The position numbers were made by a program, and so were the translations under genes. From positions 496,001 through 560,000 of the forward strand of contig NW_026570267.1 of assembly GCF_019649055.1 (NCBI RefSeq): a stretch of DNA of 64,000 nucleotides. The letters are read 5' to 3'. Shown here in pieces: positions 1-64,000 of the stretch. The notes under the pieces were generated by a model. It made no database searches, was not told the DNA's origin, and was given only the letters and a program-made list of their open reading frames with translations. Each line of letters begins with the position of its first letter. Position 1 is the stretch's first letter. This stretch comes from Paramacrobiotus metropolitanus. Taxonomy: Eukaryota; Tardigrada; Eutardigrada; Parachela; Macrobiotidae.

Positions 1-2697
1 GTAAAAACATGCTGGGCTTAACGCAGCTGATCGTCAAGGATGTTATCGAAACATCCATGCCACTGGATCGTACCGTCACCGGCCAGTTCCAACCACTACA
101 GCATCTCTTCAGCATTCTCGAACAGATTTTAAAACATGGCTTCAGACCCAAACCGAAAGGACTGCTGTCATCGCGCACGAAAGATATCTGGAATATTCTG
201 GAGAGTCTCGAGACCGTCTGTCCACAATCGAAAGAAGTCACGGAATCCTGTCGGAATCTATCGCACATTGAGACACCCATGGGGAAGGTGCGCGCATGGA
301 TTCGGTTGAGTTTGATGCAGAAGAAACTCCCGGATTACTTCAAAGTATTGGTGGATCATCGGGACAGTCTGCTGGCTGACTGCTACGAGAACGGCGCCAT
401 GCTGATGAACGACGAGAGCAGTGTGGTGGCGGGATTGTTGGTTGGACTGAATTTCATTGACTATAATCTGTGCGTGAAGGATGAGGATTTGGATCGGGAT
501 TTTCAGATGATTTGTTTGTTGCCGTATTTGAAGACACGCAGTCAACCTGCGCAGGAGCCACCGGCCAGCGATGGTGAAATGGGACTGAAAGCGATTTTGG
601 ATCAGAAAAATTATCTGGAGGAATTGAATGCTCATTTAAAGTAAGATCAGAACTCTTTTGTTGCGAACTTTTAATGTTTGAATTTTAGGATTGAGAGTTT
701 AAGAATTTATTGAAATGTTTCGAAGCATTGATGACCATTTGCAAACGCGAAAAAACTAATTTCCTAATTGCTGTTACTAGTATATATACAATGTAGTCTT
801 ACAACAGCAGATTTTTGCGATGAATTACGAAAAATTAATATTAGCACCTACATCTCGAATTTTTTTCTTTCGTTACTGTTCTAACGTTTACTAGCTGCAA
901 TTTCTTTGGATAAGGAATGCTGTTTCCACTTTACATTCTATATAGATGAGGATTTTTTATATTTTGTTGTTAGATTTGTAGAAATCAGCAAAATGCCGTT
1001 TGTGCAGCAGAAATAATGTCTGTGCCTGCTCAATGCACAATCACTGCATTGCAGATACCAGCTGGATAATCTGGAAAGTAAATGTGAAACTTTAACTACT
1101 TCGAATACAAAACTGAGCACAGAGTTGGAGGATGCGAGAAAGTTAGCTAATACCGCGCAGCTGGAAAATCAGGATCTCAAATTAGTAAATGAACGGATTC
1201 AAAAGGTATGGTGGTAGTGGTACTGATAAAATTTAAACAAAAAAGTAATCAGGAATCCTGTTTGCAGCGCGTTTCCATTTTCTGCCACAGTACTACCCTA
1301 GCACTATTATTTCAACAGTTTGTTTTACATTATTGCTTTTAGACTGGGCGGGATGATAATTCAGGCGAAGCATCGCGTGCGGGTTTCGATCCTTCGAATT
1401 CGTCCGGTGTACAGCTGAAACTGGAACGCGAGTTAGCTTTGAAGCAAGATTTGGAGCGCGAGCTAAAACTTCAGACAAATATCCGTATGGAAACGGAGGC
1501 GGCTATGAAGTTAATGGAAAGAGATATCCAGGAGAAAGAGGAATTGCTTTCTGTGTGGAGAAAGCAGTTGGATGACCTGAAGCTTGTTAATCTAGAAATG
1601 TACCAGAAATTACAAACCGCTGAGAATGCTCTTAAGCATAAGGTAATTTCGTGAGTTTTGTGATTACCATGCCTAGCATAATGTGGAGACTTTCGAATTT
1701 TTCAGTCCGATTTAGTGGCAAGAATGGAGCAGAAAATGCAGCAGATGGGAGATACAATGTTGCAGCTCGGAAATCGTATACAGATCCTAGACAGTGAGCG
1801 GCGAGCGGCGGAAGAAACAGCCAGGAAGCTCAGTATGCAACTGGCGGAAACGGATGTGACTAGGTATGAAGATCGTTCGATGCGTATGAACAAGCAGTGC
1901 AGTTGTTATGCTTTGGTTTCTGCAGATCGGTTTTAGAAACAGATCTTCGCATGGAACAGGAACAAAAAGCCAACTTGATGGGGTTCCTTAACTGAACAGC
2001 AGAATGAACTGCAAAAACTGCAGGGCGAAATTCAAAGCATTCGGAATATCAGTCAGAGTTATGAAAAACTTCGCAATGAACATGACGTGCTGCAGCAGAT
2101 GAGCCACGAGCAAGAGGAAACTTTAGCGGAACTTAGCACACATTTGAGCGAGTATGATACTACTTTTGTCAGGAAGCGTTCCAAAAATTGTCGTAGAACA
2201 ACGCGGTGGATTTGCTTTAATGACCCGAATACTTTTGCAGGCAAAAAGTGAAAGTTGCCGAAATGAAAGAGGTCACGTCGCAGCTGGACCCGACAGCATC
2301 ACAATGGGAGAAGGACGCTACCAGCTGCAAATTATGCGAAAAGCGTAAGTTTCGAATTATGTTCAAAATGCACCCCTGCATCATTATGTACGTTATTCTA
2401 ATTGGTTGCTCTTTGCTAATGGTTTTACTTTTTTGCAGCATTCACGGTTGCCAGAAGAAAGGTGCGTTTTATTATAGAATGGAATATCAAAATGATACGT
2501 ATTTCGGAAATACGTTTGGTCACGATTATTGTATGTTTTGCAACTCGGTTTTTTAACAGCACCACTGTCGTCATTGCGGAGGGACTTTTTGTAATCCCTG
2601 CTCGGACAATAAAATGTCACTGCCGTCCTCGCCTAAACCAGTGCGGGTGTGCGATAATTGTCACATTCTGCTGCTTCGACGATATTCCGCCAAGTGA
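1..2697 (+). CDS. RUFY: RUN and FYVE domain protein, RUFY1/2-like (3' part, frameshifted as printed)
   Basis: Endosomal adaptor: RUN domain for small GTPases, long coiled coil, C-terminal FYVE zinc finger binding PI3P on endosomes. Exons read as 1-640 (5' partial), 1055-1205, 1343-1642, 1706-1863, 1926-2151, 2241-2344, 2439-2461 and 2560-2697, all with GT-AG borders and matching phases. The first exon carries the RUN domain ([12 protein letters not shown], then [14 protein letters not shown] as in vertebrate RUFY). Middle exons are heptad-rich. The FYVE domain shows [23 protein letters not shown] and RVCDNC, so all zinc ligands and the basic PI3P patch are present. Exon 1926-2151 has one G too many at 1980-1983 (GGGG): the frame runs into TGA about 12 bases later, and dropping one G restores the family-like coiled coil and exact splice phase. 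This is either a sequence error or an early lesion. Family assignment is firm; gene integrity is uncertain. Confidence 0.9.
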
Positions 2698-3366
2698 TGC
2701 ATAGCGTGGGCACTCAGCAGTTTCCATGATCTTGCTATATTATTTGTTGCTTGTATTCCGGTGCTTTTAGAGTTTATTTGTATCTGTAATTTATTTTGTA
2801 GAGAAATTTGGCCATGCGACTATTTTTTAGTTTTCTCCCGCCGTTGATGCATCCGGTGAAATACTTACATTATTTTATCCGAGCTGACTTGAAATATTTT
2901 CCGTTTTCTACTGCAGATATGTTTCGATTGTACAAAATTATGGTGTGCTACGAAGCGTTGTCTGTTTCACCGTTTGTGCACTTTGTATTTTGTGGGTGGT
3001 ATGTTATAAACGTCGTTTACAAATTTATTTCCGTATATCTGAACTAGGTAAACATTCACGAATTCTGGAACTTCCTTCTTTGGATGACATAGATAACGCG
3101 CGGCTAAAAAACGCATGAAATCTCGTATTGACCGTAATAACGGCAAAACTCTATACAAGCGAGAAATAAATTTAAAAACTGTCTTAAAACTCTGCAAGCA
3201 TATATTGTGAAAACTCTAAAAGGGCGAAAGCATCAGGCTTGCCTACTATCACGAGCCGAAATCTCAAATCTGGATTTAATGAAAACTGGGTTTACCACAA
3301 CGCAAAACTCTTGAATAAATCAAACGTGTAAACGCTCAAATTCACCGCAACAAAACCGAAAGGAGG
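2698..3366. other. RUFY 3' untranslated and downstream DNA
   Basis: No convincing coding sequence. An AATAAA at 3314-3319 could serve RUFY polyadenylation. The stretch is matched closely by 6564-7256 (see the duplication entries), so it belongs to the duplicated block. Confidence 0.6.
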
Positions 3367-3610
3367 GTTGGCAAAAATATCCGCATCAAAGCAACTATGT
3401 CCGATTCCACCGAACTGCTCTCGTCATTCCATCATTTCACAATTAACAGAAAGGTCAAGTGTCGCCCTCTTCTTCGCTATCGTGCGCCAAGACGACAGGC
3501 TCATTAATTAAGCGGTATTACAACCGAAGAACAATTTTACATGGTTCGCGTAGAGGTGCTCGATTGCCGACGTACCGCAGACCCAAAACACAGGAGACTT
3601 CACATTGCTA
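3367..3610 (-). pseudogene. Decayed 3' end of DCAF1-like gene (copy A)
   Basis: Read on the minus strand, this aligns with the last two exons of the DCAF1-like gene at 7259-7679. Remnants of the acidic tail (around 3380-3500) and of the exon before it (around 3530-3605) are recognisable. The acidic frame is broken by indels and substitutions, and the oligo-A tract near 3588 is one base shorter than in copy B, which shifts the frame. No upstream WD40 exons exist here, so this is a dead fragment left by the duplication. Confidence 0.7.
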
Positions 3611-3885
3611 GGACATACGCTAAACTTTATTGCATTAATTAAACTTTATTAACCGGTATCAAAGTATGCACTTAGGCATTTTCTATACGAGTATGCTATA
3701 TATAGACACTATTTCTACACATTATAGAAAGTACTGGGTACAATTGTTCATAAATAACATTACATATTATACGAGTATGCACAAAGAAAAATGAAAGCAA
3801 CATAGTCATAGAAAAATGAAAGCGACATAGCGCCAAATAGTTTTGCTACGCAGACAAAATGTCGGTAAGCACTGGCCAGTGGTTA

Positions 3886-4665
3886 TCAAATGATTTTTTC
3901 AAACAGGTAAAACATGGCCTCTTTAATAAGTTTGAACGAGCGTTTGTTTTTGGCTCTTTCGATGCTTTCCTGAACATGATCCTGCGTAATCGTGTGGCCT
4001 TTTGTCGTCGTGAAGTGGCCACTGAGGCCGTCTTCCGAGAAGTCCAGAGCCTTTTTCGGTTCTTCATAAACCGCAATTAAATTGAAACAGGGATCGACGA
4101 ATGCCTGCCGGGCATCGTAATGCGCATCGCTAACGAGGAGATGACCACCCACTTTTATATACTTGGAGCAGGATTTGGATACGATACCGGCACATGCCGA
4201 TATCATCAGGTCGAAAGAATTGCAACTTACGCCAAAATCCGACTGGAAATTATCACACAAAAACTTCACTGTGGTTTCGTTGGTGTATTCTTTATGCTGC
4301 TCCACCCAGTCGAGCATACCCGGATCGGCGAATTACGGCGCGATATCACGAGAAATGTCCAGGTACGTTACATCAGGAAAAATTAAAGATGCGGTGATGT
4401 GTTTGTCGCAGCCAGGGTAGAAGACTTTGCGGGCGTTTACGGCAGACTGGACCGCTCGGAAAATCGGGATATGCCAATCATCCACACCCTTGTAGACTTT
4501 AAGAAACTTGGACACGAGTCGCGGAGAATTCGAAAGCTTTGTCGGCATCGTTTTCGCTTTAAGATCTGACGGTGAGCTGCTTGCACCTGGACTGCGGGTT
4601 CTTTTCCTAGTTTTTGCGCAATGGGCGTGAGTCAGTGGATTATCTTCATTTTTCCTACCCTCCAT
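3886..4665 (-). pseudogene. Intronless methyltransferase-like gene with one in-frame stop (copy 1)
   Basis: A single 260-codon frame from ATG at 4665 to the stop at 3886, interrupted only by TAA at 4333-4335. Before the stop the protein reads YPGCDKHITASLIFPDVTYL and DISRDIAP; after it, in the same frame, FADPGMLDWVEQHKEY, then FDLMISACAGIVS and YIKVGGHLLVSDAHYDA, ending SFKLIKEAMFYLFEKII. The order glycine motif, acidic strand end, FDL strand and KxGGHLLVSD loop is that of a class I SAM-dependent methyltransferase, and I recall similar small uncharacterised bacterial proteins. Every recognised neighbouring gene has introns; this has none, which fits acquisition from bacteria or retroposition. 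It is either a pseudogene, two half ORFs, or a readthrough gene. The substrate is unknown. Confidence 0.6.
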
Positions 4666-4689
4666 TACTGAATTGGTTTCCAAATCTTC

Positions 4690-6300
4690 TATAAAAATTT
4701 AGAATATTCTATATCGTATGTAGATATGACTGCAAAAAGCGAGGATAGCACGCCCTAGTACAGTACAGTATTGTAACGTACAAGTACTAGTACATACAAA
4801 TTCTTTACGCCAATAAGTAAAAAATATTTAAGTACTAGTTCATCTGTGATGTCGGCCGGTGTATCAAAGAGCAAACATGAAACAGGAGAAGCGCGCGCTA
4901 CTGAATTTTGTGGCAGCGAATAAGCGTGGAAATTCAGCGCGGAAACGCAGCTTCTGTACTGGGCACGGTTGGATGTTCTCGAAAGTTAGAGGAGTTATTT
5001 TACTAGTACTTGTTCTAATTGTGGGGTTTTTATAGTTTAATAAATGTAAATGGCTTCTGCTTGTACAAATTGACGGATGCGTGCACAGTGCACAGTTTTT
5101 ATAAACGGGAAATTAATAAAATAAAAAATTGGGACGCTGGTTTAGGTACTAGCAAGGCATTACACTACACTACGTGATAGCAGCGGTCGTAGTGACTGCA
5201 CAAGTAGTGATTATTGTTAATTAACGATAAGTACTACTACTGTACGAGTATTTACGTACGGCATGCAAAAAACCTTGTAGCATAATCGCAGTTTTTTTGA
5301 ACTGAGATATGATTTTATTTCTCAATATGTACAAAGCGAGCTTCGCTCAACAATTATATTCAAATGAAGAATTTGTCCCAAATTACATGAGAAGGGACTG
5401 TGCACAATACACTCATAGCATTACCACGCATAATCTCCAAACTTAAACGTTGAAACAAAACATCGCAGTTCACCCTCGTTGCTCACGATCAAGGTAGACT
5501 GCAAGCCTAACAAATATTAATGTAGGAACAAACGTTTTCTCATTAAAGACCTGATTGTGAGCAGTTACGCATCACAGGCTTCCAAATCACGATGCGCGTA
5601 GACCGATGGCATCTTCTTGGGGAAGACGGCATCGGTCGTAGAGAAGCTGTTTTTATGCAGTAATATTTTAATCAGTGTTTAGTCAGTAACATAATTATAT
5701 TGTAAGTAATAATGCACCACATACGCGCATATGCCGGATTCAAATGGGCAAACTGTTTCAGATGGTCCACACAAATCTGCAAACTCGCTTTTTTGAAACG
5801 TTTTTGAAACGTGAATGTGCACAAATGTTAGAATATTTGGATCGAGAAACAATAATGGAAGTTACAAACGTTAAGGTGATCTTTCAGATCAGAAAACGAA
5901 AGTCATTCATACGGCTGGAAATGCTATTAATTCGGTATCAGATAGGAAACAAAGCGGCGTAGCTATACGAGACACTCTTGTAAACTTGTGGAGTTGGCGC
6001 AGGTTGGAATACATGCCTAGACTGGGATAGAATAGCCAGATTGGAATATATAGTACTTATATTGAAGAAAAAAACTGGAATACATCATTATGTAGATTGA
6101 ATACATATTGTAGATAAACCATGGTTTATGTGCAGTTTAATCTGAGCACTTGCGATTTGCGAATAGGAGTGATCCGTAAGAGCTTTTATCACTTTAGACA
6201 TTTTATGACTGAAAATTTCAAATTAATTTGTTAATTAATAAAAACGTAAAACTGTACAAAAAGGATATACCTATTTTTCGAAGTTTTTAATTTAAACTGG
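4690..6300. other. Gene-free interval
   Basis: AT-rich DNA with runs of TAC/GTA words (4755-4800, 5225-5265). The longest open frame (5744-5962) has no recognisable motif and no splice context. No gene seen. Confidence 0.5.
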
Positions 6301-6317
6301 TTAGTCATATTTATGCT

Positions 6318-6563
6318 ATGTTGCAGTCTAGCAGCGTTTCAAGAATGCCTGTTGGAACTACGAAGTCGACGATGAGTACTCGTATGCTCCCTGTGCAGAA
6401 CGACGCCCGTCAGCGTTCTGAAGCGGAAACAGGTGATAGAAGCCATAACGCTGCAATCCAGAACAAATGTTGCATATTTTGTCTTGCGCCGTCCTTGCCT
6501 AAACCAGTGCGGGTGTGCGATAATTGTCACATTCTGCTGCTTCGACGATATTCCGCCAAGTGA
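6318..6563 (+). pseudogene. RUFY terminal-exon remnant with a foreign 5' end (copy B)
   Basis: An open 81-codon frame whose last 25 residues ([12 protein letters not shown] to RRYSAK) are the C-terminal end of the RUFY FYVE domain, nearly identical at DNA level to 2625-2697. The preceding residues are unrelated to RUFY and contain an isolated CCIFC. The fragment lacks the RUN domain, coiled coil and most zinc ligands, so it cannot be a working FYVE protein. It may be transcribed as a chimera, but nothing here proves that. Confidence 0.65.
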
Positions 6564-7605
6564 TGCATAGCATGGGCACTCAGCAGTTTCCATGATCATG
6601 ATACATTATTTGCTGCTTGTATTCCGGTGCTTTTAGAGTTTAATTGTATCTGTAATTTATTTTGTAGAAAAATTCGGCCATCCGACTATTTTTTAGTTTT
6701 CTCCCGCCGTTGATGCATCCGGTGAAATACTTACAGTACATTATTTTATCCGAGCTGACTTGAAATATTTTCCGTTTTCTACTGCAGATATCTATCGATT
6801 GTACAAAATGATGGTGTGCTACGAAGGGTTGTTTGCTTTACCGTTTGTGCACTTTGTATTTTGTGGTATGTTATAAACGTTGTTTACGAACGTTGTTTGT
6901 TTATCCCAGTAACTGATCAGAACTAGGTAAACATTCGCCAATTCTGGAACTTCCTTCTTTGGATGACATAGATAACGCGCGGCTAAAAAACGCATGCAAC
7001 GTCGTATTGACCATAATAACGGCAAAACTCGATACAGCGAGAAATAAATTTAAAAACTCTCTTAAAACTCGGCAGGCATATATTGTGAAAACTCTAAAAG
7101 GGCGAAAGCATCATCAGGCTTGCGGCTTGCCTACTATCACGAACAGAAATCTGGATTTAATGGAAACTGGGTTTACCACAACGCAAAACTCTTGAATAAA
7201 TCAGACGTGTAAACGCTCAAATTCACCGCAACAAAACCGAAAGGAGGCTTGGCAAAAATCAATCGTCAAGTTCGTCGGTGTCCGCATCAAAGCAACTATC
7301 GTGCGATTCCGCCGAACTGCTCTCATCGACCAGCATGTCAAAATTAACGGAAAGATCAGTGTCGTCCTCGTCTTCGCTATCGTGCGCCAAGACGACAGGC
7401 GGTTGTTGCGGTACGGAATTTGGCAGGTGTGACCACTGACATCGAACTGAACTATTACCGGACGCTACGACAGAAAATAAAACCTTTTAACTAGTCTCAC
7501 TTGACTAATGCCGGTATTATAACGGAAGAACAATTTACATGGTTCGCGTTGAGGTGCTGGATTGTCGACGGACCGCAGACCCAAAAACACAGGAGACTTC
7601 ACATT
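6490..7605 (+). repeat. Segmental duplication, copy B
   Basis: Counterpart of 2622-3610 in the same orientation. It is slightly longer because of small insertions, including extra sequence at 7250-7275 and 7410-7500. An AATAAA at 7195-7200 corresponds to that at 3314. This copy retains the working DCAF1-like 3' exons on the minus strand. Confidence 0.9.
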
Positions 7606-9626
7606 GCTAGGCTGGGCAAGGATACGGTCATCATGCTTGTCAACAACCGCCACATGCAACATGAAATCTGTAAATGCCCCTGCAAATAACAGCCATGGAT
7701 TTATTTCAGCTGTTAATTAATTAACTATCGTACAATTGCCAGAAAGGTTCCTGTAATACCAAGTTTGGTGAAATCTTTAGCGTTATACATCAGCAAGGGA
7801 GCCGGTTCAATCATGTCGAAACTGTACACGATGTTGCCCATTTCCGTGAACTGTATAAATGCATCGGCAAACCCGGGACAAGTGGCAAGCAGTCTGCATG
7901 TCCGAATATCAAACTGCAAAATAATTTAAATGTTAAATCTGTTAAAAACGGACAAATCTGTTAAAAACTCTTTCAACAGTGCCTAATATCTCACGCAGAA
8001 TACTCTCTGAATGTTCTCATAGGGAGAATGCGTACACTAAATAAAGAAGGACGCTATACGAGACTCCAAAAAGATTTAGAATCAGACTGAGCATGGTACA
8101 GTACAGTGAGAACTGCGTCCGTGTTATAACTAACCAGTAACGCGATAATTTTTTATAGTGTTTTTTTTGTGTAGCTTCTTTTTCTTACCTTTGTCTTTAA
8201 TTACTACTAGTAATTACAGACAAATGCATCGACAGGATTGAAAAAAAGAAGCGAGTGATGAAAATGTAAGCATCATTAATGCTTGAAAATAATTACAATT
8301 TTTGGCCCAACAACAACCGTCGTCCCACCGGGATGGAAAAAATGGCAGTCCCCGATTTTGGCGTCATGAACCAAACCAGTCGGTGCTCGTGCTGACAGCA
8401 TAGAGTCCACCATGACCAGCTGATGCGCGAGTTTACCGCTGCGAGTGTCCCACAAACCGCCTAATAACGCCACCGTGGTGTCCAGTGGACTCCAAGCAGG
8501 CAAACCGGGCCAGTCGATACTCGCAGGGATATTTCCAAAATTAATGACTTCTTGACCGCTCACATAATCCATGATCTGCCAATGAAAATACAAGAACTCC
8601 ATTATTTTCCGTTGCTTGACTTTTTTGTACAAAAACAAGATGCACAAACTCTACAGAATGTCTGTTCAGTTTTGTCCACAAGATGTCATTTCCGCTGTTC
8701 CTTCGTCAATATTCATCATAATTTTTATTGTGTTTAAGAAATGCTCCAGTTTCTAACAACTAATTTTTGTCTCTAAAACTGAATAGGCAAAATTAGTTGT
8801 AATGCAATTAAGTATTAGTCAGTTGAGCTACGTCTATATAATTATGCAGTATTTAAGTAATGCTCACCAATCACCACCAGTATTTATCCGATAGAAAATT
8901 ATAAACCTTGCACTTACAGAGTATCGGTTGACCAAATGCTGAACATTGGTGCAGCCCAGCAGGAGATTTTCATGCACATTGGCGGCTTGGGCCAGCGTGA
9001 AATTATTGACCACCACCAATGCCTCAAACTGGCCATTCGGCAACACATTCCAGATTCTGGCGCGATGCTTGTCATACCGGGTAGCATATAAACTGGATGA
9101 ACAACCCAGGCACGAGGACAGCACACGGTGGGAATTCGTTGGCAGTGCTTGCAGATTGGTATCACGACAGTTGAAATTGGTAAAGCACTGGGAATGTAAA
9201 ATCTACAAAACGTTCGCGATCCAGTGTGAATTCAATTAAAACGAGGGTAACATTAATATTATAAAACGTCATTGCCAAATTAAACAACAGTGCAAAGGTT
9301 GGCAAAGAACTGATAGCGTAACAGAGAATCTCGATTCTTACTCTGGACCTGCCAACGCGATTGACACTGGCGGACACCAAATGGCCCGTGGCCGTTTTCA
9401 TCACCACCATGTTGTGATTGTCATGGACAAACGCCGCTCCCGTACAGTATCCGAATTCTGGTGGGCATTTTAGAGATTCTAAGCAGACAATGCGTTGTTT
9501 GTCCAGAAGATAACTGACATCAACCGGGGATTTCGGAAAGCAAGGGCGCTGTCCGTGATCATACTCGCGGCTCTGCCAGCGAATGTGAAAATTCTTGGAC
9601 TGCTGCTGTGGTGAGATTGGCAACAT
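7259..9626 (-). CDS. DCAF1: DCAF1 (VprBP)-like WD40 protein, short form
   Basis: Substrate-receptor type subunit for CUL4-DDB1 ubiquitin ligases. Exons 9342-9626, 8918-9187, 8297-8575, 7760-7913, 7539-7679 and 7259-7464 join in phase to give about 444 aa. Family landmarks in order: FHIRWQSREYDHG at the N-terminus, a six- to seven-blade propeller, LWDTR (about residues 227-230) and FDIR (about 279-282) at the places of the two DDB1-contacting WDxR boxes, YNAKDFTKLG and HVAVVD, then a Ser/Asp/Glu-rich tail ending DADTDELDD, like the acidic end of DCAF1. Animal DCAF1 is about 1500 aa with an armadillo-like region and LisH; these are absent, and 9627-10257 holds no exon I can recognise. It may be a truncated paralogue. 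The fifth exon and its borders are the least certain. The second WDxR has F for W. Confidence 0.75.
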
Positions 9627-10257
9627 GGTCAAATGAAAATTACGCAAAATGGTTAACACTCTCACTAATAATAAACACAGAGATAAAAGATAACCAAAAG
9701 CGGTGGACAATTAACCAAGGATGCAAGTTAAAATTGTTTCCTTGTCGATCAGTCAAAACAGCGAGTGTTTCAAACAGACGGTAAAAGACGATTGCATCAC
9801 TGCAGGTGTGTTTTGGGCAGATACTACTTTACGTATGGTTAGTACCGTATGAGTAAAACTGCGCCCGCATACAGTACGTACAAGATAACCATACAAAAAT
9901 ACGTTTAAAACAACGTTACAAATTCCCAGATATGATTTTTTTCCCTTTCATTGAATCAGCGATTTCTAGCTAAAACAAATTCGAAACATTCAAAACATGA
10001 AAAAAAGAAAAACACAAATTTAATGTAAACAAATTGATACCCATTCAGCATTCTAAACCATATTTTACACTGCATTATACTAATTTCTAAAAGCCCCATT
10101 AACCATTTCGAAAACAGAGCAGCGAAAAAAAACTATTGCAGGGCATAATAACAGCAATACTTTAAACAAATTTCAGTCCACCAAAAGATTTTAATTATCA
10201 TGCAATAGCATCGCCAAGGATATCTGGTCCCTTTTGCGGAAGTGGACAACATGCCTA
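9627..10257. other. Spacer between two minus-strand genes
   Basis: AT-rich DNA with no supported exon. It should contain the promoter of the DCAF1-like gene (or a lost upstream part of it) and the 3' flank of the SPD-2-like gene. Confidence 0.45.
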
Positions 10258-12752
10258 TCAGCCGCTCAGTTTTGGAATGCCTTCTCCAACTAGGTGTACT
10301 CGATAGGATTTCCCGTTATATCCAGCCGTAACAGACATTTCTGCTTGAAAGTATCCCGTAGCACGAGGCAAAAACCGCAAAGGAATGTTCACATACCGGC
10401 GCGGCTGGACGTTCAAAGTTTCGTATCTCTTTTGAAAGGGCAAGGTCAGCGGCGAAAAGGTCAACTGCGATACAACACACAAAACACCCACACGATACAA
10501 CCCCGATACAACACACAAAAATTAAAGCCGCAGTCAAATACTATCACTACGCATTCTAGTTGCAAAAAGTAATGTTGCGGAACATGAGCAGTTTACAGAA
10601 GCCACTGACAAAAACTATGGCATGGAAGAAACAACATCCGCGAACCAACAGTAACAGTTTTCGCAAATTTCCTACCTGATGTGTAATGGGAGTGTAGTTT
10701 TTGATCTGCAGTTTTGCCGTAGATGATTCTCCTAGTTCAGTTGGGGGGAAGAAAATCTGATGCGTAGCCAAAACAATATCCCGCGGCGGTTCGGAATTTC
10801 CAACTGGATACATTGACTGTTCAAGCAGCGACTCTTCCAGTTTGTTCGTCCCCGTTGATGGTACATTATCCGTCTGAATTGACTTGTCAGCATTATTTTC
10901 GGAAAGAGGGATCGGATGGAAGCGGGGCTCATGAATCATCTGCTGAGACGTAAAGGAAAAGCGTGGATCAAAGATATCATCCTCGAGTTCGGCTTGGACA
11001 ACAGGTTGACTGCGTTGCATGCGGGGAGCTGGATCAGCGCGTTTTTGCATTTGTACGGGATTAACGTTTTGTGTTTGAATGTGTTTCTGACGTAGGCGGG
11101 CAAGAATGGCATCAGCTTTCTGCATCACCGCTTGACTGTGACTGGCTTTCATTTCGCTGTCATGCAACCGTTTCACTTGCATGTCCACTGCAGTATCATG
11201 CTTTCGGGCTTTGTCGATCAGCACTTCTTTGCGACGTTCCATGGCAGCAGTGTTAATCAGATGAGTTTTTCGGGACGGACGACCACCCATACTATCACAA
11301 GAAGTCTCCCTCAAAACGGAATTCTCTTTGGTGTGCGGCAATGAGACGGGCGTCAACAAAGACTGTGAGGGGAAAACTGCCGGCTTTTCCGGGGAAAACT
11401 CACGAATCAAAGTTCGCCGCGCGTTATTTTCGATATCTCGCAGAATCTGCTGTGCGGAGACATCAGCTTCGTTCGACGGTTTAATTTGCACTTGTGGTTT
11501 ATAACCCCTACTCCCGCGGAAAGAAGCGTCCTCACTCTCATCGTCGGAGAATTCTGCCACGATGCGATTGAGTTCTTCCAGCGCAGCATGAGTGCTGATA
11601 CTGCTTCGTCGCGAAGAAGAGCTCGACGCAGATGACGGTCGACTTTTCAAAACACGATCCCCCTCTGTAAGTAAACATAAAACAAACGAATACTGAGCCT
11701 GCAAGGAAACTTACAAGCTATGGTTGCAAATATCAGGAAACTGTTTTACCGAGAGCATTTTTTTGGTGAAGCTGTATAAGTGGTTCATGGACCGGAAAAG
11801 TGTTCTTCGTCAGCGTTGATCGGCGAGAATCGCTTTCGTGCAGTTCTTCTTCCGATTCGTGTAATCCGCCAACCTACAAGCAGCAAAAGTCGTTTGTTAC
11901 ACCGTCAGATCGCATGGAATACCTGAAATTTGCAGAAACATCCTCATCACAGTGCGGCGATTATGGTGTACTTTCCGATTAGGGTCCAAATAACACATAC
12001 AAAATATATTATAAGTGCCAGTCTGTGCCAGTACTCGTTTTCTCCAACCTTTTGAATAATTTCGTTAACTTAGCAGTCCTGTCTCAACTTCACAATTTTG
12101 ATTTTTCATAATTTTTCCGACTCGATCAGCAAAATCTCCGAAAAATTTGAATTTTTAAACCCAATTTAAGAACTATTTCAAAATACTATTACGAAAGAAA
12201 GTACTGAGAGAATGTACAACAAGTTACAGTACAACAGCAACGCAAAGTAAAAATCGCTGAAGAAACAAGTGTCCAGTGAGATCAGAAGGCCGAAGCGGAT
12301 GACACCGTTAACTTTATAAACATCGATCATACCTGAAACTGGAGTTTCTCTGCGGAAAATAATTCCAACCCATCCACTCGCAGCTGTGATCGACGGAAAA
12401 AATAACTGTTAGCCGATATACTGCCTGAACTATCCGTTGACATGGAGGATGTCCGCGGAACTCTGAAACTCGTGTGAACGCCCGAATTCTCCAGATCGAC
12501 GTCCGCTTTCAACAGATCCTGCAGACTATGATTTTGAAGGACCTCCGCTGCATCGCGGAATTCTTCGTCACCAAACGATCCCAACGCAAGAAGATCTCCA
12601 GATTTCATGCCCGGGTAGTTTTTGTCCGCAACATCGCTCACTCGGCCTTCGGAAAGCTGATTCAAATTAAGATCCCAATAGTCGAAATGCTGCTGCTGAT
12701 CACCTGATCCAAAATCTGCATCCAGCCTATCGTAGCCATATTTGGCATCCAT
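10258..12752 (-). CDS. SPD-2/CEP192-like centrosomal ASH-domain protein
   Basis: Likely scaffold of pericentriolar material. Exons 12333-12752, 11750-11873, 10676-11664 and 10258-10464 fit in phase, about 579 aa from ATG at 12752. An open frame extends to 12809 but only from GTG, so I prefer the ATG. The C-terminus is a clear ASH (ASPM-SPD2-Hydin) immunoglobulin-like domain: IFFPPTELGESSTAKLQIKN, then a beta-rich end with VNIPLRFLPRATGYF and YRVHLVGEGIP. The centre is Ser-rich and basic with a charged helical stretch (MERRKEVLIDKARKHD); the N-terminal exon is acidic and Asp/Ser-rich. Only one ASH unit is visible, fewer than in vertebrate CEP192, closer in scale to nematode SPD-2. The ASH call is firm; the SPD-2 orthology is inferred. 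Confidence 0.65.
10468..10520. repeat. Short direct repeat in last intron of the SPD-2-like gene
   Basis: The 17-mer cgatacaacacacaaaa occurs at 10468-10484 and 10504-10520, with a partial unit between. It abuts the splice acceptor of the last exon. Confidence 0.85.
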
Positions 12753-13475
12753 CACTAAGGTGAATACGCTCTCACTCCGGTTCAATGCCAAATTCGTAGA
12801 GGATTTCACGTAGGATAAAAAGCGTCAACGTAAGCGTTTATCAGAAGCAACAGACAAATCATCAAAGTGATCATAGAAGTTTTACGATCAGGAATTTCAC
12901 GGCTAACAAAGAAGCTGCACACATGTCAAACCAGACAAGATCCATTAACCTTTTTATGGAGCCATAATTCATGCATATCTACCGTTGACGTGCCATGAGG
13001 ACCGAACGCTTGCTCTGTATTCGTACGGAAGTTTCAAACGAAACATCTGTGGTAAAGTTAAAATGTAAACAGATCTCTGATTCTGATAAGAAAGTCAAAT
13101 GAACGAGCGAGCGATTAGGCGGCAAACTTCAATCAGAATGGTGTCAACGTGGAGTACACTAGAGCTGCCATTTTCGTAATGAATGAGTCTGGCCCCTGGA
13201 GCCGTCTGGCATCCATTCATGAGGTGCCGAAATTGCTTCCGCCCGGTTAGTCACGATCCGCGGTTTGTGGTCGCAAACGTTTACAAATTTTTTACAGTTC
13301 TCTGTGAAATTTTGACTGTCTGGTTGGTTTCAGCAATTTAACTGGCAGAGGTTTGGATTTTTTCTGTCAAATAAAAGTTAGTAGATCCATTTCCGTTCCA
13401 CCCGCTTTTACCTATATCGATGACAATGTTTGGCTCTTGAGCCTTTTGATTGAGCGAACTTGTCTCAGGCTTTAG
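12753..13475. promoter_or_regulatory. Head-to-head intergenic region, probable shared promoter
   Basis: Separates the divergently transcribed SPD-2-like gene (minus) and the aminotransferase-TtcA fusion (plus). The arrangement implies that both promoters lie here; I see no classical TATA box that I would defend. Confidence 0.4.
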
Positions 13476-16400
13476 ATGATCGGCAATCCGTTCAGCATTC
13501 TGAACTTGATTATGGATAATCTCGCTATTCTGACTGCTCCAGAACCGGAAAGATCGTTTGGGCACCGGAAGTTGTATGATATTCCAAAACTTCATGGAAG
13601 TCCTTCCCTTGAAAAGCCGGAGAAGGACCTAGATTCAAAAAGTGGACAAAAATCTCAGCGCTGCGAAGGTTCGGACCTGTTCCCCGTGATCAGCAAGAGC
13701 GTAATTGGAACCCAATTGGTATTCCGTTCTCCGTTCGGAAATCGTCGTGTTGTATACTGCGATTACACTGCGTCGGGCAGATCACTTTCTTTCATAGAGG
13801 ACTATATCCGTGATCAAATACTGGTGAGTAGACGCACTTCTTATAATGGTATCCGCTACGAGTCAGTTATTACCGTTTTTATTTTTGTTGTGATGCTCTG
13901 TAATTGATTTTTACGTCAGCCGCATTATGGAAACACTCATACTACCATTTCGGTGACATCCCTTCAAACCACACTGTTTCGGGAAGAAGCGCGCTCCATC
14001 ATACGCAATTCCGTGAATGCTGCGGAAAGCGATGCCGTCCTGTTTGTGGGCTCGGGATGCACGGGCGCCATGCATAAGCTCATACGAGCGATGAATTTAA
14101 AAGAGCCAGCGGTTGTTTTTGTAGGTGAGCATTTTGTCTCGGCTTCGGAATTTTGTAGTCGTTATGGAGTGGATCCGATCGGTTTAAGTATTTTTATTCC
14201 AGGCCCATTTGAGCACCATTCTGTTTTACTTCCGTGGCGGGAGAGCGGCAGCGAAGTTATTTTAATTCCGGAAAATGAGGAAGGAACGATTGATACAGTA
14301 TTCCTGGAGGATGCATTGAAAAAGCATTCGGGAAGCAAGCGTCAGTTAATTGGTTGCTTTTCCGCGGCTTCCAATATTACTGGAATTATGTCGGATACCA
14401 CGCTGATAACCGTTTTGCTCCATCGTTATAGTGCGCTAGCTATTTGGTAAGCACCTGTTGATTCTTTGTATTTTTATTTAATACTTTGTTGTTCAGACGG
14501 CAACAAGATATAGTTTTGCGTCGATATACGGCTATACGAGTACGTATTGTTTCCTTCATTCTTGTATATACAGACTATAATACAGTAAAACTGATTCAAA
14601 ATTTAAGCTTAACGAACATCAGTTTGTTTGATCCGACCCTGTTAAAGCAAAATTCTTTATCGCTTTTGTAATTTTATTAAAAATGCTCAGATTATAAGAT
14701 CTTCGCGGTACTTTTCTGTTGTGCTTTTTCTTCGTTAATTTCGTGGCGGTCGTCTTCCTGTGGCAGACGTTATATATCTTTAAAGGGATTATGCAGCAGC
14801 TGCTCCTTACAACGAAATCGACATGAATCCGCTTGTTCCGGATGATCCAAAGCGATATGCCCATAAAGATGCCATTGTTTTTTCCGTTCACAAATTTATC
14901 GGAGGAGTAAGCACACCTGGAGTTTTGATCGCTAAGAAGCACCTCTTTAAAAATCCTGTCCCGGAGCACCATGGCGGTGGCACGGTGTTCTTCGTGGATT
15001 CTGAGAATCATCGCTATCTGAAGGAGATCGAAAATCGTGAAGAAGGTGGCACTGCCGCGATAGTGGAATCGATTCGAGCCGGCTTGGTATTTCGTCTGAA
15101 GGATGCTATTACTGCTTCTGTAATTATGAAGCGAGATTCTGAAATTGTGGAGCGCGCTTTCAAAGCTTGGAGCGGTGTTGAGAATTTGATTCTTTTGGGA
15201 AATATGCGAGCGCCTAGACTACCGATATTCTCGTTTGTTATCCAGGATGCCAGTACGAATCGTTTGTTACATCATAATTTCGTCAGCGCTGTCCTAAACG
15301 ATCTTTTTGGGCTACAATCCCGATCAGGCTGTGTATGTCGTGTGATCGGTTTTTTATGTTAAACCAAAATTTGTCAACGTAAATTTCCGAACTCTGAAAA
15401 TAACCACTGTTATTGTGATTCTTACCTAAATGAAAGGAGGTGAATGGTTTAATACATAAATAACAGATATCTTATTTCTTTGTACTCGTATGAGTCGTAA
15501 ATTTTTTCCTGTTTTAGGCTTGCGCTGGACCTTACGCGCAGTCTCTTCTTGGCATCGTCAACGAGCTTTCCAAAGAGATTGAAAGAACATTGCTGGAAGA
15601 TCCTCGGCTAGAAATGCACCGATGGGAAGTGGAATTTTCACAGCGAGAAGTACTGCGTCCAGGATTTGTACGCATTAACCTGCCGTATTTTTTTACCGAC
15701 GAGGAAATCGATTTTGTCTGCGAGGCCGTGAAAATGGTCGCCCAAGTGGGCTGGAAACTGTTGCCTCTGTATAGATTCAATCCCGAAACAGGAGAATGGC
15801 GGCACCAAGACAACACTCTCTTCCAAGATCGCAAATGGCTCAGTAGTATACAGTTTACCGCTGACGGATTGTCCTATCCAAACTTCACATACAAACCCGA
15901 TCCTCCTGAAAATTATGCCGCCGTGTTGGCTGCAGCGCGAGAGATATTGGAGAACGCAGTTAAATTGGCTTACCGCACACATTTGGTCGATCAGGACGTT
16001 GCATTTGATCCTAAAGCGTCCAGTTTGCGATGGTTTCTTTTACCTAGCGAAGCGCGCCGATTATTGTGCAACATAATGCCACTGCCGCAGCGTGCACAAA
16101 TGCCGTTTATGCCTCGTCGGTCTGGCGAACTTGGATCATCTTCCTGCTGTGATCAATCTCTTGAATGCGCATCCGTTGATGCCAAACGAGATCGTTGTTG
16201 TGTGATTCGACCGAAGACAAATGAACAAATTAAAACAGATAACAGTTATTTATCGAATTCCGTTACTGCAAAATGGCACAGCCCCACGAAAGCCATATGG
16301 AAGCCGATGTTGACGGTGAGTTTTTGAACCTCCCATATTTAAAATATGGAAGAGCAGGAAGTAATCATGATCGGCCGATTAATTTATGAATGTAATGTAT

Positions 16401-17764
16401 TCTAGGCTATTAACGAATTCGGTATGCTTAAGGACGGCGACAAGGTTTTGGTTTGTTTATCAGGTATGACCGCATGAGTAAGCTGTAGGTATGTCATTGG
16501 TATAGAACTAGATATATTGCGGATACTTGTTAACAAACTCATTACAACTGCACATTGAAACAGGAGGAAAGGATTCTCTCAGTTTACTTCACGCAATGCG
16601 GCAGTTCAAATTTTATGGAAAATCACAAGTACGTACTTGACGCGCTGAATGTGAAAAATGTCCGCGTAAGAGTTTATACTTACAGGACGGGCTGAGTTAA
16701 CGTTAACAATAAATACAAAAAGTATTACTGTATGAGTTGTATTTGCTTGTATTTATTTGTGTTACATTTCCGTTGATAGGGTTTGAGAATCGAAGTGGGT
16801 GCCGTAACTGTTGATCCGCTTACTTCCTCTTATGATCCGAGCTCCCTTATTCCGTATTTAAAGGCGCTTGATGTCCCTTATTTTTACGAACGACAAGGTA
16901 CAGTAAATTAAATTGCGTGGCGTAACTGTAAAAAAGCATACTTATAGCCTAACTTTTACAGGAATTATGGACCAAGCTGCCGCCTTGGAAGAATGTAATT
17001 CCATATGCAGTTTTTGCAGGTTGGTCAAATAATTCTCGAATGTCCATGGAGTCGTTTAATGAATTCGTACTAAAGTTCTTTAAGACTGAAGTCCTTTTTG
17101 TTACCTTGCAGTCGCATGAAACGTGGCAGACTTTACAGCTGCGCTCGTCGAGAAGGCTACAATGTATTAGCCTTCGGACAACATCTTGATGATCTGGCCG
17201 AAAGGTATTTCAGGCGATACTTCATTTTGTAGTTCGGTATTTATGCAGTATTAATTTTGTTTGTAGCTTTTTCATGTCGGTTTTTCACAACGGCCGGTTA
17301 CGAACAATGAAGGCCGCTTATACTGTGGTAAGTTGAGTCCAGCTGGCTTATTTTCCGGTGCGTATAAGTAGTTATGCATCCTAGTTTCTACGAATGCATT
17401 ACAGATAGAAGGCGATCTTCGGATGATCCGGCCGTTAGTGTTCGTCAGAGAAAAAGATACACGACACTTCGCCGAGAGTCGACATTTACCGGTTGTGGCG
17501 GAAAATTGTCCTGCATGTTTTGAAGTCCCGAAGGAACGATTTAGAGTGAAGCAATTGCTGGCCGCACAGGAGCTTTTGTATCCTGGTCTATATGATTCCC
17601 TCAAAATCGCCATGAAGCCTTTGATGGCTATCAAGACAGCCGGGGCGGAAAATGCTATCACGAAAATTCCCGAGATTTTGGATGAGTTATTTCGAAGTCG
17701 GAACATAAACTGTGATAAATCTGCTCAGGAATTAAATGGCATTCACGATGAAGATGAAGAATAG
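13476..17764 (+). CDS. Fusion enzyme: class V aminotransferase (cysteine-desulfurase-like) plus TtcA-type PP-loop tRNA thiolase
   Basis: Eleven exons in phase: 13476-13823, 13920-14446, 14786-15332, 15518-16315, 16406-16463, 16564-16628, 16780-16897, 16962-17019, 17112-17204, 17267-17327 and 17405-17764; about 1010 aa (ATG at 13512 is an alternative start). The N-terminal half is a PLP enzyme: YCDYTASGRSLSFIEDYI, GNTHTT, SVHKF with the Schiff-base lysine near residue 328, and RSGCACAGP (about 471-479), a desulfurase-like cysteine loop. The C-terminal half is a TtcA/ATPBD-type PP-loop: SGGKDS (about 759-764), CSFC (836-839), FGQHLDDLAES and CPAC (926-929), matching the cysteines that hold the Fe-S cluster in bacterial TtcA. 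Inferred role: cysteine-derived sulfur delivered in cis for 2-thiocytidine in tRNA. Introns rule out bacterial contamination. Compartment unclear. Confidence 0.85.
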
Positions 17765-17846
17765 ATTTTTTATGCACGATTTACCGAAGCGATGAATAGT
17801 TCAAGAATGGCAGTAAACTTACGCGATTTCCGGGATATCTGCGAAA

Positions 17847-17852
17847 AATAAA
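17847..17852 (+). terminator. Poly(A) signal of the fusion gene
   Basis: AATAAA about 85 bases after the stop codon at 17764, well placed for 3' end formation. Confidence 0.6.
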
Positions 17853-18042
17853 GTAATGTTTCATAAAAAAATGTGAATGACATCACGGCACGCTTTTTAG
17901 TTCAGATAGTAACGTTCGAACGTTACGAATTCTCAGGAATACCGGATAGGAGCCTAAAAATGCGAATGCTATGTTCTGGATTAAGATCTACTAAGTTCGA
18001 AAAAAATAAAAAAAGTGTTCGATAAAATTAATACGACATTAG

Positions 18043-18435
18043 ATATGATCCTGCGCAGTTGTGTAACTTTTCTCGGCGTGAAGTGGCAACTGAGACCGCC
18101 TTTTCGAAATCCAGAGCTTTTTCCGATTCACAGAAAAGCGCAGTAATTTCGTGGTTTATAGCACGCAGTCACCGCCACGCACCAACGAGTGCGGGCTGGG
18201 CATCGTAATGTGCATCGCTGGCGAGATAACATCAACCACCAACTTTTATGTAAATTTATTTATTTTGTATTTGATCTGAAACAACGCCGGCATATTAAAA
18301 TTCGAATGGAAGTTATCGCACTAATTCGTACAAAAACTTTGGTGTGGTATCAATGTACATTGTACGATGGCTCACCCAGCGTGGAACATAACCGGATCGC
18401 TGTCTTACGATGTAATAGAACGAGAAACGTCTATT
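18043..18435 (-). pseudogene. Decayed second copy of the methyltransferase-like gene
   Basis: Plus-strand text here aligns with 3979-4365: gatcctgcg, cgtgaagtggc, ctgggcatcgtaatg, caccaacttttat, acaaaaactt, ctcacccagcgtgg and cggatcg occur in the same order and orientation as in copy 1. The reading frame is destroyed by indels and substitutions. At the position of the copy 1 stop, this copy also reads CGTAA on the minus strand. Confidence 0.7.
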
Positions 18436-18497
18436 TGAGCCTTGTCCAGCCAATTTATGTACAGTACTTAACGTACGTACTACGTACGGTAAGTTCG

Positions 18498-18545
18498 GTA
18501 CGGTATATCTTTACACTATATCTGTACGGTATATCTTTACACTAT
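18498..18545. repeat. Tandem repeat, 22-bp unit
   Basis: gtacggtatatctttacactat is present at 18498-18519 and 18524-18545. It lies in a tract of overlapping GTAC and TACG words upstream of the PRDM gene. Confidence 0.85.
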
Positions 18546-18760
18546 GCTACAGCTTTATTAATACACTCGTGTTTTCGTTTGAACTTATTTTATGAATGAC
18601 TATTTTCATTCCAAAACATTTCCATGTTCACTTTTTGCTGGCTTGCACTGAAACAGTCCGATGCCGTCATGGGTGGTTATTAAAGCGACAATATTTCACA
18701 GTGGAGCGGAGTTTCTCGAATGCCTGTTAAAATATCACAGAGGACTGTGAGAGTTGTACG

Positions 18761-21700
18761 ATGAGTACTTCTAGTCCGGAAGCTGCACAATCATCGTTCT
18801 ACCTAGTGTTGGCGCCCGTAAGCGCCCAGCAGGATGGATCTCGTCCACCGGTACCCATCACTCCAAGTCCAGATCCTGTTTGCGCAAGGGGAGGGATGCG
18901 ACAGTTTAGGAAGATTGCTCCTGCCACGGGCATCGTTAGCCAAAACCCGTTGTTCATTAAAGAAGCACGACGTCAGGCAGTTGAGCACAGAGTATCTCGT
19001 TCACCCGATCGGTATACGATTATAAGCTCTTCGGTTCCGCGCTACATCAACGCAAACCGATCGTCGAAGGCAGATGTGCGACCGCGATCCGAAGATGCAG
19101 GTATGTTCTGGATTAGCCTGTAGATTATTTCCTCAGTGTACGAACAGCTGTTTCGTCTTACTTGCTCGAAGGAACTGACTGAAATTCTAGAGCTGTAGGC
19201 ATTTTTTTCTCTTCACTACTTGAATCAGTGGGGTGTCTCTGCAGCATAGTATTATCAAGGACTATCATTATTTAAATCTCAAGTAGCGCGCGCGAATACA
19301 TGTTTGATTCGCTACTGCGTTTTAGTGGATCATGTGGCTGCCGGAGACTACGTATCTATCGTCTTGAACAAGGAGAACGTGAAAGTGGCTGAGGCTTGCA
19401 TTCGGTGTGCAGGTGCTGCTCCAGGAGAGCCTTGTCCGCTGCATTCCCATCGCATCCAGGATACGGAGGCTTTTCCGTTCGCGTTAGCTACCTTACCCTG
19501 TTCGTTGTATTTTCTGCGTCGGAATCCTGAGGGTGAGGGATTCTCAACAAATTTTGTTCCACAGTTTTTGCATTGCTTTGTAAAGGATTAGTATCTTTTT
19601 AATGTTATGTTTGTTTTCATCCAAAGCCAAAAAGTAGTCTGATAACGAATATTACGAAAAAGAGTGCCATAAAGATTTTATACAGAGTGATTATTTATTA
19701 TTGCATATTTATTAGTGCGTGCAACGATACATATAACCGCCTGCTGTGGTAAATTTTGAAAAATGCATTAAGGCGAGATGAAAATAGCGTAGCTTATGGT
19801 TTTTGTGCTTAAACTTTAAGGTTACTTATAATTGCGTAGTAAGTTAGTAACAGTGTTTTTGCGGAGATAATGAACTCGGCTAGGTACTGCCTGAAAAGTT
19901 ACTTGGCCTTTTGTCGCATCGTAATCATAAACTTTTCTTGCTTATTAAACTTATGCATTAGAATTACTCCTTGGACCTTACTTGTTAGCTAATGGTAACT
20001 TTGATTTAACTTCGGTCGATGAAGCTCGGGCGTTTTTGTTCTTTCAGTTCTGTTATTCTGCAGGGTATTTAGATGTATGCGTTTTCGATTGTGCTGTCAC
20101 TGTTTGCTTGATACGTAAATTATTATCATTCTGTAAATTACTGTACTAAATTGCATCTTGGCTGTACTCGTATACTTCTAGTCGTATTGTATTGTATTGT
20201 GCTGCACTCGTATCGTACTGCACGGTAAATTGAAAATTTAAATTACTGTACTGTAACACTTTTTCCTCTGCTCACAGAATTACCGATCGGAGTGTGCACC
20301 CGAGAGTCTGTTCCCACCGGAACTGTATTTGGACCAATGCAAGGCTCAGTCTGCTCCCTCGTGAAAGAGCAACCGGGACTGTACGGGATTCCACATCCCT
20401 GTTCTGCCAACGGTTTTAAATGTTTTCACTTGGAATCAATCCATGGCTGCAACTGGATGAAATTCGTTCAGTTGGCAGGCGACGATCTGGAGCAAAACCT
20501 AATGTCTTACATCTCGGATGGAGAAGTGTATTTCGCTACAACCAGAGAAATTGCAGCTGATGCAGAACTGAAGGTCTGGTATTCCCCAAGCTATGCCAAA
20601 CTTCTCTTTCCTCCAGGGGACATGCCTTGTACGTTGCACGTGAAAAAATAATCTTCGAAAACGAATTTCGAAATTCAAACATACTTACTATAGTTCCGTT
20701 ATGTTATGCAGTTGAGCAGAGCGATGAAATCCGCGAAAGGCAGGACTCTGATGTTACTACGGAAGCGGAATCGGCTTTGCCTTCGCCGATATCCATTGGT
20801 GAAGATTCGGTGGCGTTAGGTGCTGCTTCGGTGGTGGAGACATGTTGTGATGAAAACACCGAAGATCTCAAAATTTCTCAGAATGATCCCTTTGCTGTAA
20901 TTACTGACAGTACAGTTTTGCAAGTCATCAGCGGTAAATTTTCAGCATGTCATTTTCAAATACTTTGTGATCGATAAAGACTTCTTTCAGATGAAGAGGA
21001 TTTTCCTGAAGTTGGCCGACGGGTCGTACGTAAAGCAATTCGACGAATAGAAGCTGTGTTGTCTGTTAATCCGTTCCAGTATCCCTTGGGTCCAAGACGA
21101 ATGAAAGCATTTCAAATAGCGGTGTGCCAGATTTCTGGTAAGGGTTTGCCGCAGCCGGATGTAGAAAAGAAAGCCGTACTCCTTCGGAATATGCTTCAAA
21201 AATATTCGAAGTTGTTTCCGTACTGCTTTACTGGTGTTCATCCGGATAATGATGATAACGTATCTCGTAAATTCTATTCTGTTATGGAGAAGTACATCCA
21301 GATCGCCCAAAACGGACTAACGAATCGAGAAAAGGTGTTAATGCGGGTGCCGCCTGATACGATTAATAAGCTGCAGGCCATAATAAAAGTTAATCCATAT
21401 CAATTTCCTTCGGACACTGATGATCACCAAAAAGCCTGGCGGAAAGTTGCTTTAGAATTTTTGGGGGAAGAAATATACTCTGGAAATAATTTGGAGAAGA
21501 CAGCCCACGATTTGCAGAAGTTTGCTAGGCGACGCTTGGAAGTGGATGCGAAAAAACTGGAGCAGCAGTATCCATCTTCATGTGATATTGTCCGGCAGTA
21601 CGTAGGCTTGATGCATGAGTTAATGAACTTGACCGGTACTGACAAAACAGCAGACGCACAGTGTGATTGGTTAACGGGAACCGAGCTATCATCTTCCTGC

Positions 21701-22919
21701 AGTGATCTGGATACTCATGATAGTCAGACGGCTACGCAGAATCGCTCAAGCTACAGATATATTCCTACAGTACCGAAACAACGCAAGAGGAAAGCCTCCC
21801 CCAAATCTGAAGATGAAATTCGCCCCGCTTCTGCCAAGGAAAAGAAGAGATCATCTGAGAAGAAACCGTCGAAGTCAAAATTTTTTGTCGATCCTGCAAT
21901 AACTGTTAAGTATCCTTGCACAATCTGCAAAATTCACTTCAAATCGGAAGCGCTGTGGAAACTGCATACTGAGTTCCATGAATCGTCGAATGTATCTATC
22001 GAAGAGAACGATCAGTGCGAGAAAATTTGCCCAGAATGTGGAGAGGAGTGCGACAGTTTAACCACTTTGTATCAGCACGTTGAGAATCATGGAGTGAATT
22101 ATTTCGGTAAAGAGCGCTGTCAGATTTGCCAAAAATTCATTGCTGCACATATCATGGATCGCCACATTAAAGGAAATCATCCCCCCACTGAGGAAACCGG
22201 TACCGAAGAATTCAAGTGTGACGTATGCGGCAAAGTCTTTTCATCTGAAATGAAGCATCGAGCACATGTTCAGGTTTGTGGTATCTTTTACAATTTTATT
22301 TGCCATTGTTATGAGTTCTCTTTCTAATTTTTTATTCAATTTTTGACAGATGCATAAAGTCCGCAAGTGCCTGATTTGTGCGGAAATCTTCGATAGCTGG
22401 GTTGAGTTGGGCAAACATCATTTGATTCATAAAGAAGGCGATGGTTTCCACTGTCGCAATTGCGACTTTGTTGCCGCTACGTTCCGACGGCTGACCAATC
22501 ATCACCGCAGGCGGCATGATATCCGCAGTATTACCATGTGTAAAGTATGCGGGGAAATGTGCAAAAATAAGGAAACACTGTTTCGGCACATGCAGAGTCG
22601 TCATAATTACGCCTGCCGGTTTTCTTTCGAGTGCGAGGTATGCGGTATGAAATTTCGAAAAGCTTCCACTCTCCAGCATCATGTTGCCTACAAACATACT
22701 ACTGCGCGACGGAATAAAATAATTGAATCACAAAAAAGGCGTGCGAAGGAGCGTCAAGGCAAAGATTACGTAGGGCCACGAAAGCGGATGCTGCTGGAGG
22801 AATTTCCGTTCAAGTGCCCGCACTGCGAAGTCGGATTTGTTATAAAAGGAAGATATCTCAGACATGTTAATAGATTTCATCCAGATGTTCTTTCATCTGG
22901 TTCATCGTCGGAAAGTTGA
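18761..22919 (+). CDS. PRDM10-type SET/PR-domain zinc-finger protein
   Basis: Nuclear DNA-binding regulator. Exons 18761-19100, 19326-19532, 20278-20628, 20712-20933, 20991-22273 and 22350-22919 fit in phase, about 990 aa. A Cys/His knuckle (CIRCAG, CPLHSH) precedes the PR/SET domain, which shows GTVFGPMQG, CNWMKFVQLAGDDLEQNLMS and ELKVWYSPSYAKLL, closest in memory to PRDM10/PRDM15. Residues about 392-570 hold two copies of a helical, MADF/SANT-like unit (VNPFQYPLG and VNPYQFPSD, each followed by a helix-rich stretch). A Lys-rich nuclear-localisation-like segment follows, then about nine C2H2 fingers from residue 680 (CTICKIHF, CPECGEEC, CQICQKF, CDVCGKVF, CLICAEIF, CRNC, CKVCGEMC, CEVCGMKF, CPHC). 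PRDM family membership is firm; the exact orthologue is uncertain. Confidence 0.85.
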
Positions 22920-23040
22920 CGTTTATGTTAGATTGATTTACATGGAAAGATTTGGCTTACCGCTACTTATGTTTGCCAAAAATTCTTGTTTACCGATGTG
23001 AAGGAAAGTTGCTTTCTGCTACAGTGTTTTATGAGATATA

Positions 23041-23046
23041 AATAAA
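23041..23046 (+). terminator. Poly(A) signal of the PRDM gene
   Basis: AATAAA 122 bases after the PRDM stop codon. Confidence 0.6.
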
Positions 23047-23783
23047 GTTTACGGACATGTTCTAAAGATGTAGCGCACATTCCCGTTCAGGTGTTGCATC
23101 TGCAGGCTTTACTCTGCAGAGAAACCGAGTACGTAATACGCGGTCGGTGACTCGGTGTCAGCTATTATATCATGGGAGTTGAACTATCATTATTAAAGAT
23201 TTAGATATAAAAACGATTTTTTATTTTCACCCTATTTTTAGACATACCATAAAATCTTAGTGGCCACCCGTCGTCTTTGTGTGATATGGTCAGGTTACAG
23301 ATATCGCTTTGCACATGTGCAAGTACAGGACTTGCTACGCTATTAAACTTTCCTGGCTGCTGATAAATTATGTACACATAGTATATAAATTTTAACCAAC
23401 CGTCACCGCGGACGGTTGCAACAATTACAACATCCAGTAAGGAATTTTTCGTGAGTTTATTGGAAAACTGGTTTTAAAGTTATTTGCGTTTTGAGCTTTC
23501 ATATCTATATAATAAATTATACGTATTTTTATCGTGTTTCTGGGTATTGCTTGGAAGATTTTTCGGATTACGGAAGAAGGCAAGAAGCTTCAAGCTACCG
23601 AAGACACAAATGTTCTGTGTCTTGAAATGACTACTGATGAGTACTGATGAAGTATACGTACAGTACTTACTCGTTACTTGTATATTTTTACGGCTTGCAC
23701 TTTGCTTTTAAAACTTGGTATTTTATATCGTTAACCGTGGTTACGGACTCAAATTGTTTGATCTGCGTAGACTCTTGTGAGAA
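23047..23783. other. Intergenic spacer
   Basis: No supported exon. It presumably contains the promoter of the downstream CISD gene. Confidence 0.4.
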
Positions 23784-24817
23784 ATGGACTCCGTCAACCG
23801 ACTTATTACGGACAGGACTTCGTCTTATTTGAAAGAATTACCAGTTCCAAAATCATTTGGGGGTTTTGCGGAGCTTAAACGTAAGCGTTATTCTCACTGC
23901 GATGTCGCAACGTATAGCTTGGCCGCTTGGTTTCACACTGCATTCCGCAGCTGACTACTCTAACCATAATGCGTATTTGCGGATATTATGATGCAGACGA
24001 ATGGATAAAATGTTCGTGGTTTTCTTATTTCAGTTGGCGAATGGGTGCGTCTTGCAGCGTTTACTGGCGCTGTAGGTTTTGCTGGATTCGTAGCTGTTCG
24101 AGGAGTCTTTACATTGCTACCGGAGGATTTTCTGAGCAAACTCCCATGCCGGCTAACCCGCGGAAAATATCGCTGGATGAATAAATGTATTGAGAAAGAA
24201 CGACCAAAATGCAACCATGTTATTGATATTGAAGATATTGGCAAGAAAGCGTCGTTGTGCCGCTGCTGGAGATCCGCAAAGGTAGTGCCAGAATTTACAT
24301 AATTTCCGTTTTTATGAAGCTGCCTTATTGCAGAAAATTACGTAATAATTGTAGTAAATTCTTATTTATTTAAAGTTTGTTTAGGTGACACTGCGCAGCA
24401 AAATACTTAAATACATGCATTAACAAATAAGTTCTTCAACTTGCAATATTTTTAGGGATAAGTATTATATAATTAGCAAGTGTATAACGTTGGCAATGCA
24501 CTTTGGTGATTAACTGAATAGTACAAAGTAATCTCGTTGAAAAACATCACTTTTGGCTGCAAGGCTTCATTTGAATATAATTTGCAAAATATGAAAATGC
24601 ATTTTTGCTCACTTCCAGCAACAGTACAGAGTAGTGTGTGTATTGCTGTACTTCTGTTTTTCTCTTTTTTAGTTTCACAATTATATTTTTATTTTTCTTT
24701 ATAGTTTACGTTTGATATTTGTAGTTCCCATACTGCGACGGAGCACACAAGCAGTACAACAGGGAGACCGGTGACAATGTGGGACCGATTAATGTTGTAC
24801 GAAAGACGACAGTCTGA
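23784..24817 (+). CDS. CISD: CDGSH iron-sulfur domain protein (mitoNEET/NAF-1 family)
   Basis: Membrane-anchored 2Fe-2S protein of the outer mitochondrial or ER membrane, used in iron-sulfur and redox signalling. Exons 23784-23880, 24034-24281 and 24725-24817 fit in phase, about 145 aa, close to CISD2 (135 aa) and longer than CISD1. After a short N-terminus comes one transmembrane helix ([19 protein letters not shown]), a linker, then the CDGSH fold: CRCWRSAK ... [12 protein letters not shown] ... ETGDNVGPI. The three cysteines and one histidine that hold the cluster (CxC, then C and H of CDGAH) are all present. The tail VVRKTTV resembles that of other CISD1/2 proteins. Confidence 0.93.
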
Positions 24818-25144
24818 AGGAAATTTACGATTCCTCATCCCGAGACATTCCGTTGAATGCGGTTCTGTGCTCCTTTGTGACGATGCACTGTGATCAAGCA
24901 TTCTGATCCTACTGCGAATCCGTCGGTATTTTTAATTTTTATACTTCCAGTGCAGCAGGTTTTGTTTGTATCATTGATAAATGATAACAATACTTCGACA
25001 TGGACGCGGCGATATGATTTTGGTTTCGAAGGAGATTTACAAGCTTTATCAATTAGTGTCACGGAAAAATGAATGATATTCCTGATAAAGACTGTGTTGA
25101 TAGAAAGCGTTTGCATCATGATGATCGGTGGTTTCTGCATGTGT
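24818..25144. other. Convergent 3' spacer
   Basis: Lies between the ends of the CISD gene (plus) and the mucin-like gene (minus). Open frames here have no motif and are judged spurious. Confidence 0.4.
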
Positions 25145-26363
25145 TTAGTCTCCGTGTTGACTTCCGGAATTTCTTCTCCATGTGATATTGAGATCATCGT
25201 CATCCAAGAGGATCAGACCTGCGCGCTCCCGTTTGCTAAACAAAACATAATTTTCAATTACTGTATTATGCATATTACCGATAGGCGATAGCCGATCGGC
25301 AAGATTGAAAGCTGATAAAGACCGACAAATGGTTAGATACGCAAAAGAATTTAGTACTTGTTTTGCCACACTGGTAAATTCCATGTAAATGTGTTTACGT
25401 ATTTGCAAATTTTCCGTATTGCAAATTTGCGTATTAACGGAATGCCTATATGCTGCTTCACGTACAATAAGTTTTTCTGTTGATACTGCTGAAATAAATG
25501 CAAGTAAGACTTACTTTCGGCAGTACGCAAAACATCCTCCGACAATCAGAAGTAACGTTACCGGCGTTATGACACCTAATCAACAAAACAGTTTTACAAA
25601 TTACAGACTTTTACGGTGCACCGGTTTTTTCAATTTTTCCTTGCAGCAGTACACACACACAAGAATAATTATTATAAGAAATTAATTTTACGCAAACTCA
25701 TGCGAGTAGATTCGCGAACTTGGAAGTATTTCTACTTCTGCAGGAAGAATTGTGCAGCGTTACAGTACGTATTTTAGGCTTGCGAAAATATGCGGCTTTT
25801 TACAATAATTAATTAGGCTAACCAAGGGCAATTTTGAGCCTTCTATCCTGATCCTCCAGGCGTTGCTCGTAACTTGTTGTGGGCACGGCCACTGTATTGG
25901 AGTAATTACGGGTCAGAGGACTTGTTGCACTCGTAGCCGGTGATGTTGGAACGACTGTGCTCGTGCCTTCGCTTGAAGCTAAACTGGCGGCTTCTGTTGT
26001 TATAACCTCAGTAGACGAAAGCGAAACAACGCCATCGCTAGTGGCCGTGTTGTTTATAGCAGTACTATTTCCGGAAAGGGTCGGGGTCGGTTCGGCTGTT
26101 GCAGGAGTGGTTGATCCATCGGTTGCCGGGCTCGAAGGAGGCTCTAGTGGCACTGCGGATACCGATGTGTTAGTGGTGTTGTTCTGGGTGTTTGGAACAG
26201 ACGGTGTGGAAGGGGATGAAGTTGAAGCCGATGAACTCTGTATTGTGAATGCGGATGAAAGTTCCGGTACACTTTCTTGGGCATGCGCAGCAGTCCAGCT
26301 GCTGGCCAAGAGCAGAAGAATTCCTGCATAGAAGAATTGAATTAAAATACGTGTAGTCGGCAT
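25145..26363 (-). CDS. Mucin-like type I membrane protein
   Basis: Not assignable to a named family. Exons 25823-26363, 25515-25575 and 25145-25235 join in phase, about 230 aa. The first exon encodes a signal peptide (hydrophobic FYAGILLLLASSWTAAHA) and a roughly 140-residue Ser/Thr/Pro-rich ectodomain, likely O-glycosylated, with several NxS/T sites. A short charged juxtamembrane stretch (EQRLEDQDRRLKIALG) follows. The second exon encodes a transmembrane helix (ITPVTLLLIVGGCFAYC) and the third a basic then acidic tail (KRERAGLILLDDDD, ending SGSQHGD). The domain logic supports the splicing: without exon 2 the protein would be soluble. The first donor (G|GTTAGC) is weak, so a secreted form ending at 25818 is possible. 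Confidence 0.6.
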
Positions 26364-27124
26364 TAACTCAATATATACAAAGTATTACGAAAAACTTACG
26401 TCACGAGTGATAGTTTTATCTATAGATATATTCAATATATTTACCAATCCGCAGAATAATCCAACAATTTCCCCGATTCCAAAAAAGCATGTTAAGATTT
26501 TGCAGTATTCCCTCGTCCGCTATAACTTAAGAATCATCCGGTCACTTTAATTAACCATTCGACGAGTGATCTGATACTACTCGCTAGTTTTTACAGAAAC
26601 AGAAATTCAGTGTGCATAGATGATCATATTTTGTCACATCCGATGAAAAGTGACTGCACGACGAAACAATTTTAAAATCGATAAGCGTTTTAAAGTCCTA
26701 TCTGTAGTCGTCGTCGTTAGTTACATGTAACTTGTAAGTTTGTAACGTTAAAAGAAGCCTGTGTAATGCTAATTAAACAGCAATAATGTTGTACTCGCAC
26801 CATTTTGACCTATCTTATCTACAGCCTCAACCACTGGTCCACGATATGTACAATGAGCAAACAAAGTGGAAATTTGTCCGAGCCACTGTATTTGCAAGAG
26901 GGTTCGTTGGAAAATGTTAGAAGGCTAAAGGCGTTACTACTGCACACGTGTCTAGACTACCAAACTTATCGATTTGGTTGTTTACATCATTTAAGTATCG
27001 TATCTCTTATCTTCGCATTTTCGCAAATCGTTTATGAAGTGCAATAAAGCCGATTACTACTTGAACCGGAAGCGCAACATTATTTCCCTGGTTCACCATA
27101 AAGCAAACGCAAAAATCGAACATA
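26364..27124. other. Intergenic spacer
   Basis: Upstream of the mucin-like gene and downstream of PPAN, both on the minus strand. Open frames here show no recognisable motif or splice support. Confidence 0.4.
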
Positions 27125-29433
27125 TCATCTCCTGAAAGAAGATTTCTTTCGGAAAGCAACTGCTTTGTATGACGGTTTCCGTCCTTCATCCATGGGTGGC
27201 CGATCTCCCGGTGGACGTCCCCTTCCACCTCTTCCTCGACTGCCTCCTCTTGGTGCTCCGTGGAATCCTCTGCCCCTTGCACCAGGATATCCCCGTCCAG
27301 TATTCTCTCTGCGGTCTCCCTGATTTCGAAAGCCACCTCTACCACCACGTCCCCCGCGGACGCCGAAACCACCTCTCGGTCGGATATTTCGCCGTCCAAG
27401 AGTGCCGGCTTCCGGTTTCTCGCCCACCTCTTCTTCATACCACGCTTCGTCATCATCATCCGAAGGCATTTCTTCGTCTCTATAACCATCAGCGTCATAA
27501 TCTTCTCGAGGAGTGTCTTGGAATTTTCTTTTAATTCCACGACGGCATTCCTCCTTGTGTTCCTCTTTTTCCTGCCTCTTCCGTTCTACATTTTTTTCTT
27601 GCTCCATACGAGCGTCTCTTTTTTTAGTTCTAAAAGGACAAGATAATCAAGTCGCGTTAAGTACTGCACGAAAAATTCCAAACATAAATGTAAATGCTTG
27701 CTACAGTTTGCGATAGTACATGCAAAATTTGCTAATTCGAAACAACAGAATAAACAACTCCAGAATTCTGAATTGAAACAACACTGCTGTAATTTTTTTA
27801 ACGGCTTACTGTCGAAGAATCCGATCTCTTCGTTGATCCTTGACTTCATCCTCCGATTTCTGAATGTACTTATGGTATAGGATTTCTCCGTCGCAGATGC
27901 CATCTTCAATTTTGATCAAATCCAGGCTCATTCTCGGACCTAGTTCGGTCAACCGAATGGCACTGGTCTGATTTGGCGCATTGCCGCGAGAACTGATGGC
28001 TTGTGGCAGAGCAATTTTGTTTTCGGGATCATTGTCTTCAGCTTCGCTTTCGGACATGTTATCTCCTCTGAAAAACAAGACAACAAAGTCACTGCAGCTA
28101 CCTGCTCCATATTATATCAAATTAGTGTCTCTTACTGTTCCATGAAGTCAGAGATATCTTGATGTCGGCTCATGTCCGGTATGCGTCCACGAATGATTTT
28201 TTTAATCACTTTCGATATTCCATGCGGCACCGCTTTCACATTACTGCAATAAGAAAGCAATAAGAAAATGGTTGCACACACATCAGAAAGTGTAAAAGGT
28301 CCATAACTTACTAATGGCGAAACTGAATTTTTCCCGATTCTGGATCTTGGTTGAACAACACACATCTTCTGACTTGATTCAACTTTACCTGCAAAAAAAG
28401 CAAAAAAACGTATCATAATGGATTAGGCAATCAAACAGCAAATGTAAAACAATCTTTCATACGTACTTCAGGATATGAAATACATATAAAATGTATAAAA
28501 TACATTGAATAGTTAAATAAGCATATAAACTATAAAGAATTAGATATCAAATCGCACAAATTGTTTTAAAAAAACGAAACAATTAAATGCGAACGTCGGC
28601 AGCAACTCGACTCGCTACTCCGGCAGACAAACGAGTGTTTCAAAAATGGACGCACTGAAAAAAAATTGAAACATACTATCAGGAAAATTAGAAAAAGCAT
28701 TATCAAACCTTAGTGACGTTTATGCTGGGAAACATGCTCTGGAGCATGGTCGTGGTCAGACGATCCTGCATTTGCTCGGTGGTGAAATTGTTTAACACCA
28801 ACAGCGGAGGATGATCATACTGCTTGGGATGATTCTGAGCCTTTTTCAAACTTGACACCACATCGCGCATAAGGCTGAAATTCTCAATGCGAAACGTGAG
28901 GGTAGGTCCGCGCGGAAGACGCATAATTCGCAGATTTGGTGATGCTTCGGAACGACTGAACGAAATCATATGCGACACGTGCAACGGGCCCGCAACCGAG
29001 ACAAAATCCTTCAGGACATTGTTTTTACCAATCTAAAGAAAAGAAACATGGGTAGAATACTGTCGTGCGTAAGCGGTAAGTGCGAGTGTCAAGAAAGTGC
29101 GAGCGAGGTAACTCGCACTGAAGTTTTCGCAAATACGCAAAGCCAAACAACCCCTTCAAAATTAGATTCCAATTTTCCCTTGCACGAACCTTCAAATCTG
29201 AGGCGGTGAACGGCTCCATCACTTTCCTCGTATCCAGCATGAGATGATTAACACTCCTCCCTACTACGCCGCGTTTGATAACGAAAGTATGCGGTGCTCT
29301 GCTCAGCTCGTCGGGTTCCTGGGCTGCTTTGGCTTTGGCGTTCTTAGCCGCACGTCCCTGAAAATAACATTTCGAGTTATCGCAAGATATACCCCAAACT
29401 TAGCAGGAGCATTACCTTTCGCTTCCGAGCCAT
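27125..29433 (-). CDS. PPAN: Peter Pan / SSF1 ribosome-biogenesis factor (Brix domain)
   Basis: Nucleolar factor for 60S subunit assembly (27S pre-rRNA processing). Exons 29416-29433, 29190-29357, 28709-29032, 28312-28388, 28136-28243, 27810-28067 and 27125-27629 fit in phase, about 485 aa (human PPAN 473). The first exon is only six codons (MARKRK). The Brix domain shows PHTFVIKRGVVGRSV, VMEPFTASDLK, MRLPRGPTLTFRI, DVVSSLKKAQ, HPPLLVLNNF, MFPSINVTKV, RLTELGPRMSLDLIKIEDG and YHKYIQKSEDE, all in family order. The C-terminus is basic then acidic, ending in an RGG-rich segment (GGFGVRGGRGGRGGF) and a Lys/Arg tail, suited to RNA binding in the nucleolus. Confidence 0.95.
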
Positions 29434-29931
29434 TTGAAGTCAATACAAATATGTTCCAGACCTAAATAAGTTTGGATGTTTAGGAAAATCAAATACGAGT
29501 AACGACTAAAAGTGAAAACAGAAAAAATTCAAAAAAAATCTACCGCAGGATTCACGAACACTTGTCACAACTCAAGTAATGGTCGTGCGTTAGCAGGCTG
29601 GTATTGCGGCAAAGCTCTGGCAAAATTGCTGTGCGTAGAGGGCGCTAATAGCGGCTGAACTAGCACAGCAAGTGTCTTTTAGGATCGGTGTTCTTTTTCA
29701 TTTTAACAAAAGTCGGCACTGCACTCTTCGCGCTGTAACGAGTTTCGTCTTTCGCGTTTGCTCTTGATTCTTTATTTGCCAGGGTTGAAAGAAAAGAAAC
29801 AACAACAGTAGTGCAACCTGCCACCGATTTCTTTGTTTTGATGCTAGTTTTTTGTTGTTTGAGTTCTCAGTTTGAACAGTCTTCCAGAGTTAAAAAGCGA
29901 GAGCATTAACACCCTCATCATAGGCCCCACC
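29434..29931. promoter_or_regulatory. Head-to-head promoter region, PPAN and BEN-like gene
   Basis: About 500 bases between two divergent start codons. It must carry both promoters and 5' leaders. Contains short A-runs but no diagnostic element. Confidence 0.4.
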
Positions 29932-32107
29932 ATGCAGCCAGACCCAGCCGAGAGTTCTTCCACGAATAGCGCCATCATCTACTGGCCCGCTGAAAATGCT
30001 CCCAATCCGCCGTTCGTTACGGCCGTGAGCACCGCGGATCTGGCCCCCATAGCGGCAGATGGAACGTTGACCGATCGAGCCTTGTGCCGTGCCAAGATTC
30101 GCGGTCAGGAGTACGAACCCTGCGTACTGGTGTGGCTCTCGGAAGGTAGAACTTCACACGAACGACTAACAGGACAGAAGATACCGCTGCGTTCGAAAAA
30201 ATAACTCTAATTGGTGGCTGCTTTTGCAGACGATACCGTAGAGCAGTTGAAACAGGAATTGCTGAACAATCACTTCGAGAAGCGTTATATTACCAAAGGC
30301 CGTCAGTACTGGGAGGAATCCAAGGTTCAACAGGTTCGTCGTCGTGTGCTGACGTTTTGTCGGTTGTCTGAGTAGACTTGGAGTTCACATAGGTCTCTCA
30401 TTTCTTTTCTCTGTTTTGCGAGAAATAATTTGAGTTGTAAGTCTGTCTTAATTTATTAATTATAATTTCTCTTTGCTGCAGTCAAAACGGAACCGTTGAT
30501 GGATAGTGAATACTCATATTTCTAGTAATTGTACCGTTTGTGAATTTGACATTGCAAAAAGTACTTTGTGTAACTATTAATAGAAAAATAATTTTAAGAA
30601 AAAAAACAGTGAATGTGAAACGTCAACGGTCAACCCGTGTAATTGTTGCGTCATAATTATGGAAAGCAGCATGTTCTTGTCTTCACATTTTAGCGTTGTG
30701 TTCGAAGAATGACATCATTCAGTTTTCGCAGCCGAAAGTTCAGTAACCGTAACGGCTGAACCGGGCTGATATAATGTTAAAATCCCTGACGAACTGGTGA
30801 ATCCGTAAATGAACCCGTTGATAAATAATGTGGTTTTCAGATGAAGACGTTCTCACCGAAAAAAAGCCGCGCAAAGACACCCAAATCTAATCCAACAGCC
30901 GTAAATGGCGGGAACGGAGCGGCTTCCGATGAACAGCTAGCAAATGCCATTTCCGCAAATGCCGTGTCAGCCAGCGCCATGACCGAACCGTCGCCTCCAG
31001 CACGCCGAAATCTCTCACGCAGATCAATGCCAGCTAACGTTGCCAAAGCAGCGGGTAAAAACTCAGCAACGAAACCGAAGGCTCCTCGACGTCAAAAGAG
31101 TGCCGGTGTGACTAAAGCCAGATCGGCGCCGGTGCCGGAAGTGAAACGCGGTCCGGGTCGTCCGGCTGCAGCACTGAAGAACGGCACTGGCGCTCAGCCC
31201 GCACGGAAACGCGGCCGTGGCCGTAAATCAGGCGCGATGAAAAAGGTGCCGAATATTTTGATACAAAAGAAATCTTTAACAACATTTTGTACCGCTTTTT
31301 GGTGTGCGGTACTTTGCTTTGTTGTAACTTGAACTTTAGTATTATAAGCATGTTTAATGGGGATTTCACAGAAGCGTGCGGTGGCCTTTGCTAATGAAGC
31401 GCCGAAGCCTATGTCTAACTCGGCTGAGAGTGCGATGGACGTCGAGGAAAGAGAAGTGGCTGAGCCAGCCAGCAATGGGCAGATGAACGATTTCCAAGGA
31501 ATATTTATCAACCCGAGAGATGTTCTGGTACTGCTGCATAGTTTATCTGTTTTAAATGTATTATTTTGTTATGATCTCAACCATGTTATACAGACGAAGA
31601 TGCTGAAACAGCACAACTGGGGTGTTGCGTTCGGTGTTGGATTGCGGGGGTTCTTCTCAAATGACGAGATCATCAACGGATATTTCGCGCGTCCTCGCAA
31701 GAACGAAGCGGGCCAGAAATTGGATGTTACGCGTGTGGAAAAGTTAAAAGGTAAGCAATCTGGTAGAGTAGGTTGTTCATCGCCTGCCGTGAAGTATGGC
31801 AGTGCTTCTTTCTTTGCAGAACTGCTGGAGACCTACTGCATGGCGAAAAAAGTGAAGATTCCAGAAGATAAGGAGATCGGACGCAAATTTGCGTAAGCAG
31901 GCGAGCGGCTTTGGTTTGTTTGTTGTTCGCTGTGCATTTATCGAAGCTGTTGCTGCTTGCAGGAACCTGAAGTCAATGGCGAAGCGCCAGCAACCAGAGT
32001 CGACCATGGAACAAAACATGGACGAAGTCGACGAACACGACGATGCAGTCAATGTCAATGGCGATGGTATGGAAGAGGTCGAAGCAGGCGAGGAAGGCGA
32101 GAATTAA
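29932..32107 (+). CDS. AT-hook nuclear protein with a BEN-like C-terminal domain
   Basis: Start chosen at 29932, where CCACC precedes ATG. Exons 29932-30145, 30230-30333, 30841-31245, 31372-31527, 31594-31750, 31820-31892 and 31963-32107 fit in phase, about 417 aa. The N-terminal part (ALCRAKIRGQEYEPCVLVWL, then an acidic helix) resembles the small N-terminal module of chromatin proteins but I cannot name it. The third exon is Lys/Arg/Pro/Ala-rich with two AT-hook cores (KRGPGRPAA and ARKRGRGRK). The C-terminal part (GLRGFFSNDEIINGYF, LDVTRVEKLKELLETYC, GRKFANLKSMAKR) has the helix pattern of a BEN domain, followed by an acidic tail. Likely a DNA-binding chromatin factor. The AT-hooks are visible; the BEN call is tentative. 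Confidence 0.6.
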
Positions 32108-35100
32108 GTTCGACGCTAATTGAAGGACTGGTTTTTGTGTTATTCCTCGTACTTTTGGTTTGAATTGTGGTATGTATAGGTAGTGAGTGTTCTATGAGAT
32201 TGGCCACAGGAACGTGGCGTGCATTTTTTTTTGAATTTTGTACTATAGTTTTGCACAGCGACACTAATCTGCAGGAGGCTGCATTCATGGTATATATTGT
32301 TTTATCTCTTGTTTCTGTTGTTATTGTTTTTTTATTCGATCTGAAATGGGCTTCATGCTAGAGTTGAACAAGGGGAAAAGTCTTTTAGTTTTTTGTGTAA
32401 GTCGTACTTGGTTTGAATAAACCGCGGTTTGTAAAGGACACTAGGTTTTTGTCTCTATCTTCCAGCTGCAAGCCGCTATAACTCACGCTAAGTTTCCTCC
32501 TAGCTTCTAATAATATTATAAGTTTTGCATGCCCGATTACTTTGACAAGTTAAACAGACTACATATCGTCATGAAGCTGTTAGTTATTACTATGTGAGCG
32601 ACTCCATTATTTTACAAATTCAGGCGATAAAAATTCAAGCTGAGTGAACTTGTACACAACGTAAGAGGAGTGTGTATTGTAATACAGCACTTTCTAATAA
32701 ATCATAATATTTCTACCATTTAAATACGCTGCACGAATACTAACGTAAACTACGTGATACGTTAGTCTTGTAGCTTAAGATATAGAATATACCAATAATA
32801 CATAGGAATGAAGAACAGTGCAGTTTACACTTTACATCTGGTTGCATTACAACAGGCAGTGACACAGGACACACTTATTACAACAGCAATTAGTTTCATA
32901 TCCCTAGTCCCTACCACTGTATGTCGTACAACCGTAAACCGGCAACGTATGTTTGTGTGTAACGCAAAATGCTCATAAAATGGATAACTCACAGAAAGAT
33001 CAAAGCGGCAGGTAGTGGCAATTAAACATTATTATGTATTAAGCAGTTCGATTTTGTTTGGTTTTCTCTGTGTGCGAGGCCGATATGTAATTTGAATCAT
33101 TAAAGCATTTATATTACAATATGTACAATTGTATGAGTAGAAGTACTGTGTATTGTGTACAGCTGCATCTCGCGGTAGAACCCGTGAAGATTATTGTTCC
33201 ACAGTTCTCCCCAACGTTTTTCCAGTTACTGCCTATGCATATACGATTAATCTCCAATTTTATACGAATTTCTGGTGAAAATCTCGTTTTACTAAAAATT
33301 CGGTTATAATTTCGTTCCCGTTAAGCGGTAACATAAAGGTCACCGCAGATTTGATGCTGGCCATGATTACAATTGATCTACCTTACAAGTGGCATTTGCA
33401 CAACGTCGGCGCACCTATCGCTTTATAAGTTGTTATATATCGTTTCTGTCAGCTGCTGTTCGTTAGTCGCTGACTCGCTATTGATTTAGAGATTGAAGAT
33501 CCTAACGGACATTATACTTTTACACCATCAAATGTTTAAGTAAGTATTTGAGTGACAAAGACATTATTGTAGATTTTTCGATGTTAATTTCCAGTTTACA
33601 CTAATGGTAAATGCACTCGCACAGAAAAATTGTCACAACGGTAACTTGTTTTAGACGTACAGTATTGGTAGTTTCCAGGGCACGCAATTACGTAAAATAG
33701 GGAACACACGATGGTTTTCTCAACCTGCTGTAGGCCTGTAGCATGTGTTCCTTATATATATATATGTGCATGTAACAGAATTTGTGATAATAATTCTGGA
33801 AAACATTAACTTTTTATTCTAGTTTTTACAGATGACTATGCTTTTCTGTCTGGTGCAATTTTGCATATCCTCTTGCCCTCTTTGTTAGGCAAAAGAAAAT
33901 CATAGTTACGAAAACTTATTACAAAAAAGAAAGTGCGCTAATATATCTTTGCAGTACCACTACCAACGCAATTATCCGTCCTAATTTCCTATGCACATTG
34001 TTTTAATTTTGCGCTATGGTAAAATCGGATATATGTGCCTAGGGCATTGATAATTTAATTTTTTTAGCTAGATATAAAAAACGTGCTATCATGCCACTAA
34101 CAATTTTTATAGGGAAGCGTTTGGACTCGTAACAAGTTTCATATATGATCAAGAAAAGATTCTTCCATACTTGGCAGCACCTTTAACGAATAAGGCGATA
34201 ATAAAACCGTTCAGGTGTAAACGGAGAAAGGTGCGTTTATTGGTTTATTTGTTTGCACAAAAACGCACATCTTTCAGTTTCAGAAAGAGCAAAGTTTAAC
34301 GACAGTTACAACAAACAAAAATAAACAAAATATGTTTCCCATACTAAGATCTTGTACAGTGGCAGGGATTATGAAGTAATAAGTACAAGTTATACAATTT
34401 TAATCTTATGGAAACCTGTAATTACACCACAGAACAATCAACTGGAGAATTGTGATGATCCAATCCAATTGTGATGATCTGATTGGAGAATCCAATTGTG
34501 ATGATCTGATTCGTACATATGCGTGCGCACAGTACGCGTACAACCGATGGTTGATCAAAATGGTAGAAGCAATTTATTGGCATTTCATATATCCAAGTCG
34601 TCAAGTCTATTCCTGCCTGGATCAGCAATTCGTAACAGAATTTTGGTACAGTAAATATTCTTTAACGTTTTTTGCATTTTGGGCACCTACACAATACATC
34701 GACATCGAAGTATGCGTTTGCCGGATGTGTTTGCCGGTATCAAACTAAAAAAATTTAGACGAAAAAATGTTCGTCCTTGCGCAAAAAACGCAAGCATCAT
34801 AGATTCTGTGGACTGCAAAGCAGTGCACGTGTTTCAGATTTTATAACGTTACTATTTTGAACTACGAAAATAGCTCTCTACCAGTGAATAAGATAGTTGC
34901 AGATAGATACTTGATACAGATACAAAAGGTTCCGGCACCAGTAACCGGCGCGGGGTAACGAAACTATCGAGTTTTATTGGATAGTATATTCCGCGACAAT
35001 TTCCCACGATAGTAAGATTATTGTTTGCATGATGCTGCAATCGCTACAGCATTATTACACTGTAATCAGTCTTATGTTAGATGTGTCCGATGACTTATTG

Positions 35101-38100
35101 GCTTGTTAAGGTGGACGAAGTGGCGAATAATTACTGTGTATGGTCATATTTCACAGTATGATTGACGCTGTGTGCCATGCTCAATTAAGGTATATTTAGT
35201 CTCGCTTGATTGTAGCGCTTTATGCGGTGAATAAAATACAAATTACAGCCACGCTAAAGATATCCATGAATCAAGCCATGTGTATAATACCCGTATATAT
35301 ATATCTTGCTCCATTATGAATTATGTCTGTAGCACGTCGACGTTGTTCCTTAATTGAACTTAAGAAATTTTAAAATAATTAGCATATTGTTAATTTAACG
35401 CGTCCTTGAAAGCACAACTGCGTAACATTTAAATATGCTAAAAACTACCGGTTTTTTATGCGTACAGTATTAATTAGTAATCACCAGTTCCAACAAAACG
35501 AAATAATCATTGAGTTGAAATTATAAATCTACATCTTAGAAAACTATTAGATTTAATGAATATGCATCGTTTGACTGTTTTTATCTTGACTTCAATGAAC
35601 ACATTCCACACAATTCCGTACCGCGTATAAACATTTCCTGTATAATTAGGAATAGTATTATGCATATAATGCGCATCTACCTGTAGTGTCCGCGCGCATT
35701 CCTTGTAGCTCAAATGATGTCCTTGAAAACATTGACAATTTATTTGTCATGTACGATGTAGGAGATATTCAAGCACACTGGGAAGCCATCTTAAGTGCAA
35801 ATGTGGATTGTGAATTTTAGATTGTATAGATGTAGCGCATTCTTAGTAGCTTCTAGCTTTATCAAAATGGAATTAACAATACTCTATTGTCGTACATGTG
35901 AATAAGAATGGGCATCATTGTGCAAGGGTCACACCGGGTTTAACCGCGATACATGTATGTGTCTGTAATGCTGTGTAGGATGCACTGGCTCATCATCAGA
36001 CCAGGTACAGAACGGCACCGATGCTTTGTCTATGCCGTTTCTGACACTTTTTACAATATCTGTATTTCATGAGTCGCACGGCATGTACAAGATGCTTCAA
36101 GCCAAGTTTATAATTAATGTGCACTACACTCTCATCTTTGATAATAAAGTATATTGTACTGTACTGCAAAGATGCGAGCCACACTCTATTCACGGTCGTA
36201 AGCAAAGTGGGCTACAAATCTGACATGAGTCTTGTCTGTGGTGCATCTAGAGACGTAGAGATTATGATGAGGTATCTATTATTCTTTTCATATAATGCCA
36301 CCTTGAGAAACGCATTGGCCGGTGTGTATTGCTATGCCCGGTGCTTGGTCGTCTTGAGAAACAGTTTTGCAAATGTTAAGTTCAACAGATAATTATGAAG
36401 GAGGTGGTACATCGCGGCACTGTTCACAAATGTTCGCACAATATTATCCAGCCATGGTTGTTATACAGGCGGCTATCACCCTCCAGCTTTAAAATTCCAG
36501 TTTGTGCGCTGAGGCGTTGTGCTGGTGCTGATCTCTTTGTTCTCAGGGTTAAATGATAACCATATAATTCTTTTCGCAAGATTTTACAAAACGATTTACA
36601 AACTAGGAAAGTGGTTAACCGTTAGCCTACGTCCTTGTAACAGTTTGTAGGAAAACAAAATTATATAAATATGCATATATTGTTACTACTTTATTAGTAA
36701 AAAATACGCATATTTATGTATCTGTAAGTCTATTTATAGTCTACTCCTACTCATAGAACGGTGTCTTTTACACGTGTACATGTGCTATGAACACTTTCAT
36801 GTTCTGGAAACCTACACAACAAATCAATGTTTTTACCTTAAAAAACATTAACATGTTTCTATAATCAATTCGCGAAACGTTGACGACCAAACTCCGTACC
36901 AGAAATTACTTTTAATAATTGCATCTAAATAATGAAAATCTTTCGATGGAGCTATTTGTAGTACTTTGTACCATTTAGGCATTCTGGTGTTGACACAGGT
37001 ATACTGGCTGCGTCCGTAAAAAAAACATAATAAAAATATACCTACTGAGTAGCTATAGGTACTTCGAGGTATTTTTGTTTACTGCAAAAGTTGCCTACAT
37101 ATATAGGGCAACAGTAATTCCTACAGTAGTACAAGCAAACACTTGCAAGTGTTTGTCATGTACACAACTATTTTCCCATTTGTCTCGTTGGTTATAAAAT
37201 CCGCGAACGTAAAATTCACATTGTAAGCAAAATTCTATGGTGACATTTATCTCTTTGGCCGTTTGAATGGGTAATTTGCCGCTGTACGAGATTAATGCAG
37301 AATTTTATGGCTTAATATTACTTACCGGCAACAAGTTGCACCCAGTTTGCTGTGTGCGTGCTTACAATATAATACAGGTATATTTCTATGTGTGTGTATA
37401 CACTTAAAAAGCATGTCGTGCGAGTTTGCACATTATTCAACAAGTAGATCGATGGCGGCAATATAGTGCATAGGTGTAAAAGGTTCTGACCCGATTTTTC
37501 AATGGACCATTATGGTTTAATAGTTGTTCCTTGCGACGGCTAATGTTATCGAGTGAGAACAGGCGATTCGCTTGCCGGCACATTCAAGATCACTTTAGGT
37601 ACCAGTATAACCTCTTTGATATAATTCTTGATATTAACACATGTATATGCGAGATGTTAGAGAAAGGATGTAACGAGAAGACGGCGCATGGACGATATTA
37701 TAAATGTATGAATTGCAACAGGTTATAAGCTGATCTGCAAGCCACAGACATAGACAAGCAATTTCCGACGCCGTGAACTGAAAACTTCGTCAACCTGTAA
37801 AATTACCGCCAATCTCACGGCTTGTCAGGTTGTTGGTGGTGTACGTGCCGGCATACTCGGCGCATATGCGCAGGTATATACGGCGAAGATAGACGATTCG
37901 GGGTTCGTCATTGCCGGGTATTGAATATTGTACTTTTAAAACAGCGCCCGGGGCGTTTACGCTGCATATTTACCTTTTACCTTGTAGCCAGTATCGTCAG
38001 TCGACGGAAACGCCATACCGCACACTATACCTGCATTAAGACTTTGATCTACATTTACTCACTCGGCCGATTTTTAAAGTTCTATGACTGTAAGCACGAA

Positions 38101-38424
38101 GACACCGTTAACAGAAAGATGTTCGCACTGCGTTCGGTGATGTCGCAACGCTAAGCACCGCGCGCGCTGCACAAATCCTTTGGTCAATCGAGTCTCCATT
38201 CTTCCGTGTGCTTTTTCATGCCAGATGATTATGCTTATCTATCCATAACTCTTTTCGTACAGATCTCCGAATAGCTATTGGCTACGCATAACCTCATTTT
38301 GTGGTTGACGGAAAAGAAGATTGTGCCTTATTGAACGGGCAGCCAAGTGATTAGAGCGTGACCTTTCGGGCTAATCATCGCGTCAGCCACGTTATACCGC
38401 TATCCACAAAGATTCTGCTGACTA
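32108..38424. other. Large non-coding interval upstream of Pax2/5/8
   Basis: Over 6 kb without a convincing gene. An AATAAA at 32416-32421 suits the BEN-like gene. There is a TA run near 33760 and a tandem repeat at 34444-34511. Open frames near 34452, 36026, 37531 and 37822 lack motifs and splice context. Probably intergenic DNA with regulatory elements of the Pax gene. Confidence 0.5.
34444..34511. repeat. Imperfect tandem repeat, about 27-bp unit
   Basis: The core tccaattgtgatgatctgat occurs at 34464-34483 and 34491-34510, with a partial third unit (ggagaattgtgatgatccaa) just before. Confidence 0.8.
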
Positions 38425-38518
38425 ATGGTGCAAATGGATTTAAGTGCTGGACCGATGCAGCCGCATATGCAGGAAGATGTGGGAGGAAATGGCGGCGGCG
38501 GAAGCTCGAAAAAGAAAC
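38425..38518 (+). CDS. Candidate first exon 1a of Pax2/5/8
   Basis: ATG at 38425 preceded by an in-frame TGA, 31 codons ([15 protein letters not shown], then a Gly run and SSKKKR), and a strong donor AAAC|GTAAGT in phase 1, the phase required by the first paired-domain exon. It lies 12.7 kb upstream of that exon. Joining would put Arg where the paired domain normally has Gly. Attribution to Pax rests on phase and the lack of any other partner nearby. Confidence 0.5.
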
Positions 38519-41500
38519 GTAAGTCTGCTGTTTAATACGAAAGCCGTTAAGTTTCACCTACAGATTATACGTTTTGGCACAAGATCATTATGAGCGTTAT
38601 AGATATACTAATTGTAAAAGCATTTGTTGTGTTTGTGAAAAAATAACGTTTCGCTCGGGGTATATGTGATGAGCCGTAGATGAATAGAGCCGTGGTTTCT
38701 TTTTCAGAATGTTCAATAATTCAAACAAACAAATTATTTCTCGCGTGGTTTCTCATGGAAGCAAGTAGCTTTCGGGTGCGCTGCCTTGCTCCACCAGTCG
38801 AGTTTATCATCAGCGTTAGGCATGGAAAAGTTTTGTTATTGTTATTTATCATAGCGATATAGTTAAGGTTTTGCAGTCAAGCGCAAGAATTCTTTAACCA
38901 TTTAATGGCAGTCGAGCTAGCAGGCAAGTTTGTCTTATTCGACATAAGTCTCAGCTAAGTTTTAGAAAGTTCAGCTGTTGGGGAATAGGCAACGCAATAA
39001 CGCCATAATTTTTCATACAAATATGGGATTAATGTTTCATATTTTTTAACGACCAGTGTCCGTTACATAGTTAAGCGATTACGTCCCGCTCACGGCATAT
39101 CCATGTGCATGCAATTTGCATGTAAGGTAAGTTACGATGAACATAACTACGTATACTTATACATAGTTTTGCATATACTCTTATTTTGTTTCTCGTTTAA
39201 TAAAAAGCGTAAAATCTTTAGCTGTCAAGTCTTATCATTGTGTTGACAGTTAACGTGTGGACAACAGCTGATATTACCGATATATTTTTTTGAAATTAAT
39301 ATATTGTACCTATACTGTATGTATATCATGATTAATTATGCATTGCAGTCTTTAATTTGGATTCGATTAGTACAGTTACATTGCGTGTGCACAGCTGTGC
39401 ATGAATATATTGCGCCATGATTCGTTTATGTAATTTTGTTGTAGATAATTCTGCGTAAGAGTTCACAGTGTTCGTGAGATTGTTTTCTCCGGTGCAAAAA
39501 CAGAATAAACGAATACTTTTCTAGCACTGCTGCTCATATACTTCCATATTAAATCGTTACAAGTCATATAGGACCTCGTGATATCTGTGACAAAAGCCAA
39601 GATTTTTTCTGCATTTTCTACTCGGCACCTCTTGTCACCGCTAATACGTTTTCGAATCAGTTTTTAAGGCTGATGACCAGATGGCTGATTTGAAAGTTTG
39701 ATGATTATTAAACACCATACCCAACAAATTTCTCTTTTGGAATCGATCGCCAGTTTGCACTGCAATGCCGCGGGGGAAACTGCACAACGAGTTCCAGCCT
39801 CAGATTTGTAAATTTTCTGGCACACGGAGATGTATAGGCTGTGCGCGGTATTAGCTTTTCGAAGATAATTGCAAGACGGTGTATAAGGCATTGTCAGCGT
39901 ATATATGCCATCGTCTACAGCCGAAATAATATTCTCATGAATTTTCCACTTGCCCCATCTCTAGAATGCCTACTGGGGCGTTTTTGTCAAAAGTGTAAAT
40001 TGCCATAAATGCCTGAATCTAAATAATTTTGAAGGAAAATGTCAGACCCCCACAATTCTGCCTCGTATACCGGTTTTAGCGATAAATATTGTACACTGTG
40101 GTCAGCTTCGTTCCATCAGCAGGCTTAAGCAAACTGTAAATTGTAACAGATTTACTACACGGCGGGTATCCACTTATTGGACAATTTATAAATTGACATG
40201 AGACATGATCAGCAGGCGCTAGGTGCAGCGCATATAAAAATGTCCCAGGTAAACGTATCCAACCACCCAACATCTACCGTCACACGGATTTTGATATTAA
40301 ATCAATTTAAAAGGTGTTGAATGTGGCCTTTAGAATTATTGATTTCCCGCCATGCAGTCGCGGCTGTATAGTCGTTTACCGTGCGGCATTCTGATCAAAA
40401 AGTACGACATGACAGGTAACAGGTTTAACCGGCCGGTTTCGATAGCCGATTATTAACCGGTGTGGATGTTGTATTGGTTTTCCGATCCTTGTACAATTTA
40501 TCTAAGTACTGAATACAAATTGAGTTTTCAAGTCGTCATAATCAGTATTTACTTTAACAAATGTGACGTTTCCACAGAAGGCTAGATTGACAGTTTTCGC
40601 GGCTTCCGAGGAAGCCACTGCGGTATGCCGCTATGCTGTGCAGTTTCGCACTTGACAAATTAAAATTGTTTATACTCTGTAACTACGATATGAGCGGAAA
40701 AGCTTATGGCGCTTTGTACGCATTACGCATCTTAATTTATTTCATGCGCATCAGCTGCAATAAAGAAATTTAGAAATCATAATTACTGTATATGAAAACG
40801 CGTTATCCGCAGCCGCGCCTTTCTTCATTTACAACATTTAGATATCACAGTATTTATCACATTAAATCAAGTGATTCTAACTTGGGCTGTTGGGCAGAAT
40901 ACCTAGGGTAAGCAGGCTAAACCCTGTCATTAGTTTAGTAGTTAGTACGTCAATCTATAGAGTTTGATATATTTAATTCACACTGGTTTATTTGATTGCC
41001 AAATCAGCAGCTATCAGTGTTGGTGTGTACTGTACCTGTACATAATCATGCGCAATGTTGGGTGACTTAAGTTCACTTAACGTGGTTTCCCCGAGATTTC
41101 GTATGCTTGGCGTTCGCACCGGTTGAGGCGTTAACCTTAAATGAATATTGAGTTTTTTCAGAGTACCGGGAGGTTATTTAGGCGGTTGAATGTTAAAAGC
41201 TGTAGATACAAACAAATTTGTTGTTTCTTGGTCGCATTTCCTTGAGAAAAATCGGATGTTTGTAACCACATTGTATGCTTAAACGGCTATACTACTGTTG
41301 TGGATTGAGCCATTGGTCTATGACCTCGAGAGCTATCGGTGTTTCTTGCAAACGCTACCCGTATGTGGTTTATGATTCTAACGTTGTAAATCGCGTGCAA
41401 TAAAAATACTTGTCAAGTGCATGTTCGCATTTAACGTTTTAGATTTTGACATAAAAACTACTGGCAGAATTTCTTTGCGTATTATTTTCTGTGATCGAAC

Positions 41501-44500
41501 AGAACACACTGTTTAAGTGTCGCATAAAGCGTATACATATAAATACTTTTAAATACCGTATTGTACTACATGTTGATAAGGCAAAATTAAAATCGAATAA
41601 ATTTTGAAATAAATTTGAATTATTATGAATCGAATTGTGAATGATGAATTATTCTAATTTGTTTAATAAATTTTGAATTATTATGAATCAACAGGTTGCT
41701 TTGTAGATTGCTGTAGTTTTCAAAAAATTATTTGTGGCGTAATGTTTTGATGATACCTGCATGTTACACCTACGCGGTGAAATTATACGTTTAATGAAAT
41801 GCGTCTTTATCGGTTTTGAACATGTTCATATTTATTAAGTTATGAATTTGATCGGAAAATTATGCCTACAAGGATTTGATTAATTGTCTCGCCATGGTGC
41901 TCTGGTAAGGTCATCAACTTGCGCAGGAACGAAAAGTTTTCGAACTTTTTGTGCGTGGTACTGGCAAGAGCCGTTTAAGCGTCGGAAAAACCATCTGACC
42001 GGGCTGACAACAAGACAGTAACATGTCTCAGCTAAGATCGTCAACTCGCATGGCTTGCCACCTTCAAAAACGATGCGTAAAAAAGTGGAAGCGTGGCATC
42101 GGTGTATAGTGATTGGGTAGTGCAGTTGTTAAGAAGCTCTGTTTCAAATTTGGTTAGAGCTACCCCGCTCTCTTATGTACAGCGGTCCGACGTAGCACAC
42201 AGGGAAAATAAAACACCGCTTTGCTGTTTGCTGCAAGAGTTCTGCACCATTTGTTCACCATAACAAGATGTTTTTACACGGCCTCCGTGATCGTCATTGT
42301 GTTATTGCCCTTCAGAAAATGATCATTTTGTTCAGCAGTGCGCAACGAAGTCGGCGCGGAAACAGAATATAAAAACCCTGTCGCAATGGATATTTTGCCG
42401 CATATGTTGTGCATCTTAAAAACCGGATGAAAACTTTGTTACAACTTTTGAATTACTATGAGTAGTCTAACCTGGTTTTCCAATATTCTGCTCAATGCTG
42501 AGAAATATATGCGCCATGTATAGCAAAACAGGGTTTATTGCGTATTTGATATAAAATTACTGCTTGTACAGACTTAATGAATTGTAGTTTAATCTTCGTA
42601 CTCTACATAATAATGTAACGATGAGAACAATAAATTTGCCTCTAACTCGGCACTTCCGCTCACAGAGTGACTTTTGGGTGTGATTCTCTCATGGGAACCG
42701 TCCGCTACATCACAAATTATGTGATCTACTAGACCGATACTGGCCCAGCGACTTTTGGGTGTGTTATTGAGAAAATTTTAAAATTCATACGAGAAAGTGT
42801 GGCATCCACTGGCTAACAGTTGAGAATGATTGTGACTTGTACAATTTCACCTTGACTTCTCATCCTAATTAGACCTATCCCCTCTGTACCTATATCTTGA
42901 TGCAGTCCACTAAGTACTATACGGGATGCTTTAAAGTTTACAGACGATAATAATCCATTGAATAGACAGGAAACGATTACATTTTATTAAGTTTACGCTC
43001 CCTGTGCGATATGTATTAAGTATTCAAAGTCAGAATGAAAGCCGTGCGATCGGCGTCGATAGGTCGGCATAATCGCTGCTGACTGTTCGCTGCCTTTGAT
43101 ACCGGTTTTACACTACAACTGGTTAGAATAGGTTTTGCATAACGTATCCAGTATGTGCCGCTCGGGTTGGGTGTATTATCTGGAATTCTCAGCCAGTAAA
43201 AATAAAGCCCTTTTTATTAAACTTATCTTGTAGAATATAATTATAAGCCTGCGGGAGCAACTTACTGCAGGCCTTAAAAATGAATTTTTTGCTTCTATGT
43301 TACATATTTTAGTGAAATTATTTTTCTGATTTCGGAAGTAGCATGTATATTGTGTTCTTTTTTTACACCGATTCGCGCGAGTTAACATCTTTGGTCTACC
43401 TATGACTAAATAGAAATTGTTTAGCGATATACTTTGATCAGTGTAGTTGCAGCCGTATTTAAATCGTAGCATGTACCTTTTAAATTTTAAAATGTTTTGT
43501 ATTCATGTCGTTCGGCGCCTTATTGTGTTAATCAATGTTCTCCGGCAAAATTCTTTCGCAGTATAATAAATACCATTAATGATAACAATATGAAACGATA
43601 CGAATTAGACACCGCTTTTCTAGGGTATCGTAGACGTATTGTCGAATGACGTACCATTACAGTACATAAAGCATTTATTCGCATTCTTACCTGAAGACCT
43701 TTATTAGGTGCACGATGTTACTGATCAGCTGTTTCATATGCGCGGATTGAAGTGTACCTCTGTATGCCTCTCTTTCAAGTTATGAGCAGCCCAGTTTTAA
43801 TTTTGCTACAGAGTTCTAGGTTTATATTAGAGATTGTTTGCAGTTGGTATGCACTCTTTTAGAATTGTGAACAATGTGTTGTCGCAAATGGAGTGAGTAT
43901 AAATAATATATGTTTGCGAGAACATGGATTTCGAAGAATGCGTAAGCCGGTATTTGGGCTTAATTTGAATAAAAAATTTGTTTATAAAGTTTGTTAATGA
44001 TTTTTTATTTAATGTTCTGAAAATATGAATACGATTTTTTGAAAACATGTTGTGATATAGTGTTTAAGAGAATGTGGTGTCAGGAACCAGGGAAATTAGT
44101 TTGCCCTCCCGGCAAAAGGTGGTAAATTGTCGGCAAACGGCCTTGACGGAACCTTGTTAAAATTATTATTGTGAAAGGTTGCAACGAATCTCATCCGCTC
44201 AGCACAGCATAGTTGTTTTGCGGTTGCAGGTGAGGTGACTTGCAGAGTTATGTCTTGTTCGTACAGGTTTTTATTGCGTGTTTCTGTTGACCAAGAAGTT
44301 AACGCCGATGGAATATCGCGCATAATACTTTGGCACAGATCTCACTTCTACCAGTCAGCTACTTTTGTTTGTCGCCAAATAATCCCGTGCTAATTTTTCA
44401 GCAATACGCTGACCGCCAACAAGTGGGAAAAACTTATTCGAGGTTAAACCGACATATTCTAGAGCTTCATATTTTTCAGACTTTACCTTATTATTATTAT

Positions 44501-47500
44501 TACCTTTTTACTATTATTATATTATTATATATTATTATAACATTTGTTTTACGTTGCTTTTCCGGAAATAAAGCTTCAAAAATTCAAAATTTTCTCCAAA
44601 AATTCTGAAATGTTGGCGCCATTTAGCAGATATTTTGCTGACAGAATCTGATAACAACCAATAAAATGGTCTAATACAGAGAAATGCACGGTTTCATATT
44701 TGGTATTAATGAAGCTGAACAGAAGATTTGTGGCCAAGTCTGCCATTACACAGAGATGCCGGTATAGGTTTCATGCAGCGGAACGTCTTTGTTCTTTCAT
44801 ACATTTTGACAAAGTGTTTCCGGTCAGCTTGCGGTGCAGCTGCCATGAATCTCGAAATATATATTCCACTACGAAACTTTCCCTTATAATATTACATTAC
44901 TGTCAGTATAATTTGAACATTACAACGAAATTGATTAACTTCATCTCAGATTTTTACGCTATTGAAAATTTAATGTAAGTTGCACCGGCATGCATTAATT
45001 AAGGTTCGCAGCACGGTATAGTATATACTTCAGCTATTGATATTTAGCATTTACATGATTATCAGCGAAGTATGCCCTGTGCAGAAAACTTATTACTGTT
45101 TTAATGGTCAGACCGTAAATTACAAAAAATAGTCAACCAGGCTTTCAGTACTTCCATGTTCTCTTAGCGCAGGCGTTAGGCGTGGTATGTCCGTCCACGT
45201 GTGTACCAGGGATCGGAAGATACGTTCACTGCGTAGGACGAGCGCGGTATTCTGCAAATTGTGCAGACGAATTAGAAACTCTTAGTGCCATACCGATGTG
45301 AACACGTTTTCAAACGGCTAATTTGACATTTTTTTGCCTCCCGAGATCCGGTGCGAAAGATGGTGTTCGTACAATATATCTTTAACAGTTACACACACTC
45401 AAAGCATAGCTACCGCATATATTCATTTAGCAGCGGCATTTAAGCCAGCTGAAACGGAGAGTTGAACGATGTGGTGCAAGATAAACATGTCGCACCAGCC
45501 ACTCGCAGAGCGAGAAAAAAACCTCAAGGAGAAACAAACCGGTTTTCTACCAGCTCTGTTGGTTTTACTGGTAGCAAATTAACAATATCCGCTCTTAGCC
45601 AAGCTGTGTAAATAGCATTATTACCACTGACCAATCTGACAAGATACGGATGCGATGCTGCCGATCGATTTCGCGCTGGTCAAATGCGGCATTGTAAATG
45701 CAATGTGTACTTTCTAAAAGCCGGTTTTCTTTCTTTCACCTGTCCGGTGCGTTAAGGTTAGCGATTTTATATTATAAGATGCTACAGTCCAGAATTGAAG
45801 AAATATTTATTTGACAATATTCTCGAATTTTATAGTAATGATGCCATGAAGAAACAAGGAAATAACTGAGCGGATTTACAGCTTTGTCAATGATTTAATA
45901 ATTACATTGTTAGTAATTTACTTTTAATCAAAAATTCTGGGAGACCTTTACAAAATTTCCGGATGTCCGCACAGTGTGAATCACAGGCGGTATGGTGCAA
46001 CGGTAGCAAAGGGAAACTGAGATTTCTTCCATTGACAAGTGATAACCTGTGTCGGCTGGTACGGTAACCTGAGCCGAGCGGCATGTGTATGGCTACATGA
46101 TTAAATTCACATATTATGAACATGGTATTGGTATCCTATTAACAACTTGTCCTCATTTGCCCTACGTAAGACTCATGGCATAAGAAAATGAATGGGAAGA
46201 CCATTTGTGATCATTAGTGATTGCGATAATGAACCTCAGCGCGCGAGACAAAGAACAGCCATTCAGCAGTTTATCCACTTCTTTTTAATGGTGTTGAGTT
46301 CATTTGCGAACAGACATCTGTCTACACCGACAAAAATAGCAACTGGCTTCTGTGCTGCAGCTTGCGACATCAACGAATGGTTCTAATGACCAACGAAATT
46401 GTGATGTTCGAGTTTACCCGAGAGTCAAGAGTTGTCCAGTCAGCGAACAAACTTTAAAGAATCAGAATAGTGAAGGTAAATTAGATAACTATGAGAATAA
46501 TAACAAAAGCAAATCTGCTATACTTACACAGTTATACATATAAATCAAAACAATGGCCCTCGTAAAATGTCAGTCCTGTATTATGCGATTGTGAGCTCGA
46601 TCACAGATCTAATTATGAACAATTTCCGATAAAGCATAAACGCCACACCATCCACGCGACCCTGACAAAAGCGAACATATACGAAGTACAATGTAGAATG
46701 AGTTGTATGAAGGAAATGCTAGTGCATCCCATGGGATCAAACATATTTCCGAACGATGATGCGGATTACTGTATTGGAATAATGTGTTGAGGAGGTTTTA
46801 ATTACTATCCCAGCGGTCTCCACTAAAATATGGATGTAGAGAGCGATTTGTAATCGGAAGCACAGTTGGGCGTAATCGGAAGTTGAGCAATGTTCTTCCG
46901 TAACCAGTCGGAATAGAGGAACGACGCGGGCCGGCAGCGCATACGACCGTTCCCAAACACACCACATGCTGAACTTCAATACACCGCAAGCTGAAGCGCA
47001 CTACCGCAGCGCTTAACATTGCAGCCGCCATTGCTTACAACTTGTACAACTGTAAATATCCATAACCGTGAAGTGTGTGTAATTGCACATATTAAATTTG
47101 CAGACAAAACTATCTTCTTTGCCGTTAATTTTTGCTCGTACTCCTGGGTTATTATACGATTGATCATACTATTAATGACTATTAATGCTGCATACTGCAA
47201 AAAAATATTCCATTAGTAGTTATTGTATAGTGTATACAATTAAAGTCGTTTGGATAATATGCAGACTTAATGCTAACCACAATCGGGTTATTCGGGGTAC
47301 AACGTACAGAGTTTAGTTTGGATTCTACTGACCGATAATAATTTATCATCAAGGCAACCATTTCGGTTCCACTTGATTTATGATCCAATCCTTAAACACT
47401 GCTTATTACGTCTGTATGTAGTAAGGAAAGTCATAACTTATTTGCACAGATATAGTTTTAAAATTGTCCGCATTTGGCCGGCCAGAGAAAATTGGAGTGG

Positions 47501-50500
47501 TTTATCTTTGATATTAATGGTAGGGATGAATGAAATGATTTATTAGTACGCTAACCAAATCTTACCCACGCTTGTATTATAAGTGTATCCTGACTTCATT
47601 TCTGTCAGGCATACATACACACTGCACACATACCGGCGTATAAATGCAGAGAGTGACGGCGATATCTTGTTTAGCGTGCACAGCCAATCAGAAGCAAGTC
47701 CCAAATGCCAATAATATCAAAAATCAGTCGTCAGTCAGAGAGACTGCTCTTAATGTACACACTGTACACACTGCGTTCGGCGATCCCTGTAGACTTGACG
47801 GCGATCTCCATCCATTAATGAGCAGTGTGCCTGTGAAACACGGTTGGGTTTTACTGTGTGAAAATGTTTTATATGCGCATTTGTAGCGTCAGGTTGAAAT
47901 AAATAGCCCATAGTACAAGTTGGTGACCTTTACTCATACAGCCAGCGAGCGAGTGCATAGGGTGTGCTGGCATAGCAGCAGGAAAACAATCCGTCTCGCA
48001 CAGCAAGCACTTTCCGTTCGAATATGGTGAATGGAGATTTCTTGCTGGGAGCCTTAACCATACACGATTCATCCGGTAAATTATTCCGTTTTTATTTGTG
48101 GAATTGACCGATTGATCGCGGACGTCACATTCACTTTTCCACTTGCACATCAACCGGCAACTCAAGACTCTACATTTCTTTTTACTGCCAGAGAAGGTTT
48201 TCGTAACACTACCCGGTTTTTTCTCCTTTTTTTCTCTTCAACATTAAATAGATCGCGCACCATGAGTTTGTGTCCGGGTGTACGCAATGGCAATGTGAAT
48301 TCCCACTACCATTCGCATCCAGCATCGGCGACGCAGTCCTTTATGGATTTATCCACGGCTGCCGCTGCTTACCGCTACAATCGCAATGTTATGGAATACT
48401 ATTCTTGTAAGAGTAAGTAGTAAGTGCAAAAGTGCTGCAAATATAGAGCTGGCGCTTTTCCACTACCGTTTAGTTAGCATTAAACCAGCGGGAAGTCAGA
48501 TTATGTTAAGTTTTCATGCATCATCAGCTTCACTGTCGCGTTGCGGAGAAAAACATGCCTAATTCTCCACTATGCGCGATCTTCTGGCGTATGCGCCGTT
48601 GTTAGTTGGTAAAAAGACTCTATATATAATGCGGCCAAGTCATGTGCATCCAATCTGTTAATTTTAACTTGTATCGAAAATACCCGAAAGGTGTTGCAGC
48701 ATGGCGCAGTTTAGTGGTGTCCATTAATTTTCTGCATATAATTTTGTCCGGCTAGTTAGCTTTCGGCAGTCGGCGGCGGTGGCGCGCGCTACGCTATTCT
48801 TTGCGCTACTGGGCGCATAGTAGAGGGCTTTTTACAGGATTACGGTTGCGGAACAGTGACAGCGATTTCCGCGGCCGGTCGCGCGGTTCGGCGCTGGTTT
48901 TCTGTGGTTTTCTCCCGCGGCCGAGATTCACCGTTCCGGTACTTTTTACCATTTGACATTACATATGTGGACACTCTCCAGTGCAGTGCGTTTTGTTAGG
49001 GATGATATGTGATAAGTATGGTGTGCACGAGTAATTATCCGCCGACAGCGCCGGCTTTTTCGCCGTGAAGGATGGGTATTTAAACATGCGCTGGGACATG
49101 ACGACGCGCTGCGCTGGGCAAATGACCGGTCTCTGTATATGTGTATATGTGTTGGCCATTTAATGTACGAAGCGTGCTCCACGACTAATGTGGGCTCCCC
49201 TACCGAGTGGGGCTTATGAAGTAAGGTTCTGGAAGAGAGCACCTAGGAACCGTAGCGGATGCATGACATGACGGCAACCAATTTTCCTGTTATGCTTTGT
49301 TAAACGAACCTACAACACTGTAACCGAGCCCGTATTTTCCCGGTGGTTTACGTTAATTACAGTGCGCTGTGCGCATCAGTAGAATTGTCAGCGTACGCGA
49401 AGCAAGTGTTGGTGCTTAAGCACTTAACGGTCAGTCAAAACTCACGCCAAGTAGTAGTTGAACTGCACAATGTTTTGCCAAAAAATTGTATTATGCGAAA
49501 TTGTGGCAACGTAATTAACGAATGCTGACACTTCATTTATTTGACGACGTCCAGACGTACGCGACTAATAATTTGCAGAATTATTAAGCAAACGTAAAAC
49601 AAAATTATCAAACAGAATTTTTTTGTTAATAATATTTGACTAATAAGGCTGACATGCCCAACATACATCCATATCTGCAATATTACTTTTATGAACAGAT
49701 TTTACGTGGTATTCCTGGTCGGCGGGCCGGTGTACTCAGCCTAAAGAAATGTTGACGTGTCGGATGATTTGTGTTTATTTATTTATGGATTCTTTGTGTA
49801 CAAAGGCTTCCGCGTTGAACGACAATTTGTAGCATATCAATTGCTGTGCCGCCTTGACCAGGTTTATGGACATTTGTCACGTACAGCATAATATAACCCA
49901 GTAACTCAATTTACGCATAATGACCGATGCCAAATAGTTAATCTCATACGCAATTATCTTGCTTTGATAAAATTTTATACATGTTAGTATTTTACAAAAG
50001 TGAGGTTCCATTCGGGTGGGGCTTAATGTTTAAAACTGCGATCTTATGTAAGTGAAAGCAGTTAAAAGTTGATCCAAATTTATTAGATAAGTCCTCACCA
50101 ACCTATAGCTGTTGAATATGATGTGACATAGAATATGCATTAGCATGTATCCACGCAAGTGTCACACACAAAGAGTTATTGTATGTTTATGACCGGTAAT
50201 TATCACACAATAGACACATCATGCAAAATGGTGATTTGTTTAGGGATTGGTAACATTATAGAAGCATAAATGCCTTTTTATGCATATTTAGTTTATCAGA
50301 GTAAGATGAAAAATTTATATGATAATCGAAATGCTGTTGACTGGAGTCACCTTAACAAGTTTTTTTTCACCAATCACTGTAAATTTTAAACTATTTTATA
50401 TAAAATTAAGCAATAAAGTTTAAAGGTTATTCTGCAAGAATCAATATGTGACTCAATGGCAGCACTACCAACCAAGAAAGAAAAGTTTAAAAATTTCCTT

Positions 50501-53500
50501 GGTGTGTGTTAATTCGAGCTAATGATTACACGGTATGCGGAGCAAGTAGTACTGATTCGGGAGATGTGCTATTATCCATGTAATTACGAAGCGAAGCAAT
50601 TATGCATGAGTTACTCTTGTCGGTTATTTAATGCGCTTCCCGCAGTTCATCCGATCTGTAATAACTAGGTAACGTGTCAAATCATACAGTGTGGCAAACT
50701 GTCATTTTCGCACCGATTTCACACTTTCGCACAGATTGTTCTTAGCTCTGGAACAATATGGCTTGCATGCATGCGCATGATGGGAATAACGGCTGCCGTA
50801 TGGTCAGTACTAGTGTGACGGGTGTTACTTCGCCAAAGCATTGTCCAATTTGCCTACATTAATCTCAATATAATATTATCTAATTATTGGGTACAACACT
50901 AGCAATTTCCGAATCACATAGCTGCATTCTCTCTTTTTAAATAGGTAACTGCTATCAAGCCAAAGTGTCGCATGTAGTGCGATATATGTATACGAACACC
51001 AAGCTGTTGATCCAAAAACGATTAACCGTAGTTATGTAACGTACAATCAACGCTGCTTCGTCTACAGAAAATTACAAGTAGCAGCATGCCTTCATTTTCA
51101 TTTTTGAAGCTCATTGTAAGAGTCGCTGTAGTAAATAAAATTTAGATTGTTTGCCATCCTCAATTGGGAAAATAAAAAAAAAACTGTATTACACAAATCA
51201 ATTTCTTTAAGGTCATGGCGGAGTCAATCAGCTGGGGGGCATGTTCGTTAATGGACGTCCACTTCCTGATGGAGTGCGGCAAAAGATCGTGGAACTGGCT
51301 CATAATGGAGTGCGCCCGTGTGACATTTCCCGTCAACTGCGGGTTAGCCATGGATGCGTCAGCAAGATACTCGGAAGGTATGTAGCGAAAAAACCGGTAA
51401 ATATGCGTAAAGGAAGTCGTTGTTAATATTTCTACAAATATCAAATCAAGTAACAAATAATTTGATAAACTAATGTTGTGCGATATATTGAGCTGATAGT
51501 TATTTCCTTGTACCAAAATTGTAAGTTTGTGTACAGCGAAGTCTAATTAGCTTTATCAAATAAGCGCTATTCTATGAGTATAAGTTTTGAAGGCACTATG
51601 TTTGCCAGTTTTAAAACTGACATTTTGCTTCCGATATCTGGCCCTCTGCAACGTTGTCATCCGAAACGATCACACGCAAACAAGCAATGGTCATTTGTCA
51701 AAACTTATGAAAGACGCTCTTGTTTTGTGATGTCGGTTTGCGTGTGTGATAAGCACAGTATTTAAGGTCAGATAATTTGCCAGTGAGGTCTATTTTGCCC
51801 GGCCGAATACAACGCGGTATCTTCTTCAGAAAAGTCTTTTGATTTTTAAATAAGACACACGCTTATAAATTTAGCCACAGTAGTGCAACATATATAAGAG
51901 ACAGATTGCAGCGGCAGCGGAGTTGTCGGGCCTGTTATTGAATTGTAAAAAGCGTGAATAGAGAGGGGAATATATATCTGCATGTGTTTTCTTGCTCTGT
52001 GAATAGATTGTCTGTCAAGGAAGATGACAGTGCGGCGTTTGATGCTCAAAAGAGCACAAGATATGGACACATGCCGTGCTGCATGACAGAACAAAACTTT
52101 TGCATACTGGCATATACATACGCAAGCAGATCAGAGCAGCCTGCTTATAATATACTATACTTTATCTCTTTAAGCGGCTTCTGTTTTTGACCGTATCAAA
52201 ACATTCTTCATTTGCAACCAAATTAATTTCCACCAATTGGCTCAAACGCCAGAAATATTTGTTTTTATTATAATAAGAATAACTGATGAACGCATATCGG
52301 CATGTAATTGTTTATTTGCTTATTTACTTAACTTACGATTTATTTATTTTAGAAACGTATATCTGACATCTGTGCAGCGGTCGTATTACAATTTGAAATA
52401 TTTGACATAATTTTTCTCTTTTTTGTATTTAATTGACTGTCGCGAGCGGCAATTTCTATAACACACATGAGCACCGCGCCGCACCAACATTGTTGGTGAA
52501 ATTGATCATATCGCGATTGCATCTAACTGGATTAGGCATAGTCTATAATATTTGCTTTGAAGGCAGTCCGCCTTTGATGATAATCGGGTAAATCCGTTTT
52601 TGATATGATTTACAAACATTGCGATTAGCTCCCAGTGCCAGTTTGGAATTATAAGTCATTTATTCACACACACACGTCAGTGACTGCACTTTGTCCTTGC
52701 GGCGCCCCGCTGTTACAATAAAATGCGAAAACGCTTCTGTATACACACAGTAGCCGGGCCGGTAAATGAATGCTCCTTTACCCAAAACAATAACCGGAAA
52801 ATATTTTTCGGACTTAATTTTCGGCTAGGGCAGAGATAGCGGAATATTATCACAGATCTATTGAGCAGAAACGCGTTAAGGGAAACACATGCGCACCGGT
52901 TGTTTCCGCCCATCCTTTACACACCCGAAATAAAATACCACAGGTATGACTTTTGCCGCCTCTCTCTGTCACCACGACATCATCATCTGTCTTATACGCT
53001 TCACAATGCCGGAACATTTTGCCCTTTCTATATGAAAAATGAAAAGCATCTTCATTCCGTCCTCCTGGATTGAATGGAAGTCATTTAGTCATCCGGTGTC
53101 CCTTTCTCCATTAAATAAGAAAACCACTTTCTTTACCCGCACTTCGTCGCTTATGAAAAGGTGTCGAGCAGTACATACATATGCCCGGAGAAATATTCTC
53201 CAAAAAGATACGACATTCAATTATCGCCCAGAGGGATAATGGCAGGGCATTCTCCTATAAGTTGATTGATATACTCATTCGCACTATTCCGATATTTGTA
53301 CACAGTGGAAATTAACAGTCAACTGCTTTCTAATGCCGACCGGTATCATTGAACAATGGAAGACGACGCTGACTCTGTCGGTCAACACTTTAGCCGGCTT
53401 TTGTCATAATGTGTTCGTAAAAGACAGGGAAATTTTTTCCATTATAGTATGCTGATGCGTATGTCATAGAGTGGAAGTCAATCATAGAGACAACATACTT

Positions 53501-56500
53501 CTTTTGATGCTTCTGTATTATATGTATTTGTATGTGCGCAGATATTATGAAACGGGATCTATCCGACCGGGTGTCATCGGCGGATCAAAGCCGAAAGTGG
53601 CTACGCCCAAAGTAGTGGAACATATCGCCAACTATAAACGTCAGAATCCGACCATGTTCGCATGGGAAATTCGGGATCGTCTACTTGCAGATGGGATATG
53701 CGATCAAGATAATATTCCCAGCGTTAGCTCCATTAATCGGTATGTGTATCTAATCAATTGGGCTGCAAAATCAAAGAAACTGATATCGATACATATACTC
53801 GTATATATGCCATAGTGCTGAACGCGGCAGCTACACTTAATTGTAGCCGCGACGACGGTTCAGTACGCTTTCATTAGCCTTTCATATCTTTTCATTAATC
53901 ACATTAAACTGACAAACCCCGCGAAATTAATCATACGCACAGACCTTGAAATGTGTCACCAGCGTATGGAAAATGTTGCAAAGAAGTATGCGCAATGTCG
54001 CCCCCAAAGGTCAATCTGTGTTATATTGCTCGTATTGCTCTGTACATAATATAACCATCACATCAAATGCTGGCTCGTGATTATTTTATGAGCTGCGTCC
54101 CGTTCATTTTCCCACGTATAAAACCCCATTCAGAAATACAAGCTGCATTGTTCAGTGGAATGTTTGTGTGAGATTGTAAAAAAGCAAAAAAAGCATCCGT
54201 AATGACGGAAGAGCTTACCGTCAAAAAGGAGCAGGCCAACTAGTGCAACGTGACTTTTCGAAAAAAATACACGCTTTTGAGCGGTGTTGTACATGCTTGA
54301 CGAACAAAGTCGATAGGCGATTTTCTTATAACTGCTCGGATCATAAAGAAAATGTCCATCTTGATAGCGAGAAAACACTATCATATCAAAACTGTACAAT
54401 CTCACATTAAAAACCATAACGCAAAGATTGAAAATTTTTAATGGCGATGGTGAATAATAAAAGCTCTAAGTCGTAACGGTTGGTTTATCGGTTATATTGA
54501 GCCTGTAATCAAAGAGACAAATGGTCATAATATGTACTAGTCAAGCATTGTACACTTCTTCATACAAACACACTGCACTGTGCGTTATCTACACACTAAA
54601 AGAGTGACGTCCGGGTAAAAGGGAATGTGACAGTTTTGGCTGAGATTTTACGGGACTTTTCACGGTTTGCACTATGTTTTCGCATCATTCATTTTAATTC
54701 AGCTTGAAGCTTATATAAAAAGATCAATCAGTTGGGTTTAATGTGCAATGGAAGCACTGGCACGGAAATAATGCCCAACTCAATTGGATCAACCAACGTT
54801 CGGCCTCTCAAATCTGCATATCTGACGATGCTTTGCAGTGTATTTGTATATACGCACTGGACATTTTACCCGGCAAACGCCACCGAGATCTGAATAAACA
54901 GATTTTGTGAATAAACAGTAACACCCAGCGGGTGACCGACTGTGAATGTGTTAGCACAGGACAGTCGCCAGCCGAAAATCTGATCTGATACCTTACCAAA
55001 CGCAAAGTGGATCCGCAATAAGACCATAAGCTTTGAAAACTAAATCTGCAAAAACGAATTTTTTAGCTCTCATATCTAGAGTTTAAAAAAGGAATATATG
55101 TTTCAAAAGCTAGATAAAATCTGCCAAGAATATTCCGGTGCATGCTTCGGCATTACGTTATATATGCAAAGGTCACACAAAATACTAATGCGCGCTTGAA
55201 ATCGGTCAAAGGGATTTATATTCTATTGAATCCACTTCAAATAAAATAGAACGCCTATTTTATGGATTTGCCAGTGAGAGTTACGACATTTTACTCAAAA
55301 TCGATATCTGATTTTTTTATAAATTTAGAATCGTGCGCAATAAAGCAGCCGAGAAAGCCAAAGGAAGTGGTTTGGGTTTCCATTCCGGATCTCATCACAC
55401 CAACCTAAGTACGCCAAGTCCACAAGGAACTCCGGGCCTGACGGCACATTCCCAGTCGGCGGGCACGGGAATCTCGGGCAATCCACTCGGCGGAAATCAG
55501 CCAACGCAAAATGCTAATGCCGCTTATTCGATTAACGGCATTCTGGGAATGGATCCATCCAGTATGAAGCGCTCCAAACGCAATGATGGTAAGTTAGCGT
55601 TTCCACGTGCTTTGTAGTTCGTAAAAAATAAAAATCGTAGATAATTTATAAAATCGTAGTTAATTTATATCTTGTCAGTATCAACTCATTACTTGTATCA
55701 GGGTTTATTTTTATTTTTTTACAAACTGCATATGATTTACTTGAATGAGTTTTCTAAGTATAGCGGAAATCTGCATTTTGTGGCATTTCAGTCGTTTACT
55801 AATATAGAGTGTCTGCAATTAGGGTCAATTTTTGAATTAATTTTCCAGATTTGAAATGGTTAAGCATATCGCGACATGAGATTGTGTAAACGTTGGTAAC
55901 TTATGCCTTTGACGGCTGAGGTCGGATTAGAGTCAGAAATATAGACAGCAAACACTGTATTACAAAGCGATCAGGCTTCGATGTGGTCATCAGTGGCGCT
56001 CAATCCTTGATGAAAGGAGATTTGCTAGGGCAGTTAAAAGGATTATCGAGCGATTTTAAACTGCTGCCGTCCAGCCCCAGCGCTGTTTTCCTTTTTAATC
56101 GCAGCATCCATCAATCTCTTTGACGAGCGGACAAATTCAAATATCCTCAAACAAAAATACAATCATACAGATAAAAGTATACCACAGGGAAATGCATGTA
56201 CAGACTGCGATATGCACGCGTCTGTCATATCAGGCTTTTAAAACATCTGACTTCGCTTTGAATACTTCGAATCGGTACTATTATGTACACCGCATAAAAA
56301 CAGATGCTTAAGCTTTTTAATTGCCAATCTAGAAAATTGCATAATTTTTCGTACTAGCTAAGAGAAATTTCACTTGCTGTACTGCTGCATAACACTTAAA
56401 GCATAATGCTTCAAAAAGCGAAAACTTTTTTGTTGCAGTGCATTAAGAGCAACAATTTATTAAAGGAACAAGCAAGAAGGAAATACAGCCCTCCAATGGA

Positions 56501-58957
56501 AAAAATAAGCAATTTCAAAACGTTGACTGTAATTCTTACTCAGTAAAAATAGTTATAACAGTACGACAAGTGCCAGTGTGGCTGACGCCACTTACTCCAC
56601 CAAAGTGGCACTACAGAGTACATTTTTCAATTGTAGTAGCAAATATGTTGTTGACCATGTCAATACTGTAGATGAGCAGAGTGACCACTGGACACCCTAA
56701 TGAATGTTGAAATAGAGTGAAATATATGTACTCCCAACTTTCGTTAAAGCTAATCATATTAGTCATGACTGCTTTTAACTATCGTAAATAATAATGATCG
56801 TTATCTTTTGTCATAAAATTATCATGACAATTCGCTGTCAACTAATTCCCAGAAGGATTCACAGGAACACTAATTATCAACGACAGCTACGCGCCACAAA
56901 GCCAGTAAACTCAAATGTTCTTTCGGAAGCATCATATTTTACAATTGATTTACATTGATATGTTTTTTGCACAGCGACGCCGCATCTTGTATAACTATTG
57001 CATGGCATAAATTTTGTAAACAGTGTCGTCTTGACTTTTGAGTGAAAACTCTAAACCTAAGTAATTAAATCAAATGTTTAAGTTTTAAAAAATTTATTAA
57101 GTTTTGGTACGTGCTACTAATAAACCAGATCACTAACGATTTTTCAACGCATGCAGGAATAAAGTATTAACGGAATTAATATTAAGTGTATGCTTTTTGT
57201 ACCGCGGTCCGCAACAACCATCTGTACAGTAGCATTTGCTTTCCTTTTAGCTTGCTTGTTGCGGTTGTAGCAGCGCGATCGTTAGCCGAACAAAATTTAA
57301 AATATGAAAAATAGCGGTCACTTTTGAAAAATGATCGAATTTACATTTATCGGCTGCGATCTGGTTGTGCCGATAGTAGTACAGCTGTGAAATATGATCT
57401 GGTTCTATGCAATGCCGCTAGTAAATTAACTGTGATCAAGATTTAATTGGCCGCCGCTGAGTTCGGTGTGTCAATGCTTCAAACGCATATCATAGCGCTA
57501 TGATTGACGTCCATTCCTTATCATCAAATAGATCATGTCGTTTCGTGTATGCCAGTCCACTTTTGCAACTAATTCTCTTATTCTCATAATTAATAAAAGA
57601 GCATGTTGCAGATATTACGGATAACGGATCCACTGCATCACCCGGTGCGGAAGAGACATCCAAACGACAGCAAAGGCCGATGTTTAATGGTGAACACGGC
57701 TTTTCGGACGTTCAACAGCAGGTAAATCACCACTTCAACCACGGATGTGCCATTCGTATCCGCCTAACAGTATTTTTCTATCGATTTAAAACGCATTTAT
57801 TTATATTTCCAAAGGAATATATATAAAACTTTAAGCAAAGTAGATCTTTTCAAGTGAAGTAATGAAATTATAATAAATTCGTGTGTATTTCAGCTGTGGT
57901 ATTCGGATAAATGTTCGACTGATATGCATAAATCAGCAAATGAAAACCTGGTGAATGGAACATCGGTTGGTTACGCTCTGCATCCGGCATACAGCGCCTC
58001 AACTGCCGATCCAGCACTGTATTCCCACACATCGTCCTCGCATCATCACGGACCAACCGTATTTTCGGCACTTGGCGGCGGCTCGCTAGGCTCATTAGGC
58101 GGCATGGCGGGTGAAATGAAGTCTGTGATTTCACCAGGAGGTGGTCTTCTCGATGGCCACACGGCCGGAAGTCTCGCCTACCAACAAGGTGAGTGCCGCT
58201 ACGTAAAGGTCATGGATGTTGTTACGTTACTGTCCCGTCTTTGCTTGTGTCTTTCACCTGTCCGTACTTTAATGCTGCATGCTGTTATATTATTTGAACT
58301 GCAGTTACGTTTGCAAGGTTTTATGTTAAATGTTTTAAGTTTGATTGCTTGCATGTTTAGGCAACCTTAATCCTAATTCTTCCTACACACATAACCTTTC
58401 CACCCATTCCTCAATTAACGCCACATCCAGCTTATCGGATAGCATGCCGATAAGCAGTGCGGCTACCCTGACTTTATTACAACCTGTCCAGAATGCTTAT
58501 TGCACACCTTCAGTTGCACATGCACATGCACCTTACGGAGCTGTTCCCGCTGTTTACCCTACAGGTCCTTTTTTATTTGTTATACTAATTCTGATTACAT
58601 TTTTAATCAAATATTCTGACATCATGGTTGTAATGTTTGCAGAGTATTCGTATGGCCCGGCTTCCGCATACACACAGTATTCACCCGCAGGATATCCGCC
58701 GGCTGATAACCCATGGGCACGATATGCGGCAGCGTCCACTGGCATTTTGAGTACGAAACGCTATGCTAGTTAACGTGACCTTTTCAAATTAACTAGTTAA
58801 ATTTGCTAACGTAATTATGCTGATTTTTTTCAGTAGCGTCAGTTTGATAGTAATCGCAGTTATGAAACAAAAGTTTTAAATTGCAGATCCATCGTATTAT
58901 TACCAACCAACGGCTCGAACCGGAAGTCCGTCTCTTTTCAAGGCAGAACGGTGTTAA
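38425..58957 (+). CDS. Pax2/5/8: Pax2/5/8-type paired-domain transcription factor
   Basis: Developmental DNA-binding regulator. Common exons: 51212-51377, 53542-53739, 55329-55588, 57612-57721, 57894-58188, 58361-58564, 58643-58750 and 58887-58957, all in phase. With the first exon at 38425-38518 the protein is about 501 aa. The paired domain is split over three exons: [50 protein letters not shown] / [48 protein letters not shown] / IVRNKAAEK. The octapeptide YSINGILG sits at 55525-55548. The partial homeodomain typical of PAX2/5/8 is not recognisable. The C-terminus is Ser/Tyr/Pro-rich ([18 protein letters not shown]) and ends [16 protein letters not shown], like the family's transactivation region. 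Reading past 58750 instead of splicing would end it STKRYAS. Confidence 0.9.
41615..41689. repeat. AT-rich direct repeat
   Basis: ttgaattattatgaatc occurs at 41615-41631 and 41673-41689, with related AATAAATTTTGAA words around both. Confidence 0.8.
44488..44540. repeat. ATT microsatellite
   Basis: Interrupted run of ATT/TAT triplets. Confidence 0.85.
48262..48412 (+). CDS. Candidate first exon 1b of Pax2/5/8
   Basis: GCGCACC precedes the ATG at 48262. The exon encodes about 50 residues ([20 protein letters not shown], then [20 protein letters not shown]). Two overlapping donors, T|GTAAGA after 48406 and A|GTAAGT after 48412, are both in phase 1, as the paired-domain exon needs. They would place Cys or Ser at the Gly position. 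The intron to 51212 is 2.8 kb. A Pax isoform of about 518 aa would result. Confidence 0.55.
48413..51211. other. Intron upstream of the paired-domain exon
   Basis: No supported exon. Nearby GC-rich DNA at 48770-48920 stands out from the AT-rich surroundings and could be promoter-associated. Confidence 0.4.
51378..53541. other. Intron inside the paired domain
   Basis: About 2.2 kb, long for this window. No exon-like frame with splice support. Confidence 0.6.
53740..55328. other. Intron at the end of the paired domain
   Basis: About 1.6 kb with no supported coding sequence. Confidence 0.6.
55589..57611. other. Intron downstream of the octapeptide exon
   Basis: About 2 kb. I searched for a partial homeodomain exon and saw none. 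Confidence 0.55.
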
Positions 58958-60382
58958 AATTTTTTCATTTGGTATTGATTACACACATCACAATTATTAC
59001 ACAGAGAAGCTGTGTTTTTTGTTATACGTTGTGGCTACCAACTGCCAAAATGCAGCTTTAACAGAAGTCTCTCAAAAGTTTTTAGTTCCTGTTGTTTTGT
59101 ATTATTTAATTTCCATAACCATCTTCCATGATTTTGGAATTATCAACCACACAATGTGAACCGGAAAAGCGAAATAATTGTCAACTGGATGGGAGGATGC
59201 CATGGCCTAATGCTGCCTGAATTAACTATGATCTGCTTATGGATGCATCATTACTCGTGAATTTCTGCCGAGGATGGATCCTCCCTGAAATTTTCCACTA
59301 TTCCTCGTTTTGGCCTTCTACTCTTGAGTTTCTCTGTCGTGCGTAAACTTCATGCAATCCATTTGTCCATCATCCGTGTCCAAGAAAATTGTTGTTTTTG
59401 CATAATGAACGGTCAAATAACTGATCTCTGCGTTCCTTATATATATGGCTGAGGTTAATCTGGTTACGATTATACCGGTCAGGCCAGTGGATGAGAGCCG
59501 AGCAAATGCAAACGGAATGGAACATCACAGATCAAAATTCTGCAACTGGATGGGAGTTTTTGAATTTTTGTTGCATATAATGTTAATGACGTTTTTTGGT
59601 GTTCTAATGTGTATTTTGTGCTCTGCATGACCTTATCCGCATGTTAACCAGTGAATGGATCAAAATGTCTTCCGGTATTTCTGTAGCTACAAATTTACAA
59701 TATAATCAAACACTGCTGGTAATGAAATAAAGCATATGCCTACACCTGTGTTATAGCTATTGTATTTCTGATGAACAGTTAAACAATATATTTTTCTGTT
59801 GGATACTTTTTCTGTAGTACGACGAGAGCAAGATGTCTGCTCTCGTACGACGTTATGCAGCACTAATATCTACGAGTATGGCAGCTTACAACAAAAATAT
59901 ATGTATTTCACATGCCTTTACCATAATTATACTTAGTATATCGTCGGTATTACGATAAAAAATCTCGTCACGGTATTACGGTATTGCAGAAATCTCATCT
60001 CCTCGTGCCAATATTCGTGGTAAAACAAACAACTTTTTACTAGTTCGTTTTTCTCCACCGTACAGCACAACATTTTCAAATAAAATCCATTTATAAGAGA
60101 CCAGTGACAAAATAACCATAAAACGTCTATTGGACAGTAGTCACCGTACTCAAAAACAGACTGCAACGCAACGTAATAAAAAAATATACTGGCAACTATA
60201 AACTTTGCTAAACTTGAAGAAATATCGACATCAACCTACCGGTATGCAAGAGTTTACAACGAAATAGCGACCAACGCACCGCAACGTAGGCAATCAAACA
60301 TGTAGTAAAAAGGTAACTAATGTAAAATACAGATTCAAACGTAAAAAAGGTTTAAAAACCAAAGCAGTTGTGGTTAAAAGAA
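58958..60382. other. Convergent 3' region between Pax2/5/8 and DNTTIP1
   Basis: Pax 3' untranslated DNA and spacer. The open frame at 59445-59630 has a hydrophobic end but no support as a gene. A 9-bp-stem hairpin lies at 59822-59846. Confidence 0.5.
59822..59846. repeat. Short inverted repeat (hairpin)
   Basis: acgagagca and tgctctcgt form a perfect 9-bp stem around a 7-base loop. No T-run follows, so it is not a standard terminator. Confidence 0.8.
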
Positions 60383-62889
60383 TTAAAAACCCATCGGCGC
60401 AAGTCCGTTAAAATGATGACCGGGCATCGTGCCGGCACTGGGATCCAGTGAAGATCCAGCGGAAAAACTTTGACCATCCCCCACAAATACGTCGTTGCCA
60501 TCAGAAAATACTTCGTCACTCATAATTGGACTGTAGAAAACGTTATCCGAAGGGCTTTCCTGAGTCGGGAAATTTCTGTTGCGCATTACAGACTGCAAAA
60601 AAGGAATCATGAAACGTAAAACTGCAGAGGGGTAACACAGAATTTCATTTCACCATCGAGAATGGCCAAAACACGGAAACACTGGAATATACTTATTGTA
60701 ATAAAAATATATGTAAGGGCGTCGTAACATGTGCATACTACATACCAGTACGTCTTCAGCCTTCTCAATGCAAGACTGAATGCATGGAGTACTTATCGAT
60801 TTCACTCGGACTTACAGGGTTCTGTTCGTAACCTTCGCTTTTGATGGATACAGGCGATATAGACTCTTCTTCCGGTTCCGGATCATTTTCGGAAACTGGA
60901 GCAGGTGAACTCCCAGAGATACCAGAAGATAAGCTTGATACACTTCGAGGTCGATTTTCTGCGATAGCTGTAGCATGTCGTTCGGCTTTGGCACGGACTT
61001 TGTCCAAAATAAAACCGGGAATGGTAAATTCTTTCGCTCCGGCAAGTTTTCCTCGTGGCACCGACGTATCTTGCCGGAGGATTTCCCGAATGTCCTCCGC
61101 AATCACCAAAAAAGCTTTCCCACCAGCTGCTGTCATGATTTTGTTTTCAAAGAACCATACTTTATCTTCGGAATCACCAGCGTACTAAAGAAGAACATGT
61201 AAAAAACTGTAGTAAAAAGCAACGATTTATACTCGCCCAATAACCATTACGTACTTTAAAGAGATCAGGATGCTTGGCATATATTCGACCACGAGCGCTT
61301 TCAAATCCCAACACCCTAATTAAATCAAGTACAAGGTCATCTCCGTAGAAAATCTCTGTGTATCGAACGCATTTCATACTTGTTAGCTGAAGATCCTAAC
61401 ATAAATTTGGTATCCTGGGGCAAGTTGAAAAGGTCGACAGTGCTTTTGAAGGTTTTCAAAATCCCTTCCGGCTGTGGATTTTTCCTCGGGGCACTAAAAG
61501 AAAATCAGATATTAACAATTATTAAAACAAAATGGTTGAATTATTAAGCAGGCACTTTCAAAATTTGCTAAAGTAATATAAGAGGAAAATCAACGCCACT
61601 TTCACGACTGCTTATTTAGGCTGGATAACTCTACCGACGAAACACCGTGGAACAAGAACGCAGTATGTCTTACCCTCGAGGGCGCTTTGGTTGTTCTGTT
61701 TTGAGTCGTTTGGCCGACGATCCGCCACTGGAATACGAGTCGCCCCCATCTGACTCTCGCCGATTACCGTAACGAGCAAACGGCTCCTGCAGAACTTCCG
61801 CTTCGGAAATGTTGCTGTACGGACTCGTAGAACGAACAACCGCCGGAGTGATAACAACAGGTGGTGGTGGCGGTGGGGCCGGTTCGTACATTTTCTTTGC
61901 TTCATCTAGAATTTTGCACAGCGCCAAATTCAGTAAGTTATCGCTCACGGCTTCATGTCCGCTATCATTCCGCAAATTTTTTATAGCTGGTTCCAAATAA
62001 TCCTGCAAAGCAAACGATGCTGGAATTCTTTATCGATCCGTGCAATTCTCTCGTTCATACGGCTCAACTGCATTGCTTTCTTAGAAAAGCGAAATATCAG
62101 AAATGATGAGCAGTAATACAGAGTAATTAAAAAATCAATAAAAAAAATTTATATTCAATTCGAATATTGTTAGTACATAATATGCATTGACAAATAATTC
62201 TGCTATAAATGCGTGTACGAAAAATCGAAACAAACTTAGCTCTTGCGTCATAACACTGCTAACTATGAAAAATATATTCGCACAGACGATACTCTACCTT
62301 GGCGTATTTTTGCAGAATTGCGTCAAAATCCTGATTGATATACTTTTGGATGACAACGCGCACGGCATCCAGACTTTTCAGAGCGCTAGGCTGCGAGCCA
62401 TGATGCTTCATTCCTCTATACAGCGTGCTGGAGACAGCCGCATGCGAACGGCTTGTGCGTCCGGAAACAGCAGCTGCAATACTGGCGTTCACACTGTTGG
62501 AAGTCCTCTCGTTGTAGGGCCAAAACTGCAAAAAAACGGCACCATTCTAAAGCATTTTAGCAAAACATTTATTAAAGATAATCGTAGTAAACCAAATAAG
62601 AATTAAGGCCAAATAAGAATTAAGGGTTAGGACAGCTGTTCCAGCAAACAACTCTGCAATGATCACGCTCAAACTGATCAATCACATCCATGATGCAGCA
62701 GTTTAAAGAAGGCAGATCACCACGCAAACGCAAAAGACTATGGTTTATCAGAGCATGCAATCCAGTCCAGTTGCTTACCGGACGTTCCAGAAATCCCTGT
62801 CTACGTTCAGCAGCTTTTAGGGCATTCGAATTATTGTCCCGTGATCCAGAGGACTTCTCAGCAACCATAGCTGCATTCGCGTGAGTCAT
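60383..62889 (-). CDS. DNTTIP1: DNTTIP1-like subunit of the MiDAC histone deacetylase complex
   Basis: Scaffold that recruits HDAC1/2 with MIDEAS in the mitotic deacetylase complex. Exons 62653-62889, 62298-62525, 61674-62002, 61380-61493, 61255-61315, 60816-61184, 60746-60775 and 60383-60592 fit in phase, about 525 aa. Family landmarks: a helical dimerisation region (SALKSLDAVRVVIQKYINQD, LNLALCKILDEAKKMYEP), then TKFMLGSSANK, ARGRIYAKHPDLFKYAGD, KVWFFENKIMTAAGGKAFLV and IAEDIREILRQD, which parallel human DNTTIP1. The last is the DNA-binding SKI/SNO/DAC-like region. Human DNTTIP1 is 329 aa; this one has an added Ser/Pro/Glu-rich C-terminus (PEPEEESISPVSIKSEGYE and beyond) and an N-terminal extension. 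The exon at 60746-60775 is just 10 codons. Confidence 0.88.
62592..62625. repeat. Perfect 17-bp tandem duplication
   Basis: ccaaataagaattaagg occurs twice head to tail, inside the first DNTTIP1 intron. Confidence 0.9.
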
Positions 62890-63593
62890 TATAGTTATGA
62901 TAAATTATAGGAAAATGCATAACAACGACCGAAAACGCTTTGCGTTAAATTGTGCAGTATCTAGCAAAACACAGCAAAAGTTCAGACAATAAACGTCTGA
63001 ATTAAAAACTAAACAGCTTTAAAAGCTAAAACAGTTTCAGACATGCAAAACCAGCTTTGTAAAACTCGAAAACTAATGAACGGTGTATCAAAAGCTTTGA
63101 TTTTCCGATTTGCGGAGCATGGGCCTGGAAATGAATGAAATCATTAGCTTTCTGGATGAATGTAGAATGATTCATCCGATGACATAACAGCTAATCGTTG
63201 CGTACTCGGAGTCGAAGTCGAGTCAGACTTACGTCACTTCCGGTTTCGAAATTTTTGTTACGTAGCAGTTTGCAACTGTTTGTGGAAAACAGCGGAAACG
63301 GGAAATCAGAAAACAACATATTTTTTCGTTTTTCGGTTTTGTAATTACAAAATTCATCAGGTTTTACGTTTTCATATAAAATCAGTACGAATAAACTGCT
63401 AGCTGAAGTGAAGGTTAATGATTTGATATCTTTTTAAGTTTTGCTGGTAGGGCAGGTTGCTTGATAATCTGCCACGGTTAAACTTGATCACATTTTGCTG
63501 CGTGCACAGCTGCAGGGAACCAAAAAGATTGAACAGAGCTGTTGCCATCGTGGGACGGAGATTTCCGATTGCTGACTGGTGTCTGCTAGTACA
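62890..63593. promoter_or_regulatory. Head-to-head promoter region, DNTTIP1 and TRABD
   Basis: About 700 bases between divergent start codons with no supported exon. Both promoters and 5' leaders should lie here. Confidence 0.4.
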
Positions 63594-64000
63594 ATGGAAG
63601 AAGGTTCTGGCGATCAGATGTTCGAAGAGGAATACTATGAAAACAGCGATCCGGGATCAGATGGTGACTACGATGCAGAGGGGGATGGCGACGCGGATTT
63701 CAACAGTTTTGAAAATCCACAAGCCAACCCCGAGGGGTTTCCTGTTCTGCGGATTAGCGATCATATGCGACCACCGAAGATCCGTCCCGTAAATCCCGTC
63801 CTGCCAGACACCGTGACAATGCTCGAGCATGCTCCTTCCGGTGGTAGAGTTTATATTGTAAGTACAGCACACGAGTTCGGGCAGCGTTTTTCCAACTTGA
63901 GTTACCGACAAGAACACTGCCCGAATCTGCGAGTCGGTACCTTCATGTTTGCAGCCATTAAAATCTGAATCCTTTTTATAATCCTTTAAATTGCTTGTAG
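63594..64000 (+). CDS. TRABD: TraB-domain protein, first exon (3' truncated by window)
   Basis: First coding exon 63594-63857 (88 codons, phase 0, donor ATT|GTAAGT). It encodes an acidic N-terminus (MEEGSGDQMFEEEYYENSD) and ends LPDTVTMLEHAPSGGRVYIV, which parallels the TRABD motif that leads into GTAH at the start of the TraB domain. The expected next residues GTAH are not in this exon, and the window's final bases (ttgcttgtag) form a polypyrimidine-AG acceptor, so the next exon should begin at the base after 64000. TRABD proteins lie on the mitochondrial outer membrane; TraB relatives are membrane-bound metalloprotease-like proteins. Confidence 0.75.

Follow-up and report, generated by a model that had tools for sequence, protein, structure and literature searches.

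Structure of the gene

The window, a stretch of 64,000 nucleotides of the Paramacrobiotus metropolitanus genome, contains at positions 13476-17764 a gene for which we obtained a model of 12 GT-AG exons encoding 984 residues (Table 1). This one gene combines a desulfurase-like PLP enzyme with a TtcA-family PP-loop enzyme, as the preliminary description had stated, both with their catalytic residues conserved, and the two homologies meet in exon 5. The exon borders were placed by hand, guided by homology and by open frames. Each of the 11 introns is then of the GT-AG type, the reading frame is kept throughout, and the coding sequence is richer in GC (46%) than the introns (35%). The motifs described earlier indeed lie in a single spliced frame, SVHKF at residues 299-303 (including K302), RSGCACAGP at 445-453, SGGKDS at 733-738, CSFC at 810-813 and CPAC at 900-903, and the splice junction 16315/16406 is likewise unchanged. 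By contrast, the count of eleven exons had to be raised by one: the segment 14125-14202 is a 78-bp intron, in frame, stop-free and easily missed. We take it as an intron because its retention would split the motif GP[YF]EHHS, which is unbroken in 87 of 87 bacterial relatives of the PLP half, a figure that is biased, since 80 of the 87 were collected with two patterns of which this motif was one; it is also present in the seven plasmid rows found without that pattern. The first ATG immediately follows “ctttag”, a possible splice acceptor, and the N-terminus and start codon are uncertain.

Table 1. Coordinates of the gene, its exons and the regions of the encoded protein in the window.
Feature	Position	Strand	Remarks
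Exon 1	13476..13823	+	Residues 1-116; start codon uncertain
Exon 2	13920..14124	+	
Exon 3	14203..14446	+	EHHS motif, residues 188-191
Exon 4	14786..15332	+	PLP lysine K302 at 14892-14894; last codon is C448
Exon 5	15518..16315	+	Residues 449-714; C450 at 15521-15523; aminotransferase-family C-terminal part, linker, first TtcA-homologous residues
Exon 6	16406..16463	+	SGGKDS begins
Exon 7	16564..16628	+	SGGKDS ends
Exon 8	16780..16897	+	
Exon 9	16962..17019	+	C810 at 17006-17008 and C813 at 17015-17017, first two putative cluster ligands
Exon 10	17112..17204	+	GQHLDD
Exon 11	17267..17327	+	
Exon 12	17405..17764	+	C900 at 17507-17509, third putative cluster ligand; C903; stop codon
Aminotran_5 core	13752..15541 (genomic span including introns)	+	Residues 93-456
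C-terminal part common with stand-alone bacterial relatives	15542..16123	+	Residues 457-650; LRWF at 618
Linker	16124..16267	+	Residues 651-698; five cysteines (658, 659, 665, 675, 676)
TtcA-family PP-loop half	16268..17629 (genomic span including introns)	+	Residues 699-940
AATAAA polyadenylation-type signal	17847..17852	+	

Two separate genes are very unlikely because exon 5 (residues 449-714) carries both the end of the aminotransferase family and the first TtcA-homologous residues. A shorter transcript could end at the ATTAAA within exon 5 (16229) or at the AATAAA in intron 7 (16708), but the 11 GT-AG introns, the exon common to both homologies, the stop-free frame and another AATAAA (17847) 83 bp beyond the final stop codon make it extremely improbable that the locus is two adjacent genes, contaminating bacterial DNA or a misassembly. 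When the whole protein was searched against the 169.8-Mb assembly, 12 of 12 matches fell inside this gene; a PF01171 search of the same genome gave no match at all, missing even this gene, and hence overlooks split exons. Models for arthropod cuticle, nematode collagen and COX1 likewise matched nothing in the genome, the first two being uninformative since they gave no match in control genomes either.

The PLP-dependent half

A domain search of the joined exons recovered both families, Aminotran_5 (E 2.3e-34) and ATP_bind_3 (E 7.9e-11) in Pfam and TtcA (E 1.3e-52) in NCBIfam. The aminotransferase class V profile (PF00266) matches residues 93-456 with 119.4 bits against a gathering threshold of 21.5. 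The nearest named family is SufS (TIGR01979, 118.2 bits, curated cut-off 475.1) and not IscS, the bacterial desulfurase mentioned in the preliminary description (TIGR02006, 20.7 bits, cut-off 643.2), and none of the named desulfurase families has its cut-off reached. Most of the closest relatives with a name or a solved structure are cysteine desulfurases. K302, the PLP-binding lysine, as well as H190, C448 and C450 are kept in 87 of 87 bacterial relatives; of these four residues, only H190 falls within a search pattern for the relatives. In SufS-type enzymes the counterpart of C450 in the alignment is the cysteine of RAGHHCAQP, which we take to be the catalytic one, and C450 thus occupies the acceptor position. 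The class V profile, the PLP lysine and this position are common to the SufS/CsdA-type desulfurases; differences are the second conserved loop cysteine, C448, within a loop RxGCxCA instead of RxGHHCA, a C-terminal part that is longer and ends in LRWF, and the score far under the SufS cut-off. Judged from these sequence features, the PLP half is probably a cysteine desulfurase.

Its relatives are stand-alone bacterial enzymes of an uncharacterised family, with 38.8-50% identity to the fusion from residue ~66 to 624-648, which we studied in 87 loci (the best 80 of at least 588 relatives found by pattern, plus seven plasmid rows). The fusion has the same catalytic residues, the RxGCxCA loop, GP[YF]EHHS and homology through the C-terminal part. 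It differs from these “aminotransferase class V-fold PLP-dependent enzymes” in not standing alone: 0 of the 87 loci, many of them on short contigs, has a TtcA match across its DNA at E 0.01. The homology ends at 624-648 in 76 of 80 loci and at 549-592 in the other four, two of which are genes without a stop in the locus, and only the two longest of 86 matches extend well into the linker (to 672 and 707). Because the bacterial matches reach 624-648, we reject the carrier or dimerisation module of about 280 residues proposed earlier between the two cores; most of that region is the bacterial family's own C-terminal part, only some 50 residues (651-698) are true linker, and exon 5 has no Pfam match.

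The annotated plasmid records examined name these relatives by fold only. In Rhizobium tumorigenes the gene of a relative overlaps the gene of a sulfur dioxygenase of the Blh type (545.7 bits, cut-off 625), and a TauE sulfite exporter comes next, an arrangement that fits what would be expected downstream of a persulfide producer. Among 61 of 74 adjacent same-strand ORFs (13 were left out; gene calls in the GC-rich loci are heuristic), no family matched more than two of the 61. A TtcA match was present in eight of the 25 relatives' genomes examined. In these loci and genomes the bacterial relatives of the PLP half show no tie to TtcA, an observation that speaks against a desulfurase dedicated to the thiolase.

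The PP-loop half

The second half matches ATP_bind_3 (PF01171) with 42.4 bits (gathering threshold 27) and, among NCBIfam families, scores highest with TtcA (NF007972, 178.9 bits), followed by TilS (51.4), TtuA (41.3) and NcsA (26.3). The TtcA score remains under the curated equivalog cut-off of 272; for comparison, we scanned six bacterial rows, and the two canonical ones reached 437.7 and 495.2 bits, the four TtcA-like ones 173.3-242. Likeness to TtcA, the tRNA 2-thiocytidine(32) synthetase, extends over ~240 residues, with SGGKDS, a CxxC and a second cysteine pair. It has C810, C813 and C900, the three cysteines of a putative [4Fe-4S] cluster, and 25 of 25 bacterial rows have them too. C810 and C813 align with C122 and C125 of the Escherichia coli enzyme, and C900 and C903 with its positions 210 and 213. 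TtcA requires C122, C125 and a third cysteine, given as 222 in PMC5372745; in contrast, the E. coli TtcA row used here has no cysteine at 222.

Several features set this half apart from TtcA besides its place behind a PLP enzyme: it has GQH and CFEV where 14 of 14 canonical rows have GHH and CGSQ, and a two-residue insertion before C900 found in 11 of 11 non-canonical rows and 0 of 14 canonical ones. At its start, where it reads IWK, it is similar to Haliovirga, Fusobacterium and Peptoclostridium. On the other hand, it agrees with the 14 canonical rows in C903 and in the CSR that follows the first CxxC, C903 being present in 0 of the 11 others. In tree tests the AU p value was 0.387 with the 14 canonical rows and 0.406 with seven rows of the Bacillota/Fusobacteriota type (the groups were named with the tree already known), and the fusion branch had a length of 4.83. 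The score under the TtcA cut-off, GQH and CFEV speak against a C32 thiolase, as does the record of s2C, listed for bacteria and archaea only, and not for eukaryotes, in the excerpts of PMC7694415.

Search for similar fusions

No prokaryotic fusion of the two halves was seen among the loci and records searched. For the two plasmid queries, 40 of 215 and 30 of 49 matching records were listed; both halves occurred in four Sinorhizobium replicons among them, with ~78-85 kb between the places listed, and each replicon has a second place for the first half beyond those listed. The linker-plus-TtcA query was covered to 80% in 0 of 49 plasmid records. In viral contigs, 23 pattern matches included no relative, and the TtcA half had no match; in phages, 14 records had TtcA-type matches, the 10 listed being at most 35.8% identical. 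In the literature, titles and abstract beginnings among the matches listed disclosed no such fusion. Among eukaryotes, a krill transcript has been annotated as TtcA (PMC3714250).

Discussion

In bacteria, the enzyme that takes sulfur from cysteine and the RNA thiolase are separate proteins, and the tardigrade fusion would therefore unite in one self-contained protein a two-step task already known. Eukaryotes have a comparable arrangement in the molybdenum cofactor sulfurase MOCOS, where a NifS-like domain is fused to a client domain, the client there being a MOSC domain instead of an RNA thiolase. On balance we lean towards a single two-enzyme protein in which a desulfurase is covalently dedicated to a [4Fe-4S] RNA thiolase and cysteine sulfur passes to RNA. 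The PLP half, with K302, the acceptor C450 and the conserved C448 beside it, would take the sulfur of cysteine as a persulfide, which would then be transferred within a chain, as in the channelling in cis suggested earlier, or between chains of the fusion protein. The PP half, whose substrate is probably RNA, would adenylate a nucleoside, for which cytidine 32 in a subset of tRNAs is the likeliest candidate, and the cluster on C810, C813 and C900 would present the sulfur that replaces the oxygen; a mechanism with adenylation and a [4Fe-4S] cluster is described in PMC10067955. The fusion would thereby dedicate desulfurase to thiolase as do the Bacillus subtilis pairs YrvO-MnmA and NifZ-ThiI, in which, according to PMC5372745, a dedicated desulfurase acts directly with one PP-loop tRNA thiolase, although these are encoded by separate neighbouring genes and their thiolases belong to other families. 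More tentatively, the animal might make s2C32 or a new thiocytidine with one self-contained cysteine-to-RNA protein, its desulfurase half recruited from a bacterial family otherwise untied to TtcA and the five-cysteine linker perhaps serving as a swinging persulfide arm.

Other functions have to be weighed against this dedicated cysteine-to-RNA system. The PLP half could be a C-S lyase of a different kind or a class V enzyme acting on some other substrate, as the missed desulfurase cut-offs, the RxGCxCA loop and the varied gene neighbourhoods of the bacterial relatives might suggest; the invariance of the loop cysteines in 87 of 87 relatives and the overlapping sulfur dioxygenase gene render this unlikely. 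Improbable, too, is that the PLP half only builds or repairs the cluster of the PP half, with no sulfur passing to RNA, or that the two activities merely share a chain. The same genome has a separate gene, with C147, which we take to be NFS1, and general cluster sulfur should therefore come from elsewhere than the fusion. The directly acting B. subtilis pairs also argue against a cluster-building role, while in its favour the desulfurase of E. coli acts on behalf of TtcA by way of IscU and the assembly of clusters (PMC5372739, PMC8300815) and the related PP-loop enzyme NcsA works in vitro with free sulfide (PMC10067955, in excerpt).

A further alternative keeps the sulfur donor and the thiolase and changes the target to a tRNA position other than C32, to a different RNA or to a small molecule. 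The score of the PP half, which falls among those of the four scanned TtcA-like proteins, its non-canonical insertion and its IWK start favour such a target. So does 6-thioguanine synthesis in a bacterium, where, as described in the excerpts of PMC6225789, the PLP enzyme YcfC and the PP-loop enzyme YcfA make a small-molecule product as separate proteins, a system likened here by description and not by sequence. TtcA is nevertheless the top-scoring family, C903 and CSR are canonical and the tree does not decide between the two groups, so that we regard a target other than C32 as somewhat doubtful.

If cysteine sulfur does pass to RNA in this fusion, a single protein besides cluster assembly would carry it the whole way, and with the desulfurase tethered, the debated origin of the sulfur used by TtcA-type enzymes could be put to a direct test. 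Such a protein would also predict a thionucleoside absent from the eukaryote entries in the excerpts of the review PMC7694415. The fusion suggests, moreover, a desulfurase role for a bacterial class V family that the annotated plasmid records examined name only by its fold.

One gene with twelve exons

By every sequence test available, the fusion of a class V PLP enzyme with a TtcA-type PP-loop thiolase appears to be a real gene, and the preliminary description, which had read it as a cysteine-desulfurase-like enzyme joined to a TtcA-type tRNA thiolase, was correct in essence. The gene codes for 984 residues in one frame across twelve exons and eleven GT-AG introns, whose borders were placed by hand, guided by homology and open frames. 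All the motifs previously named are present in the spliced frame, whereas the eleven exons first counted become twelve: the second intron (78 bp) is stop-free in frame and thus easy to overlook. Keeping it would split GP[YF]EHHS, a motif contiguous in all 87 loci of the bacterial relatives, a count biased because the motif was one of the two search patterns by which 80 of them were retrieved; it is also present in the seven plasmid rows found without that pattern. The ctttag immediately 5' of the first ATG (13462-13476) is a possible splice or trans-splice acceptor, so that an upstream exon is possible. The window is located in contig C47 of the 169.8-Mb source assembly. Elsewhere, at 3-641 and 20978-22916, it holds a RUN-domain exon (E 9.9e-32) and exons for C2H2 zinc fingers, which together with the spliceosomal introns are in keeping with an animal.

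That the two halves are separate genes is, judging from the sequence, very unlikely. Exon 5 (residues 449-714) carries both the C-terminal part of the aminotransferase family, with LRWFLLP starting at 618, and the first stretch of TtcA homology (699-714), where KAIWKPMLT aligns with KKIWKNFIK of the Haliovirga row, and there is no stop between them. The AATAAA and ATTAAA sequences of the locus are listed below. As the preliminary description had proposed, a domain search of the joined exons places Aminotran_5 (93-456) and ATP_bind_3 (727-897) in one protein; the Pfam scan, up to E 1, found no further domain, and exon 5 had no match in Pfam. The best NCBIfam families, both below cut-off, are SufS for the first half (118.2 bits) and TtcA for the second (178.9 bits over 699-940).

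Features of the fused gene, of its genome and of the bacterial loci (positions without a prefix are those of the window)
Feature	Position	Remark
Fused gene	13476-17764	
Cysteine part of the linker	16145-16201	CC, C, CC
ATTAAA	16229	exon 5
AATAAA	16708	intron 7
AATAAA	17847	after last exon
Gene with SSGSACTS loop	C147:97001-98003	source genome
Rhizobium tumorigenes	L005:3905-7126	class V gene overlaps metallo-beta-lactamase gene, then TauE sulfite exporter
Two Roseobacteraceae	L002:4980-9642 and L007:3980-8610	operon-like row: class V gene, ABC transporter, FAD oxidoreductase, ATC hydrolase, M20 aminoacylase

Affinities of the two halves

By its anatomy, the second half is a TtcA-family thiolase, putative as to substrate. 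In an alignment with 25 TtcA-family rows from bacteria it retains SGGKDS, the pair C810 and C813, corresponding to E. coli C122 and C125, and the pair C900/C903, corresponding to E. coli C210/C213. It shares C903 with the 14 canonical rows, the other 11 lacking it, and two extra residues before C900 with those 11 and not with the canonical rows, which have GHH and CGSQ where the fusion has GQH and CFEV. Six of the 25 rows give a scale for the TtcA score: 437.7 and 495.2 bits for two canonical proteins and 173.3-242 bits for four TtcA-like proteins (Fusobacteriota, Bacillota, Bacteroidota), against 178.9 for the fusion; the record of one of these low scorers, from Eubacterium eligens, nevertheless labels it TtcA. 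In the tree the fusion has a branch of 4.83, and AU tests, with groups defined only after the tree was viewed, rejected neither a grouping with the canonical rows (p 0.387) nor one with Bacillota/Fusobacteriota-type rows (p 0.406). In addition, a TtcA-family protein whose plasmid is recorded as Streptomyces flavofungini clusters with Clostridia rows (98/87 and 100/100), reflecting transfer or contamination.

Relatives of the first half were matched by tblastn in 215 plasmid records (105 with a single place that spans 80% or more of the query; identity 38.8-47.1% among the 40 records listed) and number at least 588 confirmed in the prokaryote genome scan (identity 43-50% in the best 80). Conservation was counted over these best 80 plus seven plasmid loci: K302, H190, C448 and C450 are kept in 87 of 87, H190 falling inside a search pattern used to fetch relatives. 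When the best solved cysteine desulfurase is aligned by profile, the cysteine of its RAGHHCAQP, the catalytic one, comes to lie opposite C450; the class V family has C448 as a further cysteine. A quick tree of 88 rows, with SH-aLRT only and rooted by our choice on two plasmid rows, gives the fusion a long branch (2.7) close to the base of an 80-row group (79 bacterial; support 82). In the same family, a copy from a contig with the title Bifidobacterium breve is joined in the tree to a Nanopelagicales row (SH-aLRT 94) and possibly comes from a mislabelled MAG.

The relatives, of about 460-640 residues (530-640 and a stop in the locus for 83 of the 87), also account for most of what had been proposed as an extra module of about 280 residues between the cores. 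In 76 of 80 loci their matches stop between residues 624 and 648, and a query consisting of the middle region by itself is matched in 86 of 87; therefore, residues 457 to about 650 belong to the class V family itself. The true linker comprises only about 651-698, with cysteines at 658, 659, 665, 675 and 676; only the two longest of the 86 bacterial matches, extending to 672 and 707, reach well into or beyond this cysteine part.

Bacterial neighbourhoods and predicted role

The arrangement in Rhizobium tumorigenes is as expected downstream of a persulfide-making enzyme and offers the clearest hint of the relatives' role. Its metallo-beta-lactamase protein scores 545.7 bits with the Blh sulfur dioxygenase model (cut-off 625), starting at model position 140, and the row is a candidate cysteine-to-sulfite pathway. 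Rhodococcus sp. DK17 has a metallo-beta-lactamase plus rhodanese protein some 1.2 kb downstream, and an L-2-amino-thiazoline-4-carboxylate hydrolase, an enzyme that yields cysteine precursors, is among the neighbours in Sagittula and Pseudosulfitobacter. No recurrent partner family was found among 61 of 74 adjacent ORFs, nor any TtcA match within the 87 loci; TtcA was matched in 8 of 25 tested genomes among those holding the 80 loci; several of these genomes are fragmentary, and the search used the fusion's own, divergent PP half as query. From what was searched, the pairing with TtcA seems to have arisen in the eukaryotic lineage and not to have been inherited as a bacterial pair.

A search of titles and abstract openings retrieved no report of the fusion. 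Proteins with both domains may already stand unremarked in eukaryotic protein databases. PMC3714250 mentions a krill transcript with the annotation TtcA, making TtcA-like genes in other animals likely. In PMC7694415, s2C is attributed to archaea and bacteria. TtcA works with a [4Fe-4S] cluster, and how that cluster contributes to sulfur transfer is unsettled (PMC5372739; PMC5372745); in B. subtilis, PP-loop thiolases are served by dedicated desulfurases (PMC5372745). The mechanism with most support is that the desulfurase half would be dedicated to the [4Fe-4S] RNA thiolase half. Desulfurase activity and thiolation of some RNA are both likely; given these, the chance that C32 is the target is slightly better than even. 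The same genome has a gene with an SSGSACTS loop, presumably NFS1, and the fusion therefore seems to add to, rather than replace, the normal desulfurase.
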